A DNA stretch of 64,000 bases from contig NZ_CP040509.1 of assembly GCF_005845365.1 (NCBI RefSeq), positions 310,001-374,000 on the forward strand, written 5' to 3'. This DNA is from Rhodoluna limnophila. Its GTDB lineage: Bacteria; Actinomycetota; Actinomycetes; Actinomycetales; Microbacteriaceae. A program made the translations under genes and the position numbers. Shown here piece by piece: positions 1 to 64,000 of this stretch; the stretch's first letter is position 1, and each line of letters starts with the position of its first letter. The notes under the pieces were generated by a model. That model made no database searches. It was not told the DNA's origin and saw only the letters and a list, made by a program, of their open reading frames with translations.

Positions 1-431
1 GAGGCTGCGACCGGGAAATTGGTCAGGGTGGTCAATGCAAAAGCACCAGAAGTGGTGTTTACGGCAAACCAGCCGATTCCGGCAACCAGGGTTGAGGTTC
101 CGGCAGGCAAAATGTTGCCGCGCAAACCAAATGCTGAACGGCTGATGACCATCTGTGGTACACCGTGGCGTGGGCCCCAGCTACTGAACCAGCCGTGGGT
201 GATTGCGGCTAGACCGTTACCCAGAGCCAGCGCCAAAATGGCCTGCCATACGTTTAGACCTGCAAAAACAGCAAGTGCACCGATAAAAATGGTTGCGAAC
301 TCAAGGTTCGGAGACGACCAGACAGTGAACAGATGCCACGCCTTGCCGTGACGCTCAGCCGCCGGAATTGGGGCTACGTCGTTGGTTTCGATTGAGGTTG
401 CCTTTGCAGAGCCTGTAGATGTTTGAGACAT
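1..431 (-). CDS. NCS1-family nucleobase:cation symporter (purine/cytosine permease-like), 5' part only
   Basis: About 143 N-terminal residues are visible on the minus strand; the rest lies outside the window. After a polar N-terminus the protein has a hydrophobic segment followed by the NCS1-type pattern with GNGLAAITHGWFSSWGPRHG and then PQMVISRSAFGLRGN. NCS1 proteins take up nucleobases, allantoin or hydantoins with Na+ or H+; the substrate cannot be told from this fragment. I chose the ATG at 429-431 because a TATGTT -10-like hexamer (439-444) lies 7 nt upstream, fitting a leaderless mRNA. An in-frame ATG at 443 is the alternative. It is divergent from the SprT-like gene. Confidence 0.75.
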   Translation of the reverse strand, partial: MSQTSTGSAKATSIETNDVAPIPAAERHGKAWHLFTVWSSPNLEFATIFIGALAVFAGLNVWQAILALALGNGLAAITHGWFSSWGPRHGVPQMVISRSAFGLRGNILPAGTSTLVAGIGWFAVNTTSGAFALTTLTNFPVAA

Positions 432-547
432 AACTGAAAACATAGCGAGAAAATTCACAGGAAATTCACATTTTTCTAAAATTGCTCCGGTATTTACAAG
501 CACTTAATAATCGCCAGTGCCAGCGGCCTAAGTAGTGTTGAAGAACC

Positions 548-1210
548 ATGACTTATCAGGATGAACTGCTGGCGCCACTGATTACCGATGAGAGCCTGCT
601 AATTGAATTTCTGACCAAGCACTTTGACCAAAAAACTGACGAAGTAATCAAAACCGCGGTGTCAATAGACGACTTTCCGGTTATCGCGCGACTCGAAAAT
701 GTTGGGTTTCAAGTGGGTCGGCAATTTAGTCAGGGAAAAGTCCGCATGATCCGCATGTCCTGTGACCGATACGACTTTGTTCGACTCATGGCTGAGACCA
801 AAATGGCCGAATTTCTTGATATCACAATCTGGAGTTTTGCTTTTGACAGCGCAAAACGCAGGGCTGGTCTCTGCAATTACACCGACAAGCGCATATCGGT
901 CTCACGTTACTTGGTCGATATCCACAGCCTTGACGAGACTATGCAGGTGGTTTTGCACGAGATAGCCCACGCGATATGCGGCAAATCAGCTGGGCACGGC
1001 AAACTTTGGCTTGGTACCGCAAAGCAGATTGGCTATCGTGCCGAAAAGTTCACCGGCCGAGAGATTGCCGAAGAAACCGCAGCCTGGATTGGAACCTGCC
1101 CTCAGGGGCATACCCACTATCGGTATCGGCGCCCAGCTCGCGAGTTGAGCTGCGGCGTGTGTGGCCGAGGTTTTTCTAAACGGCACCTGATTCAATGGCG
1201 GCCTCGATAA
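548..1210 (+). CDS. SprT-like zinc metalloprotease with N-terminal extension
   Basis: 220 residues. The SprT-like domain covers about residues 85-205. It has the zinc/active-site signature H137-E138-x2-H141 (HEIAH), a third ligand candidate H150 in GHGKLW, and a C-terminal zinc ribbon, C184-x3-H188 with C202-x2-C205. SprT/Spartan-like proteins are intracellular proteases; the eukaryotic members cut DNA-protein crosslinks, and the bacterial role is poorly defined. Family members usually have 150-160 residues and begin near W95. The first ~80 residues are therefore extra, and an in-frame ATG at 788 would give a near-standard protein. No strong SD precedes either start. A TAGTGT hexamer at 533-538 could serve the longer start. 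The 3' end overlaps the convergent crtEb by 35 bp. Confidence 0.8.
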   Translation: MTYQDELLAPLITDESLLIEFLTKHFDQKTDEVIKTAVSIDDFPVIARLENVGFQVGRQFSQGKVRMIRMSCDRYDFVRLMAETKMAEFLDITIWSFAFDSAKRRAGLCNYTDKRISVSRYLVDIHSLDETMQVVLHEIAHAICGKSAGHGKLWLGTAKQIGYRAEKFTGREIAEETAAWIGTCPQGHTHYRYRRPARELSCGVCGRGFSKRHLIQWRPR

Positions 1211-2051
1211 CAAACTGGGTGACCACAAAGCCGGCAAAAAAGTTCAACCAGATAAACCTTTTCCAACCTCGGTTAGCCGATTCACAGGTTTCATCGGTGA
1301 TGTTCCAGAAACGACCCACCACTACTAGGTATGGAATGGCCGCTATCGCAACCCACGATGCATTGCCGCCGACTGCGAGTAGTAGCAAGCCAGCGAGAAG
1401 ATACGCAGCGAAGGCAAAACGGGTAGTGAACCGAGCCCCCGTTTTGGTCGCAATCGAGTCAATATTGGCTTCGCGATCTGCCCGAACATCTTGAACCGCC
1501 CCAAAGGCGTGCGAGGCAATACCCCAAAGCCCGAAAGCCGCAATCAGAGCCAAAAGTTTTGGGTCAGCCAAATTGGCTCCGGCCAAAGCAGCCGCAAAAA
1601 CCATCGGCCCCACAAAATGCGCGGCCGAAGTTAGTGAATCCAAAAATGGGCGTTCCTTGAACCGGAGCCCTTTTGCGCTGTAGGCAACCACGCTAAAAAG
1701 CACCAGCAATAACCAAGCGTTGGATGCTAGGTTGCCAACCCAAATCAGATACGCCACAAACGGAAGGCAGGCCAGAACCGAGCTCCAAAGGGTCAGCCGG
1801 TGCCACTTGGGAGCCAGAAGGGCCCCCTCAATTCCGCCCTTGCGCGGATTCCGCAGGTCACTCTCATAATCAAAGACGTCGTTGATTCCGTACATCAGCA
1901 GGTTGTAGGGAATTAAGAAGAATAGGGTTCCTAAAACAAGGGTCGCATCAATTGCCTGGGCTACAAACAGGTAGGTTGCGGCAAAAGGGTATGCGGTGTT
2001 TATCCACGAAATGGGCCTAGATGCCCAGAACAACTGACTTAGGGCCTCCAA
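1176..2051 (-). CDS. crtEb: Lycopene elongase / UbiA-family prenyltransferase
   Basis: 291 residues, a polytopic UbiA-fold membrane prenyltransferase. The Asp-rich motif NDVFDYESD that binds prenyl diphosphate-Mg2+ lies near residues 57-65. CrtEb adds C5 units to lycopene, giving flavuxanthin-type C50 carotenoids. Its place as last gene of crtB-crtI-crtYe-crtYf-crtEb matches the Corynebacterium glutamicum decaprenoxanthin cluster, which makes CrtEb more likely than a menaquinone or heme prenyltransferase. The start overlaps the end of crtYf by 13 bp, suggesting translational coupling. The stop end overlaps the convergent SprT-like gene by 35 bp. Confidence 0.88.
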   Translation of the reverse strand: MEALSQLFWASRPISWINTAYPFAATYLFVAQAIDATLVLGTLFFLIPYNLLMYGINDVFDYESDLRNPRKGGIEGALLAPKWHRLTLWSSVLACLPFVAYLIWVGNLASNAWLLLVLFSVVAYSAKGLRFKERPFLDSLTSAAHFVGPMVFAAALAGANLADPKLLALIAAFGLWGIASHAFGAVQDVRADREANIDSIATKTGARFTTRFAFAAYLLAGLLLLAVGGNASWVAIAAIPYLVVVGRFWNITDETCESANRGWKRFIWLNFFAGFVVTQFVIEAAIESGAV

Positions 2052-2335
2052 CGCAGGCCCCGAGTAATTTCAATTGCAATCGAAATCAATAGGGGAGCCA
2101 CCAGTGAATAGGCAAAATCCTCGATTGGGGCGTAGCCCAGTTTGATTCCACTAATCAGAGATTCGTCGTACTCCACAATGCCGCTGCCCACAATCAGGTT
2201 GTCAAAAATGGCTGTGGCAACCAGCAATACAGCCGTTGCTAACCCAATTGCGCGCCAAGGTAATTTTTTGAATACTGGGAGGCTGGCCAGAAAAACCGCA
2301 CCGACAAAAATGAGATTTAGTGTCAGATAGTTCAT
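2039..2335 (-). CDS. crtYf: C50 carotenoid cyclase subunit CrtYf (lycopene cyclase domain)
   Basis: 98 residues with three predicted membrane helices, the size of one half of a heterodimeric lycopene/C50-carotenoid cyclase. The cyclase motif appears as APIEDFAYS near residues 69-77; the acidic PIEDF element is conserved in CrtYf/CrtYd-type subunits. It should pair with CrtYe to close ionone rings on the elongated carotenoid. Its ATG overlaps the crtYe stop by 4 bp (ATGA) and its end overlaps crtEb by 13 bp. The e/f assignment rests on gene order relative to C. glutamicum; ring type (beta, gamma or epsilon) cannot be read from the sequence. Confidence 0.85.
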   Translation of the reverse strand: MNYLTLNLIFVGAVFLASLPVFKKLPWRAIGLATAVLLVATAIFDNLIVGSGIVEYDESLISGIKLGYAPIEDFAYSLVAPLLISIAIEITRGLRWRP

Positions 2336-2655
2336 TTGCCAGCCTTTCGGCCGAACGCCTTGAGGAGCAGGAGGGCGCTGTAGCTGAGCAAGATAAGAAA
2401 AAATACCTCTTCGAGCGGGAGCTCTTCGGCAAGCAAAATCCCGGTTAGATAAGGCGCGTTGCCCCGAAAGAAAATACCCAGACTGATTCCAGCTAGGTCC
2501 CAGATCAAGAAAAATGCAACCGGCACCAAAATCATGCAGAGGTACCGTTTGGTTTTGGCAATCGCAAGCTCATGCTTGAAATCAAGGGCAGCTAGTCCTC
2601 CGATAGAGAACAGCAGCAGCCCCAGATAGATCAAACTCAACGAAGGCCCTTCCAC
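2332..2655 (-). CDS. crtYe: C50 carotenoid cyclase subunit CrtYe (lycopene cyclase domain)
   Basis: 107 residues with three hydrophobic segments. The cyclase motif is LPLEEVFFL near residues 78-86, the counterpart of PIEDF in the partner subunit. It is the first of two small cyclase genes and is expected to form a membrane heterodimer with CrtYf. The start lies 19 bp inside the crtI 3' end and the stop overlaps crtYf by 4 bp, so the three genes are probably translated together. Pairs of ~100-residue cyclase subunits, rather than one fused or CrtY-type enzyme, are typical of Gram-positive actinobacteria. Confidence 0.85.
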   Translation of the reverse strand: MEGPSLSLIYLGLLLFSIGGLAALDFKHELAIAKTKRYLCMILVPVAFFLIWDLAGISLGIFFRGNAPYLTGILLAEELPLEEVFFLILLSYSALLLLKAFGRKAGK

Positions 2656-4238
2656 CCGTTCTCGGCCACCGGCTTGATTTCATGCTTGATAGGTCCGGCA
2701 GAGCGGTCATCCACCAGTCTCTTGTAAACCAACTCAGCACCGATGAGGCACATCGGGAGTCCGATGCCCGGCAGGCTGTGGTGTCCGGCGTAGTAGAGCC
2801 CCTCGACCTTCTTGCTCTTGTTCTTCGGTCTGAAGAAGGCACTTTGGAACAGGGTGTGAGCCATGCCCAGTGCGGTTCCCGACCAGGCATTTAGGTCATC
2901 AACAAAGTCTTTTGGTCCCATGGTTCTGCGAACCACGATTCGCTCGGCCAAATCTGGAATCTCACACCACTCCGAGATCTGCTGGATGATGCGATCGGCC
3001 TCGGCCTCAAACTTGGCATCTCCGGCACCGTTTATTCCGCCGTTGCCAAGCTCAGGGTCGGCAGCGATCGGCACCAGTACGAATAGGTTTTCGTATCCTT
3101 CAGGAGCTACCGCTGGGTCAGTGATGCTCGGTGCGCAAATGTAGAGAGATGCAGGGTTAGGGATGACGCTCTTGGCTTTTTGTTTGCGCTTCTCAGCCGG
3201 AGTGCGGAAGACCTCTTTGAAGTTCTTTGCCCAGTCATCTGAGTAGAGAAGAGTGTGGTGATCAAGTTGCGGAAGCTTGCCCTTAACACCCAGGAACAGC
3301 AGCATTGCCGATGGGCCCGGCACCTTGTCTTCCCACCACTTTGCTGGCAGGGTCTGGTCCTTTGAGTCAAGCAGCTGGGTCTCAATGTGGTGCAGATCAG
3401 CGTTGCCCACGACGACATCGGCGCTGTAGAAAACATCGCCCACGTTTACTCCGGCAACGTGGCCATCGATGGTCTGAATCTTGGTGACCTTGGAGTTGGT
3501 GTGAATCTCAACCCCGTGCTGCTTAGCCAGGCGCTCAATAGCCTCAATGACTGTGTAAAAACCGCCCATTGGGTAGAAGACTCCGACATTCATGTCTACG
3601 TGAGTCATCAGGTGGTACATGCTTGGGGTGTCGTAAGGAGAGGCGCCCAAGAAAACTGCCGGAAAGTTCAAAATCTTGCGCAGTCTGGCGTCGGTTACGT
3701 GCTGGCCGGCAAATTTATCCAATGGCATGATCAGGTGCTTGATGAAGCGGCCCGCACGCGCAAGAACCTCTGGGTGAACAAAAGATTTTGCGTTCTGAAA
3801 GTTGGTGTACAAGAAGTGCTTGATCGAGAGCTTGTAGGCGTCTTCGGCCGAGTCGATGTAGGCCTGCAGGCGCTCGCCGGAGCCTGGTTCAATGGCGTCG
3901 AACAACACTTTGTTATCGGCAAGGTTTTCACGAATGATTAGCTTGTCGCCAAAACCCTCGTTGCGAGTTTGATAGGCCGGGTCAAGGCGCACCAGGTTCA
4001 GTTCTTGGCTGGCGCTGGTGCCCATCAGTTTGAAGAATTGGTCAAACGCATCCGGCATCAGGTACCAAGAAGGTCCCATGTCGAACTTGAAGCCGTCTTT
4101 CTCCCAAATGTAGGCTCGGCCGCCAACCTTCTCACGCGCTTCGAGCAGGGTGACCTTCATGCCAGCCTTGGCTAGCAGTGCGGCAGTCGCTAGTCCCGCA
4201 ATTCCGCCACCTACAACTACTGCAGTCTTTTGGGTCAT
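2637..4238 (-). CDS. crtI: Phytoene desaturase
   Basis: 533 residues. The N-terminus has the FAD-binding Rossmann motif GGGIAGLATAALLAKAGMKV followed by an acidic residue. The C-terminus has the CrtI signature GLYYAGHHSLPGIGLPMCLI. The enzyme desaturates phytoene to lycopene at the membrane. I place the start at the ATG 4236-4238 rather than an upstream codon because it shares one base with the crtB stop (TAATG), a usual coupling arrangement, and because the next residues (MTQKTAVVVGG) fit the family N-terminus. It overlaps crtYe downstream by 19 bp. Confidence 0.93.
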   Translation of the reverse strand: MTQKTAVVVGGGIAGLATAALLAKAGMKVTLLEAREKVGGRAYIWEKDGFKFDMGPSWYLMPDAFDQFFKLMGTSASQELNLVRLDPAYQTRNEGFGDKLIIRENLADNKVLFDAIEPGSGERLQAYIDSAEDAYKLSIKHFLYTNFQNAKSFVHPEVLARAGRFIKHLIMPLDKFAGQHVTDARLRKILNFPAVFLGASPYDTPSMYHLMTHVDMNVGVFYPMGGFYTVIEAIERLAKQHGVEIHTNSKVTKIQTIDGHVAGVNVGDVFYSADVVVGNADLHHIETQLLDSKDQTLPAKWWEDKVPGPSAMLLFLGVKGKLPQLDHHTLLYSDDWAKNFKEVFRTPAEKRKQKAKSVIPNPASLYICAPSITDPAVAPEGYENLFVLVPIAADPELGNGGINGAGDAKFEAEADRIIQQISEWCEIPDLAERIVVRRTMGPKDFVDDLNAWSGTALGMAHTLFQSAFFRPKNKSKKVEGLYYAGHHSLPGIGLPMCLIGAELVYKRLVDDRSAGPIKHEIKPVAENGWKGLR

Positions 4239-5131
4239 TACGGTACAACTCCGATCCAAGCTTTGATGAGAATTACAAGTTTTTTGCCGTTTGAAACTCT
4301 GATGCGTTCACTAATCAGGGTTTCGGCTGGCGTTGCCATGATCTTTCGGTTCAGCTCATCAAAAAACATCTGCGCCGCCGCCACAGCCTTTCGTGAAGAC
4401 TTAGGCAGTTTTTTTAGCACCGATGAACTCACTTTGAGATCTTCTTGGATGTCAACCACTAATCGGTGTTTTTCTTCCTCGTTGAATGAGGCAACATTCA
4501 CACCCGGAAAGTAGGACCGACCCAGTTTTTGAAAGTCAGCTGCCAAGTCACGCAAAAAGTTGACCTTTTGGAACGCTGCGCCAAGTGCACGTGCGCCGCG
4601 AACAAATTCGGCTTTTTCGTGAGCGGTCAGGTCGAGTTCCATCAGATAAACCTCGAGGCACATCAGCCCCACAACCTCAGCCGAACCGTAAACGTACTTG
4701 TCAAAACCGGCCTGGTCGTATTCGCGGTTATCGATGTCCATGCGCATCGAGGTAAAAAACGGCTCAATAATCTCGCGCTTGATGCCAGAGAGGCGGGCTG
4801 TGTGTGCAAAGGCGTGTACCACCAGGTTGGTGCTGAATCCTGACTCAATGGCCAGGTATGTTTCAGCCTCAAGTTGGTCAAGGGCATGTTGCGTATAGCC
4901 GGGCTGGGTGCCCTGCAGTGCTTCGTCGGCGGCACCATCAACAATCTCGTCGGCTACCCGCACCAGTGCGTAAATGTTGCGAATGTGCACCCGGATTTGT
5001 TTACCCACGAGCTTGGTCGCCCAACCAAAAGAGGTTGAGTAGGCACCGATTACTTCAGCGGCCGCAAGTTCAGCCGCGCGAGTGTATTGCTGCAGGCTGC
5101 TGGGCTTTTGTTTTCTGGCAATCAAATCCAC
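4238..5131 (-). CDS. crtB: Phytoene synthase
   Basis: 297 residues of the squalene/phytoene synthase fold. It carries both Asp-rich motifs: DEIVD in RVADEIVDGA (about residues 61-65) and NFLRDLAADFQKLGRSYFP (about 192-210). It joins two GGPP molecules into phytoene. It is the first gene of the operon as seen here. A GGPP synthase gene (crtE), which heads many actinobacterial clusters, is missing, because ilvD begins 44 bp away on the other strand. The start is a GTG. A TAGCCT -10-like hexamer (5138-5143) lies 6 nt upstream, so the transcript is probably leaderless. Confidence 0.92.
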   Translation of the reverse strand: MDLIARKQKPSSLQQYTRAAELAAAEVIGAYSTSFGWATKLVGKQIRVHIRNIYALVRVADEIVDGAADEALQGTQPGYTQHALDQLEAETYLAIESGFSTNLVVHAFAHTARLSGIKREIIEPFFTSMRMDIDNREYDQAGFDKYVYGSAEVVGLMCLEVYLMELDLTAHEKAEFVRGARALGAAFQKVNFLRDLAADFQKLGRSYFPGVNVASFNEEEKHRLVVDIQEDLKVSSSVLKKLPKSSRKAVAAAQMFFDELNRKIMATPAETLISERIRVSNGKKLVILIKAWIGVVP

Positions 5132-5137
5132 TCCATT

Positions 5138-5168
5138 AGGCTACCGCCAACTGTGAGAAAGATAGACT
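5138..5168. promoter_or_regulatory. Divergent leaderless promoters for crtB (-) and ilvD (+)
   Basis: Only 44 bp separate the start codons. On the minus strand TAGCCT (5138-5143) is 6 nt from the crtB GTG. On the plus strand TAGACT (5163-5168) is 7 nt from the ilvD ATG. Both distances place the transcription start at the first base of the start codon. I see no convincing -35 for either. Inferred from spacing only. Confidence 0.55.
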
Positions 5169-5175
5169 TGATCCT

Positions 5176-6867
5176 ATGTCTGCAGATATGAAACCGCGTT
5201 CACGCGACGTAACCGATGGTATTGAAAAAGCTGCCTCTCGAGGCATGCTCCGTGCAGTTGGCATGGGAGACGAAGACTGGGTAAAGCCTCAGATCGGCGT
5301 TGCTTCATCTTGGAGCGAAGTCACCCCTTGCAACCTTTCATTGGACCGACTGGCTGACGCCACCAAGCAGGGTGTCCACGCCGCTGGTGGTTACCCACTC
5401 GAATTCGGCACCATCTCGGTTTCAGACGGCATCTCGATGGGTCACGAGGGCATGCACTTCTCGTTGGTCTCTCGCGAGGTTATCGCTGACTCGGTTGAGA
5501 CTGTGATGCAGGCCGAGCGTCTTGACGGTTCGGTGCTGCTTGCCGGTTGTGACAAGTCACTGCCAGGCATGCTTATGGCTGCAGCCCGCCTAAACCTTTC
5601 ATCGGTGTTCTTGTATGCCGGTTCGATTATGCCTGGCTGGGTAAAGCTCGAGTCTGGCGAAGAAAAGCAAGTCACCATCATCGATGCTTTTGAAGCGGTT
5701 GGCGCCTGCAAGGCTGGCAAGATGTCTGAAGAAGACCTAGGCCGTATTGAGCGCGCAATCTGCCCGGGAGAGGGCGCCTGTGGCGGTATGTACACCGCAA
5801 ACACCATGGCTTCAGCTGCCGAGGCGCTGGGCATGAGCCTTCCTGGTTCAGCAGCCCCACCGGCTGTTGACCGCCGCCGTGATGTCTGGGCACACCGCTC
5901 AGGAGAGGCAGTTGTAAACCTTCTGCGCCTCGGTATCACCGCTCGTGACATCTTGACCAAGAAGGCGTTTGAGAACGCGATTGCCGTAACCATGGCATTC
6001 GGTGGTTCAACCAATGCAGTTCTTCACCTATTGGCTATTGCCCGCGAGGCAGAGGTTGACCTAACCCTCGATGACTTCAACCGCATCGCAGACAAGGTTC
6101 CACACCTCGGTGACCTAAAGCCATTCGGTCAGTTTGTTATGACCGACGTTGACCGTGTTGGTGGCGTGCCAGTAGTCATGAAGGCGCTCCTTGACGCTGG
6201 GCTAATTCACGGCGATGCACTAACCGTTACCGGTAAGACCGTTGCCGAGAACCTTGCTGGAATCAACCCACCTGACCCAGACGGCAAAATCATCCGTGAA
6301 CTACAGAACCCAATCCACAAGACTGGCGGCATCTCGATCCTCAAGGGTTCGATGGCTCCAGAGGGTGCTGTTGTTAAGACCGCAGGTTTTGACCTAGAAG
6401 AGTTCACCGGCCCAGCTCGCGTGTTTGAGCGTGAGCGCGCCGCAATGGATGCCCTAACCGAAGGCAAGATTGCCGCGGGTGACGTAGTGGTTATTCGCTA
6501 CGAAGGCCCGAAGGGTGGCCCGGGCATGCGTGAAATGCTTGCAATCACCGGCGCAATTAAGGGTGCAGGTTTGGGCAAGGATGTTCTACTATTGACTGAC
6601 GGACGATTCTCAGGCGGCACAACCGGCCTTTGCATCGGACACATTGCACCAGAGGCCACCGAAGGTGGACCAATTGCTCTGGTTCGCGATGGCGACTTGA
6701 TTCGAGTCAACATCGCTTCTCGATCGCTCGAACTACTCGTTGAGCCTGAAGAGTTGGCTGCCCGCAAGCAAACATGGCAGTCTCTTCCACCGCGCTATAC
6801 CCGAGGCGTTCTCGCGAAATACTCAAAGCTCGTGCACTCTGCAGCAGAGGGCGCTTACTGCGGCTAA
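5176..6867 (+). CDS. ilvD: Dihydroxy-acid dehydratase
   Basis: 563 residues, full length. It carries the IlvD/Edd signatures: the Fe-S ligand Cys in [29 protein letters not shown] with a second Cys ligand, and [20 protein letters not shown] near the C-terminus. It dehydrates 2,3-dihydroxyisovalerate and 2,3-dihydroxy-3-methylvalerate, the third common step of valine and isoleucine synthesis, using an iron-sulfur cluster. It is first of ilvD-ilvB-ilvN-ilvC, with a 57-bp gap to ilvB. There is no room for a leader-peptide attenuator upstream because the mRNA appears leaderless. Confidence 0.96.
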
Positions 6868-6924
6868 TTCGCGTTCCACCGTCAGCCAATAGGTTGACGC
6901 TTGAAAGCTAATGAGAGAAATCAA

Positions 6925-8679
6925 ATGTCTAATGAGATTCTGACCGGCGCCCAGGCGATTGTTCGCAGCCTGGAGCTTCTCGGCATCGAGGACGTTTTTG
7001 GTCTGCCTGGTGGAGCAATTTTGCCTACCTACGACCCACTAATGGACTCGCAGAAAATTCGTCACATCCTGGTTCGTCACGAGCAGGGTGCAGGTCACGC
7101 AGCCGAAGGCTATGCGTCATCATCGGGCAAGCTCGGTGTCTGCATCGCAACCTCAGGGCCTGGAGCAACCAACCTAGTTACCGCGATTGCTGATGCCTAC
7201 ATGGACTCAGTTCCGCTGTTGGCTATCACCGGACAGGTGGGCTCAAAGCTCATCGGTACCGATGCTTTCCAAGAAGCAGACATCGTTGGTATCACCATGC
7301 CAATCACCAAGCACTCGTTCTTGGTGACCAAGGCTGAGGACATTCCTGAGACCATCGCAGCTGCAGTCATGATTGCTACCACCGGCCGCCCTGGTCCGGT
7401 TTTGGTTGACATCACTAAAGATGCTCAGCAGGGCAAGGCCGAATTTGTTTGGCCACCAAAGGTTGAGCTTGCTGGCTACAAGCCGGTTACTAAGCCGCAC
7501 GGCAAGCAGATTCAGGCAGCTGCCCAGCTAATCGCTGAGTCAAAGCGCCCGGTTCTGTACGTTGGTGGCGGTGTGGTTCGCGCTGGCGCTCACAAAGAAT
7601 TGCTAAAGCTTGCTGAGCTCATCGGTGCCCCAGTTGTAACCACTCTGATGGCCCGCGGTGCGTTCCCAGACTCACACAAGCAAAACCTCGGTATGCCTGG
7701 CATGCACGGAACTGTGCCTGCTGTGACCGCGCTGCAGAAGAGCGACTTGCTAATCACTCTTGGTGCACGCTTCGATGACCGAGTTACCGGAGACGTCAAG
7801 AGCTTTGCTGTTGGCGCCAAGGTTATCCACGTTGACATCGACCCAGCCGAGATTGGCAAGATCCGTTTTGCCGATGTTCCAATCGTGGGCGATGCCAAAG
7901 AAGTTATTACCGAGCTAAACGCTGAGATGGCGGCAACTCTAAAGACCACCAAGCTAGACATTGCCGAATGGTGGTCTTTCATTGATGGTTTGGTTGAGCG
8001 CTACCCACTCGGATACAGCCCAGCCGGAGACGGCAAGCTGTCTCCGCAGTATGTAATTCAGCGCGTCGGCGAATTGAGCGGCCCGGAGGCAATTTACGCT
8101 GCCGGCGTTGGTCAGCACCAGATGTGGTCAGCTCAGTTCATTAAGTACGAGCGCCCAAATGCCTGGCTTAACTCGGGCGGTGCCGGAACCATGGGTTACT
8201 CGGTTCCTGCCGCAATGGGTGCCAAGGTTGCCAATCCAGACCGCTTGGTCTGGGCTATCGACGGTGACGGTTGTTTCCAGATGACCAACCAAGAGTTGGC
8301 AACCTGTGCCATCAACAACATCCCAATCAAGGTTGCGTTGATCAACAACTCATCATTGGGAATGGTTCGCCAGTGGCAGACACTGTTCTACAACGAGCGC
8401 TACTCAAACACCGATCTTCACACCGGTACCGATGCCCTCATGATTCCAGACTTCGTGAAGTTGGCTGAGGCTTACGGCTGCCTAGGTATCCGTGTTGAAA
8501 AAGAAGAAGACATCGATGCAGCAATCAAGCTGGCCATCGAGACCAACGACCGCCCGGTTGTTATTGACTTCATCGTTAGCCGCGACGCCATGGTTTGGCC
8601 GATGGTTGCTGCCGGTCTATCAAACGACGCTGTTCAATATGCCCGCGATGCGGCTCCGATCTGGGATGGTGTTGAGTAA
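6925..8679 (+). CDS. ilvB: Acetolactate synthase, large catalytic subunit
   Basis: 584 residues from the ATG at 6925; an upstream in-frame TTG at 6901 is less likely because GAGAGAAA lies at SD distance before 6925. The ThDP-binding motif begins [15 protein letters not shown] and ends INNSSLGMV. The catalytic Glu region [14 protein letters not shown] is near residue 60. It condenses pyruvate with pyruvate or 2-oxobutyrate, the first common step of branched-chain synthesis. The stop codon directly abuts the ilvN ATG, so the two subunits are probably made in step. Confidence 0.96.
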
Positions 8680-9186
8680 ATGTCTACACACGTACTTTCT
8701 CTGCTTGTAGAAGACAAGCCTGGAATCTTGACCCGCGTGGCTGCGCTTTTTGCTCGCCGCGGTTTCAACATCGAGTCTCTGGCTGTTGGTGTTAGTGAAA
8801 TTGAGGGTCTATCGCGAATCACTGTTGTGGTTGGTGTTGAGGGTGCTCCGCTCGAGCAGGTGACCAAGCAGTTGAACAAATTGATCAACGTAATCAAGGT
8901 TGTTGAGCTGGATGCCGATCAGGCGGTGCAGCGTGACCACATGTTGATCAAGGTAAAGACCGATGCGGTAACTCGCTCTCAGGTGCTTGAGGCAGTAACC
9001 TTGTTCCGTGCGCGCGTTATTGACGTAGTTAGCGATGCACTGATTATCGAGGTCACCGGCGACACTGCAAAGTGCGCAGCCTTCATCAAAGTTCTCGAAC
9101 CATTCGGCATCAAAGAATTGGTGCAGTCTGGCGTATTGGCAATGGGTCGCGGCTCAAAGTCAATCACCGAGAAGGTGCTCAAGTAA
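8680..9186 (+). CDS. ilvN: Acetolactate synthase, small regulatory subunit
   Basis: 168 residues. An N-terminal ACT domain (about residues 1-75) contains VEDKPGILTRVAALFARRGF, followed by NIESLAVG. The C-terminal half is the ALS small-subunit domain. The subunit activates IlvB and gives valine feedback inhibition. It begins on the base after the ilvB stop. ilvC follows after an 84-bp gap that has its own SD but no visible terminator, so read-through from ilvB to ilvC is likely. Confidence 0.96.
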   Translation: MSTHVLSLLVEDKPGILTRVAALFARRGFNIESLAVGVSEIEGLSRITVVVGVEGAPLEQVTKQLNKLINVIKVVELDADQAVQRDHMLIKVKTDAVTRSQVLEAVTLFRARVIDVVSDALIIEVTGDTAKCAAFIKVLEPFGIKELVQSGVLAMGRGSKSITEKVLK

Positions 9187-10296
<1,110 letters not shown>

Positions 10297-10323
10297 TTCG
10301 AGTCGCGTTCCGGTAGGAATCCT

Positions 10324-10356
10324 AAAGACCCCTCACTTCGGTGGGGGGTCTTTTTT
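10324..10356 (+). terminator. Rho-independent terminator after ilvC
   Basis: An AAGACCCCTCAC/GTGGGGGGTCTT stem closed by a TTCG tetraloop is followed by a run of six T. It ends the ilvDBNC transcript. Confidence 0.9.
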
Positions 10357-10416
10357 GTGCTCCCTTGGCGCCATGGCTATCCGAAAGCGGGAAGCGGACA
10401 GAATTTAGTTGTATGC

Positions 10417-10434
10417 TATACCCCTAGGGGTATA
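10417..10434. promoter_or_regulatory. CsoR/CstR-type operator upstream of the Cys-rich peptide gene
   Basis: TATACCCCTAGGGGTATA is a perfect 18-bp inverted repeat, the form expected for CsoR-family operators (an AT-flanked C-run facing a G-run). A TACAAT -10 candidate overlaps its right end (10433-10438), and TTGTAT at 10409-10414 is a weak -35 with 18-bp spacing. A bound repressor would sit across the promoter. The only other such site I see is at 15305-15320, beside the CsoR-family gene; the two share the right half GGGGTATACAA. Confidence 0.75.
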
Positions 10435-10468
10435 CAATAAATACATAAACTTTTTGTAGGAGGAAAGT

Positions 10469-10588
10469 ATGTGTTCACCAGCACTTTGCAGCTCATGCAA
10501 CAAGGTCACCTGGACCGGTTGCGGAGGCCACATTGAAGAAGCTCTTGAGGGTGTTCCTCAGGATCAGCGCTGCACCTGCAACGACTAA
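10469..10588 (+). CDS. 39-residue Cys-rich peptide, putatively CsoR/CstR-controlled
   Basis: ATG 10469 follows a strong AGGAGGA SD (10458-10464). The peptide has six cysteines, C2, C7, C10, C18, C35 and C37, arranged as C-x4-C-x2-C-x7-C-G-G-H and a terminal CTC. It is too short for ordinary gene callers. From memory, similar small proteins with a CxxC, a GCG-H element and a CxC end occur in many bacteria without known function; I could not check this. Codons are those of highly expressed genes here (TCA, CCA, GCA). The upstream palindrome matches the operator of the sulfane-sulfur locus, suggesting a role in thiol, persulfide or metal handling. Confidence 0.8.
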   Translation: MCSPALCSSCNKVTWTGCGGHIEEALEGVPQDQRCTCND

Positions 10589-10607
10589 TTCACGAAATCG
10601 ATTGATT

Positions 10608-11189
10608 TCAGGGGATAAGGGTCAACTCCACCAAGGGGTTGGACCTTACTTCTTTAACAAAGTCAGTGTCTCCCCGTTCCCAAGCTAGAGCCGTTGCAAA
10701 TTGAACGTTCACCTCGCGCCCTAGAATCTCCTCGGCTTTTGCAACGGCGCGAGATGCCTCGATTCGGCTCACGTTTCCGATTAGAAGCAGGTCGACTTCT
10801 TTGGGTGTGGCAGCAGTCTGTCTTGATAACCGGGCAGCCCATACGCCAAATAGGTAGGCGTGGTCGATTCCATCTAACCCAACCAGCAGTGGCGGCAGTA
10901 CAGCGGCTGGTCCGTAGCTAAAAGCTACGATCTGGCTAACTGAGTCGAACAGCAGGTGGAGTTTATTGGCTTGGATGAGCCTTGCTCGACCAACAGTTTT
11001 TTGAACCACCAATTGCCCATCGAGCAGCCGGTCAACCTCGCGCATAGCGGTTGGCAGGCTTGTGCCAGCAAAGTCGGCCAGATGGCTAATTGCAAAAAAT
11101 TCATCTGGATTCATAAATAATTCGGCCAAAATGAGCCCTTGAACGTCACTTTTCATCAGTGGGGAGAGCTTAGCGGCAGCAACTTTCAT
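10608..11189 (-). CDS. wHTH regulator with degenerate nucleotidyltransferase-like domain
   Basis: 193 residues. An N-terminal winged helix (about residues 10-75) contains the helix-turn-helix region DFAGTSLPTAMREVDRLLDG. The C-terminal half (about 100-193) resembles MNT-type nucleotidyltransferase domains, with FGVWAAR where active enzymes have a GSxARG-like motif and EVDLLLIG in the metal-Asp region. The Ser is lost, so catalysis is doubtful. A TATACT -10 (11197-11202) lies 7 nt before the ATG, so it is probably leaderless. Inverted repeats flank that -10, suggesting autoregulation. It faces the Cys-rich peptide gene convergently, 19 bp apart. Confidence 0.65.
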   Translation of the reverse strand: MKVAAAKLSPLMKSDVQGLILAELFMNPDEFFAISHLADFAGTSLPTAMREVDRLLDGQLVVQKTVGRARLIQANKLHLLFDSVSQIVAFSYGPAAVLPPLLVGLDGIDHAYLFGVWAARLSRQTAATPKEVDLLLIGNVSRIEASRAVAKAEEILGREVNVQFATALAWERGDTDFVKEVRSNPLVELTLIP

Positions 11190-11222
11190 TTAACCAAGTA
11201 TAAGTTATGTTTAATGAAAGTT
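11181..11222. promoter_or_regulatory. Inverted-repeat operator around the regulator promoter
   Basis: AACTTTCATTTAAC (11181-11194) and GTTTAATGAAAGTT (11209-11222) form a 14-bp inverted repeat with 12 matching positions and a 14-bp spacer. The left arm contains the start codon of the regulator. The spacer holds most of its TATACT -10 box. This is a natural autoregulatory operator. Nothing comparable is seen elsewhere in the window. Confidence 0.6.
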
Positions 11223-11304
11223 AGCCTGATGATTTTGTCTGGATTTGACCCTAAACTTGTTCCTGTCGCCAAATTCGAGGCGCAACAATCACAAGGATGA
11301 TGAA

Positions 11305-12894
11305 TTGACTAAGCCAGTAGTTCTAATTGCAGAAGAGCTTTCTCCAGCGACCGTTGAAGCCCTCGGTCCAGATTTTGATGTAGTGAATGTTGACGGCACT
11401 GACCGCCCGGCACTGCTTTCCGCTTTGGCAAAGGCCGACGCAATTTTGGTTCGCTCAGCCACTCAGGTTGATGCTGAGGCTATTGCTGCTGCACCTCAGC
11501 TGAAGGTTGTTGCTCGCGCTGGTGTTGGTCTAGACAACGTAGACATCAAGGCGGCCACAGCTGCCGGTGTAATGGTTGTCAACGCACCGACTTCAAACGT
11601 TGTTTCAGCTGCTGAGTTGGCCATTGCCCAGATGCTTGGCCTGGCTCGTCACATTCCTGATGCCAACCAGTCGCTAAAGGCTGGCGAATGGAAGCGCTCA
11701 CAGTTCACCGGCGCCGAGCTTTACGAAAAGACCGTAGGTATCGTGGGCCTTGGGCGCATCGGTGGTTTGGTTGCTGCTCGTCTAGCCGGATTCGGCGTTG
11801 AGCTGATCGGTTACGACCCTTACATCACCCCGGCACGCGCCGAGCAGATGGGCGTAAAGCTTGCGACCCTAGACGAACTAATGGAGAAGTCAGACTTCAT
11901 CACCATTCACATTCCAAAGACCCCGGAAACCACCGGAATGATCTCTACCGAGCAGTTCAAGTTGGCCAAGCCAAACCTCCGCATCGTCAACTGTTCTCGC
12001 GGTGGAATCATCGATGAGGCCGCACTTTACGAGGCGCTTAGCACCAACCGTATTGCCGGTGCGGGTCTTGACGTGTTCGTCACCGAGCCTCCAAAGGAGA
12101 GCCCGCTACTTGGCCTGAAGAATATCCTGGTAACTCCTCACCTTGGAGCATCTACCGATGAGGCGCAGGAGAAGGCTGGTATTTCGGTTGCCAAGTCGGT
12201 TCGTCTGGCTTTGGCCGGCGACTTGGTGCCAGACGCTGTAAACGTTGCTGGCGGCAACATCGATGCTTCAGTGAAGCCGGGAATCAACCTAATTGAGAAG
12301 CTCGGTCAGGTGCTGTTCGGTATCTCTGGTGGAAACGTGTCAGCCATCGAGGTTGAAGTTCGCGGAGAAATCGCCGTTCACGATGTTTCTGTGCTCAAGC
12401 TAGCCGGCCTCAAGGGCTTCTTCCAGAACGCCGTTACCGAGCAGGTTTCATACGTGAACGCGCCATTGATGGCCGATGCCCGAGGCATCGACGTCAAGCT
12501 GACCGTTGATACAAACTCTGAGGAGTACCGCAACGTCACCACAATTAAGGCCACTCTGCCGGATGGCACAACTGCCTCGGTGTCGGGAACCGTAACTGGC
12601 CCTAAGTTGCACCAGAAGATTGTCAACATCAACGGTTACGACGTGGAGCTTGGCCTGGCTGAGCACCTTGTTTTGATGGTCTACGCAGACCGCCCAGGTA
12701 TCGTTGCGGTTTACGGCAAGGCCTTTGCCGATGCCAACATCAACATCGCCGCCATGCAGATTGCCCGCCAGCAGAAGGGCGGCAAGGCTCTGTCTGTTAT
12801 CACTGTTGATTCACCGGTTGCTGCCGATGTCCTTGAAGGAGTTCGCGTAGCCATCGAGGCTGACGTCATGAAGGCCATCGACATCCAGGCTTAA
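11305..12894 (+). CDS. serA: D-3-phosphoglycerate dehydrogenase (long form with ACT domain)
   Basis: 529 residues from TTG 11305, chosen because AAGGATG lies at SD distance and because TKPVVLIAEEL fits the family N-terminus. The catalytic and NAD-binding part covers about residues 1-310, with the Rossmann motif VGIVGLGRIGGLVAARLAGF and the catalytic His region TPHLGASTDEAQ. An intervening ASB domain (about 320-445) and a C-terminal ACT domain (about 455-529) give the actinobacterial long form, regulated by serine. It makes 3-phosphohydroxypyruvate for serine synthesis. A TAAACT hexamer at 11252-11257 is a candidate -10. Confidence 0.95.
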   Translation: MTKPVVLIAEELSPATVEALGPDFDVVNVDGTDRPALLSALAKADAILVRSATQVDAEAIAAAPQLKVVARAGVGLDNVDIKAATAAGVMVVNAPTSNVVSAAELAIAQMLGLARHIPDANQSLKAGEWKRSQFTGAELYEKTVGIVGLGRIGGLVAARLAGFGVELIGYDPYITPARAEQMGVKLATLDELMEKSDFITIHIPKTPETTGMISTEQFKLAKPNLRIVNCSRGGIIDEAALYEALSTNRIAGAGLDVFVTEPPKESPLLGLKNILVTPHLGASTDEAQEKAGISVAKSVRLALAGDLVPDAVNVAGGNIDASVKPGINLIEKLGQVLFGISGGNVSAIEVEVRGEIAVHDVSVLKLAGLKGFFQNAVTEQVSYVNAPLMADARGIDVKLTVDTNSEEYRNVTTIKATLPDGTTASVSGTVTGPKLHQKIVNINGYDVELGLAEHLVLMVYADRPGIVAVYGKAFADANINIAAMQIARQQKGGKALSVITVDSPVAADVLEGVRVAIEADVMKAIDIQA

Positions 12895-12913
12895 TTGCTT
12901 GGCCGAGACAAAT

Positions 12914-12948
12914 GCAAAAACCCCGAGCAATCTGCTCGGGGTTTTTGC
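12914..12948. terminator. Bidirectional terminator between serA and the CoADR gene
   Basis: A perfect 16-bp inverted repeat, GCAAAAACCCCGAGCA with a 3-nt loop, has A-tract and T-tract flanks and can end both converging transcripts. Confidence 0.92.
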
Positions 12949-12955
12949 TTGAACG

Positions 12956-14599
12956 TTAGTTTCCGGCGCGCGCTAGGGCGTCCATGCCTGCTCGCCAGGT
13001 GATGAAGCCACCGTCGAGGTTTCTGACCTTCATGCCGTGCGCCTTCAAGATCTGGGTGGCGGTGTGTCCGCGCTGGCCAACCGCACAGTGCACGATTACG
13101 TCCTCTGCTTGAATCTGGTGCAGGTGATCGCGAAGTTCATTTACATCGATGTTCACGGCACCAGGAATGCTGGAGAATTCATGCTCACCTGTGGTCCGAA
13201 CGTCGACTAGCTGCGCCCCGTTTGCCATTGCGCTGCTCAGCTCATGCCACTGGATGGTCGGGGTGTTTCCGGTGATGACGTTGTTGCCGACGTAACCGGC
13301 CTGGTTGATGGCATCTTTGGCCGAACCAAACTGCGGTGCGTATGCCAACTCGAGGTCCATCAAATCGTCCACCGTAAGGCCAGCGTAAATTGCGGTTGCA
13401 ATCACATCGATTCGCTTGTCGGCACCATCTTCGCCGGTAGCTTGGCCGCCAAGAATCTTGCCGGTTTCTGGGTCGAAGAGAACTTTTAGCGAGACTCTCT
13501 TTGAGCCAGGGTAGTAACCGGCGTGGTTGCTCGGGTGCAGGTGAATGACCTGGTGAGCGATTCCAGCGCGCTTAGCGGTCTTTTCGGTCAACCCGGTCAC
13601 GGCTGCTACAAATCCAAATGCCCCGATGATTGCGGTTGCAACTGCTGGGTGCACGCGGGTTTCAATTCCAGCGATTGCGTCGGCAACTAGGCGGCCATGG
13701 CGGTTAGCCAAGTTTGCCAGCGGAACTAGCAAGTGCTCACCGGTTAGGTGGCCATTCTTCTCAACGGCGTCTCCGGCAGCGTAGATGTGTTCGTCGCTGG
13801 TGCGCTGCTGATCATCAACCCAAAGTCCGCCGGTAGTGCCGATTTTCAAGCCTGCCTCGCGTGCCAGCGAGTTGTCTGGTGAAACACCGGCAGCTGAGAA
13901 CACCAGTGCTGCCGGAAGGCTGCGGCCATCAGCCAAGACGACTGCATCTGCGGTAACTTCTACCGGCTCGTTACCCAGTTCAAGCTTTACGCCGTTGCTG
14001 ACCAATCTGGCCTGCAATGGCTCGATAACCTCTGGGTCAAACTGGCTCAACACAGACGTGCCGCGCTGAACGATGGTGGTCTCGATGCCTAGGTGAGTCA
14101 GGTTTTCAGCCAGCTCGATGCCGATGAATCCGGCACCCAAAATGACTGCCTGCTTGCCAACGTTTTCAAGAGCGGCAGCCTTGACCTCGTCAGCGTCAAC
14201 CACGTTTCTCAGGGTCAGTGCGCGTTCAATTCCTGGTATCGCTAACTTCCGTGGTTTTGCACCGGTCGAAATAATTAGCTTGTCGTAAGAATCAGTGCCG
14301 GTCTCGCCGGTCTGTACATTCAACACCGATACAGTTTTGGCTGCCTTGTCAATCGAGGTCACCATGGTGTTGACCTTGACGTCAATCCGGAAGCGATCCC
14401 ATAGTGATTCTGGTGTTTGAAGCAACAGTAGTTCGCGCTTGGCGATGACATCGCTAACAAAGTAAGGCAGCCCGCAGTTGGCGTAACTTACGTGCTCGCC
14501 CATTTCATAAACAGTGATCGCAGCGTCTTCTCGCAATCTACGCAAACGCGTCGCTGCCGACATTCCGCCGGCCACGCCACCAATAACGATTACCTTCAT
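12956..14599 (-). CDS. CoA-disulfide reductase fused to a C-terminal rhodanese domain (CoADR-RHD)
   Basis: 547 residues. The N-terminal FAD/NAD(P)H flavoprotein (about 1-445) has GGVAGGMSAATRLRRLRED and the active-site Cys42 in YANCGLPYFVSD, as in CoADR/Npsr-type enzymes. A rhodanese domain (about 455-545) has catalytic Cys505 in the CAVGQRG loop. Fusions of this kind reduce CoA persulfides, CoA disulfides or polysulfides. It is the last gene of cstR-like/rhodanese/CoADR-RHD reading leftward from the operator at 15305, 32 bp after the rhodanese gene. The pairing with a sulfur-transfer domain and a CsoR-family regulator argues for persulfide detoxification rather than plain disulfide reduction. 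Confidence 0.9.
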   Translation of the reverse strand: MKVIVIGGVAGGMSAATRLRRLREDAAITVYEMGEHVSYANCGLPYFVSDVIAKRELLLLQTPESLWDRFRIDVKVNTMVTSIDKAAKTVSVLNVQTGETGTDSYDKLIISTGAKPRKLAIPGIERALTLRNVVDADEVKAAALENVGKQAVILGAGFIGIELAENLTHLGIETTIVQRGTSVLSQFDPEVIEPLQARLVSNGVKLELGNEPVEVTADAVVLADGRSLPAALVFSAAGVSPDNSLAREAGLKIGTTGGLWVDDQQRTSDEHIYAAGDAVEKNGHLTGEHLLVPLANLANRHGRLVADAIAGIETRVHPAVATAIIGAFGFVAAVTGLTEKTAKRAGIAHQVIHLHPSNHAGYYPGSKRVSLKVLFDPETGKILGGQATGEDGADKRIDVIATAIYAGLTVDDLMDLELAYAPQFGSAKDAINQAGYVGNNVITGNTPTIQWHELSSAMANGAQLVDVRTTGEHEFSSIPGAVNIDVNELRDHLHQIQAEDVIVHCAVGQRGHTATQILKAHGMKVRNLDGGFITWRAGMDALARAGN

Positions 14600-14631
14600 T
14601 TGATTTCCTTGGCTAAAAAATTCTGCTGTGG

Positions 14632-14967
14632 TTACTTAGACATCGATAGTCCCTGGCGGCGCCAGTTGGCGGTTCCACCAGAAACGTTGGTCACTTTGTA
14701 GCCCTTGCCGGCTAGAAAAGCTGCGGCCTGGGCCGAACGAGCGCCGCTCTGGCAAATCACCAAAATCTCGCGCTCAAGTGGGAGGTCGCTCAGGCGGTTC
14801 TGGACAGACCCAAGGGGAATGTGCTTTGCACCGGCAGCGTGACCAGATTTGTACTCGTGGCTCTCTCGAACATCGACCAGAAGTGCGCCATCAAGTTGCA
14901 TCTCCTTGGCGCGGGCTGGTGAAACGGTTTCAAACTTCTTTTTGAACAGGTTGCCGAATAGGCCCAT
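14632..14967 (-). CDS. Single-domain cytosolic rhodanese
   Basis: 111 residues from the ATG at 14965-14967, chosen for the AAGGA SD just upstream; the open frame extends further 5' without a good site. The catalytic Cys72 sits in the six-residue loop CQSGARS, and VDVRESHEYKSGHAAGA is the usual rhodanese N-terminal motif. It should move sulfane sulfur between thiols, cyanide or sulfite, with no signal peptide. A short basic, hydrophobic N-terminus (MGLFGNLFKKKFE) could touch the membrane. It lies 44 bp after the CsoR-family gene. Confidence 0.88.
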   Translation of the reverse strand: MGLFGNLFKKKFETVSPARAKEMQLDGALLVDVRESHEYKSGHAAGAKHIPLGSVQNRLSDLPLEREILVICQSGARSAQAAAFLAGKGYKVTNVSGGTANWRRQGLSMSK

Positions 14968-15011
14968 GATGATTCCTTTGCTAGTGAAAAACTTGAATAG
15001 ATTGGCGGCTT

Positions 15012-15269
15012 TTAGGCCAGTGACAGAAAAGCTTTTTCGAGGGTCTCGCGGTTGGCTTTGCCCTCGGGGTCGTTGCCACACTTGGCCATGCCGGTTGAGA
15101 TGATGGTGAATCCAGCACGGGTAAGTGCCGTGCTGGCAGCCGACAGCTGGGTCAGTAGTTCGGTGCAGTCGCGGCCTTCGTCGAGCATCTTCACGATGCC
15201 ACCGATTTGCCCCTGAACACGGACAAGGCGGTCGCGTGCGGCTTTGAGTTCAGTTGGATCGATTTGCAT
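15012..15269 (-). CDS. CsoR-family repressor, CstR-like (persulfide sensor) rather than copper sensor
   Basis: 85 residues, the all-helical CsoR/RcnR (DUF156) fold. The two family cysteines are present: C35 in EGRDCTEL and C64 in GMAKC. Copper-sensing CsoR has a His four residues before the second Cys; here that place is G60. Loss of that ligand with both Cys kept is the pattern of CstR, which senses persulfides through Cys-Sx-Cys cross-links. The gene heads an operon of two sulfur-transfer genes and is divergent from a third, with a CsoR-type operator between them. An AAGGAG SD precedes the ATG. The sensor chemistry is inferred. Confidence 0.85.
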   Translation of the reverse strand: MQIDPTELKAARDRLVRVQGQIGGIVKMLDEGRDCTELLTQLSAASTALTRAGFTIISTGMAKCGNDPEGKANRETLEKAFLSLA

Positions 15270-15301
15270 GATTCTCCTTGGCTTGACCTAAATCTAGTTC
15301 T

Positions 15302-15323
15302 AGCATACCCTAGGGGGTATACA
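15302..15323. promoter_or_regulatory. Shared CsoR/CstR-type operator and divergent promoters
   Basis: ATACCCTAGGGGGTAT (15305-15320) is a near-perfect inverted repeat centred on TA. It overlaps a minus-strand -10 candidate TATGCT (15302-15307) for the regulator operon and a plus-strand TATACA (15318-15323) for the lipoprotein rhodanese. One bound repressor could shut both directions. It resembles the site at 10417-10434. Confidence 0.75.
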
Positions 15324-15357
15324 AATCGCCAGTAACTTTTCTACTACGGAGATCAAA

Positions 15358-15732
15358 ATGAAGAAAAACTTGTTCAAGGTTCTCGCTACCCTTGTAGTAG
15401 CGCTTTTCGCTACTTTCTCACTATCCGCTTGCAGCAGCCAAGGACCAATTGACATGTCATCAGTTTCAGCAGTAATCGACGTTCGTACCCCAGCAGAGAC
15501 CGCAGAGGGTTATCTAGAGGGAGCCCTACTTATTGACTGGCAGGGCCCAGATTTCGGAACCGAAATCGAGAAGCTAGACAAGGCTGCAAACTACGTAATC
15601 TACTGCCGCTCGGGCAACCGCGCTGGCCAGGCAATCGAAGCCATGAAGGGCCTTGGCTTCACCGGAACCCTAACCAATGCGGGCGGTCTAGACGACGCCG
15701 CTTCGGTCACCGGCCTTCCAATCGTTTTCTAA
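15358..15732 (+). CDS. Secreted lipoprotein rhodanese
   Basis: 124 residues. A basic n-region and hydrophobic core end in the lipobox LSAC with lipid-modified Cys25, so the protein is anchored outside the membrane. A compact rhodanese domain follows, with AVIDVRTPAETAEGYLEGA (about 38-56) and catalytic Cys83 in CRSGNRAGQA. It has an ACGGAG SD. Codons are CTA, TCA and CCA rich, as in ilvC, suggesting high expression. Divergent from the CsoR-family operon across a shared operator, it probably handles extracytoplasmic sulfane sulfur. Confidence 0.9.
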   Translation: MKKNLFKVLATLVVALFATFSLSACSSQGPIDMSSVSAVIDVRTPAETAEGYLEGALLIDWQGPDFGTEIEKLDKAANYVIYCRSGNRAGQAIEAMKGLGFTGTLTNAGGLDDAASVTGLPIVF

Positions 15733-15743
15733 GTAGCAACACA

Positions 15744-16358
15744 ATGGCGATGAATTCTGAGTACTGGGATGCAAAATTCGACGTACCGGAATACATCTAC
15801 ACCAAAGAAGTAAACCGCTTTGTAAAGCAGTTTTGTGAGCACCTCCCTGCCGGCAAGATGATTGATCTTGCCGGTGGTGAGGGCCGCAACTCAGTCTGGT
15901 TCGCCGAACGCGGCTGGCAGGCCGAGAACATCGATTTTTCAAAAAAAGCACTCACCAAAGCCTTGGCCTTTGCCGAGGAACGCGGTGTGGCTGAAAAGTA
16001 TTTTGCTCACATTGCTGATGCAACCGGTTTTGAATCGGTGCTCACCCCAGTAGACCTTGGGGTGATTGCCTACCTTCAGGTCAATAATCAAGACCTCTTC
16101 GACGCAATCGACACCCTGGTAGACAACATCAAACCCGGTGGTCACCTGTTTGGCGTCTGGCACGCCCGTGAGAATCTGGTCGAGGGTTTTGGGGGACCGC
16201 AGGACCCAAGTGTCTTGCCAACTGCCAGTGAAGTTCGCGAATTTCTAGAGACACTGCCCGTTGAGATTGAAACTCTCGAAAACTTTGAGGGTCAAATTCA
16301 GACTCGTGATGGACTCAAGCCATCGACCACACTTGTTCTTATGGCCAAGCGCCTCTAG
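15744..16358 (+). CDS. Class I SAM-dependent methyltransferase (TehB-like)
   Basis: 204 residues; an ATG at 15750 is an equal alternative start. SAM-binding motif I is MIDLAGGEGRNSVWFAERGW (about residues 39-58), and motif II-like acidic residues follow (NIDFSKKAL). The best match by eye is the TehB/thiol-methyltransferase-like group. It starts 11 bp after the lipoprotein rhodanese, so the two are probably co-transcribed from the CsoR/CstR-type promoter. Methylation of sulfide or thiol products would fit that setting, but this is inference; tellurite or other small substrates are possible. Confidence 0.8.
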   Translation: MAMNSEYWDAKFDVPEYIYTKEVNRFVKQFCEHLPAGKMIDLAGGEGRNSVWFAERGWQAENIDFSKKALTKALAFAEERGVAEKYFAHIADATGFESVLTPVDLGVIAYLQVNNQDLFDAIDTLVDNIKPGGHLFGVWHARENLVEGFGGPQDPSVLPTASEVREFLETLPVEIETLENFEGQIQTRDGLKPSTTLVLMAKRL

Positions 16359-16375
16359 TAGGCACTGCTAAGCAG

Positions 16376-16381
16376 TAAACT
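16376..16381 (+). promoter_or_regulatory. -10 element for leuB
   Basis: TAAACT lies 29 nt before the leuB TTG. The same hexamer occurs before serA, leuC and the membrane protein at 21098. No clear -35 is visible. Confidence 0.4.
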
Positions 16382-16410
16382 CAAGGTATCAACTGCCCTG
16401 GGAGCTTCAA

Positions 16411-17448
16411 TTGACGCGTGAATACAAGATTGCCGTAATCGGTGGGGATGGCATTGGGCCTGAAGTCACCAAAATTGCTTTGGAAGCAATGAACCGAGCC
16501 ACCGCTGGTTCGGGAGTTGAGTTCAAAACCACAGAGTTTGACCTAGGCGCCCGCCGCTATCTTGCCAACGGTGAGACCTTGACCGATGCAGATATGGCCT
16601 CGCTCAAAGAGCACGACGCAATTCTTCTTGGTGCCATCGGTGACCCAAAAGTGCCATCAGGCGTGCTTGAGCGTCAGCTGCTGCTAAAGCTCCGTTTTTC
16701 TTTTGATCACTTCGTCAACCTTCGCCCAACCAAGATCTACCCCGGTGTGGTTAGTCCACTTGCCGACCCGGGCAAAGTCGACTTTGTTGTGGTTCGTGAA
16801 GGAACCGAAGGTCCGTACGTTGGCAACGGTGGCGCTATCCGCGTTGGCACTCCAGCTGAGGTAGCTAACGAGGTCTCGGTGAACACCGCCTACGGTGTAG
16901 AGCGCCTGGTTCGCTACGCCTTCGAATTGGCATCGACCCGCGACCGTAAAAAAATCACTTTGGTGCACAAGCACAACGTTTTGGTTCACGCCGGTTGGTT
17001 GTGGCAGCGCACCGTTAACAAGGTTGCCGAAGAATTCCCAGGTGTAACCCACGATTACCTGCACATCGATGCCGCAACTATTTTTATGGTCACCGACCCT
17101 GAGCGCTTTGATGTTATTGTCACCGACAACCTATTCGGCGACATCATCACCGACTTGGCTGCTGCCATCGGTGGAGGTATTGGTCTGGGTGCTTCCGGAA
17201 ACATCAACCCGACTGGTGAATTCCCAAGCATGTTTGAGCCGGTACACGGTTCCGCTCCAGACATTGCCGGCAAAAACCTTGCCGACCCAACCGCAGCCAT
17301 TCTCTCGGCTGCAATGTTGCTAAACCACCTAAACAATCCGGTGGCAGCTGCACGAATTGAAAAAGCCGTTGCGGCTGACCTCGCAACTCGCGGCGACCAA
17401 AAGCGTTCAACCACCGAGGTAGCCGAGAGCATTTTCGCTCTCCTCTAA
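16411..17448 (+). CDS. leuB: 3-isopropylmalate dehydrogenase
   Basis: 345 residues from a TTG start behind a GGGAG SD; the conserved [15 protein letters not shown] begins at residue 5, leaving no better start. The signatures of beta-decarboxylating dehydrogenases are present: [14 protein letters not shown], and the metal-binding [34 protein letters not shown] follows in the NAD-binding region. It oxidises 3-isopropylmalate in leucine synthesis. It begins a leuB-ilvE-FAH-gltX run, while leuCD are 8 kb away and leuA is not in the window. Confidence 0.95.
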
Positions 17449-17477
17449 ACCGCAAGGATTCAAGAAAGTAGCAGATC

Positions 17478-18572
17478 ATGGCCGATCTAAAATTTGAAGT
17501 CACCCGCAACCCAAACCCAAAGCCAGATGCAGAGCGCGAGGCCATCTTGGCTGCGCCGGTCTTTGGCGCTAACCTAACTGACCACCAGGTGGTTATTGTC
17601 TGGGAGAAGGACAAGGGTTGGCACAGTGCCGAGGTAATTCCTTACGGCCCGATCATGATGGATCCATCGGCTGCTGTCTTGCACTACGGTCAAGAAATCT
17701 TTGAAGGTATCAAGGCCTATCGTCACGCCGATGGTTCAATCTGGACCTTCCGCCCAGAGGCTAACGCGGCTCGCCTGCAGCGGTCAGCACACCGCATGGC
17801 TTTGCCTGAGCTTCCGGTTGAACTATTTGTTGAATCGCTCCGTCAGCTAATTGCCGTTGATGGCGCCTGGGTTCCGCAGCCGGTTGATGAAAAGACCCTT
17901 TACATCCGTCCATTTGAAATTGCTGCCGAAAACTTCTTGGGTGTCCGAGCAGCGCACCGTGCTGAGTACCGCGTTATCGCTTCTCCGGTTGGTCCATACT
18001 TCACCGGTGGCCTCAAGCCAGTGTCGATTTGGATTGCCCTTGACTCAGCGCGAGCTGGTCGCCACGGTACCGGTGAGGCCAAGACCGGCGGAAACTATGC
18101 TGCCTCACTTCTTGCACAGGGTGAGGGCTACGAAAACGGTTGCTCGCAGGTAATGTTCCTCGATGCCGAATCAGCCACCTACATCGAAGAGCTCGGTGGC
18201 ATGAACCTTTTCTTCGTCTACAAGGATGGTCACGTTGCCACCCCGGCGCTCGACGGCACAATCCTGCACGGCATCACCCGCGCATCGGTTATCCAGTTGA
18301 TTAAAGACCGTGGCCTTGAGGTAGAAGAGCGCAAGATTACTCTCGACGAAATTCGCGAGGGCATCAACTGCGGCGAAATCGTTGAGGTGTTTGCCTGCGG
18401 TACCGCTGCGGTAATTACACCGATTGGGCAGTTCAAGAGCCGCGAAGAAACCATCGGTTCAGAGTCCAGTGAGCCTGGCCAACTAACTGCAAGTTTGCGT
18501 GCCGAACTAACCGGTATTCAGTACGGAACGGTCGAAGACCGCCACGGCTGGATGGTTAAGCTAGCCGACTAG
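17478..18572 (+). CDS. ilvE: Branched-chain-amino-acid aminotransferase
   Basis: 364 residues, fold-type IV PLP enzyme of the long actinobacterial/eukaryotic BCAT type. The PLP lysine is in GEAKTGGNYAASL (about residue 202). EIVEVFACGTAAVITPIG is the conserved C-terminal substrate and phosphate region, and IYEGIKAYRH-like sequence appears as IFEGIKAYRHADGS. It makes the last transamination of Leu, Ile and Val synthesis. It lies 29 bp after leuB and 14 bp before the FAH-family gene. Confidence 0.95.
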   Translation: MADLKFEVTRNPNPKPDAEREAILAAPVFGANLTDHQVVIVWEKDKGWHSAEVIPYGPIMMDPSAAVLHYGQEIFEGIKAYRHADGSIWTFRPEANAARLQRSAHRMALPELPVELFVESLRQLIAVDGAWVPQPVDEKTLYIRPFEIAAENFLGVRAAHRAEYRVIASPVGPYFTGGLKPVSIWIALDSARAGRHGTGEAKTGGNYAASLLAQGEGYENGCSQVMFLDAESATYIEELGGMNLFFVYKDGHVATPALDGTILHGITRASVIQLIKDRGLEVEERKITLDEIREGINCGEIVEVFACGTAAVITPIGQFKSREETIGSESSEPGQLTASLRAELTGIQYGTVEDRHGWMVKLAD

Positions 18573-18586
18573 AAAGAAGCCTCATC

Positions 18587-19342
18587 ATGCGCGTTGCCAG
18601 ATTCAGTTTGAACGGCGAGCCGAAGTTTGGTGTGCTTGACGGGCCTGAGCTGGTTGTTTTGGCAGGGCACCCGCTGGTGAACGGCTACGAGACCACGGGT
18701 GAGCGAGTGCCGCTACAAGAGGTCAAGTTGCTGGCGCCAATCATTCCGTCCAAGGTGGTTTGCATCGGTAAGAACTATGCCGACCACGCGGGAGAGTTGG
18801 GTCTGGCGCTCAACCCCGAGCCAACTATCTTTTTCAAACCTTCAAGCGCCATCGTCGGCCCAGGTGACCCAATCCAGATTCCGCAGCAGAGTGAGCGCAT
18901 TGAGCTAGAAGTTGAACTCACTGTGGTGATCGGTCAGATTGCCAAGAATGTCTCAGAGGCAAATGCGCTGGACTACGTGTGGGGTTTCACAATTGCCAAC
19001 GATGTCACGGCGCGCGACCTGCAATTTAGCGATGACCAGTGGGCTAGATCTAAGGCTTTTGATAGCTTCTGCCCGCTAGGCCCGTGGATTGAAACCGAGT
19101 TTGTTCCAGACGGTCAAATTCTTGAAAGTCGCATCGATGGTGAGACCAAGCAACAAGCCTCGATTGATCTGATGATTCACGATGTTCCGAAAATTATTTC
19201 TTACGTGAGTCAGAACATGACCCTGCTGCCCGGTGACATTATTTTGACCGGAACCCCAGCCGGAATTGCTCAGATTCAACGCGGAGAGATCATCGAATGT
19301 GAGATTGAGGGCATCGGCACCCTGCTGAACCCTGTCGTTTAG
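18587..19342 (+). CDS. Fumarylacetoacetate hydrolase family protein
   Basis: 251 residues. An N-terminal arm is followed by the FAH fold from about residue 55 (VVCIGKNYADHAGELG), the metal-binding acidic residues in RIELEVELTVVIG, and the signature WGFTIANDVTARDLQ. Family members include oxaloacetate decarboxylases, acylpyruvases and 2-hydroxyhepta-2,4-diene-1,7-dioate isomerases, and the substrate cannot be chosen by eye. Its place between ilvE and gltX recurs in related actinobacteria, as far as I recall. Confidence 0.85.
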   Translation: MRVARFSLNGEPKFGVLDGPELVVLAGHPLVNGYETTGERVPLQEVKLLAPIIPSKVVCIGKNYADHAGELGLALNPEPTIFFKPSSAIVGPGDPIQIPQQSERIELEVELTVVIGQIAKNVSEANALDYVWGFTIANDVTARDLQFSDDQWARSKAFDSFCPLGPWIETEFVPDGQILESRIDGETKQQASIDLMIHDVPKIISYVSQNMTLLPGDIILTGTPAGIAQIQRGEIIECEIEGIGTLLNPVV

Positions 19343-19385
19343 CGCCCCGCTGTAGGGCAAGCCGGTCGTTTAGACTGGAGAAACT

Positions 19386-20900
19386 ATGTCTTCAGCCATC
19401 ACAGCTCCCTTTACCGACGCCACTGGCGCCGATGTCAAAGTTCGATTCTGCCCATCTCCAACCGGTCTACCACACGTTGGCCTGATTCGAACCGCACTCT
19501 TCAACTGGGCCTATGCCCGCCACACCGGCGGTTCATTCCTGTTCCGCATTGAAGACACCGATGCCGAGCGCGACAGCGAAGAGTCATTCGAGATGATTCT
19601 CGATGCACTCAACTGGTTGGGTCTTAACTGGGATGAGGGCGTTAATGTTGGCGGCCCGGCCGAGCCTTACCGCCAGTCAGAGCGCACCCACATCTACCAA
19701 GAGGTCATCGAGAAGCTCAAGGCCTCTGGTCACATCTACGAGAGTTACCTGACCGGAGAAGAGCTTGATGAGCGCAACCGCGCAAATGGGCGTGCCGTGC
19801 AGTTGGGCTACGACAATTCTGAGCGTGAGCTAACCGAAGAAGCCAAGGCAGCCTACCGAGCCGAAGGTCGTTCACCGGCGTTGCGACTTCGAGTGCCCGA
19901 TGTTGACATTACTTTTACCGACCTAGTTCGCGGAGAAATTACCTTCCCGGCAGGTTCGTTCCCTGACTTTGTTGTGGTCCGCCCGAACGGTCAGCCGCTG
20001 TACACACTGGTCAACCCGGTTGACGACGCCCTAATGGGGGTAACCCACGTGCTACGCGGTGAGGACCTATTGTCTTCTACCCCTCGTCAGATTGCGCTTT
20101 ACAACGCACTCTACGAAGCCGGAATCACAAAGTTCATTCCGCAATTTGGCCACCTGCCTTACGTGATGGGGGAGGGCACCAAGAAGCTCTCGAAGCGTGA
20201 TCCAGAGGCCAACCTGTTCCACCACCGCGACCGCGGGTTTATTCCAGAGGGTTTGTTGAACTATCTGGCACTGCTTGGTTGGGGCCTCAGTGCCGACCAA
20301 GACATTTTCACCATGGATGAACTGGCAGCGGCATTTGATGTCACCAACGTGAACCCAAACCCGGCCCGATTTGACCAGAAGAAAGCCGACGCTATCAATG
20401 CGGCTCACATTCGCTTGCTCGGTGCCGATGAATTCAAGGCTCGTTTGATGCCTTACCTGCAGAGCGCTGGCGTTGTCGGGGCAACTCTTTCGGAGGCTGA
20501 ACAGCGAGTCCTTGATGCTGCGGCTCCGCTTATTCAGGAGCGCTTGGTTGTCTTGAGTGAGGCACCAGATTTGGTGAGTTTTATGTTCAAGACTGCCGAC
20601 CAGATTGTCGTTGAAGAAGATGCCAAAGCGGGTCTGCCAGAAAACACCGTCGAAGTTCTAAACGCCGGTGTTGCTGCACTGGAGGCAATTGCAGAATCTG
20701 ACTTCAAGACTGAGGTTATCCAGGCGGCACTCCAGGCAGCGCTGATCGACGGATTGGGCCTCAAGCCACGCGTGGCATTTGGTCCACTGCGCACCGGAAT
20801 TTCTGGCCGTCGCATTTCTCCGCCGTTGTTTGAGTCGATGGAGATTCTCGGAAAAGCCGAGACCATCGCTCGTCTAAACGCGTTTGCTCGAGTGGCCTAA
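19386..20900 (+). CDS. gltX: Glutamyl-tRNA synthetase
   Basis: 504 residues, class I aminoacyl-tRNA synthetase. The HIGH-type motif is [18 protein letters not shown] near residues 30-47, and the KMSKS-type motif is KKLSKRD near residue 268. [11 protein letters not shown] and [13 protein letters not shown] are typical of GluRS. TAGACT (19371-19376) 9 nt upstream and a GGAGA just before the ATG suggest a very short leader. A tRNA-Gln gene follows 44 bp later; in organisms with the amidotransferase route GluRS also charges tRNA-Gln, but that route is not visible here. Confidence 0.96.
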
Positions 20901-20944
20901 CAGGGCTAAGATTGAAAGTCGAGCCCACGGCTCGGTGCATACTC

Positions 20945-21016
20945 TGGGGTATGGTGTAATTGGCAACACGGAGGTTTCTGGTACCTTTGTTCTTGGTTCG
21001 AGTCCAGGTACCCCAG
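20945..21016 (+). tRNA. tRNA-Gln (anticodon CTG)
   Basis: The 7-bp acceptor TGGGGTA/TACCCCA, a D arm closed by GTGT/ACAC, an anticodon stem GAGGT/ACCTT with loop TTCTGGT, and a T arm with TTCGAGT are all present. The anticodon CTG (20978-20980) reads CAG. The discriminator is G21016 and CCA is not encoded. A small GAGCC/GGCTC hairpin lies just upstream (20922-20934). Confidence 0.95.
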
Positions 21017-21022
21017 CTTTAG

Positions 21023-21057
21023 AAAATGGTCTTTCCCGTCAAGGGAGAGGCCATTTT
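21023..21057 (+). terminator. Terminator after tRNA-Gln
   Basis: A 15-bp stem with two G-U pairs, AAAATGGTCTTTCCC against GGGAGAGGCCATTTT, a 5-nt loop and a T-rich end. Confidence 0.85.
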
Positions 21058-21085
21058 TATTTAGGTTGAGGCAATTGCAGGAGCC

Positions 21086-21091
21086 TAAACT
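21086..21091 (+). promoter_or_regulatory. -10 element, leaderless membrane-protein gene
   Basis: TAAACT lies 6 nt before the ATG at 21098, so transcription should start at the start codon. Confidence 0.5.
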
Positions 21092-21097
21092 ATTCCA

Positions 21098-21487
21098 ATG
21101 AATCCAGCATCAATTGCCGCTCTCAGCGTCGCTATCATCTGCGTGTTTATTGCCATGTTTCAGCTTGCACTGGCCCTTGGTGCACCGATGGGTGAGTACG
21201 CGTTTGGTGGCCAGAACGCTGGCAAACTGCCGGTTGGCTTTAGGGTTGCGTCGGTGTTTTCTCTGGCAATAAACCTCGCAATTGCCGGCCACTTCTTGGC
21301 TCAGGCATCGGTGTTGCCGCAATTGTTGCCCGCCGAACTCAATGTTTTGGCCAACTGGGGGCTGGTTGGATTTGCCGGTTTGGGTGTTCTGCTAAACAGC
21401 ATTTCGAGAAGCAAAAAAGAGCGTCAAATGTGGGTTCCGGTAACCGCGCTTATCTTGATTTGCGCGGTCATAGTGGCTATCGGTTAA
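21098..21487 (+). CDS. Small four-helix membrane protein, uncharacterised
   Basis: 129 residues with four hydrophobic segments (about 5-30, 48-70, 82-100 and 108-128). The short motif GAPMGEYAFGGQ after the first helix and SRSKKERQMWVPVT before the last helix recur in an uncharacterised family of small bacterial membrane proteins; I know no function for it. The mRNA appears leaderless. It stands alone between tRNA-Gln and the convergent MBL-fold gene. Confidence 0.75.
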   Translation: MNPASIAALSVAIICVFIAMFQLALALGAPMGEYAFGGQNAGKLPVGFRVASVFSLAINLAIAGHFLAQASVLPQLLPAELNVLANWGLVGFAGLGVLLNSISRSKKERQMWVPVTALILICAVIVAIG

Positions 21488-21519
21488 CCGATAAATTAAT
21501 CCTCGGTTGCTAATCGGGT

Positions 21520-22167
21520 TTAGACGCTGGTGGTTTGCCCAGGCTCGAGGTACTCAAAAACCCCGCCGCCCTGCTCGGTTACCAATTGAATTCGGCTGTT
21601 ATTGAGCGCATGGCCAACTTCGCTCAAGAGCGCGTTGTGAGTCGCAAAGCTCCTTTTCGGTCGCAAAGCGGCCAGAAAATCCATGACGTCACCTATCTTC
21701 AGCCACGGGGCAGAGGCTGGGCAGGCAAGTAGCTCAACTTCGCAATCCGGCTGGGTGTAGCTGTCGCCAGGGTAGTAAAGCTTTCCGTTGATCAGCACTC
21801 CACAGTTTTGGACTAGGGGAATGCTGCGGTGGATCTCTGCGTGCAGGTCTCCAAAGAATTCGAGAGTGAATTCACCTTCGACAAAAAAGTCCCCGTGGCA
21901 AACCACGCCTAAATCAAAATTTGGTCGCGAGGCTGCCAGCCGAGAGCACACCTCGGCCGGGCCATAAATTTTTACACCCGGATTACTTGCGTAGATCCGG
22001 TCCAGTTGCTCCTCGTAGCAGTGGTCATCATGAATGTGCGTAATTACTACGGCACGAACGCCGGTGAGCTGCTCCATTGGTCGGGTATAGAACCCAGGGT
22101 CAACGATTATTTTGTCGCTACCCTCTTCGAGTAGCAGGCAGGCGTGCTCAAATTTTGTGATCTGCAT
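21520..22167 (-). CDS. Metallo-beta-lactamase-fold metal-dependent hydrolase
   Basis: 215 residues. The zinc motif is THIHDDHC (about residues 41-48), and a later His candidate lies in FATHNALLSEVGH. LYYPGDSYTQPDCEVELLACPA matches the UPF0173/YtnP-like L-ascorbate-lactonase-type branch of the superfamily. The substrate is unknown. CAGAAT on the minus strand (22174-22179) lies 6 nt before the ATG, so it is probably leaderless. It is divergent from the P-type ATPase gene 76 bp away. Confidence 0.82.
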   Translation of the reverse strand: MQITKFEHACLLLEEGSDKIIVDPGFYTRPMEQLTGVRAVVITHIHDDHCYEEQLDRIYASNPGVKIYGPAEVCSRLAASRPNFDLGVVCHGDFFVEGEFTLEFFGDLHAEIHRSIPLVQNCGVLINGKLYYPGDSYTQPDCEVELLACPASAPWLKIGDVMDFLAALRPKRSFATHNALLSEVGHALNNSRIQLVTEQGGGVFEYLEPGQTTSV

Positions 22168-22173
22168 GGTCTC

Positions 22174-22179
22174 ATTCTG
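22174..22179 (-). promoter_or_regulatory. -10 element, leaderless MBL-fold gene
   Basis: CAGAAT reading leftward is 6 nt from the ATG at 22167. Confidence 0.45.
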
Positions 22180-22243
22180 CCAAGTAAATCCGCCGGCCGA
22201 GACTAGGATTTGGAGGGCAAAAGATTACTGAGAGAGCAACCCA

Positions 22244-24265
22244 ATGACGCAAGACCAACAGCACAGAGCCAAGCACTCGGCTGGTTTGCTGCGCCCATCG
22301 GTGTTCAGAAACTACCTGTTTTTGGCCAGTCCCTTTGCGATTGCGACGCTTATCTTTGACCCACTTTTGGGGCTGAGCTTGGGCTTGGTCCCTTCGGCTG
22401 CGCCAGCCATTCTCTTGGGTCTGGGCGCAGTTTTGCTAGCCACACTCACCCCAATTCTCCGGACTGCCATAGCCGAACTATCACTCCGCAAGCCGAGTGG
22501 AGCAGTGCTGACTGCAATGGCTCTAATCACCCTGTTCGGGCTGAACCTCGCCTGGAGTGTGACCGCACTGGTCGGCGCTGAACCGACTTATGCCAGCGGT
22601 TGGTGGCAATTTGCCCTCATTGTTCTGCTGGTATTGCTGGGCAACTGGCTGGCGTCCCGTGCGTTCAAGCGCATCGATCGGATCAAGAGCAACCTTGGCC
22701 AGCTGCTACCTAAATCCGCGGTGCTCCTTGACGGTGACCAGCTCCGCGAGGTTGCCGCTGACCAACTCCGCATCGGTGACCTAATCGAGGTTCGACCAGG
22801 GCAAATAATCGCGGCCGATGGCAAGGTGTTGTCAGGTTCTGCAGACGTAAATGACTTTGTCATCACCGGTTCAAGCCAAGCGGTTTTTAAGTCTGAGGGT
22901 TCTCCAGTCTGGGCCGGCACACAGACAAGTGCTGACGCCAAGCTTGGTCAGGGAATCCTGCAGATTGAGGTCGAACGCGCTGGCTCGGCCACTCACATAG
23001 GTGCGCAGCATCGGTTGCTGTTGAGCGCCGAATCCAAGCCGTCAAAACTCGAACAGACACTGCACGATGCCAGCGCCTGGGTTTTTTACGCTGCCGTGTT
23101 GATTTCTGTAATTGTGCTGGCCGCGACTGTCGCGATAGATGCCTCGCAACTGGCCGGGGCGATAACTGGGTTTGCTGCCGCCCTTTTGATTTTCTCGCCG
23201 CAGAACCTCAAATATGTGGTTGCTCCAGTGGTAATCAGTGCAATTCATCGGGCTGGCAAGACTGGCTTACAGGTGCAGGATCGAGCCTCGTTTGAAGCGC
23301 TTACCAAGGCTGACGCTGTGGTTTTTGACAAGACCGGCACTCTGACCACTGCAGAACGTTCCTTCGTGAGGGCCCGCCTGACTCATAATTCACCGTTGAA
23401 AAACATCGATGAACTTATTGCCCTTGCAGCTGGCGTTGAGGTTTTTGCCAAGCACTCGGTAGCTGCTCGTATTGTCGCCGAGGCCCAGATGCGTCGCCTC
23501 GAAATACCTGAAATTCTAGATTTCAGGGTTATTCCTGGCCAGGGTGTAACCGGCATTCTCGATGGCTCAACCATCATCGTTGGTGGTGCCGCTCTGCTAA
23601 CCGGTCGCAATATCGACATTTTTGTTGGCGATCTAGTTCAGGCTGATCAGGCCAACCAGTCTGGTAACTCGGTAATTTTTGTTATTCGTGACAGCGAGCT
23701 GCTTGGCTACATCGAGTTGAGTGACATCATCCGGCCAAATGCCGACTCCGTGGTCACCCAATTGCACCTGCGCAAAAAGCGCGTCGTGCTAATCACGGGT
23801 GACGCCCACGGTGTTGCCGACTTTGTTGCCCGCCAGTTGGGAATTGCCGAGGTATACGGTGAACTTGTCCCGATTCAGAAGGCCAAAACTATCGATCAGT
23901 TGAAGACTGACGGCTCGGTGATAGCCATGGTTGGCGATGCCGAGAACGACCTCGAATCGCTTGAACGCGCAGACATCGCGATTGCGGTTGGGGTGGACGC
24001 GCACGTTGATTCCGAAGCCGCCGGTCTAATTCTGAACACCTTGAACCCGATGGCTGTGGTGCACGCGATTGATCTATCTACCAAGGCGTCTCGGGCCATC
24101 AGGGTCAACCTAATTTGGTTTGCTGGTGCGACTCTTGTGGGGCTTCCGATTGCCATCGGTGCAGTTGGTCTGCCGGCCAGTCCGCTACTAGCGGTGGCTG
24201 CCAGCTTTGTACCGGTCTGGGGTATGGCCCGCAGTGCTGGCAAATTCTTGGGCAACTCTCGCTAA
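22244..24265 (+). CDS. P-type ATPase, P1B-like, with altered catalytic motifs
   Basis: 673 residues, short for the family, with N-terminal membrane pairs, an actuator region, a membrane pair, P and N domains, and a final membrane pair. The phosphorylation motif D362-KTGTLT is intact, and ITGDAHGVADFVARQLGI is recognisable. Four other hallmarks differ. The actuator TGE is TG-S210, the membrane CPx motif is S318-PQ, the N-domain HP is H404-S405, and GDGxND is GDAEND (564-569). The absence of a metal-binding Cys means the transported ion cannot be predicted. There is no N-terminal CxxC domain. TAGGAT (22204-22209) is a candidate -10. It may be a divergent transporter or a regulatory remnant. Confidence 0.85.
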   Translation: MTQDQQHRAKHSAGLLRPSVFRNYLFLASPFAIATLIFDPLLGLSLGLVPSAAPAILLGLGAVLLATLTPILRTAIAELSLRKPSGAVLTAMALITLFGLNLAWSVTALVGAEPTYASGWWQFALIVLLVLLGNWLASRAFKRIDRIKSNLGQLLPKSAVLLDGDQLREVAADQLRIGDLIEVRPGQIIAADGKVLSGSADVNDFVITGSSQAVFKSEGSPVWAGTQTSADAKLGQGILQIEVERAGSATHIGAQHRLLLSAESKPSKLEQTLHDASAWVFYAAVLISVIVLAATVAIDASQLAGAITGFAAALLIFSPQNLKYVVAPVVISAIHRAGKTGLQVQDRASFEALTKADAVVFDKTGTLTTAERSFVRARLTHNSPLKNIDELIALAAGVEVFAKHSVAARIVAEAQMRRLEIPEILDFRVIPGQGVTGILDGSTIIVGGAALLTGRNIDIFVGDLVQADQANQSGNSVIFVIRDSELLGYIELSDIIRPNADSVVTQLHLRKKRVVLITGDAHGVADFVARQLGIAEVYGELVPIQKAKTIDQLKTDGSVIAMVGDAENDLESLERADIAIAVGVDAHVDSEAAGLILNTLNPMAVVHAIDLSTKASRAIRVNLIWFAGATLVGLPIAIGAVGLPASPLLAVAASFVPVWGMARSAGKFLGNSR

Positions 24266-24301
24266 GTTTGACCTCAACTAGCATCGCCGCAAAAGATGTG
24301 G

Positions 24302-24307
24302 CATAAT
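24302..24307 (+). promoter_or_regulatory. Extended -10 element for tRNA-Glu
   Basis: TGG-CATAAT gives an extended -10 box 18 nt before the tRNA 5' end. Confidence 0.5.
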
Positions 24308-24325
24308 CGTCAGGTTGCACAAAAC

Positions 24326-24398
24326 GGTCCCATCGTTTAGCGGCCTAGGACACCGCCCTCTCACGGCGGCAGCAGGGGTTCAAATCCCCTTGGGATCA
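24326..24398 (+). tRNA. tRNA-Glu (anticodon CTC)
   Basis: Acceptor GGTCCCA/TGGGATC with one G-U pair, anticodon stem CCGCC/GGCGG with loop CTCTCAC giving anticodon CTC (reads GAG), and T loop TTCAAAT. Discriminator A; CCA not encoded. Confidence 0.96.
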
Positions 24399-24400
24399 CG

Positions 24401-24443
24401 AAATCTCCCTCTCGATGACTTGCTCTCGGGAGGGAGTTTTTTA
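24401..24443 (+). terminator. Terminator after tRNA-Glu
   Basis: CTCCCT (24405-24410) pairs with AGGGAG (24431-24436) and a T6 tract follows. The loop is long, so it is weaker than the other terminators here. Confidence 0.65.
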
Positions 24444-24444
24444 T

Positions 24445-25677
24445 TTAGTGGCGCTCAAGGCGACCAAACGCGCCCAGTCCAACAATGATCACAACCGGCA
24501 CCAGGGCCGCCACATTTACACCGATGAACGCAAACGCCGCCAGCACTGATCCGGCCAGGCCGCCACCGAGGGCGCCGGCTAGGTTCATCGAAGAGTCGCT
24601 GAGCCCCTGAACGTTGGTTTTCTCGTCAGCTGGCAATGACTCGGCCAAAAGTGCCGAACCTGCGACCGTAGCGGCCGACCAGCCCAGGCCAAGCAGAAAC
24701 AATCCCACCGTGACCATGAATCTGTCCTCTGAGCCAAATCCGGCAAAGCCGAGGGCAAAAACAAAAATCATTTGTCCCAGGAGGACTGTTTTTAGTCGCC
24801 CAAATTTATCGGCGAACCAGCCGAATACCGGCGAAAAGGCATACATTCCGGCAATGTGCAGGCTAATCGTGAACCCGACCACCACAAGGTCGTAGCCAAG
24901 GTGCTGCATGTGAATTGGGGTCATGGCCATTACCGAAACCATGACCATGTGGCTCAGTGCAATAGAAATTACAGCAAATTTAGCCAGGGGATAGGCCTGT
25001 AGGGTGGCCAGTGCCGAAGCAAACGAGACCTTTGGTTTGAGTCCTTTGGTCTCGGCGTTGAGTTCTTTTGCCAACAGCAGTGGGTCTGGGCGTAGGCCAA
25101 ACCAAAACACCGTGGTGGCAGAAATCTGGGCAAGGATGGTGAACAGAAACGGGCCGGTCATCGTCGGAAGGCCCAAAGCCTGCCCAACGACTTCACCCGG
25201 ACCAAACATGTTTGGGCCAACTACAGCGCCAACGGTCGTGGCCCAAACCACAATTGAAAGATCTCGCGCCTTAGGTTTATCGGTTGGCACATCGGTTGCG
25301 GCGAATCTTGCCTGTAGGCCAACGGCAGAGCCGCCGCCGAGCAGGAATAGCGCTACCAACAGCAGCGGAAAGACGTGCATCGCAGCAGCGGCAATAACCA
25401 AAGCTGCGCCGGAGATAGCCAGAGCGGCTCCGGATGCGAGCGAGACGCGGCGGCCCTTGGCAAAGGCCAAACGAGCCAGAGGAATTGCCCAGGTTGCGGC
25501 CCCCAAGGTGCTGAATGTTGCGGCTGCCCCTGCCCAGGCGGGCGAGCCAGAAAGTTCGGCGGCCAAAAGTGAACCAATCGAGAGGGTTGAACCTAGGCCA
25601 AACCCGCCGAGTACCTGACCAACAGTCAGTACCTTGACGGTTCGGCGCTGAATATAATCAAGGTCTTTTAGGTTCAT
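24445..25677 (-). CDS. MFS transporter
   Basis: 410 residues with about 12 hydrophobic segments in two halves. VGQVLGGFGLGSTLSIGSLLA is in the first helix region and GWFADKFGRLKTVLLG is the MFS loop signature between helices. It is probably an efflux permease; the substrate is unknown. The start is the ATG at 25675-25677, because TAGGCT on the minus strand (25684-25689) is exactly 6 nt upstream; the preceding TTG is less likely. It is divergent from leuC, 51 bp away, and its end abuts the tRNA-Glu terminator. Confidence 0.85.
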   Translation of the reverse strand: MNLKDLDYIQRRTVKVLTVGQVLGGFGLGSTLSIGSLLAAELSGSPAWAGAAATFSTLGAATWAIPLARLAFAKGRRVSLASGAALAISGAALVIAAAAMHVFPLLLVALFLLGGGSAVGLQARFAATDVPTDKPKARDLSIVVWATTVGAVVGPNMFGPGEVVGQALGLPTMTGPFLFTILAQISATTVFWFGLRPDPLLLAKELNAETKGLKPKVSFASALATLQAYPLAKFAVISIALSHMVMVSVMAMTPIHMQHLGYDLVVVGFTISLHIAGMYAFSPVFGWFADKFGRLKTVLLGQMIFVFALGFAGFGSEDRFMVTVGLFLLGLGWSAATVAGSALLAESLPADEKTNVQGLSDSSMNLAGALGGGLAGSVLAAFAFIGVNVAALVPVVIIVGLGAFGRLERH

Positions 25678-25683
25678 CAAGTC

Positions 25684-25700
25684 AGCCTAAAAGGTAAACT
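25684..25700. promoter_or_regulatory. Divergent -10 elements for MFS (-) and leuC (+)
   Basis: TAGGCT on the minus strand (25684-25689) serves a leaderless MFS mRNA. TAAACT on the plus strand (25695-25700) serves leuC with a leader of about 22 nt and a GAGGTG SD. The hexamers are 5 bp apart. Confidence 0.5.
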
Positions 25701-25728
25701 TGAACTTCAATCGTTCTGAGGTGTTTGC

Positions 25729-27150
25729 ATGACAAATAAGCCGTTAACTCTGGCTGAGAAGGTATGGAATGACCACTTGGTGGTCAAAGGCGAGAATGGC
25801 TCTCCGGACCTGCTCTACATTGACCTGCACTTGGTGCACGAGGTAACTAGCCCACAGGCATTTGACGGCCTTCGCATGGCCGGTCGACCGGTTCGCCGCA
25901 CCGACCTAACCATCGCCACCGAAGACCACAACACCCCAACCTGGGACATCGATAAGCCAATCGCTGACCCAACTAGCCGCACCCAGATTGAGGCCCTTCG
26001 CACCAATGCCAAAGAGTTTGGTGTGCGAATCCACTCACTTGGTGACAAAGACCAGGGCATTGTGCACGTGGTTGGTCCACAGCTTGGTCTAACCATGCCG
26101 GGTATCACTGTTGTTTGTGGCGACTCTCACACTTCGACCCACGGTGCCTTCGGTGCCTTGGCCATGGGTATTGGTACCAGCGAGGTTGAGCACGTTTTGG
26201 CTACCCAGACTCTTCCGCTCAAGCCCTTCAAGACTATGGCGATCAACGTTGAGGGAACCCTGCGCCCAGGTGTTACCGCCAAGGACATCATCCTTGCCGT
26301 AATTGCCAAAATTGGCACCGGTGGTGGCCAGGGGTACGTGCTTGAGTACCGAGGCAGCGCGATTCGCGCACTGTCGATGGAAGCCCGAATGACAATCTGC
26401 AACATGTCAATTGAGGCCGGAGCCCGCGCTGGAATGGTTGAGCCTGACCAAACTACCTACGACTACCTAAAGGGTCGCCCGCACGCACCAGAGGGCGCTG
26501 ACTGGGATGCCGCAGTTGAATACTGGAACACCTTGCCAACCGACGAGGGCGCCAAGTTCGATGCTGAAGTTTTCTTGGACGCCAACCTGCTTGACCCATT
26601 TGTAACCTGGGGCACCAACCCTGGTCAGGGCGTTAGCTTGCTCGATGCTGTGCCAAACCCTGATGACATCGATGACCCAAACGAGAAGGCCGCGGCAATG
26701 CGTGCGCTCGAGTACATGGACCTTCAGCCTGGAACTCTGATGAAGTCCATTCCGGTCAACACCGTGTTCCTTGGTTCTTGCACCAATAGTCGTATCGAAG
26801 ACCTTCGAGCTGCCGCCGACATCATCAAGGGCCACAAGAAGGCCGACGGTGTTCGTTTCTTGGTTGTTCCTGGTTCGGCACGTGTTCGCCTGCAGGCAGA
26901 AGCCGAAGGCCTTGACAAGGTCTTCAAGGACTTTGGTGCCGAGTGGCGCTTTGCCGGTTGTTCAATGTGTTTGGGCATGAACCCAGATCAGTTGGCGCCG
27001 GGCGAGCGAGCCGCTTCAACCTCAAACCGAAACTTTGAAGGCCGCCAGGGTAAGGGTGCCCGCACCCACTTGGTGTCTCCTCTGGTTGCCGCTGCGACGG
27101 CGATTCGCGGAACCCTTTCATCACCTGCTGACCTTGACGGAGACAACTAA
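25729..27150 (+). CDS. leuC: 3-isopropylmalate dehydratase, large subunit
   Basis: 473 residues, aconitase superfamily. The three [4Fe-4S] cysteines are in [13 protein letters not shown] and [33 protein letters not shown] is the first family signature. With LeuD it converts 2-isopropylmalate to 3-isopropylmalate. The stop shares a base with the leuD ATG (TAATG), so translation is coupled. The leuCD pair leads a transcript that runs on into cell-envelope genes. Confidence 0.97.
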
Positions 27151-27749
27151 TGGAAAAGTTCGAAGTTTTCACTGGCGTCGCTGTACCGCTTCGCCGCAGC
27201 AACGTTGACACCGATCAGATCATCCCAGCGGTTTACCTCAAGCGCATCACCAAGACTGGCTTTGAGGACGCACTGTTTTCGGCCTGGCGCAATGACCCTG
27301 AGTTTGTGCTCAACCAAGAGCCATACAAGCACGGCCAGGTGCTGGTTGCCGGGCCAGATTTCGGCACCGGTTCAAGCCGTGAGCACGCGGTATGGGCACT
27401 ACGCGACTACGGTTTCAAGGCTGTTTTGTCGAGCAAGTTTGCCGACATCTTCCGCGGTAACTCAGGTAAGCAGGGCTTAGTTGCGGGTCAGATCACCGAA
27501 GAAGACACTGAGAAGCTCTGGGCGGCAATTGAGGCCAATCCTGGTTCATCAATCACCATCAATCTGGTTGAGCAAACCGCCACGATTGGTGACCTAACCG
27601 TTCCGTTTGAGATTGATGAATACACTAAATGGCGTCTGCTCGAGGGCCTAGATGACATCGGTCTAACCTTGCGCGACGAACAGGCAATCACCGATTTTGA
27701 AGCCAAGCGCCCAGCCTGGATGCCTAAGACCCTTCCAATCAAGAACTAA
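27150..27749 (+). CDS. leuD: 3-isopropylmalate dehydratase, small subunit
   Basis: 199 residues. The swivel domain carries [20 protein letters not shown] and [21 protein letters not shown], which are typical of LeuD. It forms the heterodimeric isomerase with LeuC. It is followed after 8 bp by murA with an AAGGAG SD, the same order seen in other Microbacteriaceae as far as I recall. Confidence 0.97.
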
Positions 27750-27757
27750 GGAGACCG

Positions 27758-29071
27758 ATGAGTCAGATCACCGTTACCGGTGGCAAGCCACTAATCGGCC
27801 GAGTTGACCTCAAGGGTGCCAAGAACCTAGTCACCAAGGCTATGGTTGCCGCGCTGCTGGGTGAGACCCCGAGCGTTCTCAAAGACGTTCCGTTCATCAG
27901 TGACGTCGACATTGTTTCGAGACTTCTTCAGCTTCACGGAGTGGCCATTAGCCACTCTGAAGACGGCGTCATGAGCCTGGATCCAAGCAATGTTGCCTCG
28001 GCACGCATGGTTGACATCGACGCACATGCCGGATCTTCTCGAATTCCAATTCTTTTTTGTGGCCCGTTGCTGCACCGTCTGGGTGAGGCATTCATCCCTG
28101 GTCTCGGCGGCTGCCACATCGGTGATCGCCCAATCGACTACCACTTTGAGGTGCTTCGAAACTTCGGAGCTGTCATCGAAGAACTCGAGAACGGCACCCG
28201 GCTATCGGCACCTCGTGGGTTGAAGGGCGCAAAAATCAGCCTGCCTTACCCATCGGTGGGTGCAACCGAGCAGGTATTGCTCACCGCAACCCGTGCCGAG
28301 GGTCTTACCGAACTTTCTGGCGCGGCGATTGAGCCTGAGATCATGGACCTCATCGCAATCCTGCAGAAGATGGGCGCCATAATCTCGGTAGACACCGATC
28401 GCGTGATTCGCATCGAGGGTGTTAAGGAGCTAAAGGGATACACCCACCGCGCTCTGTTTGACCGCAACGAAGCTGCCTCATGGGCTTGTGCTGCGTTGGC
28501 CACCAAGGGAGACATTTTTGTTGGCGGAGCCCGTCAGCAAGAAATGACCACCTTCTTGAACGTATTCCGCAAGGTTGGCGGCGCCTTTGAAATTGAAGAT
28601 GAAGGCATCCGCTTCTACCACCCGGGTGGCGACCTCAAGCCGGTAGTTCTTGAAACTGACGTACACCCTGGTTTTATGACTGACTGGCAGCAGCCACTGG
28701 TGGTAGCTCTCACCCAGGCCAAGGGTTTGTCGATCATCCATGAGACTGTTTATGAGAACCGCTTTGGCTTTACTGACGCACTGGTTCAGATGGGCGCGCA
28801 GATTCAGATTTATCGTGAGTGCTTGGGCGGTACCGCTTGCCGATTTGGTCAGCGAAACTTCAACCACTCTGCGGTTATTTCTGGCCCAACCGAGTTGCAC
28901 GCAGCTGACATCCGGGTGCCTGACCTTCGTGGCGGTTTTAGCCACATGGTGGCAGCGTTGGCTGCCAAGGGCACCTCAAACGTGACCAACGTGCAGCTTA
29001 TTTCACGAGGATACGAGCACTTCTTGCAGAAGTTGACTGACCTCGGCGCCGACTTCAGCTACAGCGAATAA
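27758..29071 (+). CDS. murA: UDP-N-acetylglucosamine 1-carboxyvinyltransferase
   Basis: 437 residues, two-domain EPSP-synthase fold. The N-terminal lysine region is LKGAKNLVTKAMVAALL. The active-site Cys is in LGGCHIGDRPIDYHFEVLR, so the enzyme should be fosfomycin-sensitive by residue type. The C-terminus has VPDLRGGFSHMVAALAAKG and ISRGYEHFLQKLTDLGADF. It transfers enolpyruvate to UDP-GlcNAc, the first committed step of peptidoglycan synthesis, in the cytoplasm. The ATG follows an AAGGAGACCG SD. Confidence 0.93.
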   Translation: MSQITVTGGKPLIGRVDLKGAKNLVTKAMVAALLGETPSVLKDVPFISDVDIVSRLLQLHGVAISHSEDGVMSLDPSNVASARMVDIDAHAGSSRIPILFCGPLLHRLGEAFIPGLGGCHIGDRPIDYHFEVLRNFGAVIEELENGTRLSAPRGLKGAKISLPYPSVGATEQVLLTATRAEGLTELSGAAIEPEIMDLIAILQKMGAIISVDTDRVIRIEGVKELKGYTHRALFDRNEAASWACAALATKGDIFVGGARQQEMTTFLNVFRKVGGAFEIEDEGIRFYHPGGDLKPVVLETDVHPGFMTDWQQPLVVALTQAKGLSIIHETVYENRFGFTDALVQMGAQIQIYRECLGGTACRFGQRNFNHSAVISGPTELHAADIRVPDLRGGFSHMVAALAAKGTSNVTNVQLISRGYEHFLQKLTDLGADFSYSE

Positions 29072-29077
29072 CCGACC

Positions 29078-29860
29078 ATGGCAAAGTCCAAAAAAGCACT
29101 TCCAATGCCGAAGATCAAGTCTCCGGAACTCAACCCGGTGCTGGCAATGGTGGCAGCCATCCTTATTCCGATCGTGCGTGCCATGTTTCGGATTTGCCCG
29201 ACCGGCCAAGAAAAATTGCCGAAGCAGGGCCCGTACATCTTGGTGGCCAATCACGTTACCAACGTTGATGCTCTAGCGGTTGCCTATTTTGTCTATCGAG
29301 TGCTCAAGCGGGCACCGCACTTTTTGGCCAAAGAGGGGCTTTTTCGGGTTCCGGTTATCGGCTCAATCCTTCGGGCGGCTGGGCAGATTCCTGTCTACCG
29401 TTCGGGCCAACGCAACGACGCTCCGATGCGCGCTGCCAACGCCTTTTTAGAGGCCGGCCACACCATCGCGATCTTCCCAGAGGGCACACTCACTCGCGAG
29501 CCAAATCTTTGGCCAATGCGCGGTAAGTCAGGTGCCATCCGTCTGGCTATTGAAACCAATGTGCCGGTTTACCCAATGGCCCACTGGGGCAGTGAGCAGA
29601 TTCTGCCGCAGTACGGTAGCAAATTTAGACCGGGATTCTGGAAGCCGGTTGACATCATCGTTGGCGATGAAATCAATCTGGATAAGTACCGGAAAAGGCA
29701 ACTAACCCCGGCCGAACTGCATGAGGCTACCGATTTGGTGATGCACGAAATCACACTATTAGTCGAGAAACTCCGCAAAGAATCAGCCCCGGCTGAGCGT
29801 TGGGACCCAGTGAAGGCTGGGCAAACTGTTGCCGGAAACTTCAAGAAAGAGAGCAAGTAA
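29078..29860 (+). CDS. plsC: 1-acylglycerol-3-phosphate acyltransferase family
   Basis: 260 residues. The acyltransferase HX4D motif is in NHVTNVDALAVAYF (about residue 58), and the second signature is FPEGTLTRE (about 128). It transfers an acyl chain to lysophosphatidic acid at the inner face of the membrane. The neighbour gpsA makes the glycerol-3-phosphate backbone, which supports a phospholipid role. It is 6 bp after murA and 2 bp before gpsA. Confidence 0.88.
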   Translation: MAKSKKALPMPKIKSPELNPVLAMVAAILIPIVRAMFRICPTGQEKLPKQGPYILVANHVTNVDALAVAYFVYRVLKRAPHFLAKEGLFRVPVIGSILRAAGQIPVYRSGQRNDAPMRAANAFLEAGHTIAIFPEGTLTREPNLWPMRGKSGAIRLAIETNVPVYPMAHWGSEQILPQYGSKFRPGFWKPVDIIVGDEINLDKYRKRQLTPAELHEATDLVMHEITLLVEKLRKESAPAERWDPVKAGQTVAGNFKKESK

Positions 29861-29862
29861 CC

Positions 29863-30867
29863 GTGACCAAGATTGCTGTAATGGGTGCGGGTAGCTGGGG
29901 AACCACCTTTGCCAAAGTTCTTGCCGATAATCCTGAAAATCAGGTCACCCTTTGGGCTCGCCGCGAAGACGTGGTCGAAGAGATCAATGAAGACCACCGC
30001 AACGGCGATTACCTGCCGGGCATCCACCTTCCGGCTCACCTAAAAGCTTCGAGTGATGTCGCCGCAGTCCTAGAGGGTGCTGAGCAGGTTTACCTGTCAA
30101 TTCCTTCGCAGACTCTGCGTTCCAACCTTGAATCCTGGGGGCCGCTACTTCCGCCGAAGGCCATCCTGGTCAGCTTGATGAAGGGCGTCGAGAAAGACAC
30201 CGGTCTGCGTATGAGTGAGGTTATTGCCGAGGTCACTGGTTTTGCCAAGGAGCAAATTGCAGTGGTCTCTGGTCCAAACCTTTCCCTAGAAATTGCAGCT
30301 GAGCAGCCAACCGCCTCTGTGGCTTCGAGCATCAACCAAGAGACTTCTCAGGCGGTAGCAAAATCGGCTACCAACGAGTACTTCACAACTTTCACCAACT
30401 CCGATGTAATCGGCACCGAGTTTGGCGGAATCCTCAAGAATCTAATTGCGGTAGCCATCGGAATCGTCAACGGTGTTGGCTACGGAGAAAACACTAAGGC
30501 CTCAATCATGACCCGCGGCCTGGCCGAGCTGACCCGTTTTTCGGTGGCATACGGTGCCGAGCCAAACACTATGGTCGGGCTTGCTGGATTGGGTGACTTG
30601 ATTGCCACATCTGAGTCGCCACTTTCGCGTAACCACAAGGCCGGCGAGATGCTGGGCAAGGGATACACACTCAAAGAGGTTCAAAAGCGAATGTCTCAGA
30701 CGGCAGAGGGCCTGGCTTCGGTGGCTCCAATTCTTCAACTGGCCAAAGCCAAGGGCGTATCGATGCCGATTGTTGAGCAGGTTCAGTTAGTGCTGCAGGG
30801 CAAGTTGGCGCCAAAGGACATTGCGCCGCACCTAACCAACGGCACCCTGGGCCCGGTCGGGGAGTAA
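29863..30867 (+). CDS. gpsA: Glycerol-3-phosphate dehydrogenase [NAD(P)+]
   Basis: 334 residues from GTG 29863; the open frame extends upstream into plsC but the family N-terminus (TKIAVMGAGSWGTTFAKVLA) begins here. GTEFGGILKNLIAVAIGIVNG holds the catalytic Lys, and GLAGLGDLIATSESPLSRN is typical. It reduces dihydroxyacetone phosphate to sn-glycerol-3-phosphate for phospholipids. Gaps of 2 bp on each side show a tight operon with plsC and ddl. Confidence 0.95.
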   Translation: MTKIAVMGAGSWGTTFAKVLADNPENQVTLWARREDVVEEINEDHRNGDYLPGIHLPAHLKASSDVAAVLEGAEQVYLSIPSQTLRSNLESWGPLLPPKAILVSLMKGVEKDTGLRMSEVIAEVTGFAKEQIAVVSGPNLSLEIAAEQPTASVASSINQETSQAVAKSATNEYFTTFTNSDVIGTEFGGILKNLIAVAIGIVNGVGYGENTKASIMTRGLAELTRFSVAYGAEPNTMVGLAGLGDLIATSESPLSRNHKAGEMLGKGYTLKEVQKRMSQTAEGLASVAPILQLAKAKGVSMPIVEQVQLVLQGKLAPKDIAPHLTNGTLGPVGE

Positions 30868-30869
30868 CT

Positions 30870-31958
30870 GTGGCCAAACTCAACGTGGTTCTGCTCTTTG
30901 GCGGAAAATCAAGCGAACACTCAATTTCTTGCGCAACAGCGGCCGGTGTTTTAGGCGCGATTGATCGCAGCAAATATCACGTTATTCCGGTAGGTATTAC
31001 CCGTCAGGGTGTTTTTGTGCCCGCCGAAGACAATGCTGAGCGTTGGGCGTTGCGCAAGGGTGAGCTTGCTGTCGTTCAGGATGAAGGCGCGCGAGTTGAA
31101 TTTTCCATGGATGGAAGTCGTCAGATTTACCGCATTGGCATCGACGGCAGTCGTTCCTCGCTCGGCGCGGTAGACATCGTATTTCCGGTCCTGCACGGCC
31201 CGTTCGGTGAGGACGGAACGATTCAGGGCTTCCTCGAGCTAGCCGGTATTCCATACGTCGGCAACGGCGTTTTGGCCTCGGCTGCCGGAATGGACAAAGA
31301 GTTCACCAAAGCAATTTTTCAAGATGCCAACATTCCGGTTACCCCGCACGTTGTGATTCGCGAAGCCAACTGGATGCGCGACCCAGAGTCATCTCTAGAG
31401 GCGGTCCGAAACCTTGGCCTCCCGGTTTTTGTCAAGCCTGCGCGCGCCGGTTCATCGGTGGGTGTTTCAAAGGTCAAGAACTGGGATGATTTTGCCCCGG
31501 CCGTGGCCTTGGCTCTCGAGCACGACAACAAATTGGTAGTCGAGCACGGATTGGTTGGCCGCGAGGTTGAATGCGCTGTGCTTTCTGGTCGCGATGGCGC
31601 TCGGCCTCGGGTTTCGGTTGCCGGTGAGATTGTCGTCACCGGTCGCGATTTCTACGATTTCGATGCCAAATACCAGGATGAAGATTCCGTCGACCTAATC
31701 ATTCCGGCAGCCATGACCGAAGACCAGTTGACCGAAATGCAGAGCATTGCTCGGCGTGCGTTTGAGGCACTGGGTTGCCAGGGTCTGGGGCGAGTCGACT
31801 TCTTCTTGACCGCCGACGGTTTTTTCGTGAATGAAATCAACACCATGCCTGGGTTTACGCCGTTATCAATGTTTCCGTCACTTTGGCAGGCATCGGGCAT
31901 TGCCTATTCGGATTTGATCGACGAACTCATCAATTTGGGTCTAAACGCCAAGCACTAG
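30870..31958 (+). CDS. ddl: D-alanine--D-alanine ligase
   Basis: 362 residues from a GTG start 2 bp after gpsA. ATP-grasp fold with the N-terminal VVLLFGGKSSEHSISCATA, the substrate region PVLHGPFGEDGTIQGFLELA, and the metal and ATP loop FFVNEINTMPGFTPLSMFP. It makes the D-Ala-D-Ala dipeptide for peptidoglycan. It is the last gene of the leuC-leuD-murA-plsC-gpsA-ddl run; the convergent DUF3515 gene follows after 16 bp. Confidence 0.95.
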   Translation: MAKLNVVLLFGGKSSEHSISCATAAGVLGAIDRSKYHVIPVGITRQGVFVPAEDNAERWALRKGELAVVQDEGARVEFSMDGSRQIYRIGIDGSRSSLGAVDIVFPVLHGPFGEDGTIQGFLELAGIPYVGNGVLASAAGMDKEFTKAIFQDANIPVTPHVVIREANWMRDPESSLEAVRNLGLPVFVKPARAGSSVGVSKVKNWDDFAPAVALALEHDNKLVVEHGLVGREVECAVLSGRDGARPRVSVAGEIVVTGRDFYDFDAKYQDEDSVDLIIPAAMTEDQLTEMQSIARRAFEALGCQGLGRVDFFLTADGFFVNEINTMPGFTPLSMFPSLWQASGIAYSDLIDELINLGLNAKH

Positions 31959-31974
31959 ACTGGCCCACCACTGG

Positions 31975-32436
31975 CTATTCAGCGGCGGTGCAGGTTTTTG
32001 ATGCCTCGATGTTTTGCACCGCAGGGCCAAGCGCTTCGAGAGCGGTTATTCCAGAGATGGTGTTTGAATCCACGATGATTTCAGTGCCGGGGGTCCGCGC
32101 AAAACTTATGAATCTGTAAGACGGCTTCTCTGATTCATCGACCAGCCAGTCAACTCCACCAGCGGTAACGCAAGGTAGGTCGCTAACTAAAACTGGTTCC
32201 AGTCCGCATCGCAGCAACACCGATGCCGGGTCTCCCCAAGCTGCTGTGGCCTGGGCATTGGTCGGGCGCTCGGATTGATCTCCGACCAACTCTGGCAAAC
32301 GAACAATTACCTCAGCGCAGTTTGGGTCATTGGCTAGCGGTGCCGGATCAAGTGTCACTGTGGTGGCGCAGCCGGTTAGGCTAATCGTCGCCAAAAGCAG
32401 TGCGCCTGCAGTTGCCTGAGCTTTCAAAATCTTCAT
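31975..32436 (-). CDS. DUF3515 family lipoprotein
   Basis: 153 residues from the ATG 32434-32436. A signal peptide ends in the lipobox LTGC near residue 23, so it is anchored on the outer face of the membrane. The body has the DUF3515 features: NDPNCAEVIVRLP, a TAAWGDPASVLLRCGLEP segment and several Cys (CGLEP, LPCVTAGG, KTC) that may form disulfides. Function is unknown. The family sits beside ddl and thiL in many actinobacteria, as here. TAGCCT (minus, 32444-32449) 7 nt upstream indicates a leaderless or nearly leaderless mRNA. Confidence 0.85.
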   Translation of the reverse strand: MKILKAQATAGALLLATISLTGCATTVTLDPAPLANDPNCAEVIVRLPELVGDQSERPTNAQATAAWGDPASVLLRCGLEPVLVSDLPCVTAGGVDWLVDESEKPSYRFISFARTPGTEIIVDSNTISGITALEALGPAVQNIEASKTCTAAE

Positions 32437-32443
32437 CTCCAAC

Positions 32444-32453
32444 AGGCTACCTT
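32444..32453. promoter_or_regulatory. Overlapping divergent -10 elements, DUF3515 (-) and thiL (+)
   Basis: AGGCTACCTT contains TAGCCT on the minus strand (32444-32449) and TACCTT on the plus strand (32448-32453), sharing the central TA. They lie 7 and 6 nt from the DUF3515 ATG and the thiL GTG. The start codons are only 23 bp apart. Confidence 0.55.
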
Positions 32454-32459
32454 TGTTAT

Positions 32460-33437
32460 GTGAATACTGCAGAAACCATCGGCTCACTCGGCGAGAACGA
32501 AAGCCTCAAGCGCACCATATCGCGCCTCAACGCATCAGAGCATGCCTTGGTTGGGCCCGGCGATGATTCGGCGGTAGTCAGTGCCCCCGATGGCAGGTTT
32601 GTCGTTACCACCGACACCATGATCGAAGGCCATGACTTTAGGTTGGATTGGTCCACCGGCTATGACCTTGGCTGGAAAGCTGTGGCAAGCAACATTGCCG
32701 ATGTGGCAGCGATGGGTGCCGTCCCAACCGCCTTGGTGGTTGCCGTAAGTGCCCCGGCGTCAACCGAGATTCACTGGCTTGAGTCTTTTGCCGACGGTCT
32801 GCGCGACGCATGTGAGCGCCTTGCACCGGGCTGTGGAGTTGTTGGCGGAGACTTGGCTGCGAGTGAGCAAATCATGATTTCAGTGGCCGCACACGGGTCG
32901 CTCGAGGGCCGCGAGCCGGTTTTGCGCTCAGGTGCTCAGGTTGGCGACATCGTTGCTGTAGCGGGCACCCTGGGGCGCGCAGCAGCCGGCTTGGCTTTAT
33001 TGCAAAGCGCCAACCGTGATGCCATTTCGGCTTACGACGCCTTGGTCGACACCCAGCGCCGCCCGCAACCCCCGATTACCTCGGGAGTAGACGCAGCCGC
33101 AGCTGGAGCAACGTCGATGCTGGACTTATCTGATGGATTGGCAAAGGATGCTGCACGCATCGCCAAGGCGTCAGGGGTGACCATTCAAATCGACCGCCTG
33201 CAGCTTCAGGGTTTTGAGGCCGTGCTTGAAGAAGCAGCCCGTGCCATCGAAGCAAATGAGTTTGACTGGGTCATCGGCGGGGGAGAGGACCACTCACTGC
33301 TGGCAACTTTTCCGAGTGATGTGGTAATTCCGCGCGCCTTCAAGCCCATCGGTGTGGTTTTGCCCGTTGGCCACGCACCGGTGATGTTGGGGGCAAACCC
33401 AATGCCTGAATTCGGCTGGGATTCAGTTCGCGACTAG
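32460..33437 (+). CDS. thiL: Thiamine-monophosphate kinase
   Basis: 325 residues from GTG 32460, chosen because [20 protein letters not shown] matches the family N-terminus and because a -10 lies 6 nt upstream. The PurM/ThiL-like ATP and Mg2+ motifs are present: [41 protein letters not shown] and [16 protein letters not shown]. It phosphorylates thiamine monophosphate to the diphosphate cofactor, which IlvB in this window needs. Its end overlaps the convergent dapD by 4 bp. Confidence 0.93.
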
Positions 33438-34387
33438 CCGTGAAGCTGGCTGTTCAGCGTGATGCCAACGCCTGATCTAGGTAGGACTTCGACGCGACCA
33501 GTGACCGAGTTGCGGCGGAACAGCAGGTTGGCCACTCCGGAAAGGTCTGCTGCCTTGGCAGTTCTCTCACCCTCGCCATCGATGATGGTGACCTTGGTCC
33601 CGGCAGTTACGTAGAGGCCGGCTTCGACAACTGAGTCGTCACCAATCGAGATGCCAACGCCTGCGTTTGCACCGAGCAGCGCACGGGCGCCAATGGCAAC
33701 GCGCTCTTTACCGCCGCCGGATAGTGTGCCCATGATTGAAGCGCCACCACCAATGTCGGCTCCGTCGCCAACAATGACGCCCTGTGAAATTCGTCCCTCA
33801 ACCATCGAGGTGCCCAGAGTTCCGGCATTAAAGTTCACAAAACCTTCGTGCATGATTGTGGTGCCCGGGCTTAGGTGTGCACCCAAACGAACACGTGATG
33901 CGTCTGCGATTCGGACTTTCTTCGGAGTCACGTAGTCGACCAGTCTTGGGAACTTGTCGATGGCATAGACGCTGATTCCAGCGCGGGTAAGAGTTGGGCG
34001 AAGTTCATCGATGTCATCGATGGATACCGGGCCGACATTGGTGAAGGCCACAATCGGGAGGGCCGGAATTAGGCCGTCAAGGTTGATTGAGTTTGGCTTG
34101 ACCAGCAGGTGTGAGAGCAGGTGCAGGCGCAGGTAGGCGTCGGCAGTCGAAGCTACCGGCTGGGTTAGATCTACCTCGGTGCGGACCACCTGCGTGGTCA
34201 CGCGGCGGCGAGCATCTTCACCGGCAAGAGCATCTAGTTCTTTAGGGGTAACCCAAAGGGCATCATCGGTTGGGGCATCACCAAGTTGTGGGTTTGGAAA
34301 CCAAACGTCGAGAACAGTGCCGTCAGTTGCGATGGTGGCTAGGCCGTGGCCCCATGCCTTGGAATCTAGGAAAGCCGCTTGAGTCAT
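33434..34387 (-). CDS. dapD: Tetrahydrodipicolinate N-succinyltransferase
   Basis: 317 residues of the actinobacterial DapD type. The N-terminal domain is followed by a left-handed beta-helix of hexapeptide repeats (about 165-275), for example [31 protein letters not shown] and [22 protein letters not shown]. It succinylates tetrahydrodipicolinate in diaminopimelate and lysine synthesis. It is divergent from dapE, the later enzyme of the same branch, with 30 bp between starts. TAACCT (34395-34400, minus) 7 nt upstream suggests a leaderless mRNA. Confidence 0.94.
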
Positions 34388-34394
34388 AGAGTCA

Positions 34395-34411
34395 AGGTTA
34401 CAAGTTAGGCT
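34395..34411. promoter_or_regulatory. Divergent leaderless -10 elements, dapD (-) and dapE (+)
   Basis: TAACCT on the minus strand (34395-34400) and TAGGCT on the plus strand (34406-34411) lie 7 and 6 nt from their start codons. Only 5 bp separate the two hexamers, so the polymerases would compete for the same DNA. Confidence 0.55.
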
Positions 34412-34417
34412 CGTTCT

Positions 34418-35500
34418 ATGGCGCCTGTAACCCTGAATCTAGAAGCTGACGTAGTAGAACTGACCCGCGATATTTGCGACATTGAGTCGGTTTCGGGTAA
34501 CGAGAAAGCTTTGGCTGATGCCATCGAAGCGGCTCTGTCTGCCTACCCGCACCTAGAGGTAATTCGCGATGCTGACGCAATTGTGGCCCGCACCAACCTT
34601 GGCCGCGATTCGCGTGTGGTTATCGCCGGTCACATCGATACTGTTCCGGTTGCCAACAACCTTCCGGTGCAGTTGTTGTCGATGGAGCGCGAGCAGGTGC
34701 TCTATGGCCGCGGCACAGTTGACATGAAGGCTGGGGTTGCCGTTCAGCTAAAACTGGCTGCCACAGTTGCTGAACCAAATGTAGATGTCACCTGGATTTT
34801 CTACGACCACGAAGAGGTTGAGGCCTCAAAGAACGGTTTGGGCCGTCTCTCGCGCAACCGCCCCGATCTACTTCAGGCCAACTTTGCTGTTTTGTGCGAG
34901 CCAACTTCGGCGCAGGTCGAAGGCGGTTGTAACGGCACGATGCGCGTTGACCTAACCTTCCGAGGAGTCAAGGCCCACTCGGCTCGCCCTTGGATGGGTA
35001 AAAATGCAATTCACGGTGCTGCCAAGGCGCTAACCATTTTGGCCAACTACCAGCCGGCTGAGATTGACGTTGACGGTTTGGTGTATCGCGAAAGCCTGAA
35101 TGCAGTTTTGATCAGCGGCGGAATTGCCACCAACGTCATTCCAGATGAAGCCGTAGTCACGGTTAACTATCGGTTTGCACCTAGCAAGTCCGGCGCCGAG
35201 GCTGAGGCCCACTTGCGTGAGGTCTTTGCCGGCTTTGAGTTGGTAGTCACCGATGTTGCCGAGGGTGCCCGCCCAGGTCTTGACCGACCAGAGGCCGCAG
35301 CTTTTGTTGCTGCCACCAAAACTGAAGCAAGGCCAAAGTATGGCTGGACCGACGTTGCACGATTCAGTGAACTCGGTGTGCCAGCGGTGAACTACGGACC
35401 GGGTGACCCATCAAAGGCTCACGCCGATGATGAAGCGGTACCGTGCAGTCAGATCTATGCCTGCGAAAGCGGTCTTAGATCTTGGCTCACCGTGGGATAA
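34418..35500 (+). CDS. dapE: Succinyl-diaminopimelate desuccinylase
   Basis: 360 residues, M20 metallopeptidase fold. Metal-binding motifs are [10 protein letters not shown] (about residues 67-76), [15 protein letters not shown], and [14 protein letters not shown] with the catalytic Glu. [17 protein letters not shown] belongs to the lid domain. It removes the succinyl group from N-succinyl-LL-diaminopimelate. A leaderless start is likely. The next gene, DUF3117, is 43 bp downstream and probably has its own promoter at the dapE stop (GATAATAG). Confidence 0.95.
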
Positions 35501-35543
35501 TAGAACTTCGGCCGTAAAAAGCCAGCTATTCAAGGAGTTCTCA

Positions 35544-35717
35544 ATGGCAGCAATGAAGCCACGTACCGGCGACGGTCCAATGGAGGCAGAACGCGAACCT
35601 CGCGGACTGATCATCCTTCGAGTTCCACTAGAAGGCGGAGGTCGCCTTGTCGTTTCAGTAAACGAAGAAGAGGCCAAGAACCTTCACCAAGTTCTAGCGG
35701 GCGTAGTCAAAAACTAA
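35544..35717 (+). CDS. DUF3117 family protein
   Basis: 57 residues from ATG 35544 behind a CAAGGAG SD. The whole chain (MAAMKPRTGDGPMEAEREPR, then GLIILRVPLEGGGRLVVSV) matches DUF3117, a short actinobacterial family of unknown function. Codon use is that of highly expressed genes here (CCA, CTA, TCA). It is a single-gene unit with a strong terminator directly after it. Confidence 0.93.
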   Translation: MAAMKPRTGDGPMEAEREPRGLIILRVPLEGGGRLVVSVNEEEAKNLHQVLAGVVKN

Positions 35718-35723
35718 GCTCAA

Positions 35724-35760
35724 CAAAAAAAGACCAGTCAATAGCGACTGGTCTTTTTTT
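35724..35760 (+). terminator. Terminator after DUF3117
   Basis: AGACCAGTC and GACTGGTCT form a perfect stem with a 6-nt loop, flanked by A7 and T7, so it can also serve the convergent O-methyltransferase gene. Confidence 0.92.
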
Positions 35761-35774
35761 ATGCTCGAATTACT

Positions 35775-36407
35775 CTAGTGTGCTCGCTTGCTGGCCATCA
35801 GCAGGCCATCTCCGCTTGGCGAAAGCGCGGACACAAAATCGCTGTTGTTCACGAAGAAACGCAAGACATCGCGGTAGATAGCAGTGGCATCATCGCGCAT
35901 CGCAGGGTCAGGAACCCGGTCACGCCAGAGGGCGTGGGCAATTGCCAATACGCCGCCGGGGCGCAAGAGTCGCGATGCCTCGTGAAGCTGAGCCTCTAGG
36001 GTGTCGCGGTCGGCATCGAGAAAAACTAGGTCGTAGGCCGCATCTGCCATGTTCGACATCACATCGATGGCCCGCCCACTGATCACACGCGTGTGGTTGG
36101 CCGGAATTCCTGCTTCGGCAAAGGCCTTTCGGGCAGCAATCTGGGCCTCAGGGTCGCTGTCGATGGTTGCTAAAACTGCGTTGGGTGCACCGTTCAGAAG
36201 CCAAAGCCCCGAGATTCCCGTTCCGGTTCCGGCCTCGACGATAGCCTTTGCGCCAAGGGCTGAGGCAATGAGGGCCAACTGAGAACCAACGGCAGGAGTG
36301 ATGCATTCAATGCCCATTTCATCCGCACGAATTCGGGCTTCACGAAACACTTCAGGTTCGGTCACGAAGTCTTCTGCAAACTTCCAACTGCTGATTTTGT
36401 CTACCAT
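35775..36407 (-). CDS. SAM-dependent O-methyltransferase (class I, caffeoyl-CoA OMT-like)
   Basis: 210 residues from the ATG 36405-36407, chosen for the CAAGGAGAG SD just before it. Motif I is IVEAGTGTGISGLWLL (about 57-72), and the metal-binding Asp region is YDLVFLDADRDTLEAQL. The family methylates catechols and other small hydroxyl compounds in the cytosol; the substrate here is unknown. Conserved neighbours in relatives are tatB and DUF3117, but no pathway link is evident. It is divergent from tatB. Confidence 0.85.
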   Translation of the reverse strand: MVDKISSWKFAEDFVTEPEVFREARIRADEMGIECITPAVGSQLALIASALGAKAIVEAGTGTGISGLWLLNGAPNAVLATIDSDPEAQIAARKAFAEAGIPANHTRVISGRAIDVMSNMADAAYDLVFLDADRDTLEAQLHEASRLLRPGGVLAIAHALWRDRVPDPAMRDDATAIYRDVLRFFVNNSDFVSALSPSGDGLLMASKRAH

Positions 36408-36466
36408 TTGGCTCTCCTTGCTCAAAGCATAAAGGTCGGTTTGCTCTTTGGTCGGTAGCAAAGCGG

Positions 36467-36472
36467 TAATCT
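36467..36472 (+). promoter_or_regulatory. -10 element, leaderless tatB
   Basis: TAATCT is 6 nt before the GTG at 36479. Confidence 0.5.
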
Positions 36473-36478
36473 GAAAGG

Positions 36479-36829
36479 GTGTTCGGTCTAACTGGTGAAA
36501 AGCTCCTAATCTTGGGGCTTATCGCCGTATTTGTTTTAGGGCCAGATCGGCTGCCAACCTATGCAAAACAGTTGGCCAACCTGGTAAAAAGTTTGCGCAG
36601 AATGGCCGATGGCGCCAAGGACCAACTATCCGCTGAAATCGGTGAAGAGCTGGACTGGAAGAAGCTGGACCCTCGCCAGTACGACCCGCGAAGAATTATT
36701 CGTGAGGCGTTGGTCGAGGATGGCGCACCTGCTGCGAATCCTGCCCAGGTGCTAAACACAGCCAAGGTTCAAACCCAGCCCCGACTGGTTGCCGGTGAAC
36801 AAGCTCCGTTTGACTCTGAGGCCACCTAG
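36479..36829 (+). CDS. tatB: Sec-independent translocase subunit TatB-like
   Basis: 116 residues. One N-terminal membrane helix (about 8-22) ends in VLGPDRLP, the TatA/B hinge, and an amphipathic helix follows (about 25-55). The longer charged tail and its solitary position, away from tatA/tatC, favour TatB over TatA. TatB binds twin-arginine precursors with TatC. The GTG start is 6 nt after a TAATCT hexamer; a GAAAGG lies too close to be a normal SD. Two bases separate its end from the convergent aldehyde dehydrogenase gene. Confidence 0.83.
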   Translation: MFGLTGEKLLILGLIAVFVLGPDRLPTYAKQLANLVKSLRRMADGAKDQLSAEIGEELDWKKLDPRQYDPRRIIREALVEDGAPAANPAQVLNTAKVQTQPRLVAGEQAPFDSEAT

Positions 36830-36831
36830 AT

Positions 36832-38355
36832 TTAGCTAAAAAGCTTCATGGCTTTGACCATGATTCTCATAAGCGGCGCCATCTTCTCGTAGTCCCTTGC
36901 TCTACTCGGCAGCCTAATCAGGCCGCCGGCAACACCGATAACTCGAGTTTCGGTAAATCGCAGCAATCCACCCGGACCATTTCGGCGCCCATGACCAGAA
37001 GCCTTCATGCCACCCATCGGCGACTCCATTGATGCAAAACTGGCGCGGAAACCCTCGTTGATGTTGACGCTGCCGGTATTGAGTCGGCTAGCCACTCGGG
37101 TGGCGAGTTTTACCGGGCCAACGATTGCGGCGTTTAATCCGTACTGACTGTCGTTTGCTTGATCGATTGCATCGTCTAGATCGTCGTAGGCTTCGACGGC
37201 CAGAACTGGGCCAAAAACCTCGCGGCGGTAGAGCTTGGCTGAGGCAGGAACATTATTCAAAACCGTTGGGGCATAAAAATACGGCCCAGTGTTGGGCAGG
37301 GCATGGCCGCCGGCGACCAGTTCGGCTCCGTTGGCTACTGCATCTGATACATAACCTGACACGCGCTGAAGTTGAACGTACCCGCCCAAACTGCCGATGT
37401 CGGTAGAAAAATCATCAGACCGGCCAACCTCAAGTGCATCAATTTGCTTGGTCAGCTCAGTCAAAAATTCCTGATGCATCGATCTCGGCACGTACACTCG
37501 CTCAATTGCCACACAGAGCTGGCCAGCTGAACTGAATGCCCCCGAAACCGCAATTTCGGCCGCCCGCTTAGGCTTGGCGCCCTCGAGCACAATCATCGGG
37601 TTCTTGCCGCCCAACTCTAGCGAGTACCCAATTAGCCGCGCTGAGGCACGCTGGGCAACTTTCAGGCCAGTCGCGGTTGAGCCGGTAAAGGCCACGTAAT
37701 CGACGCTATCGACCAATGCGTTCCCGACGGTCTCGCCATCTCCGGTCACGATAGTCCAAGCTTCTTCTGGCCAGCCAGCCTCGATGGCAAGGTGGCGAGC
37801 AAATAGGGCGGTCAGAGCGGTTTGGTTGTCTACCTTCTGGACTACGGCATTGCCCGCAGCCAAGGCCGGTAGCACATCAAGCAGGGTCAAAGCCAGCGGG
37901 TAGTTCCAAGGGGTCACAATGCCAACCACACCAACCGGCACTTGGTCAACATAGGTTTTGGTGAGCAGCGGAACACCGGCGCGTGTGCGGCGCCTAGCCA
38001 GGGTCTTGACCGAAATCTTGCCGTAGTAGCTGGCTGCGGCAATTGCGCCGACAGTCTCTTCAAATGCGTGTGCTCGAGATTTGCCAGTCTCCAGCTGGAC
38101 TAGGTCCATGAGCTTTTCATCGGAACCCAACAGGATGTCGTGCAGGTTCAGCAGCAGGCGTTGGCGCTGTGGTAGCCCAGTTTTAGCCAAAGTAGGTTGG
38201 TAGTCTCTGGCCATTGCGACAGCATCGACTACCTGCTCGGCAGAAAGCTGCTGGAGGTCATAAATCTTTTTGCCGGTTGCCGGGTTCAAAACCGGAACGG
38301 TTGATTGACCCTGGGGTAGGTGGCTCAGTAACGAGACAATGCTGGTTTCACTCAC
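36832..38355 (-). CDS. Succinate-semialdehyde dehydrogenase (GabD2-like ALDH)
   Basis: 507 residues. The NAD(P) aldehyde dehydrogenase signatures are present: GIVTPWNYPLALTLLDVLPA, catalytic Glu in LELGGKNPMIVLE, and catalytic Cys in SSAGQLCVAIERVYV. SPMGGMKASGHGRRNGPGGL at the C-terminus is typical of the GabD2/SSADH branch. It would oxidise succinic semialdehyde to succinate, though other aldehydes are possible. Last gene of the mgtE-like/DUF1003/mrp/ALDH operon; it overlaps mrp by 4 bp (ATGA). Confidence 0.87.
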   Translation of the reverse strand: MSETSIVSLLSHLPQGQSTVPVLNPATGKKIYDLQQLSAEQVVDAVAMARDYQPTLAKTGLPQRQRLLLNLHDILLGSDEKLMDLVQLETGKSRAHAFEETVGAIAAASYYGKISVKTLARRRTRAGVPLLTKTYVDQVPVGVVGIVTPWNYPLALTLLDVLPALAAGNAVVQKVDNQTALTALFARHLAIEAGWPEEAWTIVTGDGETVGNALVDSVDYVAFTGSTATGLKVAQRASARLIGYSLELGGKNPMIVLEGAKPKRAAEIAVSGAFSSAGQLCVAIERVYVPRSMHQEFLTELTKQIDALEVGRSDDFSTDIGSLGGYVQLQRVSGYVSDAVANGAELVAGGHALPNTGPYFYAPTVLNNVPASAKLYRREVFGPVLAVEAYDDLDDAIDQANDSQYGLNAAIVGPVKLATRVASRLNTGSVNINEGFRASFASMESPMGGMKASGHGRRNGPGGLLRFTETRVIGVAGGLIRLPSRARDYEKMAPLMRIMVKAMKLFS

Positions 38356-39446
38356 AGGCTAACTCTAAGCAGTCTGCCGGCCAGTCCAATCTTGTCTTGG
38401 CTAATTTTCACAGCAATTTCACGGATAGCCCTAGCGGCGGGGTCATCGGGGTGATTCTGAACCACCGGCAAACCCGCATCAGAACCCTCGCGAAGGGCAA
38501 CGCTAATTGGAATTTGCCCAAGCTGAGGGACCGCCTGACCCGATAGGGTGCTCAATCGTTCGGCTACAGCCAAACCGCCACCGTGACCAAAAATTTCAAA
38601 CTTTGAGCCATCTGGCTGCTCGAGCCAACTCATGTTTTCAATCACACCAAACACCGATTGCCCGGTCTGCAGGCCGACCGAACCAGAACGCTCAGCAACC
38701 TCGGCGGCAGCGACCTGAGGGGTGGTTACAACGATGCTCTTTGCGGTTGGCAGCAACTGGCCCAAGCTAATTGCAATGTCGCCGGTGCCCGGTGGCAGGT
38801 CAACCAGCAGAAAATCTAGATCGCCCCAAAAGACGTCACACAAAAACTGTTCCACGGCGCGGTGCAGCATTGGTCCGCGCCAGGCCACCGGCTTATTGTC
38901 ATCAAGAAACATTCCGATGGAAATTACTTTGACGCCCCATTTGCCGGCCTGAGCCACCGGAGGCAAAATCAGTTCATCCACCCGCGTCGGCTTTTCGGTA
39001 ATGCCAAGTTGCCCCGGAATCGAGAAGCCAAAAATATCCGCATCGATCAGCCCAACGCGGTGACCGGCTTCGGCGAGCGCCACAGCCAGATTGGTGGTTA
39101 CCGAGGACTTGCCAACCCCACCTTTGCCCGAGCCGACCAGATAAACCCGAGTGAGGGTGTCTTTGTCAAACGGATTTGTGCGGGGCGGCTTACCGGCCCG
39201 TAATTTCTCTTTTAGCTCGTTGCGCTCGGCCTGCGACATCACGGTCATGGCAACGTCGACGTCAAACTCGGCAACTGCGGCCCGAACATCGGCTTCAATT
39301 TTTTGTGCCGCCGGGCAGCCGGCAACGGTCAGTTTTACCGTGACTAGACCGTCGGTCAGGTCAATCATGTTGAGCTCGGTCAGGGGCAACCTAAGTTCTG
39401 GGTCAATTACTGTTCCCAGCGCACGCTCAATCGCGCTTGCGCTCAT
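38352..39446 (-). CDS. Mrp/ApbC-family P-loop ATPase (Fe-S cluster carrier type)
   Basis: 364 residues. An N-terminal MIP18/DUF59 domain (about 1-90) is followed by the ParA/MinD-type NTPase with the deviant Walker A GSGKGGVGKSSVTTNLAVAL (about 107-126) and DADIFGFSIPGQLG. Mrp proteins carry and transfer [4Fe-4S] clusters. The CxxC that usually follows the ENMS motif is absent (ENMSWLEQPDGSKFEIFG), as I recall for other actinobacterial members, so cluster binding may differ. It overlaps DUF1003 by 20 bp and the ALDH gene by 4 bp. Confidence 0.9.
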   Translation of the reverse strand: MSASAIERALGTVIDPELRLPLTELNMIDLTDGLVTVKLTVAGCPAAQKIEADVRAAVAEFDVDVAMTVMSQAERNELKEKLRAGKPPRTNPFDKDTLTRVYLVGSGKGGVGKSSVTTNLAVALAEAGHRVGLIDADIFGFSIPGQLGITEKPTRVDELILPPVAQAGKWGVKVISIGMFLDDNKPVAWRGPMLHRAVEQFLCDVFWGDLDFLLVDLPPGTGDIAISLGQLLPTAKSIVVTTPQVAAAEVAERSGSVGLQTGQSVFGVIENMSWLEQPDGSKFEIFGHGGGLAVAERLSTLSGQAVPQLGQIPISVALREGSDAGLPVVQNHPDDPAARAIREIAVKISQDKIGLAGRLLRVSL

Positions 39447-39915
39447 CCAGAATTTCTTTCAGTAGGTCGCGTAACTCATCGCGTACAAAGTCTTTCGTCG
39501 CCAGGTCTTCCATCGCCAAACGCAGAGCAACAACCTCGCGGGCCAGGTACTCGGTGTCGGCTAGGTTGCGCTCGGCTCGCTGGCGGTCCTGTTCAAACTG
39601 AACGCGGTCGCGGTCATCCTGGCGGTTTTGAGCCAACAGAATCAGGGGCGCAGCGTAAGACGCCTGCATTGACAAAATCAGCGTCAGCAAAGTGAAGTTT
39701 GTTGCTCGAGGGTCAAATTGAGCATTCTCGGGCAGCAGGGTGTTCCAGGTTAGCCAAATGGCCACCACGATGGTCATACCAATCAGAAAAGCACCGGTAC
39801 CCATAGCGCGCGCAAACGCTTCGGACGCGCGACCAAACTGTTCGCGGTCAATCGAGATCTTGGTCACAAACCGCTGACGAGAGCGTAGCGGTGCGTCAAG
39901 TGTGTTCTTAGCCAC
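39427..39915 (-). CDS. DUF1003 family membrane protein
   Basis: 162 residues from the GTG 39913-39915, chosen because GGGAGGAAG precedes it; upstream in-frame codons lack an SD. Two membrane helices (about 42-62 and 75-98) contain the DUF1003 patterns AIWLTWNTLLP and FDPRATNFTLLTLILSMQAS followed by YAAPLILLAQNRQ. A charged coiled-coil-like tail follows (about 105-160). Function is unknown; DUF1003 genes often sit beside mgtE-type genes. It overlaps the upstream MgtE-like gene by 8 bp and mrp by 20 bp. Confidence 0.88.
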   Translation of the reverse strand: MAKNTLDAPLRSRQRFVTKISIDREQFGRASEAFARAMGTGAFLIGMTIVVAIWLTWNTLLPENAQFDPRATNFTLLTLILSMQASYAAPLILLAQNRQDDRDRVQFEQDRQRAERNLADTEYLAREVVALRLAMEDLATKDFVRDELRDLLKEILDERKRD

Positions 39916-41158
39916 GGCTTCCTCCCTCGTCTTCGGTGCGCCAGTCATCTGGCAATAGGTGGTCCAAAACGTCGTCAACGGTTACCACACCGATAAGGCG
40001 TGACTCGTCGTCGACAACCGGTAGGGCCACCAGGTTGTAGTTAGCTAGGGTTCGGTGAATCACTGAGATGTGAGTGTCTGCTTTGACCGGCTCTAGCTCG
40101 GTGTCCAAAAGGTTGCCGAGGCGCTCGTGCGGTGGGTAGCGCAGCATGCGCTGAAAGTGAACCACACCCAGGTAGCGCCCGGTTGCAACCTCGTAAGGTG
40201 GCAGGGTTACAAACACCGATGCCGCAAGTGCTGGCGCAACCTCAACTCGACGAATCAGTGCCATGGCCTCGGCCACGGTTGCATCGGCGGCGCAGATGAT
40301 TGGTTCGGTGGTCATCAAACCACCGGCGGTGAACTCGTCAAACTGCATAAGCATACGGATGTCTTCGGCTTCTTCTTCATCCATAAGGTCAAGAATTGCT
40401 TCGGTACGTTCTTCTGGCAGGTTAGCCATCAGGTCGGCAGCGTCGTCTGGCTCCATGAGGTCAAGAACCTCAGCGGCACGCTCATCGTCTAGCTCGGCAA
40501 TGATGTCCAGCTGCTCGTCTTCAGGCAGCTCTTCTAGCACATCGGCAAGGCGTTCGTCGTCAAGCTCTTCGGCAACCTCAAGCATGCGCTCGTCAGGTAG
40601 GTCAAGCAGGGCCGAGGCCAAGTCGGCTGGGCGCAGTTCGGAATAGGTTGCGATCAGTTGCTGAGCGCTCTGACCCTCTTCGGTTCGCGCCTCTTCGCTC
40701 ACTTGTTCCCAGGCTGCAAAGAGCGTGGCGCCGCGGGCAAATGGTGATGCCGAAGTCTTTGGGCGGCGCAAAAACAGCTCGGTAACGGCCCATTCTTTTT
40801 GCTTGCCCTGCTCGATGGCTAGGTCCTCGATAGAAGCCGGGCCGCTGCCGTCAAGCAGCCGAACCTTGCGGCCCAAAATTTCGGCAATCACGCGGGTTTC
40901 TTGGCCGCGCTGGGTGAATCTGCGCAGGTCAATCAAGCCGGTGGTAATTACCTGACCGGCTGAGATAGAAGTTACTCGGGTAATCGGAACAAAAACGCGA
41001 CGGCGTCCGCTGATCTCAACCAGCATTCCGGTGGCCTTAGGTGAGCCGGATTTACGGTACGCCACAAGAACGTCAATGACCTTACCTACACGGTCTCCCG
41101 CAGGGTCAAAGACGCCACAGCCAGCCAATCTGGCGACGAATACTCTAGTTGCGCTCAC
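39908..41158 (-). CDS. Soluble MgtE N-domain/CBS protein without transporter domain
   Basis: 416 residues and no membrane segment. The N-terminal 90 residues look PRC-barrel-like (GDRVGKVIDVLV, RRVFVPITRVTSI). An MgtE N-domain follows (about 150-260), with superhelical acidic repeats such as LDDERLADVLEELPEDEQLD. Two CBS motifs cover about 270-405. In MgtE channels these parts sense Mg2+; here the channel itself is missing. It may sense Mg2+ or nucleotides, possibly with the DUF1003 membrane protein next to it. It starts at GTG 41158, with TAAGGT on the minus strand (41165-41170) 6 nt upstream, so it is leaderless. Confidence 0.86.
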   Translation of the reverse strand: MSATRVFVARLAGCGVFDPAGDRVGKVIDVLVAYRKSGSPKATGMLVEISGRRRVFVPITRVTSISAGQVITTGLIDLRRFTQRGQETRVIAEILGRKVRLLDGSGPASIEDLAIEQGKQKEWAVTELFLRRPKTSASPFARGATLFAAWEQVSEEARTEEGQSAQQLIATYSELRPADLASALLDLPDERMLEVAEELDDERLADVLEELPEDEQLDIIAELDDERAAEVLDLMEPDDAADLMANLPEERTEAILDLMDEEEAEDIRMLMQFDEFTAGGLMTTEPIICAADATVAEAMALIRRVEVAPALAASVFVTLPPYEVATGRYLGVVHFQRMLRYPPHERLGNLLDTELEPVKADTHISVIHRTLANYNLVALPVVDDESRLIGVVTVDDVLDHLLPDDWRTEDEGGSRG

Positions 41159-41164
41159 TCTTCA

Positions 41165-41170
41165 ACCTTA
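41165..41170 (-). promoter_or_regulatory. -10 element, leaderless mgtE-like operon
   Basis: TAAGGT reading leftward is 6 nt from the GTG at 41158. The divergent stress-protein gene starts 45 bp away. Confidence 0.5.
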
Positions 41171-41203
41171 GACGAGAGGTTGAAGGCGTGCCAGAATGGG
41201 ATT

Positions 41204-41698
41204 GTGAACAATAAGCGAACCTCCCGATCCCAGGCCCCGGTAATTCCTCAGGGCGAGGTCATCGGTGAATTCAAGACTTACGCCGAGGCCTCTGACCTCG
41301 TAAACCTGCTTATTGAAAAGCAGTTTCCAGGTGGCCAAATTGCCATTGTCGGCAAAGACCTTCGAACCGTTGAGCGTGTTCGTGGCAAGTTGAGCAATGC
41401 CCGAGTGGCACTGGGTGGTGCAACCACCGGATCATGGCTAGGTCTGATCTGGGGATTGATTTTTGGGACCAACCCGGAGGCAGTGACCACACAGGATGCC
41501 TTTGCACCGGTTATTTCGGCAGTGTTCATCGGTGCCGGAGTCGGTATGTTGATCAACATCCTGCGCTTTGCGTTTTCTAAAAACAAGCGCTCATTCATCA
41601 GCCAATCAACCGTGGTTGCCTCAAAATATCAGGTTCAGGTGCCTCGCAACCTAGCGGATCAAGCGGCCACCATATTGGCTTCCAAAACCTTGGAGTAA
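41204..41698 (+). CDS. General stress protein 17M-like domain membrane protein
   Basis: 164 residues from GTG 41204. The N-terminal part (about 18-70) has the YflT/GSP17M-like pattern GEFKTYAEASDLVNLLIEKQ and GGQIAIVGKDLRTVERVRG. Two hydrophobic segments follow, GGATTGSWLGLIWGLIFG and APVISAVFIGAGVGMLINIL. It is probably a membrane-associated stress protein of unknown activity. A CAGAAT hexamer (41192-41197) lies 6 nt before the GTG. It is divergent from the mgtE-like operon. Confidence 0.72.
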   Translation: MNNKRTSRSQAPVIPQGEVIGEFKTYAEASDLVNLLIEKQFPGGQIAIVGKDLRTVERVRGKLSNARVALGGATTGSWLGLIWGLIFGTNPEAVTTQDAFAPVISAVFIGAGVGMLINILRFAFSKNKRSFISQSTVVASKYQVQVPRNLADQAATILASKTLE

Positions 41699-41718
41699 CC
41701 CACTGGTTCTCTAACGCT

Positions 41719-43089
41719 CTAGCACGCCAGCTTTTGCAGCCAGGCTTCAACTTCTTCGGCTTGTCTAGGTAACGCTGCGGTTAGATTTTCGGCACCGTTT
41801 TCAGTGATCAGCACGTCGTCTTCAATGCGCACCCCGATACCGCGGAACTCCTCAGGCACCAGCAGGTCATCCTGGTGAAAATACAGACCGGGCTCAATGG
41901 TAAAAATCATGCCGGGTTGGATTTCAGCGTCAAGATACATTTCACGCCTAGCCTGTGCGCAGTCATGCACATCGAGACCAAGGTGGTGACTGGTGCCGTG
42001 AATCATCCAGCGGCGGTGAAATTGGTTCTCCGGTAGCAGTGATTCCTCAGCTGACACCGGCAAGAAACCCCACTCAGCTGTTTTTGCCGCAATAACCTCC
42101 ATGGCTGCCGCGTGAACATCCTTGAATTTGTTGCCTGGCTTTGCCACAGCAAACGCCGCATCGGCGGCCTCTCGAACCGCCTCGTAGACCTTGCGTTGAA
42201 CTTCGGAGTATTTACCTGAGACCGGCAGTGTGCGAGTCACATCGGCTGTGTACAGGCTGTCCACCTCTACGCCGGCATCAATCAGGATCAGGTCGCCGCT
42301 GTTTACCGGGCCATCGTTGTTTACCCAGTGGAGCACGCAGGCATGGTGGCCGGCTGCCGCTATGGTCTCGTAGCCGAGGTAGTTGCCCTCAATTCGAGCC
42401 TGAGTGTAAAACGCGGTTTCAACAATGCGCTCGCCGCGTGGGTGGGCTGCAGCTGCGCCAAGGTTCTTGGCAACTTCTTCAAAACCCTTGATTGATGCTG
42501 CTACTGCCTTGCGCATTTCTGCGATTTCATAATCGTCTTTGATAAGTCGAAGCTCAGAAACAAACTGGGCAAGTTCCTGGCTCTTTGAGTGCACAACCAG
42601 ATCTGGTTTTGGAACCGACTTTTTGAATTTTGAAAGCTGGTTCAGCGAGGCAGTTTGAAGACCTAGCTGGGCTGATACCTGAAGCAGAGATGGTCGTTGG
42701 CCAACCCAAAATTCACCGATGGCAGGGTTTGCGAAAAACTCATCGGTGTTTCGACCAGCGGTTTCACGAAAGTACAAGGTGCTGATTGCCTCGGCGCCCC
42801 GGGCATCAATAACCAACACCGATTCCGGAACCGCTGCCGAACCCCAACCGGTCAGGTGGCTAAATGCCGAGTGCGGGCGGTAGAGGTAATCGGTGTCATT
42901 TGACCGCACCTGAGCGGCACCGGATTCGAAGACCAAGACTTTGCCGGCAAACGCGGCGGCAACAGCCTCACGGCGGCGTGCGGCGTATGGCACAACTTCA
43001 GCCGGTTCGGGCATAGATGCTTCGGAGTCAGCCCAGTTTGAACCGATGTACTCTAAGAATTTTTTGCTGTGCGGGGTGCGGCTCCTCAT
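41719..43089 (-). CDS. Xaa-Pro aminopeptidase (M24B, aminopeptidase P)
   Basis: 456 residues. The N-terminal creatinase-like domain (about 1-175) begins RSRTPHSKKFLEYIGSNWAD, a conserved start that supports the ATG at 43089. The pita-bread catalytic domain has the metal ligands in LILIDAGVEVDSLYTADVTR, HGTSHHLGLDVHDCA and IFTIEPGLYF, with the last Glu in GVRIEDDVLIT. It removes N-terminal residues before proline. CAGAAT (minus, 43096-43101) is 6 nt upstream. The start codon is 17 bp from the divergent PHP gene. Confidence 0.92.
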   Translation of the reverse strand: MRSRTPHSKKFLEYIGSNWADSEASMPEPAEVVPYAARRREAVAAAFAGKVLVFESGAAQVRSNDTDYLYRPHSAFSHLTGWGSAAVPESVLVIDARGAEAISTLYFRETAGRNTDEFFANPAIGEFWVGQRPSLLQVSAQLGLQTASLNQLSKFKKSVPKPDLVVHSKSQELAQFVSELRLIKDDYEIAEMRKAVAASIKGFEEVAKNLGAAAAHPRGERIVETAFYTQARIEGNYLGYETIAAAGHHACVLHWVNNDGPVNSGDLILIDAGVEVDSLYTADVTRTLPVSGKYSEVQRKVYEAVREAADAAFAVAKPGNKFKDVHAAAMEVIAAKTAEWGFLPVSAEESLLPENQFHRRWMIHGTSHHLGLDVHDCAQARREMYLDAEIQPGMIFTIEPGLYFHQDDLLVPEEFRGIGVRIEDDVLITENGAENLTAALPRQAEEVEAWLQKLAC

Positions 43090-43094
43090 GCCTT

Positions 43095-43101
43095 TATTCT
43101 G
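43095..43101. promoter_or_regulatory. Single 7-bp element acting as -10 on both strands
   Basis: TATTCTG (43095-43101) contains TATTCT on the plus strand and CAGAAT on the minus strand. Each lies exactly 6 nt from its start codon (PHP ATG 43107; aminopeptidase ATG 43089). The 17-bp intergenic region therefore appears to hold two leaderless promoters that share one -10. Confidence 0.6.
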
Positions 43102-43106
43102 GCACT

Positions 43107-43991
43107 ATGGCAATCATTGATCTGCACAGTCACTCAACTCGGTCAGACGGCAAAGAATCTCCAACCGAGGTTTTTGAGCACGCTGCTGCAGCCGGGGTAG
43201 ATGTACTTGCGCTCACCGATCATGACACCACTAACGGTTGGGCTGAGGCCAGTGAGGCAGCCAGCCGCCTGGGAATGGGATTTGTACCGGGAATCGAGGT
43301 AACCACGCGCGCCTCGGTTCAGGTTGCTGGTCGTAATAGATTCATCAGCGTTCACATGCTGGCCTACCTGCCCGACCCAGAGAACACGGCACTGAGGCAA
43401 GAACTTCTGACCACCGTGAATTCACGTGAAAACCGGGCTATGTTGATGGTCGACAAACTGGCAGAGGATTACGACATCACGTGGGAACTCGTGTTGGAAA
43501 TGATTGAGGATGGCGCCACCATCGGCCGCCCGGCTATTGCCGATGCGCTGGTGCACCTTGGTGCCGCAGATGATCGCAGTGCTGCGTTTCGTGGACCACT
43601 GGATAGTCGCGGCAAGTACTACGTTCCAACCGACACAGTGGACAGCTTTGACGCTATCCGTTTGATTCGCGAGGCTGGGGGAGTGCCTGTGATTGCTCAC
43701 CCGCTAACCGACATTTCGCCGAATGCATCGCGCGGCGACTTGCCCCAGGACCACTTTGAAAAACTCATCGATGCCGGTCTAGCGGGGTTTGAGGTGTATC
43801 ACCGCGAAGTTCCGCAAAACGCCCGCGAGTGGTTGCTGTCGCTAGCAGTCGAACATGACCTGATTGTCACAGGTTCAAGCGACTACCACGGCGTCCACGG
43901 CAAGCCCAACCGGCTGGGTGAGAACACCACAGAACCAGAGATGCTCGAACGGATTATTGAGCTCGGCTCGGGCGTGGCTGCGCAACTTTAG
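43107..43991 (+). CDS. PHP-domain phosphoesterase
   Basis: 294 residues from ATG 43107, where the family N-terminus IDLHSHSTRSDGKESPTEVF begins. Metal-binding motifs are HSHS, ALTDHDTTNGW, the Glu in FVPGIEVT, VPVIAHPL and the final GSSDYHGVHG. It resembles the YciV/RnaseAM-like group (3',5'-nucleotide bisphosphate phosphatase or 5'-3' exonuclease); the choice is not certain. It is leaderless by spacing from TATTCT. A terminator follows. Confidence 0.87.
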   Translation: MAIIDLHSHSTRSDGKESPTEVFEHAAAAGVDVLALTDHDTTNGWAEASEAASRLGMGFVPGIEVTTRASVQVAGRNRFISVHMLAYLPDPENTALRQELLTTVNSRENRAMLMVDKLAEDYDITWELVLEMIEDGATIGRPAIADALVHLGAADDRSAAFRGPLDSRGKYYVPTDTVDSFDAIRLIREAGGVPVIAHPLTDISPNASRGDLPQDHFEKLIDAGLAGFEVYHREVPQNAREWLLSLAVEHDLIVTGSSDYHGVHGKPNRLGENTTEPEMLERIIELGSGVAAQL

Positions 43992-44015
43992 CGGCTTGAG
44001 TTAGTGCCGGACGCA

Positions 44016-44047
44016 AAAAATCCCCAGCCGATTGGCCGGGGATTTTT
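44016..44047. terminator. Bidirectional terminator between PHP and DEAD-helicase genes
   Basis: AAAAATCCCCAGCC pairs with GGCCGGGGATTTTT with one mismatch and a 4-nt loop. A and T tracts on the two sides serve the two converging genes. Confidence 0.88.
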
Positions 44048-44057
44048 AATTGTTGAA

Positions 44058-45530
44058 TTAGCTTTGAGTACCGCGGTTCACACGGGTGCGGGTGCGGTTG
44101 CGCGCTGGGCGCGGGTGCTCGTGGCCACCGTGAGTCTCGGCCTTAGCCTCACCGGATGACGTTTGACCTTCTGAACGATGAGGGCGGTCACCGCTGACCT
44201 TGCGGTCTTTGTCTCCGCGGGTGGCACCATCTTTGTGGTTGCGGCCTGACTGACCTCCTGGGCGGCCAGAATTTGCGCGACCACCATTTGAGCGACCGCC
44301 TCTAGGCTTCTCGTCGTCGCCAGGCTTCCAGCCATCTGGGCGCTTGGTTTTGGCAATTCTGCCCTTGGTGCCAGGTGCAATCTCAAGATCGGCAAATAGG
44401 TGAGCTGAACTCGAGTAGGTTTCGGTTGGCTCAGGCTGACCAAACTCAAGGGCGGTGTTGATGTGGCCCCAGCGAGTCAAGTCTTCCCAGTCCACAAACG
44501 TCACAGCAATTCCTGTGCGTCCGGCGCGCCCTGTGCGACCAACGCGGTGCAGGTAGGCCTTCTCGTCCTCTGGAATTGTGTAGTTGATTACGTGAGTAAC
44601 GTCATCAACATCGATGCCTCGCGCTGCAACTTCGGTTGCAACCAAGATGTCGCGCTTTCCTGAACGGAACGCGGCCATTGATTTCTCGCGAGCCTCTTGG
44701 GTCATGTCACCGTGCAGAGCGGTGGCGTTGAAACCACGGTCCACTAGCTCCTCAGACACCTTCGATGCCTGACGCTTGGTCTTGGTGAAAATAACGGTTT
44801 TTCCGCGACCCTCGGCCTGCAGAATGCGGCCCACCACTTCATCCTTGTCCAGTGCGTGAGCACGGTAGATGAACTGTTTGATGTCAGCCTTGGTCTGGCC
44901 TTCATCCGGGTCATTGGTGCGAATGTGGACCGGGCGGTTCTGATACTTGCGGGCCATGGTAACGATGGTTCCCGGCATTGTGGCCGAGAACAACATGGTC
45001 TGGCGACCGTCTGGCGTGTAGGCGAAAAGCTTTTCAACATCTGGCAAGAAACCAAGGTCCAACATTTCATCGGCCTCGTCTAGAACCATGAATCGGATGT
45101 TGCCTAGGTCGAGAAGTTTCTGCTTTGAAAGGTCAATCAGTCGACCCGGAGTACCAACAATTACCTGTGCGCCGGCGTTGATCTCAGCGACCTGCTCTTC
45201 GTAGGCTTTGCCACCGTAAATTGCGGCCACCATGGTCGAGCGGTTTCCTGAAGCAAGTTTTAGGTCATCGGCAACCTGGATAGCGAGCTCGCGAGTCGGA
45301 ACTACAACCAGCGCCTTCGCGCCCTTTTCTGGGTCCTTGCCCAAGCTCTGCAGTAGTGGAAGGCCAAAGCCCAAAGTCTTTCCAGTACCGGTCTTGGCCT
45401 GGCCAATAACGTCCTGTCCGGTTAGTGCAACCGGAATGGCCTCTTCCTGGATTGGGAAGGGGCTGGTGATGCCTCGAGATGCGAGGGCTTCAACGATGTC
45501 TTCATCGATGCCTAATTCGGCGAAATTCAA
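44058..45530 (-). CDS. deaD: DEAD-box RNA helicase
   Basis: 490 residues from a TTG start behind AGGAGCAC (SD). All DEAD-box motifs are present: Q motif PFPIQEEAIP, I AKTGTGKT, Ia PTRELA, II VLDEADEM, III SATMP, and VI HRVGRTGRAGR. Residues from about 395 form a basic, Gly/Arg/Ser-rich tail (GGRSNGGRANSGRPGGQSG) likely to bind RNA. It probably remodels rRNA or mRNA structures, for example in the cold. TAGACT on the minus strand (45553-45558) is the -10 candidate. The name deaD is by similarity; CsdA or RhlE-like roles are possible. Confidence 0.92.
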   Translation of the reverse strand: MNFAELGIDEDIVEALASRGITSPFPIQEEAIPVALTGQDVIGQAKTGTGKTLGFGLPLLQSLGKDPEKGAKALVVVPTRELAIQVADDLKLASGNRSTMVAAIYGGKAYEEQVAEINAGAQVIVGTPGRLIDLSKQKLLDLGNIRFMVLDEADEMLDLGFLPDVEKLFAYTPDGRQTMLFSATMPGTIVTMARKYQNRPVHIRTNDPDEGQTKADIKQFIYRAHALDKDEVVGRILQAEGRGKTVIFTKTKRQASKVSEELVDRGFNATALHGDMTQEAREKSMAAFRSGKRDILVATEVAARGIDVDDVTHVINYTIPEDEKAYLHRVGRTGRAGRTGIAVTFVDWEDLTRWGHINTALEFGQPEPTETYSSSAHLFADLEIAPGTKGRIAKTKRPDGWKPGDDEKPRGGRSNGGRANSGRPGGQSGRNHKDGATRGDKDRKVSGDRPHRSEGQTSSGEAKAETHGGHEHPRPARNRTRTRVNRGTQS

Positions 45531-45592
45531 TAGTGCTCCTATAGTCGTGTTCAGTCTACTCGCGGTGCTACGCCATGTCTCGGGATGATGAG

Positions 45593-45598
45593 TATCCT
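45593..45598 (+). promoter_or_regulatory. -10 element for ferritin-like gene
   Basis: TATCCT lies 7 nt before the in-frame GTG at 45606, suggesting that codon as a leaderless start. Confidence 0.45.
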
Positions 45599-45605
45599 TG
45601 TCAAT

Positions 45606-46379
45606 GTGTTTGATTGGTTTAAACGAATTCGCACGGGTGCCCGCAAGTTTGCGTTGCCGCCTCGTGAAGAGCGCGCCGCCCGCAATACCGGTGAGGTAAA
45701 CCTAAAGCCGTACACCCCAGATGCCAAGGCTTTTCTTGGTCAGTTGGCATACCTTCAGTTGAGCCAATTTGAGATTTTGACCAGTGAACTCAAGTATTCG
45801 CCAAACACTCAGTACAAGGCAGAGCTTGGTGAAGCCGCCGCAAAAAGTTTTGAAAAGTACCGCTCCATTGCCAAGAAGATTGCTGCTCAGGGCATAGATC
45901 CGACCGATGCAATGGACCCTTTTGTTGAACGAATCGAGATGTTTCACTCCCGAACCAACGGACTCGACTGGTACGAAAGCGTCATCAAGGTCTACCTAGT
46001 TTCGGGTCTTCTCGATGACTTCTATCGCCGATTGGCAGTAGGTCTTGACCCGCTATTGCGGGCGGATGTTGAAAAGGCTTTGAGTGACAAAAAGTTTGAG
46101 CAGTTTGCCAAGCGCGTGCTGCTGGAATCGATGCAAAAGGACCCAACCCTAGGTTCGAGGCTTGCACTTTGGGGTCGTCGACTTATGGGTGACGTGCTTC
46201 TCGAGCTTCGTGCTGCCTTTGACAACCGCAAGCTGGCGGGTGTGGCCAAGTCCAAGAAGCTAACTCTCGAAGAAGAGCGTGCAGTAAACCTGGCTTCTTA
46301 CTCGAAGCTGGAACCACTGATTACTGAGTTGATCGGTGCCCACACCGTTCGCATGGATGCGCTTGGGCTAACCGCCTAA
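45606..46379 (+). CDS. Ferritin-like fold (MiaE-like) protein
   Basis: 257 residues from GTG 45606. In-frame ATGs at 45585 and 45588 are alternatives, but both lie before the -10 candidate. The helical bundle has candidate metal-binding residues in LQLSQFEILTSELKYSP, and in the later helices (VERIEMFHSRT, ELIGAHTVRMDALG). The family is the actinobacterial ferritin-like fold group related to tRNA hydroxylase MiaE. The ExxH spacing of true MiaE is not obvious to me, so the reaction is left open. It is divergent from the DEAD helicase, an arrangement seen in related genomes from memory. Confidence 0.75.
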   Translation: MFDWFKRIRTGARKFALPPREERAARNTGEVNLKPYTPDAKAFLGQLAYLQLSQFEILTSELKYSPNTQYKAELGEAAAKSFEKYRSIAKKIAAQGIDPTDAMDPFVERIEMFHSRTNGLDWYESVIKVYLVSGLLDDFYRRLAVGLDPLLRADVEKALSDKKFEQFAKRVLLESMQKDPTLGSRLALWGRRLMGDVLLELRAAFDNRKLAGVAKSKKLTLEEERAVNLASYSKLEPLITELIGAHTVRMDALGLTA

Positions 46380-46421
46380 TCCCTGAACAAAACAAGGCCA
46401 AGCGGCTTTAAGTTTGAGCTT

Positions 46422-46691
46422 TTAGCTGCGGGACTTTGCAATCTGGCGACCGCCAAAGTACATGGCTGCAGGCATGCCCAACATCACGATGATCCAAATC
46501 CATGGTTCGTCATAGTGCATGCCTGACCAAGTCAAAATTGCCCAGAGCAAACTGCCCGAGACAATGGCAAGACCGGTTGGCACCAGTGAACCGAAGTTCT
46601 CATTGGTGAGGTTTACATACGGTGCAACCAGGCCCAAAATTAGGCCGTAAACCACGATGAAGGCAACGCATAGCAGGGTAATCGGATCCAT
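46422..46691 (-). CDS. Small membrane protein, uncharacterised
   Basis: 89 residues with three hydrophobic segments (about 3-25, 36-55 and 63-82). I recognise no family. Its ATG shares one base with the DUF3107 stop (TAATG), so the two are co-translated. The chain ends in GGRQIAKSRS, a basic tail expected on the cytoplasmic side. Confidence 0.7.
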   Translation of the reverse strand: MDPITLLCVAFIVVYGLILGLVAPYVNLTNENFGSLVPTGLAIVSGSLLWAILTWSGMHYDEPWIWIIVMLGMPAAMYFGGRQIAKSRS

Positions 46692-46915
46692 TAGGCGATG
46701 AACCCAACTCGACGAGTTTCTTCAGCACCAATCTCAACGTAGGCAAGAGATTCGGCTGGAACGACAAACTGACGGCCCTTGTTGTCAGAAAGCTTCAGAA
46801 CCTTGGCACCAGACTCTAGACAGGCTGAAACAACTGCCTCTACCTCACTGGCAGTTTGTGCCGATTCAAAGCTGAGCTCACGCGGGCTATTTTTGATGCC
46901 GATTCTGATGTCCAT
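46691..46915 (-). CDS. DUF3107 family protein
   Basis: 74 residues. MDIRIGIKNSPRELSFESAQ, a central KVLKLSDNKGRQFVVPAESL and the end EIGAEETRRVGFIA match DUF3107, a small actinobacterial family that binds no known partner. An AAAGG SD precedes the ATG. It is translationally coupled to the downstream membrane protein and is divergent from the adnA gene 56 bp away. In related genomes it sits near the DEAD helicase and ferritin-like genes, as it does here. Confidence 0.88.
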   Translation of the reverse strand: MDIRIGIKNSPRELSFESAQTASEVEAVVSACLESGAKVLKLSDNKGRQFVVPAESLAYVEIGAEETRRVGFIA

Positions 46916-46971
46916 TTAAGGCCTTTCATCTACTCCCATTAGATTACGACACCGATAAGACATGTGAGGTC

Positions 46972-49900
46972 GTGGACTCACTTTTTACTGGAATGTCAGG
47001 GCTGCAGGGTAGTTTTGACCTCGTGAAAATTTCTACCGTTTATGGCTCGCCTGGATCAGGCAAAACCACAGCGGTCGAGGCAGCGTTTATGCGCGGCATC
47101 GCATCCGGTTTGTCTGCCGACCAGGTGCTGGTTCTGGCCGCCACCCGCGAGTCTGCCAACACACTCCGAGACTCATTAGCCCTAAAACTTCAAGGCGCAG
47201 TATCTGGCTCTCTAGCAAGAACCGTGAGCTCTTTTGCCTTTGGTGTGATGCGCCAGGCAGCCGTGGCTGCTGGGCAAAAGTTGCCCGAGCTCATCAGCGG
47301 TAGTGAGCAGGACCGCCTGCTGGCGGAAATTATCGAGGCCCACTTGCTCGGCCTTGAGTCAACCTCGGCTGGCAATTTCGGCGATTGGCCAAAGCACATC
47401 ACGCCAACGGTGCTGGCTTTGAATGGCTTCAGAGCTGAGCTGCGAGACCTAATCATTATTTGCCTTGAGTATGGGGTTAGCCCAGATTCACTGGCCGCTA
47501 TTGGTCTTGATCAAAAGCAAGCGGTTTGGCCCGCTGCTGCGAATCTCTATCGGGAATACCTCTCCGCTGTTTCAGGGGCGGGATTCGAGCATCGGTTCGA
47601 CCCATCGCAATTGATTCGCTCGGCAGCCGACTGGCTTCAAAATAATCCTTGGCCAAAGCCCCTGCTTGACCTCAGGCTAATTCTGGTAGATGACGCCCAA
47701 GAACTAACCCCGGCAGCGGCTCATTTGATTCAACTCCTAACTCGTTCTGGCGCTGATCTGGCTTTATTCGGTGACCCCGATGCATCCACTTTGGGCTTTA
47801 GGTCTGCCGATGCCAGGGCTATGAGCGCCCTCGCTGACGCAGTTGCCACGTCCAACCAAACCACTGTTGAGGTAACCTTTTTGCCGCCTGGCGAGCGCGC
47901 CCAAGGCATCGCCAACGTGCTCGGCAAAGTGAGCAATCAAATTGAGACTGCCCGGGCCGGCCGTCAGCGTAAAGGGCTGCTTCGACCAGAGCCCGAAGCC
48001 TCGGCCGAAGGCGTTGAGGGGCAGGTTTTTCTCGACGAGCAATCCGAAATCTCATGGTTGGCACGCCGACTCCGAGAACTACATCTGTACGACAAAATCC
48101 AGTGGTCTCAGATAGCCGTGGTGGCCCGAAGTCAGGGCAACCTTCAGCAACTGGCCTCGGAGCTCTCCTACGAAAACATACCGGTCCGTTTGGTCTCTCA
48201 AAGCCCACTGAGAGATGAGTTTGGTTCGCGAGCATTGCTGCGATTCTGTTGGGTTGTCCTGACTCGTTCACCGATCACCATCGAACTAGCACTTGAACTG
48301 TTCACCTCGCCTTTGTGTGGTCTGGATTCACTCGGCCTGCGTCGACTGCGCCGGGCACTTCGCCGCGAGGAGTTGGCGGCTGAAGGGGCTAGAAATAGCG
48401 ACGAGCTCCTTGTTGCTTTGTTTGATGCCCCAGGTGCGCTCGCAGCACTCAAGGGCCCTGAAATCCGCAGAGTAGCCAGTTTTCTTGAAACTTTTTTTGC
48501 TGCTCAGGAGATCACCGAAGACCAATCGGCCAGCATCGAAGACCTCCTGTGGCTGGCCTGGTCGAGGTCAGGCCTAGATAAGTCCTGGCGTGAACTTTCT
48601 CGAGGAGTCGGTGAAGTTTCGGCTCAAGCCAACCGAAATCTTGACTCTGTGGTCGAGTTGTTCGCTGCCGCGAATCGGTATGTCGAGCGTCACCCGGGTG
48701 CCGAATCATTGGTCTTTGTTGAACAACAGTTAGCGCTGGGTCTTCCAGAAGACTCTTTGGCTCTAAATAACGAGCAGGCTGACCGCGTGAGCCTGATTAC
48801 ACCCGCTGCGCTCATCGGAAGGACCTTTGATGTGGTTGCACTTCCTCAGTTGATCGAGGGTGTGTGGCCAAATCTAAAGCCGCGATCTTCTCTCCTCGGA
48901 GCCACCGCACTGAGTTCGTTCTTGTCAGGCAAGATCGATTCAATTGAACAGGCGCAGCGGTCAGAACTTCCGGACGAGCTCAGGATGCTTTACAAATCCG
49001 TGGGTGCTTCCTACCGTCGCCTAATCATTTCAGCCACCGATTCTGAGGACAGGCAGATTTCGCAATTCGTGAGCTTGATGCTCGGCACTATCCCGACACC
49101 GATTGCGCACCGTGGTCACCAACTTTCTCTTAGGGGTTTGGTCGGTTCGCTGAGGCGGCAGTTGGCAACAGATCGGCCTTTGGCAGATCAGCAAAGTGCG
49201 GCAGTTGGGCTTGCTCGGTTGTCTCAGGCTGGAATACCGGGGGCAAATCCGGATAGTTGGTACGGGCTAAAACCAATCTCCACCACTGAGCCACTGATTG
49301 ACCTCGCCGACCCTGAGGCTCAGGTCTTTGTGCGACCCTCGCAACTTGAAAACTACCTAAAGTGCCCCTTGCACTGGTTTATCAATGCGCATGGTGGGTC
49401 CGATTCAACTTTTTCTGCGAATCTCGGAACACTACTTCACGAGGCCTTCGAATTGGCGACCGAAGTTACCGATGAAGCCTTGTGGAAGGTGGTTGATTCC
49501 AAGTGGCACAGCCTTAAATTTGAATCTGATTGGCTTGAGCAGGCAGGTCAGCGGCGGGCCAAGGCCATGGTCGCCAACCTCGTTCAGTACGCTCAGCAAG
49601 TGCGCGCGCAGGGCGGCCAGGTCGCCGGGGCAGAGATCGATTTCGAGTTTGAGCTGGGTCGGGCAAAAATTCGTGGTCAAGTCGATCGCCTAGAGGTTTA
49701 CCCTGACGGCAAGGTGTTCGTAGTGGACCTCAAAACCGGTGCCAAGCAGTTCACTGCCGCCGAGGCACAGAGTCACCCTCAGTTGGGGTTGTACCAACTC
49801 GCATATCAACACGGGGCCTTTGCAGACCTGCCTGGGCTGACAGAGGGTTCCCAGTTGGCGGGCGCCAAGTTGCTGTTGGTAAATGGCACGAAGCCCACCG

Positions 49901-50094
49901 AGAGGGTTCAAGAAAGTCTGGCCGAAAACCAGGAGCTGCAAAGTAACTTCGAGTCCCTGGTCGCCGAGGCAACCGAGGGCATGGCAATGGCCGATAAGTG
50001 GTTTGTTGCCGAGGTTGGCTCGCACTGCAGCAACGAAAACGAATTTGGAACCTGCCAAATTCACCTGACCAAGGCGGTGTCATTCGGTGGCTAA
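46972..50094 (+). CDS. adnA: AdnA-like helicase-nuclease subunit
   Basis: 1040 residues. A UvrD-like helicase part (about 1-740) has motif [17 protein letters not shown], a motif II of [10 protein letters not shown] and GDPDAS. A C-terminal RecB-type nuclease (about 790-1030) has [23 protein letters not shown] and the catalytic [10 protein letters not shown]. Motif VI, which normally carries an Arg in a VTRA-like context, reads [14 protein letters not shown], so ATP hydrolysis may be weak. With AdnB it should form the actinobacterial heterodimer that resects double-strand breaks. Only three Cys suit a possible Fe-S site (KCP, SHC, GTC). GTG start; the 3' end overlaps adnB by 8 bp. Confidence 0.86.
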
Positions 50095-53000
50095 TTTTAA
50101 GTACTCCGCAAATCAGGTCTACGCGGTGATCCGTCCCTACACGCTCACCCCAGAGCAGGCGGCTGCCGTCGAGGGAGCTAGCGTCAACTCGCCTGCGCTC
50201 GTGGTTGCCGGTGCTGGTTCCGGAAAAACCGAGCTCATGGCGGTCCGGGTTCTTTGGTTGGTAGCCAATCGGGTTGCACGACCAGAACAGGTTCTAGGGC
50301 TCACTTTCACCAGAAAAGCTGCCGCCGAACTCGGTAAAAGAATTTACGAAAGCCTGTTGAAACTGCGCGACACCGATATGTGGCCAGAGGATCTCGAGTA
50401 CGACTTCATTGCCCCAACAATTTCGACCTACAACGCGTACGCAAATAATTTGTTTCGTGAGAACGCGTTAGCGCTCGGGTATGAATCAGACGCCATACTG
50501 CTCACCGAAGCTGCAGCTTTTCAACTGGCACGTGAAGTCATCCTGAAACACGGGTCTGAAATTGACCTCCGCCTCAGCGATCTCGACGCCAGCCTGAAAT
50601 CGATTGTTGAATCGGTTCTCGCTCTGGCGCAGTCTATGAACGACAACCTAGTGCTCGCAGATCAAATAGAGGCGGTAATCGAAGCCGCAGCCTCCGCGCT
50701 AGCCGAACTGCCCCGAAAAGCCGGTTCATCCGACACCACACCGTATTCGTACATGCAGTCTCTGCTTCAGCCAATCATGGGCACCCCAACCATCGCCAAG
50801 TTGGCAGAAGCCTATGCTCGCGAGAAGCAGCTCCAGGGTTACGTTGATTACTCCGATCAAGTTGCCTTGGCAGAACGTGCGGTTCGCGAGGTTCCCGGCA
50901 TTATCGAACTCGAGCAGAGTAAGTTTCAGCAGGTTCTCCTCGATGAGTATCAAGACACCTCGTATCTTCAAACCAGGCTCCTGCAGGGGTTGTTTGCTGG
51001 CACATCGGTGTTTGCAGTTGGCGACCCAAACCAATCAATTTATGGCTGGCGTGGGGCCAGTGCCTCCAACCTCAAAAACTTCTACCGAGATTTCAATGCA
51101 CCGGATGGATCGGCCTGGTTCTCGCTTTCGACTTCGTGGCGCAATCCCCAGCAAGTTTTGAACCTTGCTAACCACCTGATTGGTGAACTCAAGGTCGTTG
51201 AACTCGCGCCGGCTCCAAACGCAGTCCTCGGTCAAGTGGAGGTCGATTTTCAGTCAGACCTTAAAGCTGAGGCACAAGCTGTTGCCCGTTGGCTGAAGCA
51301 AAATAGCAATCAGGATCAAACCTCAGCCCTTCTAATGCGCAAAAGAAGCCAAATGCATCTGTTTGTTGAGGCGCTGGAAGGTCAGGGGCTTGAAGTCGAA
51401 GTTGTGGGCCTTGGCGGTCTGCTTCAAATGCCAGAGATAGTCGACCTAGTTTCTGCGCTGAAAGTTATTCATAATCCGCTCGCCGGCACTCAGCTGATCC
51501 GTCTGCTGTCTGGGCCCCGATGGAGGCTCGGCGCAAAGGATCTTGAGCGCCTCCATCGTTACGCCACGAGACGTGCGCGACTTGATGATTCTTTGGTTGA
51601 GCGCCAGCGGGAGGGTCTAGCGCCGGAGGACGCAGTGTCAATTGTTGACGCTCTTGATCTTCTTCTAACGGAAAGAGAGCCGGAGAAAATCGGGTTCTCA
51701 GACCTTGGATTACCAAGATTGCTGGATGCCGCTCAGTTGCTTAGAAACCTTCGCCGCCAGACTGGGCTCTCCTTACCGGAATACGTGAGAGCAGTTGAGC
51801 AGGAGCTTTGGCTAGATATTGAGGTTGCAGCTAACCCTCGTAGGCATAACCCATTGGCCCATCTAAATGCCTTCTCCAACATTGTTTCGAGCTATTCCGC
51901 CAACAACCATCAGCCCCACCTTGGCGGGTTCATTGAATGGCTAGATTTTGCCGATCAGCGTGAACGTTTTGAAGTACCCACCAAAAACCCTGAGGCCGGT
52001 GTCGTGCAGGTTCTCACCATCCACGCAGCCAAGGGGTTGGAGTGGGACAACGTTGTGGTTGCCAATCTGGTTGAAGGTGACTTTCCAGGAGATGGCAAGG
52101 GCTCTTCGGGCTGGCTGGCATTTGGGCAACTTCCTTATCCGTTGCGCGGAGATCGCCACGAGCTTCCGGAGTGGAACTACGCACAGGTTGAAACCCAGCC
52201 TGATGCCAAAAGCTCGGTTGAGATTTTCAAGGAGTTGATGCGTCAGCACCAGTTGAAAGAAGAACTTCGGCTTATGTATGTGGCAGTAACCAGGCCAAAA
52301 TCAAGGCTTCTGCTCACAGGCTCATACTGGAAACCCGGAAACAAGAAGGTTCGAGAGCCATCCCGTTTTCTGAAGCAGGTAACCGAGATTTCCGGAATTT
52401 CTTTGCCTGAAAATCAGCACCAAGAAAATCCCCTTGAAGATCACGCCATGGTTGAGGCCTGGCCGCTTGATCCACTCGGAGAAAGACACCGTTTGGTGCT
52501 CGAGCGAGCCGAGAAGCTGACTCGTGAGGCTATAGAGGTCATTGAAAGAAATCCGGCTCAAGGGGCTTTGCAGGTGCAGAGTGACATCGACCTACTGCTC
52601 GGTGAACGTGACGCGGCTCTTGCCAGCGCTGACCGAGTTGAGGTTCCAATCAGAATCCCAGCCTCGAGGTTCAAAGATTACATTCTTGACTTCGAGGGTC
52701 TGGCTCAGCGACTTAAGCGCCCAATGCCATCACGTCCCTATCAGCAAACTCGAAATGGCACCTACTTCCACACCTGGGTAGAGGGGCAATTCAATTTGGC
52801 AACGTTGGGCGAATCCGAAACTTCAGTTGATGCAATCGATAGCGACTTTGCCAGCGAGTCGCTCGAAACACTAAAGGAAAATTTTGCTTCATCACGTTGG
52901 GCAAAGCTCAAGCCGATTGCAATTGAGCAAGAAATTCAATTGACAATGGCCGGCCACACATTTGTTTGCAAACTTGACGCAGTATTCGAGACTGAATCCG

Positions 53001-53242
53001 GGGTTGAAATTGTCGACTGGAAAACCGGAAAGGCTCCAAAAGATCAGGCCGATTTAGAAGCCAAAACCCTACAGCTGGCGCTCTATCGAATCGCGTATTC
53101 GAGATTCACCGGTCTGCCAATCGAGCAGATCTCAGTTGGTTTTTATTTCGTCTCGGACAACGTCGAAATTCGGCCCGAAAAGGTTCTTGACGAGGCGGAA
53201 CTACTTGAACTGTGGGGCCGGGCTACAAGCCAGAACTCTTAA
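50087..53242 (+). CDS. adnB: AdnB-like helicase-nuclease subunit
   Basis: 1051 residues. UvrD/Rep superfamily 1A motifs are complete: [16 protein letters not shown], Ia [76 protein letters not shown]. The C-terminal RecB-type nuclease has [14 protein letters not shown] and [13 protein letters not shown]. It is therefore the active motor of the pair, consistent with mycobacterial AdnAB, where AdnB drives translocation. GTG start inside the adnA 3' end. The 3' end overlaps the convergent APH-fold gene by 4 bp. Confidence 0.9.
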
Positions 53243-54375
53243 AAGAGTTCGTTGTCGGTCTTCTCCGGGAGTTCAATCGGTTTGGTTGCGTCGTCAACGT
53301 ACTCATCCTTCGCCAGGTCAATGACCTCGAGCTCATCGTCCTCGTCGGCGCTGATTGTTTCGACCTCGATCACTGAGTCTGCCTCAAAAACAGGCGCAAC
53401 CACAGCTTCTTCGTAGGTAATGGTTGTGATGGTCGTGGCTGAGGCAACTAGGCGGCCGACTGCACCGGTGCTCACATCATCGGCCAGAACAGCCAAGAGG
53501 CTGCTGGCGTCATCGATGATTTCTTGGTCATTTTTATTGAGGCCGTGCATCAGCCACCGAGCAAGTTCAATCTCGCTGTAGAGCGTCGCACGCTGTCGCA
53601 GCCCAGCGTCGACCACCGGGTGGTGTTGACGGTAAACATCCAGGATGCTGTCGCTTAGTTCGTGAATTCCAGTGCCCAAAATCCAAGCAAAATCTTCAGC
53701 CGGGTCACTAATTTTTAGTGAGCTCCACCCAAGAATTCCACTGACGCTTTCATCGAGCGCAAGCACGGTCTCGGTGTTGAGGCCACCGTGGACCACGGTC
53801 GGCTGAAAGCGGAACAAGCTGACATCTTCGAGTGCGTTTTCCCAACGCGAGAGCAGCACGGCTGGAATCTTGCCAGTTGAGGCCAGGCGGTCAAGCTCAG
53901 CGGTGCGGTTGCGAACGATTTCCGCCGCGTCATATTCGGCTAGGTGAGCTTCTTCGATGAGGTGGCGGTCAAGGTTATGAATCGCTGCAATGGCCTTGCC
54001 AATGCTGGTTGAAAGAGCAGTGTCGGCACCGACGGCAGAAATCTCGACCGGGTTGCCATAAACAAAGCTGAACACCAAAACGCGCGATCCGGATTCATCC
54101 TTGGTTTCGCCGACCAGATTGGTTACCTCAAAAGGAAGCGCCTGGCGCCCATTCTGGGTTAGCGCCTTGAGTGCGCGGAGTTCTACCTCGAGTTCTGCAC
54201 CGGCGGCTTGATTGTTAGCCACGCGAACCACATAGTGTTCACCGGTTGTTGCTGTTAGCAAAGCCGTATCAAAGGCACCGGTTCCCCCGGCCGAAAGGCT
54301 CTTTACCTGGTGAAAGTTAATGTTCGGGACAGCTGCTTTAGCTAGCGCCGCTAAAATCAAGGGAGATTTGGCCAT
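53239..54375 (-). CDS. APH/ChoK-fold protein with missing kinase residues (putative pseudokinase)
   Basis: 378 residues from the ATG 54373-54375, with TACCCT (54383-54388, minus) 7 nt upstream. The fold is that of aminoglycoside/macrolide phosphotransferases. The catalytic loop, normally HGD...N, reads [14 protein letters not shown], and the metal-binding IDW/DFG-like site reads [20 protein letters not shown]. Both Asp and the Asn are changed. ATP-dependent phosphotransfer is therefore unlikely, and resistance should not be inferred. The last ~55 residues form an acidic tail ([20 protein letters not shown]). It sits between adnB and nudC. Confidence 0.75.
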
Positions 54376-54382
54376 GTGAAAA

Positions 54383-54388
54383 AGGGTA
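54383..54388 (-). promoter_or_regulatory. -10 element, leaderless APH-fold gene
   Basis: TACCCT reading leftward is 7 nt from the ATG at 54375. Confidence 0.45.
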
Positions 54389-54444
54389 GAAGAAAATTTC
54401 TCGAACGCCCCGCATCGCCACGCGAATCTAGACAGAGAGCCCAA

Positions 54445-55410
54445 ATGGATCAGTTGCTAAACCTGCCGATGGCACGCACTGCGATTGATCGTGACTATCT
54501 AGCGCGCGTTCAGCCGGGCCTCTTTGAAAATCTTGCGTCTACTCACTCGACCCGCTACCTGCTAATCAATCGTGGAAGAGTGCTTCTGGACGGACCGGCC
54601 GACCAGGCTCAGCCGCGCCTTCACCTAGTTGAGCGACCGATACAGGTTGAGCCGATTGTTGAGGTTTATTTGGGTCGTTCAGAGGTTGCCGAACAGTCAA
54701 TAGAAGCTGGGGCGGCTGTCGTGCTTTGGGTAGTTGAAGACAGCACGGCTGATGCAATTTCTTCAGACGGTTGGCATCAATTGAGGCGCACGGGTGCGGG
54801 TCTTTCAGCACTGCACGCGGGGCTTTACACGCAGGCTTTAGCGCTCTCAAATTGGCATGCAACGCATCAGTTCTGCCCAAGATGCGGAACTTTGACCAAC
54901 ATCGATCAAGCCGGTTGGGTCCGCGTTTGCCCGCAAGATTCGCACCAGGTTTTTCCTCGCACCGACCCAGCCATCATCGTTTCAGTCATTGATCAACACG
55001 ACCGAATTCTGCTTGGCTCGCAGGGCATTTGGGAAGACAACCGTTGGTCCATCCTGGCCGGATTTGTTGAACCCGGTGAATCGCTTACCGCAGCCGTACG
55101 CCGCGAAATGTTCGAAGAAGCCGGAGTCCGCGTTGTTCAACCGGAGTATCTCGGTAGTCAGGCTTGGCCCTTCCCTTACTCGCTAATGGTTGGCTTTACC
55201 GCCAAAGTCGATCCTGCATTTGCCGATGCTGACTTGGCGCCCGATGGTGATGAGATTGAAAAGTTGCGCTGGTTTAGTCGTGCCGACATCGAGGCTGAGG
55301 CAAGTTCGTTGCTGCTTCCGGGGCGCATGAGCATCTCTCGCGCAATTATCGAGCACTGGTACGGATCAGAGATTGTCTCGGCAACAGAGTTGGGTCAAAT
55401 TGGATCCTGA
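54445..55410 (+). CDS. nudC: NAD+ / NADH diphosphatase (Nudix)
   Basis: 321 residues from ATG 54445; a longer GTG start at 54376 adds a basic, unconserved stretch. The zinc ribbon is FCPRCG followed by VCPQDSHQVFPRTDPA, where the fourth Cys is replaced, as I recall for actinobacterial NudC. The Nudix box is GFVEPGESLTAAVRREMFEE-AGV, and the NADH-specific motif is GSQAWPFPYSLMVGF. It cleaves NAD(H) and may remove NAD caps from RNA. TAGACA (54429-54434) lies 10 nt upstream. The 3' end overlaps the helicase gene by up to 38 bp. Confidence 0.92.
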   Translation: MDQLLNLPMARTAIDRDYLARVQPGLFENLASTHSTRYLLINRGRVLLDGPADQAQPRLHLVERPIQVEPIVEVYLGRSEVAEQSIEAGAAVVLWVVEDSTADAISSDGWHQLRRTGAGLSALHAGLYTQALALSNWHATHQFCPRCGTLTNIDQAGWVRVCPQDSHQVFPRTDPAIIVSVIDQHDRILLGSQGIWEDNRWSILAGFVEPGESLTAAVRREMFEEAGVRVVQPEYLGSQAWPFPYSLMVGFTAKVDPAFADADLAPDGDEIEKLRWFSRADIEAEASSLLLPGRMSISRAIIEHWYGSEIVSATELGQIGS

Positions 55411-57079
55411 ACTTCTGCTTGAAAACCTTGACCCCGAACAACGATTGGCAGCTGAGTCGTTGGTGGGCCCAACCTGCATCTTGGCCGGTGCCGGCACGGG
55501 TAAAACCACAACGGTCACCCATCGAATTGCTTACGGCATTGCCACGGGTTTTTATGCGGCCAACCGCGTATTGGCATTGACCTATACCAACCGAGCTGCC
55601 GGCGAGCTCAGGGCACGCCTTCGCCAATTGGGTGTCGGTGCCGTATCGGTGAAGACTTTTCACGCTGCGGCGTTGTCTCAGCTTGAATTTTTCTGGCCAC
55701 AGTTTGCCGGCGTTCCTGCACCCGCTGTTTTGCAGTCCAAGGCCCGGATGATTTCTGAAGTAGCCGATTCAGTCAAGATTCGTCTTGATGCCGGCGCGGT
55801 ACGCGATTTTGCAGCAGAAATCGAATGGCGCAAATATTCGATGCTGAGCCTTGAGCAGTACGCCGAGGTAGTGTCGAGTCGCCCTAAAGTTGCCGGGCTG
55901 AGTCCCAGCAAAAACGTTGAGCTTCAGGCAGCTTACGAAGAAGCCAAAGTTAAGGCCCAAAAAATTGACTGGGAAGATGTCTTAGTTCTAACCCTCGGTC
56001 TTTTGCGAGCCGAGCCAAGAGCCCTCGCCCATGTGCACCAGCAGTATCGATTTTTTACGGTTGACGAATACCAGGATATTTCTCCGCTTCAGCACGCGCT
56101 ATTGGATACCTGGTTGGGTAACCACTCGGACATTTGCGTTGTCGGAGACCCGAATCAAACCATCTACTCATTCACCGGAGCTACCAGCGAATTTTTGCAA
56201 AATTTTGGCAGCCGATACGAGGGTTCGGTCGAGGTTCAGCTGACTCGCAACTACCGCTCGACTCAGCAAATTGTTAATTTCGCAAACCGCCTTACCCAAG
56301 ATTCATCGGCAGTTGAACCTCTCGTGTCGCAGGGTGAGCCTGGGTTGGCGCCGCGCACGCTTTCTTTTGCTACCGTCGCCGACGAGTGTGCCGGGGTGGC
56401 TCAGGCCATCCGGGTCAAGCTTGATCAGGGTGTTAAGCCAAGCGACATCGCAGTCTTGTACCGGGTCAACGGCCAGTCTGAGGCCATCGAAAACGCTTTG
56501 GCGCATGCCGGCATTGATTACCAGGTGCGCGGGGGAGAGCGGTTCTTCAATCGACCTGAAGTCCAAAATGCAATTCGTGCAATTCGGGCTCAAGCTGTGG
56601 CCCCGATTGATAAAAGCCTGTTCGAAGCTGTGTCTGATATTTGCCGCTCTCTCGGTTGGCAAGCTCAACAACCGCAGGAGCATGGCAGCGCACGCGAGAA
56701 GTGGGAGTCACTCAATTCACTGTTGGCCATCACCGAAGAACTGCCGGCCGGCTCTACCGTGATGGACTTTGCCAAAGAACTCGAAGAGCGCCAGCGATCT
56801 CAACATGAGCCAATCAAGGCTGCAGTTACGCTGTCTACGATTCACGCCGCCAAGGGTTTGGAATGGCCTTACGTTTTTGTCGTTGGTCTCACCGAGGGCT
56901 ACCTGCCGATCAGCTATGCCGTGACTCCAGCCGAAATCCGAGAAGAACAACGCTTGCTGTACGTTGGTTTGACGCGTGCCAAGAAGGAATTGACCCTATC
57001 GTGGGCTCGCCGAGACGCAGTGAGCGGCCGCGACCGCGAACCATCTAGGTTTTTTGGCCTACTCCAGCCCCGAGGGTGA
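55373..57079 (+). CDS. UvrD2-like superfamily 1 DNA helicase
   Basis: 568 residues with complete SF1A motifs: I LAGAGTGKTTTVTHRI, Ia [79 protein letters not shown]. It ends soon after motif VI (EPSRFFGLLQPRG), so the C-terminal HRDC domain of mycobacterial UvrD2 (about 700 residues) is absent. The start is uncertain: TTG 55373 or TTG 55400, since the conserved part begins at LDPEQRLAA. It unwinds DNA in repair. It overlaps nudC at the 5' end and the convergent ThiF-like gene by 21 bp. Confidence 0.85.
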   Translation: MSRQQSWVKLDPELLLENLDPEQRLAAESLVGPTCILAGAGTGKTTTVTHRIAYGIATGFYAANRVLALTYTNRAAGELRARLRQLGVGAVSVKTFHAAALSQLEFFWPQFAGVPAPAVLQSKARMISEVADSVKIRLDAGAVRDFAAEIEWRKYSMLSLEQYAEVVSSRPKVAGLSPSKNVELQAAYEEAKVKAQKIDWEDVLVLTLGLLRAEPRALAHVHQQYRFFTVDEYQDISPLQHALLDTWLGNHSDICVVGDPNQTIYSFTGATSEFLQNFGSRYEGSVEVQLTRNYRSTQQIVNFANRLTQDSSAVEPLVSQGEPGLAPRTLSFATVADECAGVAQAIRVKLDQGVKPSDIAVLYRVNGQSEAIENALAHAGIDYQVRGGERFFNRPEVQNAIRAIRAQAVAPIDKSLFEAVSDICRSLGWQAQQPQEHGSAREKWESLNSLLAITEELPAGSTVMDFAKELEERQRSQHEPIKAAVTLSTIHAAKGLEWPYVFVVGLTEGYLPISYAVTPAEIREEQRLLYVGLTRAKKELTLSWARRDAVSGRDREPSRFFGLLQPRG

Positions 57080-58114
57080 TTGGCAACTGCACTTAGGTGA
57101 CACCGGCCAGCTGATTTCTGCCAACTCCCCAGATGACCGATTAAGTTCATAACCCACTCGATTTTCGCCGACCTGGCCAAATCCGCTGACCGTGTCGATG
57201 AGTTGAAGAATTTTCTGTAACGCCAGACCCGCGGCAAAAAACTGAGCGGTTGAATCATCGAATCGGTGCTTTCGGCCGACCAATTGACTTGCCACGGCTG
57301 GCCACGATGGGTCCGCAGTGGCGCGGCTCTGTTCGAGGCAGAGTAGGCACGGTGTCTGCCCCGGCAGAATGATGGGGCTCACCGATACCGATTCAGCCCC
57401 AGCTGTGATGGCCAGGTGCGGTACATCGCGGTTCATCCAGGTGGAGTAGAGCACTGGCGCAACCACCTGATGGCCGACTAAGACCGCGCATTCAATTTGA
57501 TCCAGCTGATGTTCTTTTAGCGGCATGGCATGAACTCGGGCCTGATTTGGTGAGGCAGCCAAGAGTAAATTGAGGGCATTTAGCTTGGAGTGGCCTAAAA
57601 GTTGGGTCGGAAATCCGGTCGGTCCTAGGTCCTCCGGCATCACTTTCGACGTGTCTGCGCTGTAAATTTGTCCGATGCCAGCTGAGGCTAGACCGAGCGC
57701 CAAAGATAGACCGGCACCACCTAGGTGGTCGATGCTGATTTTCCTGAGTCCTCGCTCAATAAGAACTTGCTCGCCATTGAAGCCGGTTTGCAAACTGGCG
57801 CGCACAATCTCGGCAAAGGCCGATTCAACGTATTCGCTGGCAAGTGGTTGGACCTTCCCTGCGGGCTCAATCTGTTTCTCAAGCACCGAGTCGAGTTCGC
57901 GAAGCAGGGCCTTTGATTCTGAGTCTGTTACGCCCAACTGTGAACTAAAAGAGTCAAAATGCTGATCTGCTATACCCCGATAAAGGGCAGCGATCAATTT
58001 CTCCTGTGCCGGAGAAAGTCGTCTGAATACCGGTTGGTTTTTACCCAAACCGATTTGGAGGGTGTGCGGATCGCGCCAAATTGACTGCTGGTGAGGATTT
58101 ATTCGGATAACCAT
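57059..58114 (-). CDS. ThiF/E1-like protein (cyclodehydratase-type)
   Basis: 351 residues. An N-terminal ~110-residue region has no clear match, though it is reminiscent of the peptide-clamp-like part of TOMM cyclodehydratase proteins. The ThiF-like Rossmann part (about 120-330) has ISIDHLGGAGLSLALGLASA where E1 enzymes have GxGGxG, then SADTSKVMPEDLG. Two Cys pairs, CLLC and CSC, could bind zinc. No ThiS/MoaD-type carrier or precursor peptide is visible nearby. Genes of this type adjoin uvrD2-like and DUF2342 genes in many actinobacteria, function unknown. CACAAT (58121-58126, minus) 6 nt upstream suggests a leaderless mRNA. Confidence 0.7.
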   Translation of the reverse strand: MVIRINPHQQSIWRDPHTLQIGLGKNQPVFRRLSPAQEKLIAALYRGIADQHFDSFSSQLGVTDSESKALLRELDSVLEKQIEPAGKVQPLASEYVESAFAEIVRASLQTGFNGEQVLIERGLRKISIDHLGGAGLSLALGLASAGIGQIYSADTSKVMPEDLGPTGFPTQLLGHSKLNALNLLLAASPNQARVHAMPLKEHQLDQIECAVLVGHQVVAPVLYSTWMNRDVPHLAITAGAESVSVSPIILPGQTPCLLCLEQSRATADPSWPAVASQLVGRKHRFDDSTAQFFAAGLALQKILQLIDTVSGFGQVGENRVGYELNRSSGELAEISWPVSPKCSCQSPSGLE

Positions 58115-58120
58115 GGCTTG

Positions 58121-58126
58121 ATTGTG
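58121..58126 (-). promoter_or_regulatory. -10 element, leaderless ThiF-like gene
   Basis: CACAAT reading leftward is 6 nt from the ATG at 58114. Confidence 0.4.
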
Positions 58127-58167
58127 GTCAAGTCATGAATTAGCGGTCTAAGTTATCCCCAAATTTC

Positions 58168-59409
58168 CTAGTCGCCGAGTAAGTCTCGCAGCGCGCGATC
58201 AAAGTCGTCTGCCTCAGGTGATTTACCTTGAAGCTTCTCAATTAGCGCGGCCGGGTTATTGATGTCCTCTCCAGTTGGCGCCAGGTCAGGGTGGTCCCAA
58301 AGGCTATCGCGGCGATCAATTCCAACAGCGTCGGTAACCGCGCGCCACATTGCCGTTGCTTCCCGAAGTCTCCTAGGGCGAAGTTCCAAACCAATCAGTG
58401 TTCCAAAAGTGAGCTCGGCTGGGCCGGCGGTGGCTCTTCTGCGTCGGACTGACTCGGCAATCGCACCAGACCTAGGGAGGAGTCGGGTTGCATCTTCGGT
58501 GACCACGTCAACCCAGCCCTCAATCAAGGCCAGCATGTTTTCGATGCTTGCCAATGCCTGGTTCTGTTCGTCGGTGCGTTCTGAAATAAAGGCTCCCGAT
58601 TCAATGGCCTGCTTGATTGCATCGGTGTCGTTTGGGTCCAAACTCTCGGCCAACTCACTGATGCGATCGCTGTCGATGGAGATTTCGGATGCGTAAGCAG
58701 TTATTTGTGACACAACGTGATCTCTCAACCACTTGCTGTGCTTGAACAAGCGGACGTGCGCCATCTCTCGTATCGCAAGGTAGATGTAAGCCTGATCGGT
58801 TTCTTCGCCCAGTCCCTCAACGAACTCTTGAAGGTTCTGCGGAACGAATGCCGCCCTTTGATCTTTGAAAAGTGGAAGACCGATGTCTCCGCCGCTGAGC
58901 ACCTCGCCCGAGAGCTTACCAAGTGCCTGCCCCAGCTGGATTGCAAACAGCGTTCCGCCAACGGACTTCATTAGGTCTCCAGCGTTGCTCAAAACGCCGG
59001 CTAATTCAGGTGGAAGGTTTTGCGTGAGCTGTTCACTTAGGGCAGCGCTCATTCGATTAGCTACCGGCTGGGTTAGGTCCTGGAACAACGGCATTGCATC
59101 AGCAACCCACAATTCGCGGCTAAGCAATTTTGGCTCTGAAGTGAGTTCTGAGATCACGGTTGCACTGTTGAGCCAGAGGCTGCCAATTGAGACGCCGTCG
59201 TGAATTCCCTTGCGAGCCGCATCGGTAATCGATTTTGCGCCGCTCCTAGCGGTTTCCTTGGCCTGGCTCATTGCCATTTGCCAATTTACGCCAGTACTGT
59301 CAGTGCCGCCAGGCATCATGTTCATAGCCTGCTGCAGGTTTTTCATAAAAGCTGCCAGGTCTTCTGGGTTCATGCCCATCGGGTTCTGAGGGTTGTCGTT
59401 GTTCGTCAT
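58168..59409 (-). CDS. Zinc-dependent metalloprotease-like protein (DUF2342)
   Basis: 413 residues from the ATG 59407-59409, chosen for the AAGGAC SD; the open frame runs 92 codons further upstream but is not family-like. A Met/Asn/Gly-rich N-terminus (NPMGMNPEDLAAFMKNLQQA) is followed by the DUF2342 body. AIREMAHVRLFKHSKWLRDH (about 218-237) replaces the textbook HExxH, as is usual in this family, so proteolysis is unproven. LRPRRLREATAMWRAVTDAV is the C-terminal signature. It is divergent from the PDZ/Lon-like protease with 69 bp between starts. Confidence 0.85.
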   Translation of the reverse strand: MTNNDNPQNPMGMNPEDLAAFMKNLQQAMNMMPGGTDSTGVNWQMAMSQAKETARSGAKSITDAARKGIHDGVSIGSLWLNSATVISELTSEPKLLSRELWVADAMPLFQDLTQPVANRMSAALSEQLTQNLPPELAGVLSNAGDLMKSVGGTLFAIQLGQALGKLSGEVLSGGDIGLPLFKDQRAAFVPQNLQEFVEGLGEETDQAYIYLAIREMAHVRLFKHSKWLRDHVVSQITAYASEISIDSDRISELAESLDPNDTDAIKQAIESGAFISERTDEQNQALASIENMLALIEGWVDVVTEDATRLLPRSGAIAESVRRRRATAGPAELTFGTLIGLELRPRRLREATAMWRAVTDAVGIDRRDSLWDHPDLAPTGEDINNPAALIEKLQGKSPEADDFDRALRDLLGD

Positions 59410-59478
59410 ACCGTCCTTACCTTCATAACCATAATCACGCTTAGGCTTAAGTGAATCGAAAGTTTGTGAAAGGTTGCT

Positions 59479-60576
59479 GTGAGTTTCTTCAACGAGTCCA
59501 CTTCTACAGGTTCTCGACAGCAGCCTAAGCGCGCTTGGGGGCTGATCCTCACCAGCATCGCTACCCTCGGGCTCGTGCTGGCCATGTTCTTGCCGGCCCC
59601 GTACGTAATTGAGAAACCAGGCCCAACATTCAATGTTCTGGGTCAGAGTGATCAAAAAGACATAATCACGGTCAGTGGCGCGCAAACTTACAAAACCGAC
59701 GGAAATTTGAACCTCCTCACAGTCAGTGTCGTGGGCAACCGTGAGCAGACACCCGGTTGGTTGGAGCTGCTTTTGGCCTGGCTTGATCCAGCCCAGAGCG
59801 TTTTGCCGCTAGATCAAGTCTTTCCGCCAAGCCAAACTCAAGAAGAGGTTCAGGCCGAGAGCACCGCCATGATGGAGATGTCCCAGCAGGATGCCATAGC
59901 AGTAGCGCTAGCCGAACTGGGATACGAAGTACCGGTCCACGTCTACGTCAGCGCGGTCCTAAAAAATGCTCCCGCCTCTGGCATTCTTATTGCCGGTGAT
60001 TTCATAACCTCGATCAATGGTGAAGCAATCTTTGACATCGATGTTCTGCGCGATCGCGTAGCCAAATATGATGGCGTGACGCCACTTGCGGTTGGAATTT
60101 TGCGCAAGGGTGTTGAAAAAACTGTCTCGATTGTTCCTGAGAAAGACGCCTCAGATGACGGCAAGTACCGCATGGGTGTCAGTGTCGGATACAAGTTTGA
60201 TTTTCCGGTCGACGTCCAGCTCGAGCTTGGCTCGGTCGGTGGGCCATCGGGCGGCATGATGTTTGCCCTCGGGATTTATGACAAGTTAACCCCCGGAGCA
60301 CTAACCGGGGGCCAGTTCATCGCTGGCACCGGCACAATCAGTGCATCGGGTCAGATTGGCCCCATCGGTGGAATTCGTCAAAAGCTTTACGGCGCTGATC
60401 GAGACGGTGCTGAATACTTTTTAGCCCCTAGCGAAAACTGCGATGAAGTTATTGGCAATATTCCGGAAGGTCTTCAAGTATTTAAGGTTGAAACCTTTGA
60501 TGACGCGCTGTCGATTGTGAACGCTATCGGGCAGCAAGCAGACCTAAGTGGTCTACCAGTTTGTAGCACCAAATAA
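59479..60576 (+). CDS. Membrane-anchored PDZ/Lon-like (S16) protease, YlbL type
   Basis: 365 residues. One N-terminal membrane anchor (about 19-40) precedes a PDZ domain (about 150-220, KNAPASGILIAGDFITSING) and a Lon-type catalytic domain (about 230-350). The Ser-Lys dyad is visible as Ser in VGGPSGGMMFALGIYD and Lys in GPIGGIRQKLYGADR. YlbL proteases act outside the membrane and in some bacteria cut cell-division inhibitors. GTG start behind a GAAAGG SD. It is followed after 15 bp by the UPF0182 gene, so the two probably share a transcript. Confidence 0.92.
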   Translation: MSFFNESTSTGSRQQPKRAWGLILTSIATLGLVLAMFLPAPYVIEKPGPTFNVLGQSDQKDIITVSGAQTYKTDGNLNLLTVSVVGNREQTPGWLELLLAWLDPAQSVLPLDQVFPPSQTQEEVQAESTAMMEMSQQDAIAVALAELGYEVPVHVYVSAVLKNAPASGILIAGDFITSINGEAIFDIDVLRDRVAKYDGVTPLAVGILRKGVEKTVSIVPEKDASDDGKYRMGVSVGYKFDFPVDVQLELGSVGGPSGGMMFALGIYDKLTPGALTGGQFIAGTGTISASGQIGPIGGIRQKLYGADRDGAEYFLAPSENCDEVIGNIPEGLQVFKVETFDDALSIVNAIGQQADLSGLPVCSTK

Positions 60577-60591
60577 CGCAACAGGAGAATG

Positions 60592-63474
60592 ATGACAACC
60601 GCCACCAATCTGAATGCCAAGCGCCGCCGATCACCCGCTTCAATCGCCACCGGCATTGTCGTGGTGTTGGGTTTGGCTTTGATTGGAGCCTCGGGTTTGT
60701 ACACCGACAGCCTGTGGTTCGGGCAATTGGGTTACCAAGAGGTTTTCACCACGCAAATTTTGGCTCAGGCTGGTGTCTTCGCTGCAGCTGCGTTGTTCTT
60801 CGGCCTAATCACTTGGCTGGGTTTCTTCATCGCCTACAAAAACCGGCCAATTTACCTAAAGTTTGCCGACGAGGGCGACCCATTTGCTCAGTACCGAGCT
60901 CTCCTTGACCAACTTCGCAAAGTGGTTTCGGTCGGTTTGCCAATCCTGCTCGGAATCTTTGCCGGCGTCGCGGCAGCAAGCCGCTGGCCGATTGTCCTGA
61001 TGTGGCTGAACCGCACCTATACCGGTGAGGTTGATGCTCAATTTGGTCTTGATGTTTCTTTCTACATGTTTGACCTGCCGTTCCTGCAGGCGCTAACCAG
61101 TTTCGTATCGGCCGCCGTCCTATTGGCCGGAATCATCGCTGCAGCAGTGCACATCATTTACGGCAACATCCGTTTCCGCGGGCGCGAGACCAAGGTTGGC
61201 AAATCAGCGCGGGTTCAACTTTCAGTCACGGCTGCGCTTTACCTGTTGGTTCAGGGTGCGTCACTTTGGCTTGACCAGTACTCAACCATGACCAGTTCAA
61301 GCGGTCTGTACACCGGTGCCACATACACCGATGTCAACGCAACCATCCCGGGCTTCCAGATTCTCGCTCTGATTTCTTTGGTCGTAGCGATTCTCTTCTT
61401 GATCACCGCGGTTATGGGCAAATGGCGTCTACCGATCATGGGTACCGCTCTGATGATCATCAGCTCAATGGTTCTCGGAGCACTGTATCCGTGGATCGTT
61501 CAGACCTTCCAGGTGGGCCCAAATGAGCGCACTATTGAGGCTCAGTACATCGAGCGCAACATCGAAGCAACTCGTGCCGCCTACGGCTTGGATGCCGTTG
61601 AAGCGGTTGAATACGATGCTGAAACTACCGCAACTTCGGGTGCTCTTCGTGAAGATGCTGAAACTACCGCAAACATCCGAATTATTGACCCGGCCCTGGT
61701 CAGTGCTTCGTTCAAACAGCTCGAGCAGTACAAGCAGTACTACAGCTTTGAATCGCACCTGGATGTCGACCGCTACACGATTGACGGAAAGACACAAGAC
61801 ACCGTTATTGCGGTTCGCGAGCTTGACCAGGCCGGCCTGGGCGACAGTCAGTCTTGGTACAACAACGTAATTGTTTACACCCACGGATACGGTGTGGTTG
61901 CCGCCTACGGTAACCAGCGATCAGCCGAGGGGCAGCCGGTTTTCTTGCAAAAGGGAATTCCGTCGAACGGTCTGTTGGGTGAGTACGAGCCGAGAATCTA
62001 CTTCGGCGAATCATCTCCGGTTTACTCAATCGTGGGTGGACCTGCCAACACCGAACCACGCGAGTTGGACTATCCAGCCGGTGATGGCGAGGCAGACCAG
62101 ACCTACACCACCTTTACCGGTGACGGTGGTCCAAAGCTAGACAACATCTTTGCCCGTCTGGCCTATGCCTTGAAGTTCCAGAGCGAGCAAATTTTGCTGT
62201 CAGATGCTCTCAACAACGAGTCTCAGATTCTTTACGATCGAGACCCGCGTACCCGAGTTTCAGAAGTAGCTCCGTACCTAACTCTCGACAGCGACAGCTA
62301 CCCAGCTGTGGTTGATGGTCGCGTGGTCTGGATTGTTGATGGTTACACAACCTCGGCTAACTATCCGTACTCTCGCGCAGAAAACTTCGGCGACGCAATT
62401 ACCGACAGCAACTCTGGAACCATTTCAACTCGTGGTTCGATCAACTACATTCGTAACTCGGTGAAGGCCACAGTAGACGCCTACGACGGCAGCGTGACCC
62501 TGTACGCGTGGGATGAAACCGACCCAATCCTGAAGACTTGGTCGAAGATCTTCCCAAACACCATCAAGCCGGTTTCTGAGATGTCGGGTGACCTTATGAG
62601 TCACGTTCGTTACCCAGCTGACCTCTTCAAGATGCAGCGCGCTGTACTTGGTTCATATCACGTCACCGATGCTGGTGCTTTCTACTCTCAGGAAGACGCT
62701 TGGATGACCCCTAACGATCCGGTTAGTGGTTCAGACAGCAACCAGGTTCTGCAGCCGCCTTACTACCTGACTCTTCAGGTTCCTGGCGCGACAGCCCCAA
62801 GCTTCTCGCTCTATTCAACATTCATTCCTCGATCGACGGGTGAATCAAGCCGAAACGTTTTGAAGGGCTACTTTGTAGTTGACTCGGATGCCGGCTCCAC
62901 CGATGGCAAGGTCTCCAGCAGCTATGGAAAACTGCGGTTGCTTACCCTTCCTGCCAGCACCATCGTGCCGGGTCCTGGTCAGGTTCAGAACGCATTCTCC
63001 GCCGACTCTGAAGTATCCCGATTGCTAAATATTTTGCGTCAGGGTTCAACTCAGGTTCTAAACGGTAACCTACTGACCCTTCCGGTCGGTGGCGGATTGC
63101 TTTACGTCCAGCCGGTGTACATCAAGTCAACGGGTGAGACCAGCTTCCCTCTGCTTAAGAAGGTTTTGGTTGCCTTCGGTGACAAGATTGCCTTCGAAGA
63201 CACCCTTGATGAGGCCCTTGATTCGCTGTTCGGCGGCAACTCGGGTGCTGAGGCCGGGGATGGCGACGGTGTCACTGTGCCTGAAGAACCAGGCGTCGAA
63301 GAGCCAACCACCGGTGAAGGCACAAACGCTGCTCTAGCCGCTGCGCTTGAAAAGGCTCGCAAGGCCATGCTTGACCGCGAGGCTGCTATGGCGGCCGGCG
63401 ACTGGGCTGCTTACGGCAAGGCCGATGACGCTCTAAAGGCAGCAATTGAGGCGGCGATCGCGGCATCAAACTAG
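60592..63474 (+). CDS. UPF0182 family large membrane protein
   Basis: 960 residues from the ATG 60592 (an ATG at 60589 is too close to the AGGAG SD). About seven membrane helices fill residues 20-310, followed by a large extracytoplasmic region and an acidic, Ala/Glu-rich C-terminus. Family features include YTDSLWFGQLGYQEVF and PYLTLDSDSYPAVVDGRVVW. The role of UPF0182 is unknown. Near residue 342 a 13-residue unit starting DAETTA is duplicated in tandem (19-bp DNA repeats at 61615-61633 and 61654-61672). It follows the PDZ protease gene by 15 bp. Confidence 0.93.
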   Translation: MTTATNLNAKRRRSPASIATGIVVVLGLALIGASGLYTDSLWFGQLGYQEVFTTQILAQAGVFAAAALFFGLITWLGFFIAYKNRPIYLKFADEGDPFAQYRALLDQLRKVVSVGLPILLGIFAGVAAASRWPIVLMWLNRTYTGEVDAQFGLDVSFYMFDLPFLQALTSFVSAAVLLAGIIAAAVHIIYGNIRFRGRETKVGKSARVQLSVTAALYLLVQGASLWLDQYSTMTSSSGLYTGATYTDVNATIPGFQILALISLVVAILFLITAVMGKWRLPIMGTALMIISSMVLGALYPWIVQTFQVGPNERTIEAQYIERNIEATRAAYGLDAVEAVEYDAETTATSGALREDAETTANIRIIDPALVSASFKQLEQYKQYYSFESHLDVDRYTIDGKTQDTVIAVRELDQAGLGDSQSWYNNVIVYTHGYGVVAAYGNQRSAEGQPVFLQKGIPSNGLLGEYEPRIYFGESSPVYSIVGGPANTEPRELDYPAGDGEADQTYTTFTGDGGPKLDNIFARLAYALKFQSEQILLSDALNNESQILYDRDPRTRVSEVAPYLTLDSDSYPAVVDGRVVWIVDGYTTSANYPYSRAENFGDAITDSNSGTISTRGSINYIRNSVKATVDAYDGSVTLYAWDETDPILKTWSKIFPNTIKPVSEMSGDLMSHVRYPADLFKMQRAVLGSYHVTDAGAFYSQEDAWMTPNDPVSGSDSNQVLQPPYYLTLQVPGATAPSFSLYSTFIPRSTGESSRNVLKGYFVVDSDAGSTDGKVSSSYGKLRLLTLPASTIVPGPGQVQNAFSADSEVSRLLNILRQGSTQVLNGNLLTLPVGGGLLYVQPVYIKSTGETSFPLLKKVLVAFGDKIAFEDTLDEALDSLFGGNSGAEAGDGDGVTVPEEPGVEEPTTGEGTNAALAAALEKARKAMLDREAAMAAGDWAAYGKADDALKAAIEAAIAASN
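61615..61672 (+). repeat. Tandem in-frame duplication inside the UPF0182 gene
   Basis: GATGCTGAAACTACCGCAA occurs at 61615-61633 and 61654-61672, 39 bp apart, so 13 codons are repeated in frame. Confidence 0.85.
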
Positions 63475-63502
63475 CCGGCTGGAACTTCTCCTCGAGGCGT
63501 GC

Positions 63503-63508
63503 TACACT
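63503..63508 (+). promoter_or_regulatory. -10 element for tRNA-fMet
   Basis: TACACT lies 11 nt before the tRNA 5' end, with TGGAAC 17 bp upstream as a weak -35. Confidence 0.6.
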
Positions 63509-63519
63509 TGGAACTTCGC

Positions 63520-63593
63520 CGCGGGGTGGAGCAGTTCGGTAGCTCGCCGGGCTCATAACCCGGAGGTCGTAGGTTCAAATCCTGCCCCCGCAA
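63520..63593 (+). tRNA. Initiator tRNA-fMet (anticodon CAT)
   Basis: Acceptor CGCGGGG faces CCCCGCA, leaving the C1:A72 mismatch that marks bacterial initiator tRNA. Three G:C pairs (GGG/CCC) close the anticodon stem next to loop CTCATAA. T arm GTAGG-TTCAAAT-CCTGC. Discriminator A; CCA not encoded. Confidence 0.97.
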
Positions 63594-63600
63594 CTAGAAC

Positions 63601-63638
63601 AAAAACCCGGTTCACCAGAAATGGTGAGCCGGGTTTTT
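63601..63638 (+). terminator. Terminator after tRNA-fMet
   Basis: AAAAACCCGGTTCACCA pairs with TGGTGAGCCGGGTTTTT, with one G-U pair, a GAAA tetraloop and a T6 tract. Confidence 0.92.
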
Positions 63639-63691
63639 TGTTGCTGTTGATAACTTAAGCGCTGGATTCACGGGGCCCCTAGCCTCAGTCC

Positions 63692-64000
63692 ATGTTTGCA
63701 AAACAGTTTGCCGGATTCGGCTTGGCTCTCATGCTGTGCCTGGTCGCTCCGCTGCCTTCACCCAGCTGGGCGGCTTGCAAGGTCAACAGTTCCTCTGATG
63801 GAATCCAGCACGGTTCGGTCGTGGTTGGTTCAACCGTCACCATTTGCGGTTCAGCGCAATCGGTCCAGCCTGGCCGAAAGAGCACCGTCTCAAAAGTTCA
63901 ACCCAAAGTGCAGTCAAAGGTCACCTCACCGGTGGTGGTCAAGCCGGCGCCAAGAAAAGCCAATCAGTACGACAAACATCGAGGTTGGGTAACCCCTCCG
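63692..64000 (+). CDS. Secreted protein of unknown function, 3' part beyond the window
   Basis: 103 codons are open to the window edge from ATG 63692. Residues 1-28 look like a Sec signal peptide (FAKQFAGFGLALMLCLVAPL, then PSPSWAAC). The following WAAC is a poor lipobox, so lipidation is doubtful. The mature part has two Cys (ACKV, TICG) in a short domain, then a Ser/Pro/Val/Lys-rich linker typical of secreted or wall-associated proteins. I do not recognise a family. No good SD is visible before the ATG. Confidence 0.6.
   Translation, partial: MFAKQFAGFGLALMLCLVAPLPSPSWAACKVNSSSDGIQHGSVVVGSTVTICGSAQSVQPGRKSTVSKVQPKVQSKVTSPVVVKPAPRKANQYDKHRGWVTPP

Follow-up and report, generated by a model that had tools for sequence, protein, structure and literature searches.

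Organization of the locus

The window, a 64-kb stretch of the 1.40-Mb genome of Rhodoluna limnophila, contains two divergent gene arms and a separate gene for a 39-residue cysteine-rich peptide. The minus-strand arm starts with a gene for a CsoR-family (PF02583) regulator (positions 15012–15269), which is followed by genes encoding a cytosolic single-domain rhodanese with cysteine C72 (14632–14967) and a protein similar to CoA-disulfide and CoA-persulfide reductases with a C-terminal rhodanese domain (12956–14599). The start of the small rhodanese was chosen by us as the ATG at 14967, from which the protein begins with MGLFGNLFKKK. The plus-strand arm encodes a lipoprotein rhodanese (15358–15732), in which Cys25 belongs to the lipobox LSAC and Cys83 is taken as catalytic, and a class I SAM-dependent methyltransferase (15744–16358), the best solved relative of which is Slr1183. 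The gene identities, assigned earlier in a sequence-only reading of the locus, are borne out by Pfam and by the lipobox. The gaps between the genes are 44 bp (regulator to rhodanese), 32 bp (rhodanese to reductase), and 11 bp (lipoprotein rhodanese to methyltransferase), which are short enough for each divergent arm to read as one operon.

The best solved relative of the reductase is the CoA-persulfide reductase 8a56 (E 6.4e-144). The protein combines a reductase body and a C-terminal rhodanese domain, each with a single cysteine (C42 and C505, the only two in the chain), which is the arrangement that characterizes CoAPR and CoADR-RHD enzymes. Its score against NCBIfam TIGR03385 is 439.7 bits, below the equivalog cut-off of 578.8. 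By its sequence, the protein belongs to the right superfamily, and TIGR03385 leaves the CoA-disulfide reductase equivalog unassigned.

The peptide gene (10469–10588, plus strand) is an open reading frame of 39 codons with six cysteines, C2, C7, C10, C18, C35, and C37, and a histidine, H21. The sequence AGGAGG at 10458–10463 forms its ribosome-binding site. An intrinsic terminator located 3' of ilvC (10324–10353, plus strand), with a 13-pair stem followed by a T run, separates the peptide gene from the operon that precedes it.

Operators and the CsoR-family regulator

Two predicted operators lie in the window. Operator 1 (10417–10434) is a perfect palindrome containing ATACC-N6-GGTAT, positioned 34 bp 5' of the ATG of the peptide gene. 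Its right end overlaps TACAAT at 10433–10438, a candidate -10 element recognized by eye; no promoter in this region passed a sigma-70 scan. Operator 2 (15305–15320, ATACCCTAGGGGGTAT) is in the divergent promoter region, flanked by the minus-strand regulator gene and the plus-strand lipoprotein rhodanese gene. The sequence-only reading had reported the palindrome and a near-identical site between the regulator gene and the lipoprotein rhodanese gene, and had noticed no further copy in the 64 kb. All three observations stand, and the genome scan that it proposed returns two exact targets in 1.40 Mb.

At up to three mismatches, the palindrome matches only itself in the window and has matches in 0 of 100 shuffles. 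Exact copies of ATACCCN4GGGTAT, and likewise of ATACC-N6-GGTAT, occur in the whole genome only at operators 1 and 2; these patterns were used instead of TACCCCNNNGGGGTA, which has the wrong spacing and zero matches. One mismatch adds three places for ATACCCN4GGGTAT and 22 for ATACCN6GGTAT, the latter about twice the 11 found at up to one mismatch with a reversed control pattern. Among the 22, 21 are within open frames of at least 170 codons. The sole frame covering the place at C1:1190750, CTACCCAGCCGGGTAT, has 63 codons, and this place is a possible weak operator. Chance as the origin of the palindrome is ruled out by the genome census together with the conservation of the site in front of peptide homologues.

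The regulator scores 64.8 bits against PF02583 (curated cut-off 22.8) and is the product of the only PF02583 gene found in the genome. Its only cysteines are C35 and C64, and Gly60 occupies the position of the copper-ligand histidine of copper-sensing CsoR; the Cys-His-Cys metal site of CsoR and RicR is thus missing. The NCBIfam RicR model is its top match, but far below threshold (41.6 versus 175 bits). The presence of two cysteines, with glycine instead of histidine, indicates a regulator of the CstR type. C35 and C64 are spaced as are Cys37 and Cys66 of ScCsoR from Streptomyces coelicolor, a repressor that recognizes ATACCn6GGTAT and uses these two residues to sense sulfane sulfur (PMC7533328). 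As expected for a CstR-type regulator, ATACC-N6-GGTAT is present in the divergent promoter and at a further target, the two exact sites of the 1.40-Mb genome. The gene content and operator position fit a putative control of rhodanese and persulfide-removing genes.

The peptide family in other genomes

As judged from sequence comparisons, the peptide is a conserved small protein of approximately 40 to 60 residues present in many Actinomycetota, with no named family. It has no match among Pfam and NCBIfam models, its homologues are mostly without annotation in the plasmid table searched, and no paper in the open-licence literature was recognized as describing it. The short form of the family, to which the peptide belongs, mostly ends with CxC, and the long form mostly carries an FFARLFGR-like tail. 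In 64 distinct homologues collected by similarity searches alone, C2, C7, C10, G17, C18, G19, and C35 are each present in all 64, and H21 in 63. An earlier conservation table was partly circular, because its proteins were required to fit C-x4-C-x2-C and because loci L039–L118 were retrieved by the pattern TWxGCG[QE]H[VI].

The AlphaFold2 model of the peptide, calculated from a 62-sequence alignment, has a pLDDT of 81 and a pTM of 0.48. Neither Foldseek (E 0.001) nor VIA-align (Z 2) retrieved a similar structure; the model is uninformative on function. The GCGxH motif (C18/H21) precedes a predicted short helix directly. Sequence matches in the PDB, the best of them to a repeat protein and the others with low scores, were set aside. 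The seven families matched by any of the 62 members at E ≤0.1 do not include TusA (PF01206), and the likeness of the peptide to TusA is one of functional analogy only. No metallothionein model is among the profile matches of the peptide or the other members.

An exact operator is located within 150 bp upstream of 67 of 168 distinct peptide genes, where four control patterns have no occurrence. Sequence flanking 80 named peptide loci, 588 kb in all, contains 70 exact operator sites and none of five control patterns. The presence of the operator tracks that of a CsoR-family gene (66 loci, 42/1/9/14, Fisher p 1.3e-7). Nine loci lack the operator despite a PF02583 gene in the genome; for at least two of the nine, L114 and L117, the genome yielded a single regulator, and it is of the His type (L163 and L191, respectively), but others are C-x-C. 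The 49 regulator loci from a PF02583 search comprise 20 of the C-x-C (CstR) type, 23 with the copper-type histidine, and six that were not parsed. An exact ATACC site is within approximately 3 kb of 10 of the 20 C-x-C regulators and of none of the 23 His-type ones; the other 10 C-x-C regulators have no exact site in their examined stretch.

Genes neighbouring the peptide homologues encode CstR-type regulators, CoA-disulfide-reductase-like proteins, rhodaneses, PDO-like MBL proteins, TauE, DUF302, and DsrE, and sulfane-sulfur genes accompany the homologues repeatedly, on chromosomes as well as on plasmids and in several actinobacterial families. Two Aquiluna records share the gene orders ilvC-peptide-serA-reductase-regulator and lipoprotein rhodanese-methyltransferase-leuB, with two operators, as in Rhodoluna. 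It had been suggested that inner and outer rhodaneses under one operator are unusual; however, a lipobox-like signal (loose pattern) is present in 24 of 30 short rhodanese frames near peptide homologues, 13 of the 24 adjoining the peptide gene, and Enterococcus faecalis also has two CstR-controlled rhodaneses (PMC9405070).

Within 4 kb of 21 of the 80 named loci there are neither operators nor regulon genes, and three homologues from an Acidobacteria-centred search have no operator or regulator in approximately 3 kb. Therefore, the core role of the peptide need not depend on CstR. Inspection by eye of the frames around 12 of the 21 loci identified a common upstream neighbour in three Leucobacter loci and no common context beyond these.

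Possible roles of the peptide and related regulons

We estimate a probability of about 0.8 that the locus is a CstR-type response regulon for sulfane sulfur (persulfide) with two operators, the peptide being among its members. The membership of the peptide in such a regulon is well supported by sequence evidence. The proposal of the sequence-only reading that one CstR-type regulator controls the rhodaneses, reductase, methyltransferase, and peptide is supported by the operator census and the cysteine pattern of the regulator, and also by the operators of homologues, the co-occurrence of operator and regulator, and the recurrent neighbourhoods. A single CsoR-family repressor would bind the operators at 15305 and 10417. 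Persulfide or polysulfide would link C35 to C64, by analogy with CstR and ScCsoR, and release the regulator from DNA. This would derepress the CoA-persulfide-reductase-like enzyme, the cytosolic and lipoprotein rhodaneses, and the methyltransferase, as well as the peptide from its own transcription unit. With its thiols, the small peptide could then accept, buffer, or carry sulfane sulfur between the rhodaneses and the reductase, taking the position that TusA and DsrE proteins occupy in another CstR-type regulon.

Acting as a sulfane-sulfur acceptor, buffer, or carrier is the most likely role of the peptide, held tentatively at somewhat below even odds on the basis of the gene context and the lack of Pfam matches to TusA and DsrE in this genome: because neither protein is present, the peptide may carry or buffer the sulfur. 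The argument is weakened by a Corynebacterium control genome that is also without TusA, since the absence may be common in Actinobacteria. It is rather doubtful that the peptide founds a new carrier family replacing TusA and DsrE in many Actinomycetota, in which the GCGxH motif (C18/H21) would pass persulfide from the cytosolic rhodanese to the CoA-persulfide reductase and the tailed long form would operate beside the lipoprotein rhodanese at the membrane.

The pairs C7-C10, C18-H21, and C35-C37 are also compatible with zinc or copper binding, the main rival to the carrier role. A peptide of the persulfide regulon that binds zinc or copper, in a metallothionein-like or metal-delivery manner, and protects or re-loads metal sites under high sulfide and persulfide is a realistic alternative. 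It is favoured by the conserved CxxC and CxxH, by the terminal CxC of most short forms, and by a weak HMA-like similarity of eight of 62 members (E ≤0.1, best 0.0099), although the peptide from the window scores 13.6 bits, below the cut-off of 24.8, and matches no metal-protein family of Pfam or NCBIfam at E 0.001. Moreover, the HMA genes of this genome (L124 and L125) have no exact or one-mismatch ATACCN6GGTAT, with one two-mismatch match in L125, and sulfur genes recur in five annotated plasmid neighbourhoods, the annotations of which mention no copper or zinc protein other than 'metal-sensitive' CsoR-family and ArsR-family regulators.

RicR of mycobacteria is a copper sensor that uses Cys-His-Cys, and in the RicR/MymT system a CsoR-family repressor acts in front of a gene for a very small cysteine-rich protein, an arrangement similar to that in Rhodoluna. 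A Cu(I)-sensing regulator with a copper metallothionein is nevertheless highly improbable here, even though the regulator belongs to PF02583 and has RicR as its top, sub-threshold match. The histidine is replaced by glycine, and none of the 58 distinct regulators encoded near peptide genes, a collection skewed by CstR-type queries, has it; ATACC sites occur near C-x-C but not His-type regulators; and the neighbours are persulfide enzymes. The copper explanation was rejected on the missing histidine, the operator-less HMA genes, and the neighbour content. Operator-less homologues, both those of small genomes or MAGs in which searches detected no PF02583 gene and those of the Acidobacteria-centred search, could instead be explained by a general small protein outside sulfur chemistry, such as a zinc-finger adaptor of another pathway, with CstR control as a lineage-specific addition. 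This is unlikely, because it does not predict the recurrent association with sulfane-sulfur genes across chromosomes, plasmids, and several actinobacterial families.

If the peptide belongs to the persulfide regulon, a strongly conserved small protein behind the operator is the new element, as CstR regulons are already known. Because both the inducer, polysulfide, and the type of repressor are known, there is a ready handle on the family and on the movement of sulfane sulfur in bacteria without TusA or DsrE. The peptide would be a new, testable player in coping with reactive sulfur, apparently under a switch that senses it.

The ScCsoR circuit, also from an actinobacterium, shares with the Rhodoluna locus a CsoR-like repressor with sensing cysteines 29 residues apart, ATACCn6GGTAT, and a controlled rhodanese. 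By contrast, it contains a persulfide dioxygenase and TauE, and the available part of its description names no small cysteine-rich protein (PMC7533328), whereas the Rhodoluna locus has a CoA-persulfide-reductase-like enzyme, the lipoprotein rhodanese, the methyltransferase, and the peptide. The CstR-like YrkD of Bacillus licheniformis similarly represses sulfane-sulfur enzymes and small sulfur carriers, YrkE (a DsrE homologue) and YrkI (a TusA homologue) (PMC9918477); neither family is present in this genome, which has the peptide. The cst-like operon of E. faecalis encodes CstR, CoAPR, RhdA, and RhdB, and thus resembles the Rhodoluna locus in its CstR repressor, two rhodaneses, and CoA-persulfide reductase with two cysteines (C42/C508, versus C42/C505 here); the part of the report available mentions no peptide (PMC9405070). 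In Rhodoluna, the two arms run outward from a shared operator, and a separate operator precedes the peptide gene. The cysteines of E. faecalis CstR, C31 and C62, are two residues further apart than C35 and C64 of the Rhodoluna regulator (PMC9405070), which, compared with Cys37 and Cys66 of ScCsoR, indicates that the spacing of sensing cysteines is not uniform among CstR-type sensors.

Operators and gene order of the locus

The two-site regulon proposed by the sequence-only reading holds at the level of exact matches in the whole genome of Rhodoluna limnophila (one contig of 1,398,704 bases; window at 310001–374000). ATACCN6GGTAT, the published ScCsoR site of Streptomyces coelicolor (PMC7533328), has two exact matches, as does ATACCCN4GGGTAT, the common core of both sites, and all are at operators 1 and 2. 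Operator 1 (TATACCCCTAGGGGTATA, 10417–10434) is unique within the 64-kb window at up to three mismatches. It lies between a terminator downstream of ilvC (10324–10353) and the gene of the 39-residue Cys-rich peptide (10469–10588). Between the peptide gene and serA is the gene of an uncharacterised 193-residue protein (10608–11189, minus strand) that matches nothing in Pfam or NCBIfam at E 0.001. The minus-strand genes that follow serA encode a reductase fused to a rhodanese domain (12956–14599), a small cytosolic rhodanese (14632–14967), and the CsoR-family regulator (15012–15269, PF02583). Operator 2 (ATACCCTAGGGGGTATA, 15305–15320) separates these from the plus-strand genes of a lipoprotein rhodanese (15358–15732) and a methyltransferase (15744–16358), which are followed by leuB. 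The identities of ilvC, serA, and leuB are putative.

With one mismatch, ATACCN6GGTAT occurs at 22 places in the genome, compared with 11 for a control pattern, and 21 of the 22 lie within open frames that are 170 or more codons long. The remaining place, G000:C1:1190750–1190765 (CTACCCAGCCGGGTAT, L225, outside the window), is covered by a 63-codon frame only and is a possible weak third operator site.

The peptide of Rhodoluna sp. Ww21 is 87% identical to that of the window. In two Aquiluna records (L055 and L113), in which ilvC is 81–82% and serA 73–77% identical to the window's genes, the conserved order runs from ilvC through the peptide gene, again preceded by a site of its own, to serA, the reductase, and the regulator, and across the divergent site to the lipoprotein rhodanese, the methyltransferase, and leuB. 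No counterpart of the 10608 gene was found in either syntenic stretch, and the small cytosolic rhodanese was not seen in that of L055. The rhodanese arm of L113 is in pieces: three are in separate frames at 9463–10131 (minus strand), with one additional rhodanese gene, and they look as if one gene had been split or mis-assembled. In seven other stretches (L013, L039–L043, and L059), peptide genes are located downstream of the lipoprotein rhodanese, behind one single divergent site.

A regulator probably of the persulfide rather than the copper type, and the neighbouring enzymes

The regulator is the sole PF02583 protein found in the genome. Its only cysteines are at positions 35 and 64, and Gly60 occupies the position of the copper-ligand histidine. 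The solved structures nearest to it by sequence, 7mq1–7mq3, were deposited as CsoR and are presumably CstR-type proteins. The spacing of Cys35 and Cys64 equals that of Cys37 and Cys66, through which ScCsoR senses sulfane sulfur (PMC7533328); the cysteines of Enterococcus faecalis CstR are numbered C31 and C62 (PMC9405070). All 58 distinct regulators encoded near peptides (57 read by script and that of L133 by eye) have C-x28-C, with G, A, S, N, or T in place of the histidine, although this set is biased because it was retrieved with CstR-type queries. PF02583 searches of 66 listed loci gave, among the matches listed, regulators at 49 loci: the exact site is present within stretches of about 3 kb in 10 of 20 with C-x-C regulators and 0 of 23 with His-type regulators, and in 0 of 6 with unparsed ones.

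Outside the window (G000:C1:95325–95736, L124/L125), a 78-codon HMA frame directly precedes a 718-codon HMA-containing frame, and ATACCN6GGTAT is absent from both of these genes, the genome's two with an HMA domain. The longer frame is taken to be a copper ATPase, and the two are probably a CopZ–CopA pair. Because the genome has a single PF02583 gene and the pair lacks an exact site, its copper control is probably exercised by another regulator.

The best solved relative of the reductase is the CoA-persulfide reductase 8a56 (E 6.4e-144), although its scores are under the NCBIfam equivalog cut-offs shown. Its only cysteines, C42 and C505 of the rhodanese domain, repeat the two-cysteine pattern described for E. 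faecalis CoAPR (C42 and C508; PMC9405070). The two separate rhodaneses belong to PF00581. The methyltransferase is nearest to Slr1183, and methyltransferase genes likewise lie downstream of the lipoprotein rhodanese in both Aquiluna records; on a Microbacterium plasmid, a methyltransferase gene overlaps the end of a long-form peptide gene. By analogy with CstR and ScCsoR, the reduced regulator would repress the locus and persulfide would release it from DNA. The position of operator 1 suggests that the peptide would be co-induced with the persulfide enzymes.

Association of the peptide family with the operator

The peptide family would be a new element of a regulon otherwise of known sort. An exact ATACCN6GGTAT is present within 150 bp upstream of 67 of 168 distinct peptide genes, which are not independent, since many come from related genomes. 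The 168 were obtained from 177 hits, of which one was unparsed and the remainder were duplicates. Upstream of the same genes, four control patterns have neither exact nor one-mismatch matches; with two mismatches, TATCCCN4GGGATA matches 50 times and two other controls once each. The operator ends 22–114 bases before the start codon. In 73 sites selected by ATACC and GGTAT only, the free inner positions are conserved too (C in 100% and 84%, G in 83% and 98%).

Among 80 named loci, kept from at least 585 stretches encoding a relative in the species-genome collection, 57 have an exact site within 4 kb. Merged counts over the same distance are 29 for CsoR-family genes, 30 for rhodanese, 22 for reductase, 8 for persulfide dioxygenase, and 5 for TauE. 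The 588 kb around these loci contain 70 exact sites, compared with none for each of five control patterns. A PF02583 gene of any type is present in the genomes of 42 of 43 loci with the operator, compared with 9 of 23 without it (Fisher p 1.3e-7). This comparison covers 66 of the 80 loci, the 14 omitted all being operator-plus, and two loci come from the same genome. No link to the operator or regulon genes was found within 4 kb of 21 of the 80 loci, where short contigs and incomplete MAGs may conceal some links.

Of 60 genomes searched in the family, 21 encode a relative, as do 27 of 246 in the phylum; both tallies include the genome of the window. In the phylum of an Acidobacteria MAG (G316), picked because it itself has a match, 3 of 99 genomes match. 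Three homologues from an Acidobacteria-centred search outside the Actinomycetota sample (L208–L210) have no operator or CstR-type gene within about 3 kb. The existence of homologues without operator or regulator suggests that the peptide predates CstR control or extends more widely than it.

Plasmid records were matched by the short-form query (58) and the long-form query (69, of which 32 are mobilizable, 27 non-mobilizable, and 10 conjugative). The gene table used is incomplete, and 38 of 40 listed plasmid hits have no annotated feature beneath them. In five plasmid regions (L119–L123), peptide genes are often beside sulfane-sulfur genes; the annotated neighbourhoods contain different combinations of rhodanese, MBL-fold hydrolase, TauE/SafE, DUF302, DsrE, and thioredoxin, and four of the five have a metal-sensitive regulator gene.

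Conserved residues and possible role of the peptide

The peptide has no match in Pfam or NCBIfam at E 0.001, and no description of its family was found in the libraries or literature searched, which is weak evidence given that the literature was open-licence only. The 64 distinct homologues obtained from similarity searches alone all have C2, C7, C10, G17, C18, G19, and C35; 63 of them have H21 and 62 have W15. The least certain step of the proposed mechanism is that the peptide may be a sulfane-sulfur carrier or buffer. This role is proposed because conservation is strongest at Cys, Gly, His, and Trp, because the CstR-like regulon of Bacillus licheniformis includes small sulfur carriers, homologues of DsrE and TusA (PMC9918477), and because neither TusA nor DsrE was found by Pfam in the window's genome (of 14 control genomes, 11 and 8 gave matches, respectively). 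That the peptide instead carries a metal site is a tentative alternative, somewhat improbable in our judgement.

The short form (at most 45 residues) accounts for 69 of the 168 proteins, 62 of which end in CxC; 70 of the 99 long-form proteins carry a hydrophobic tail of a pattern like FFARLFGR. Two or more peptide genes share the stretch in 27 of the 80 named loci, and in three stretches (L033, L036, and L038) tandem genes have the long form preceding the short form. The aromatic basic tail of the long form (GFFARLFGR-like) resembles MGLFGNLFKKK, the N-terminus of the window's cytosolic rhodanese.
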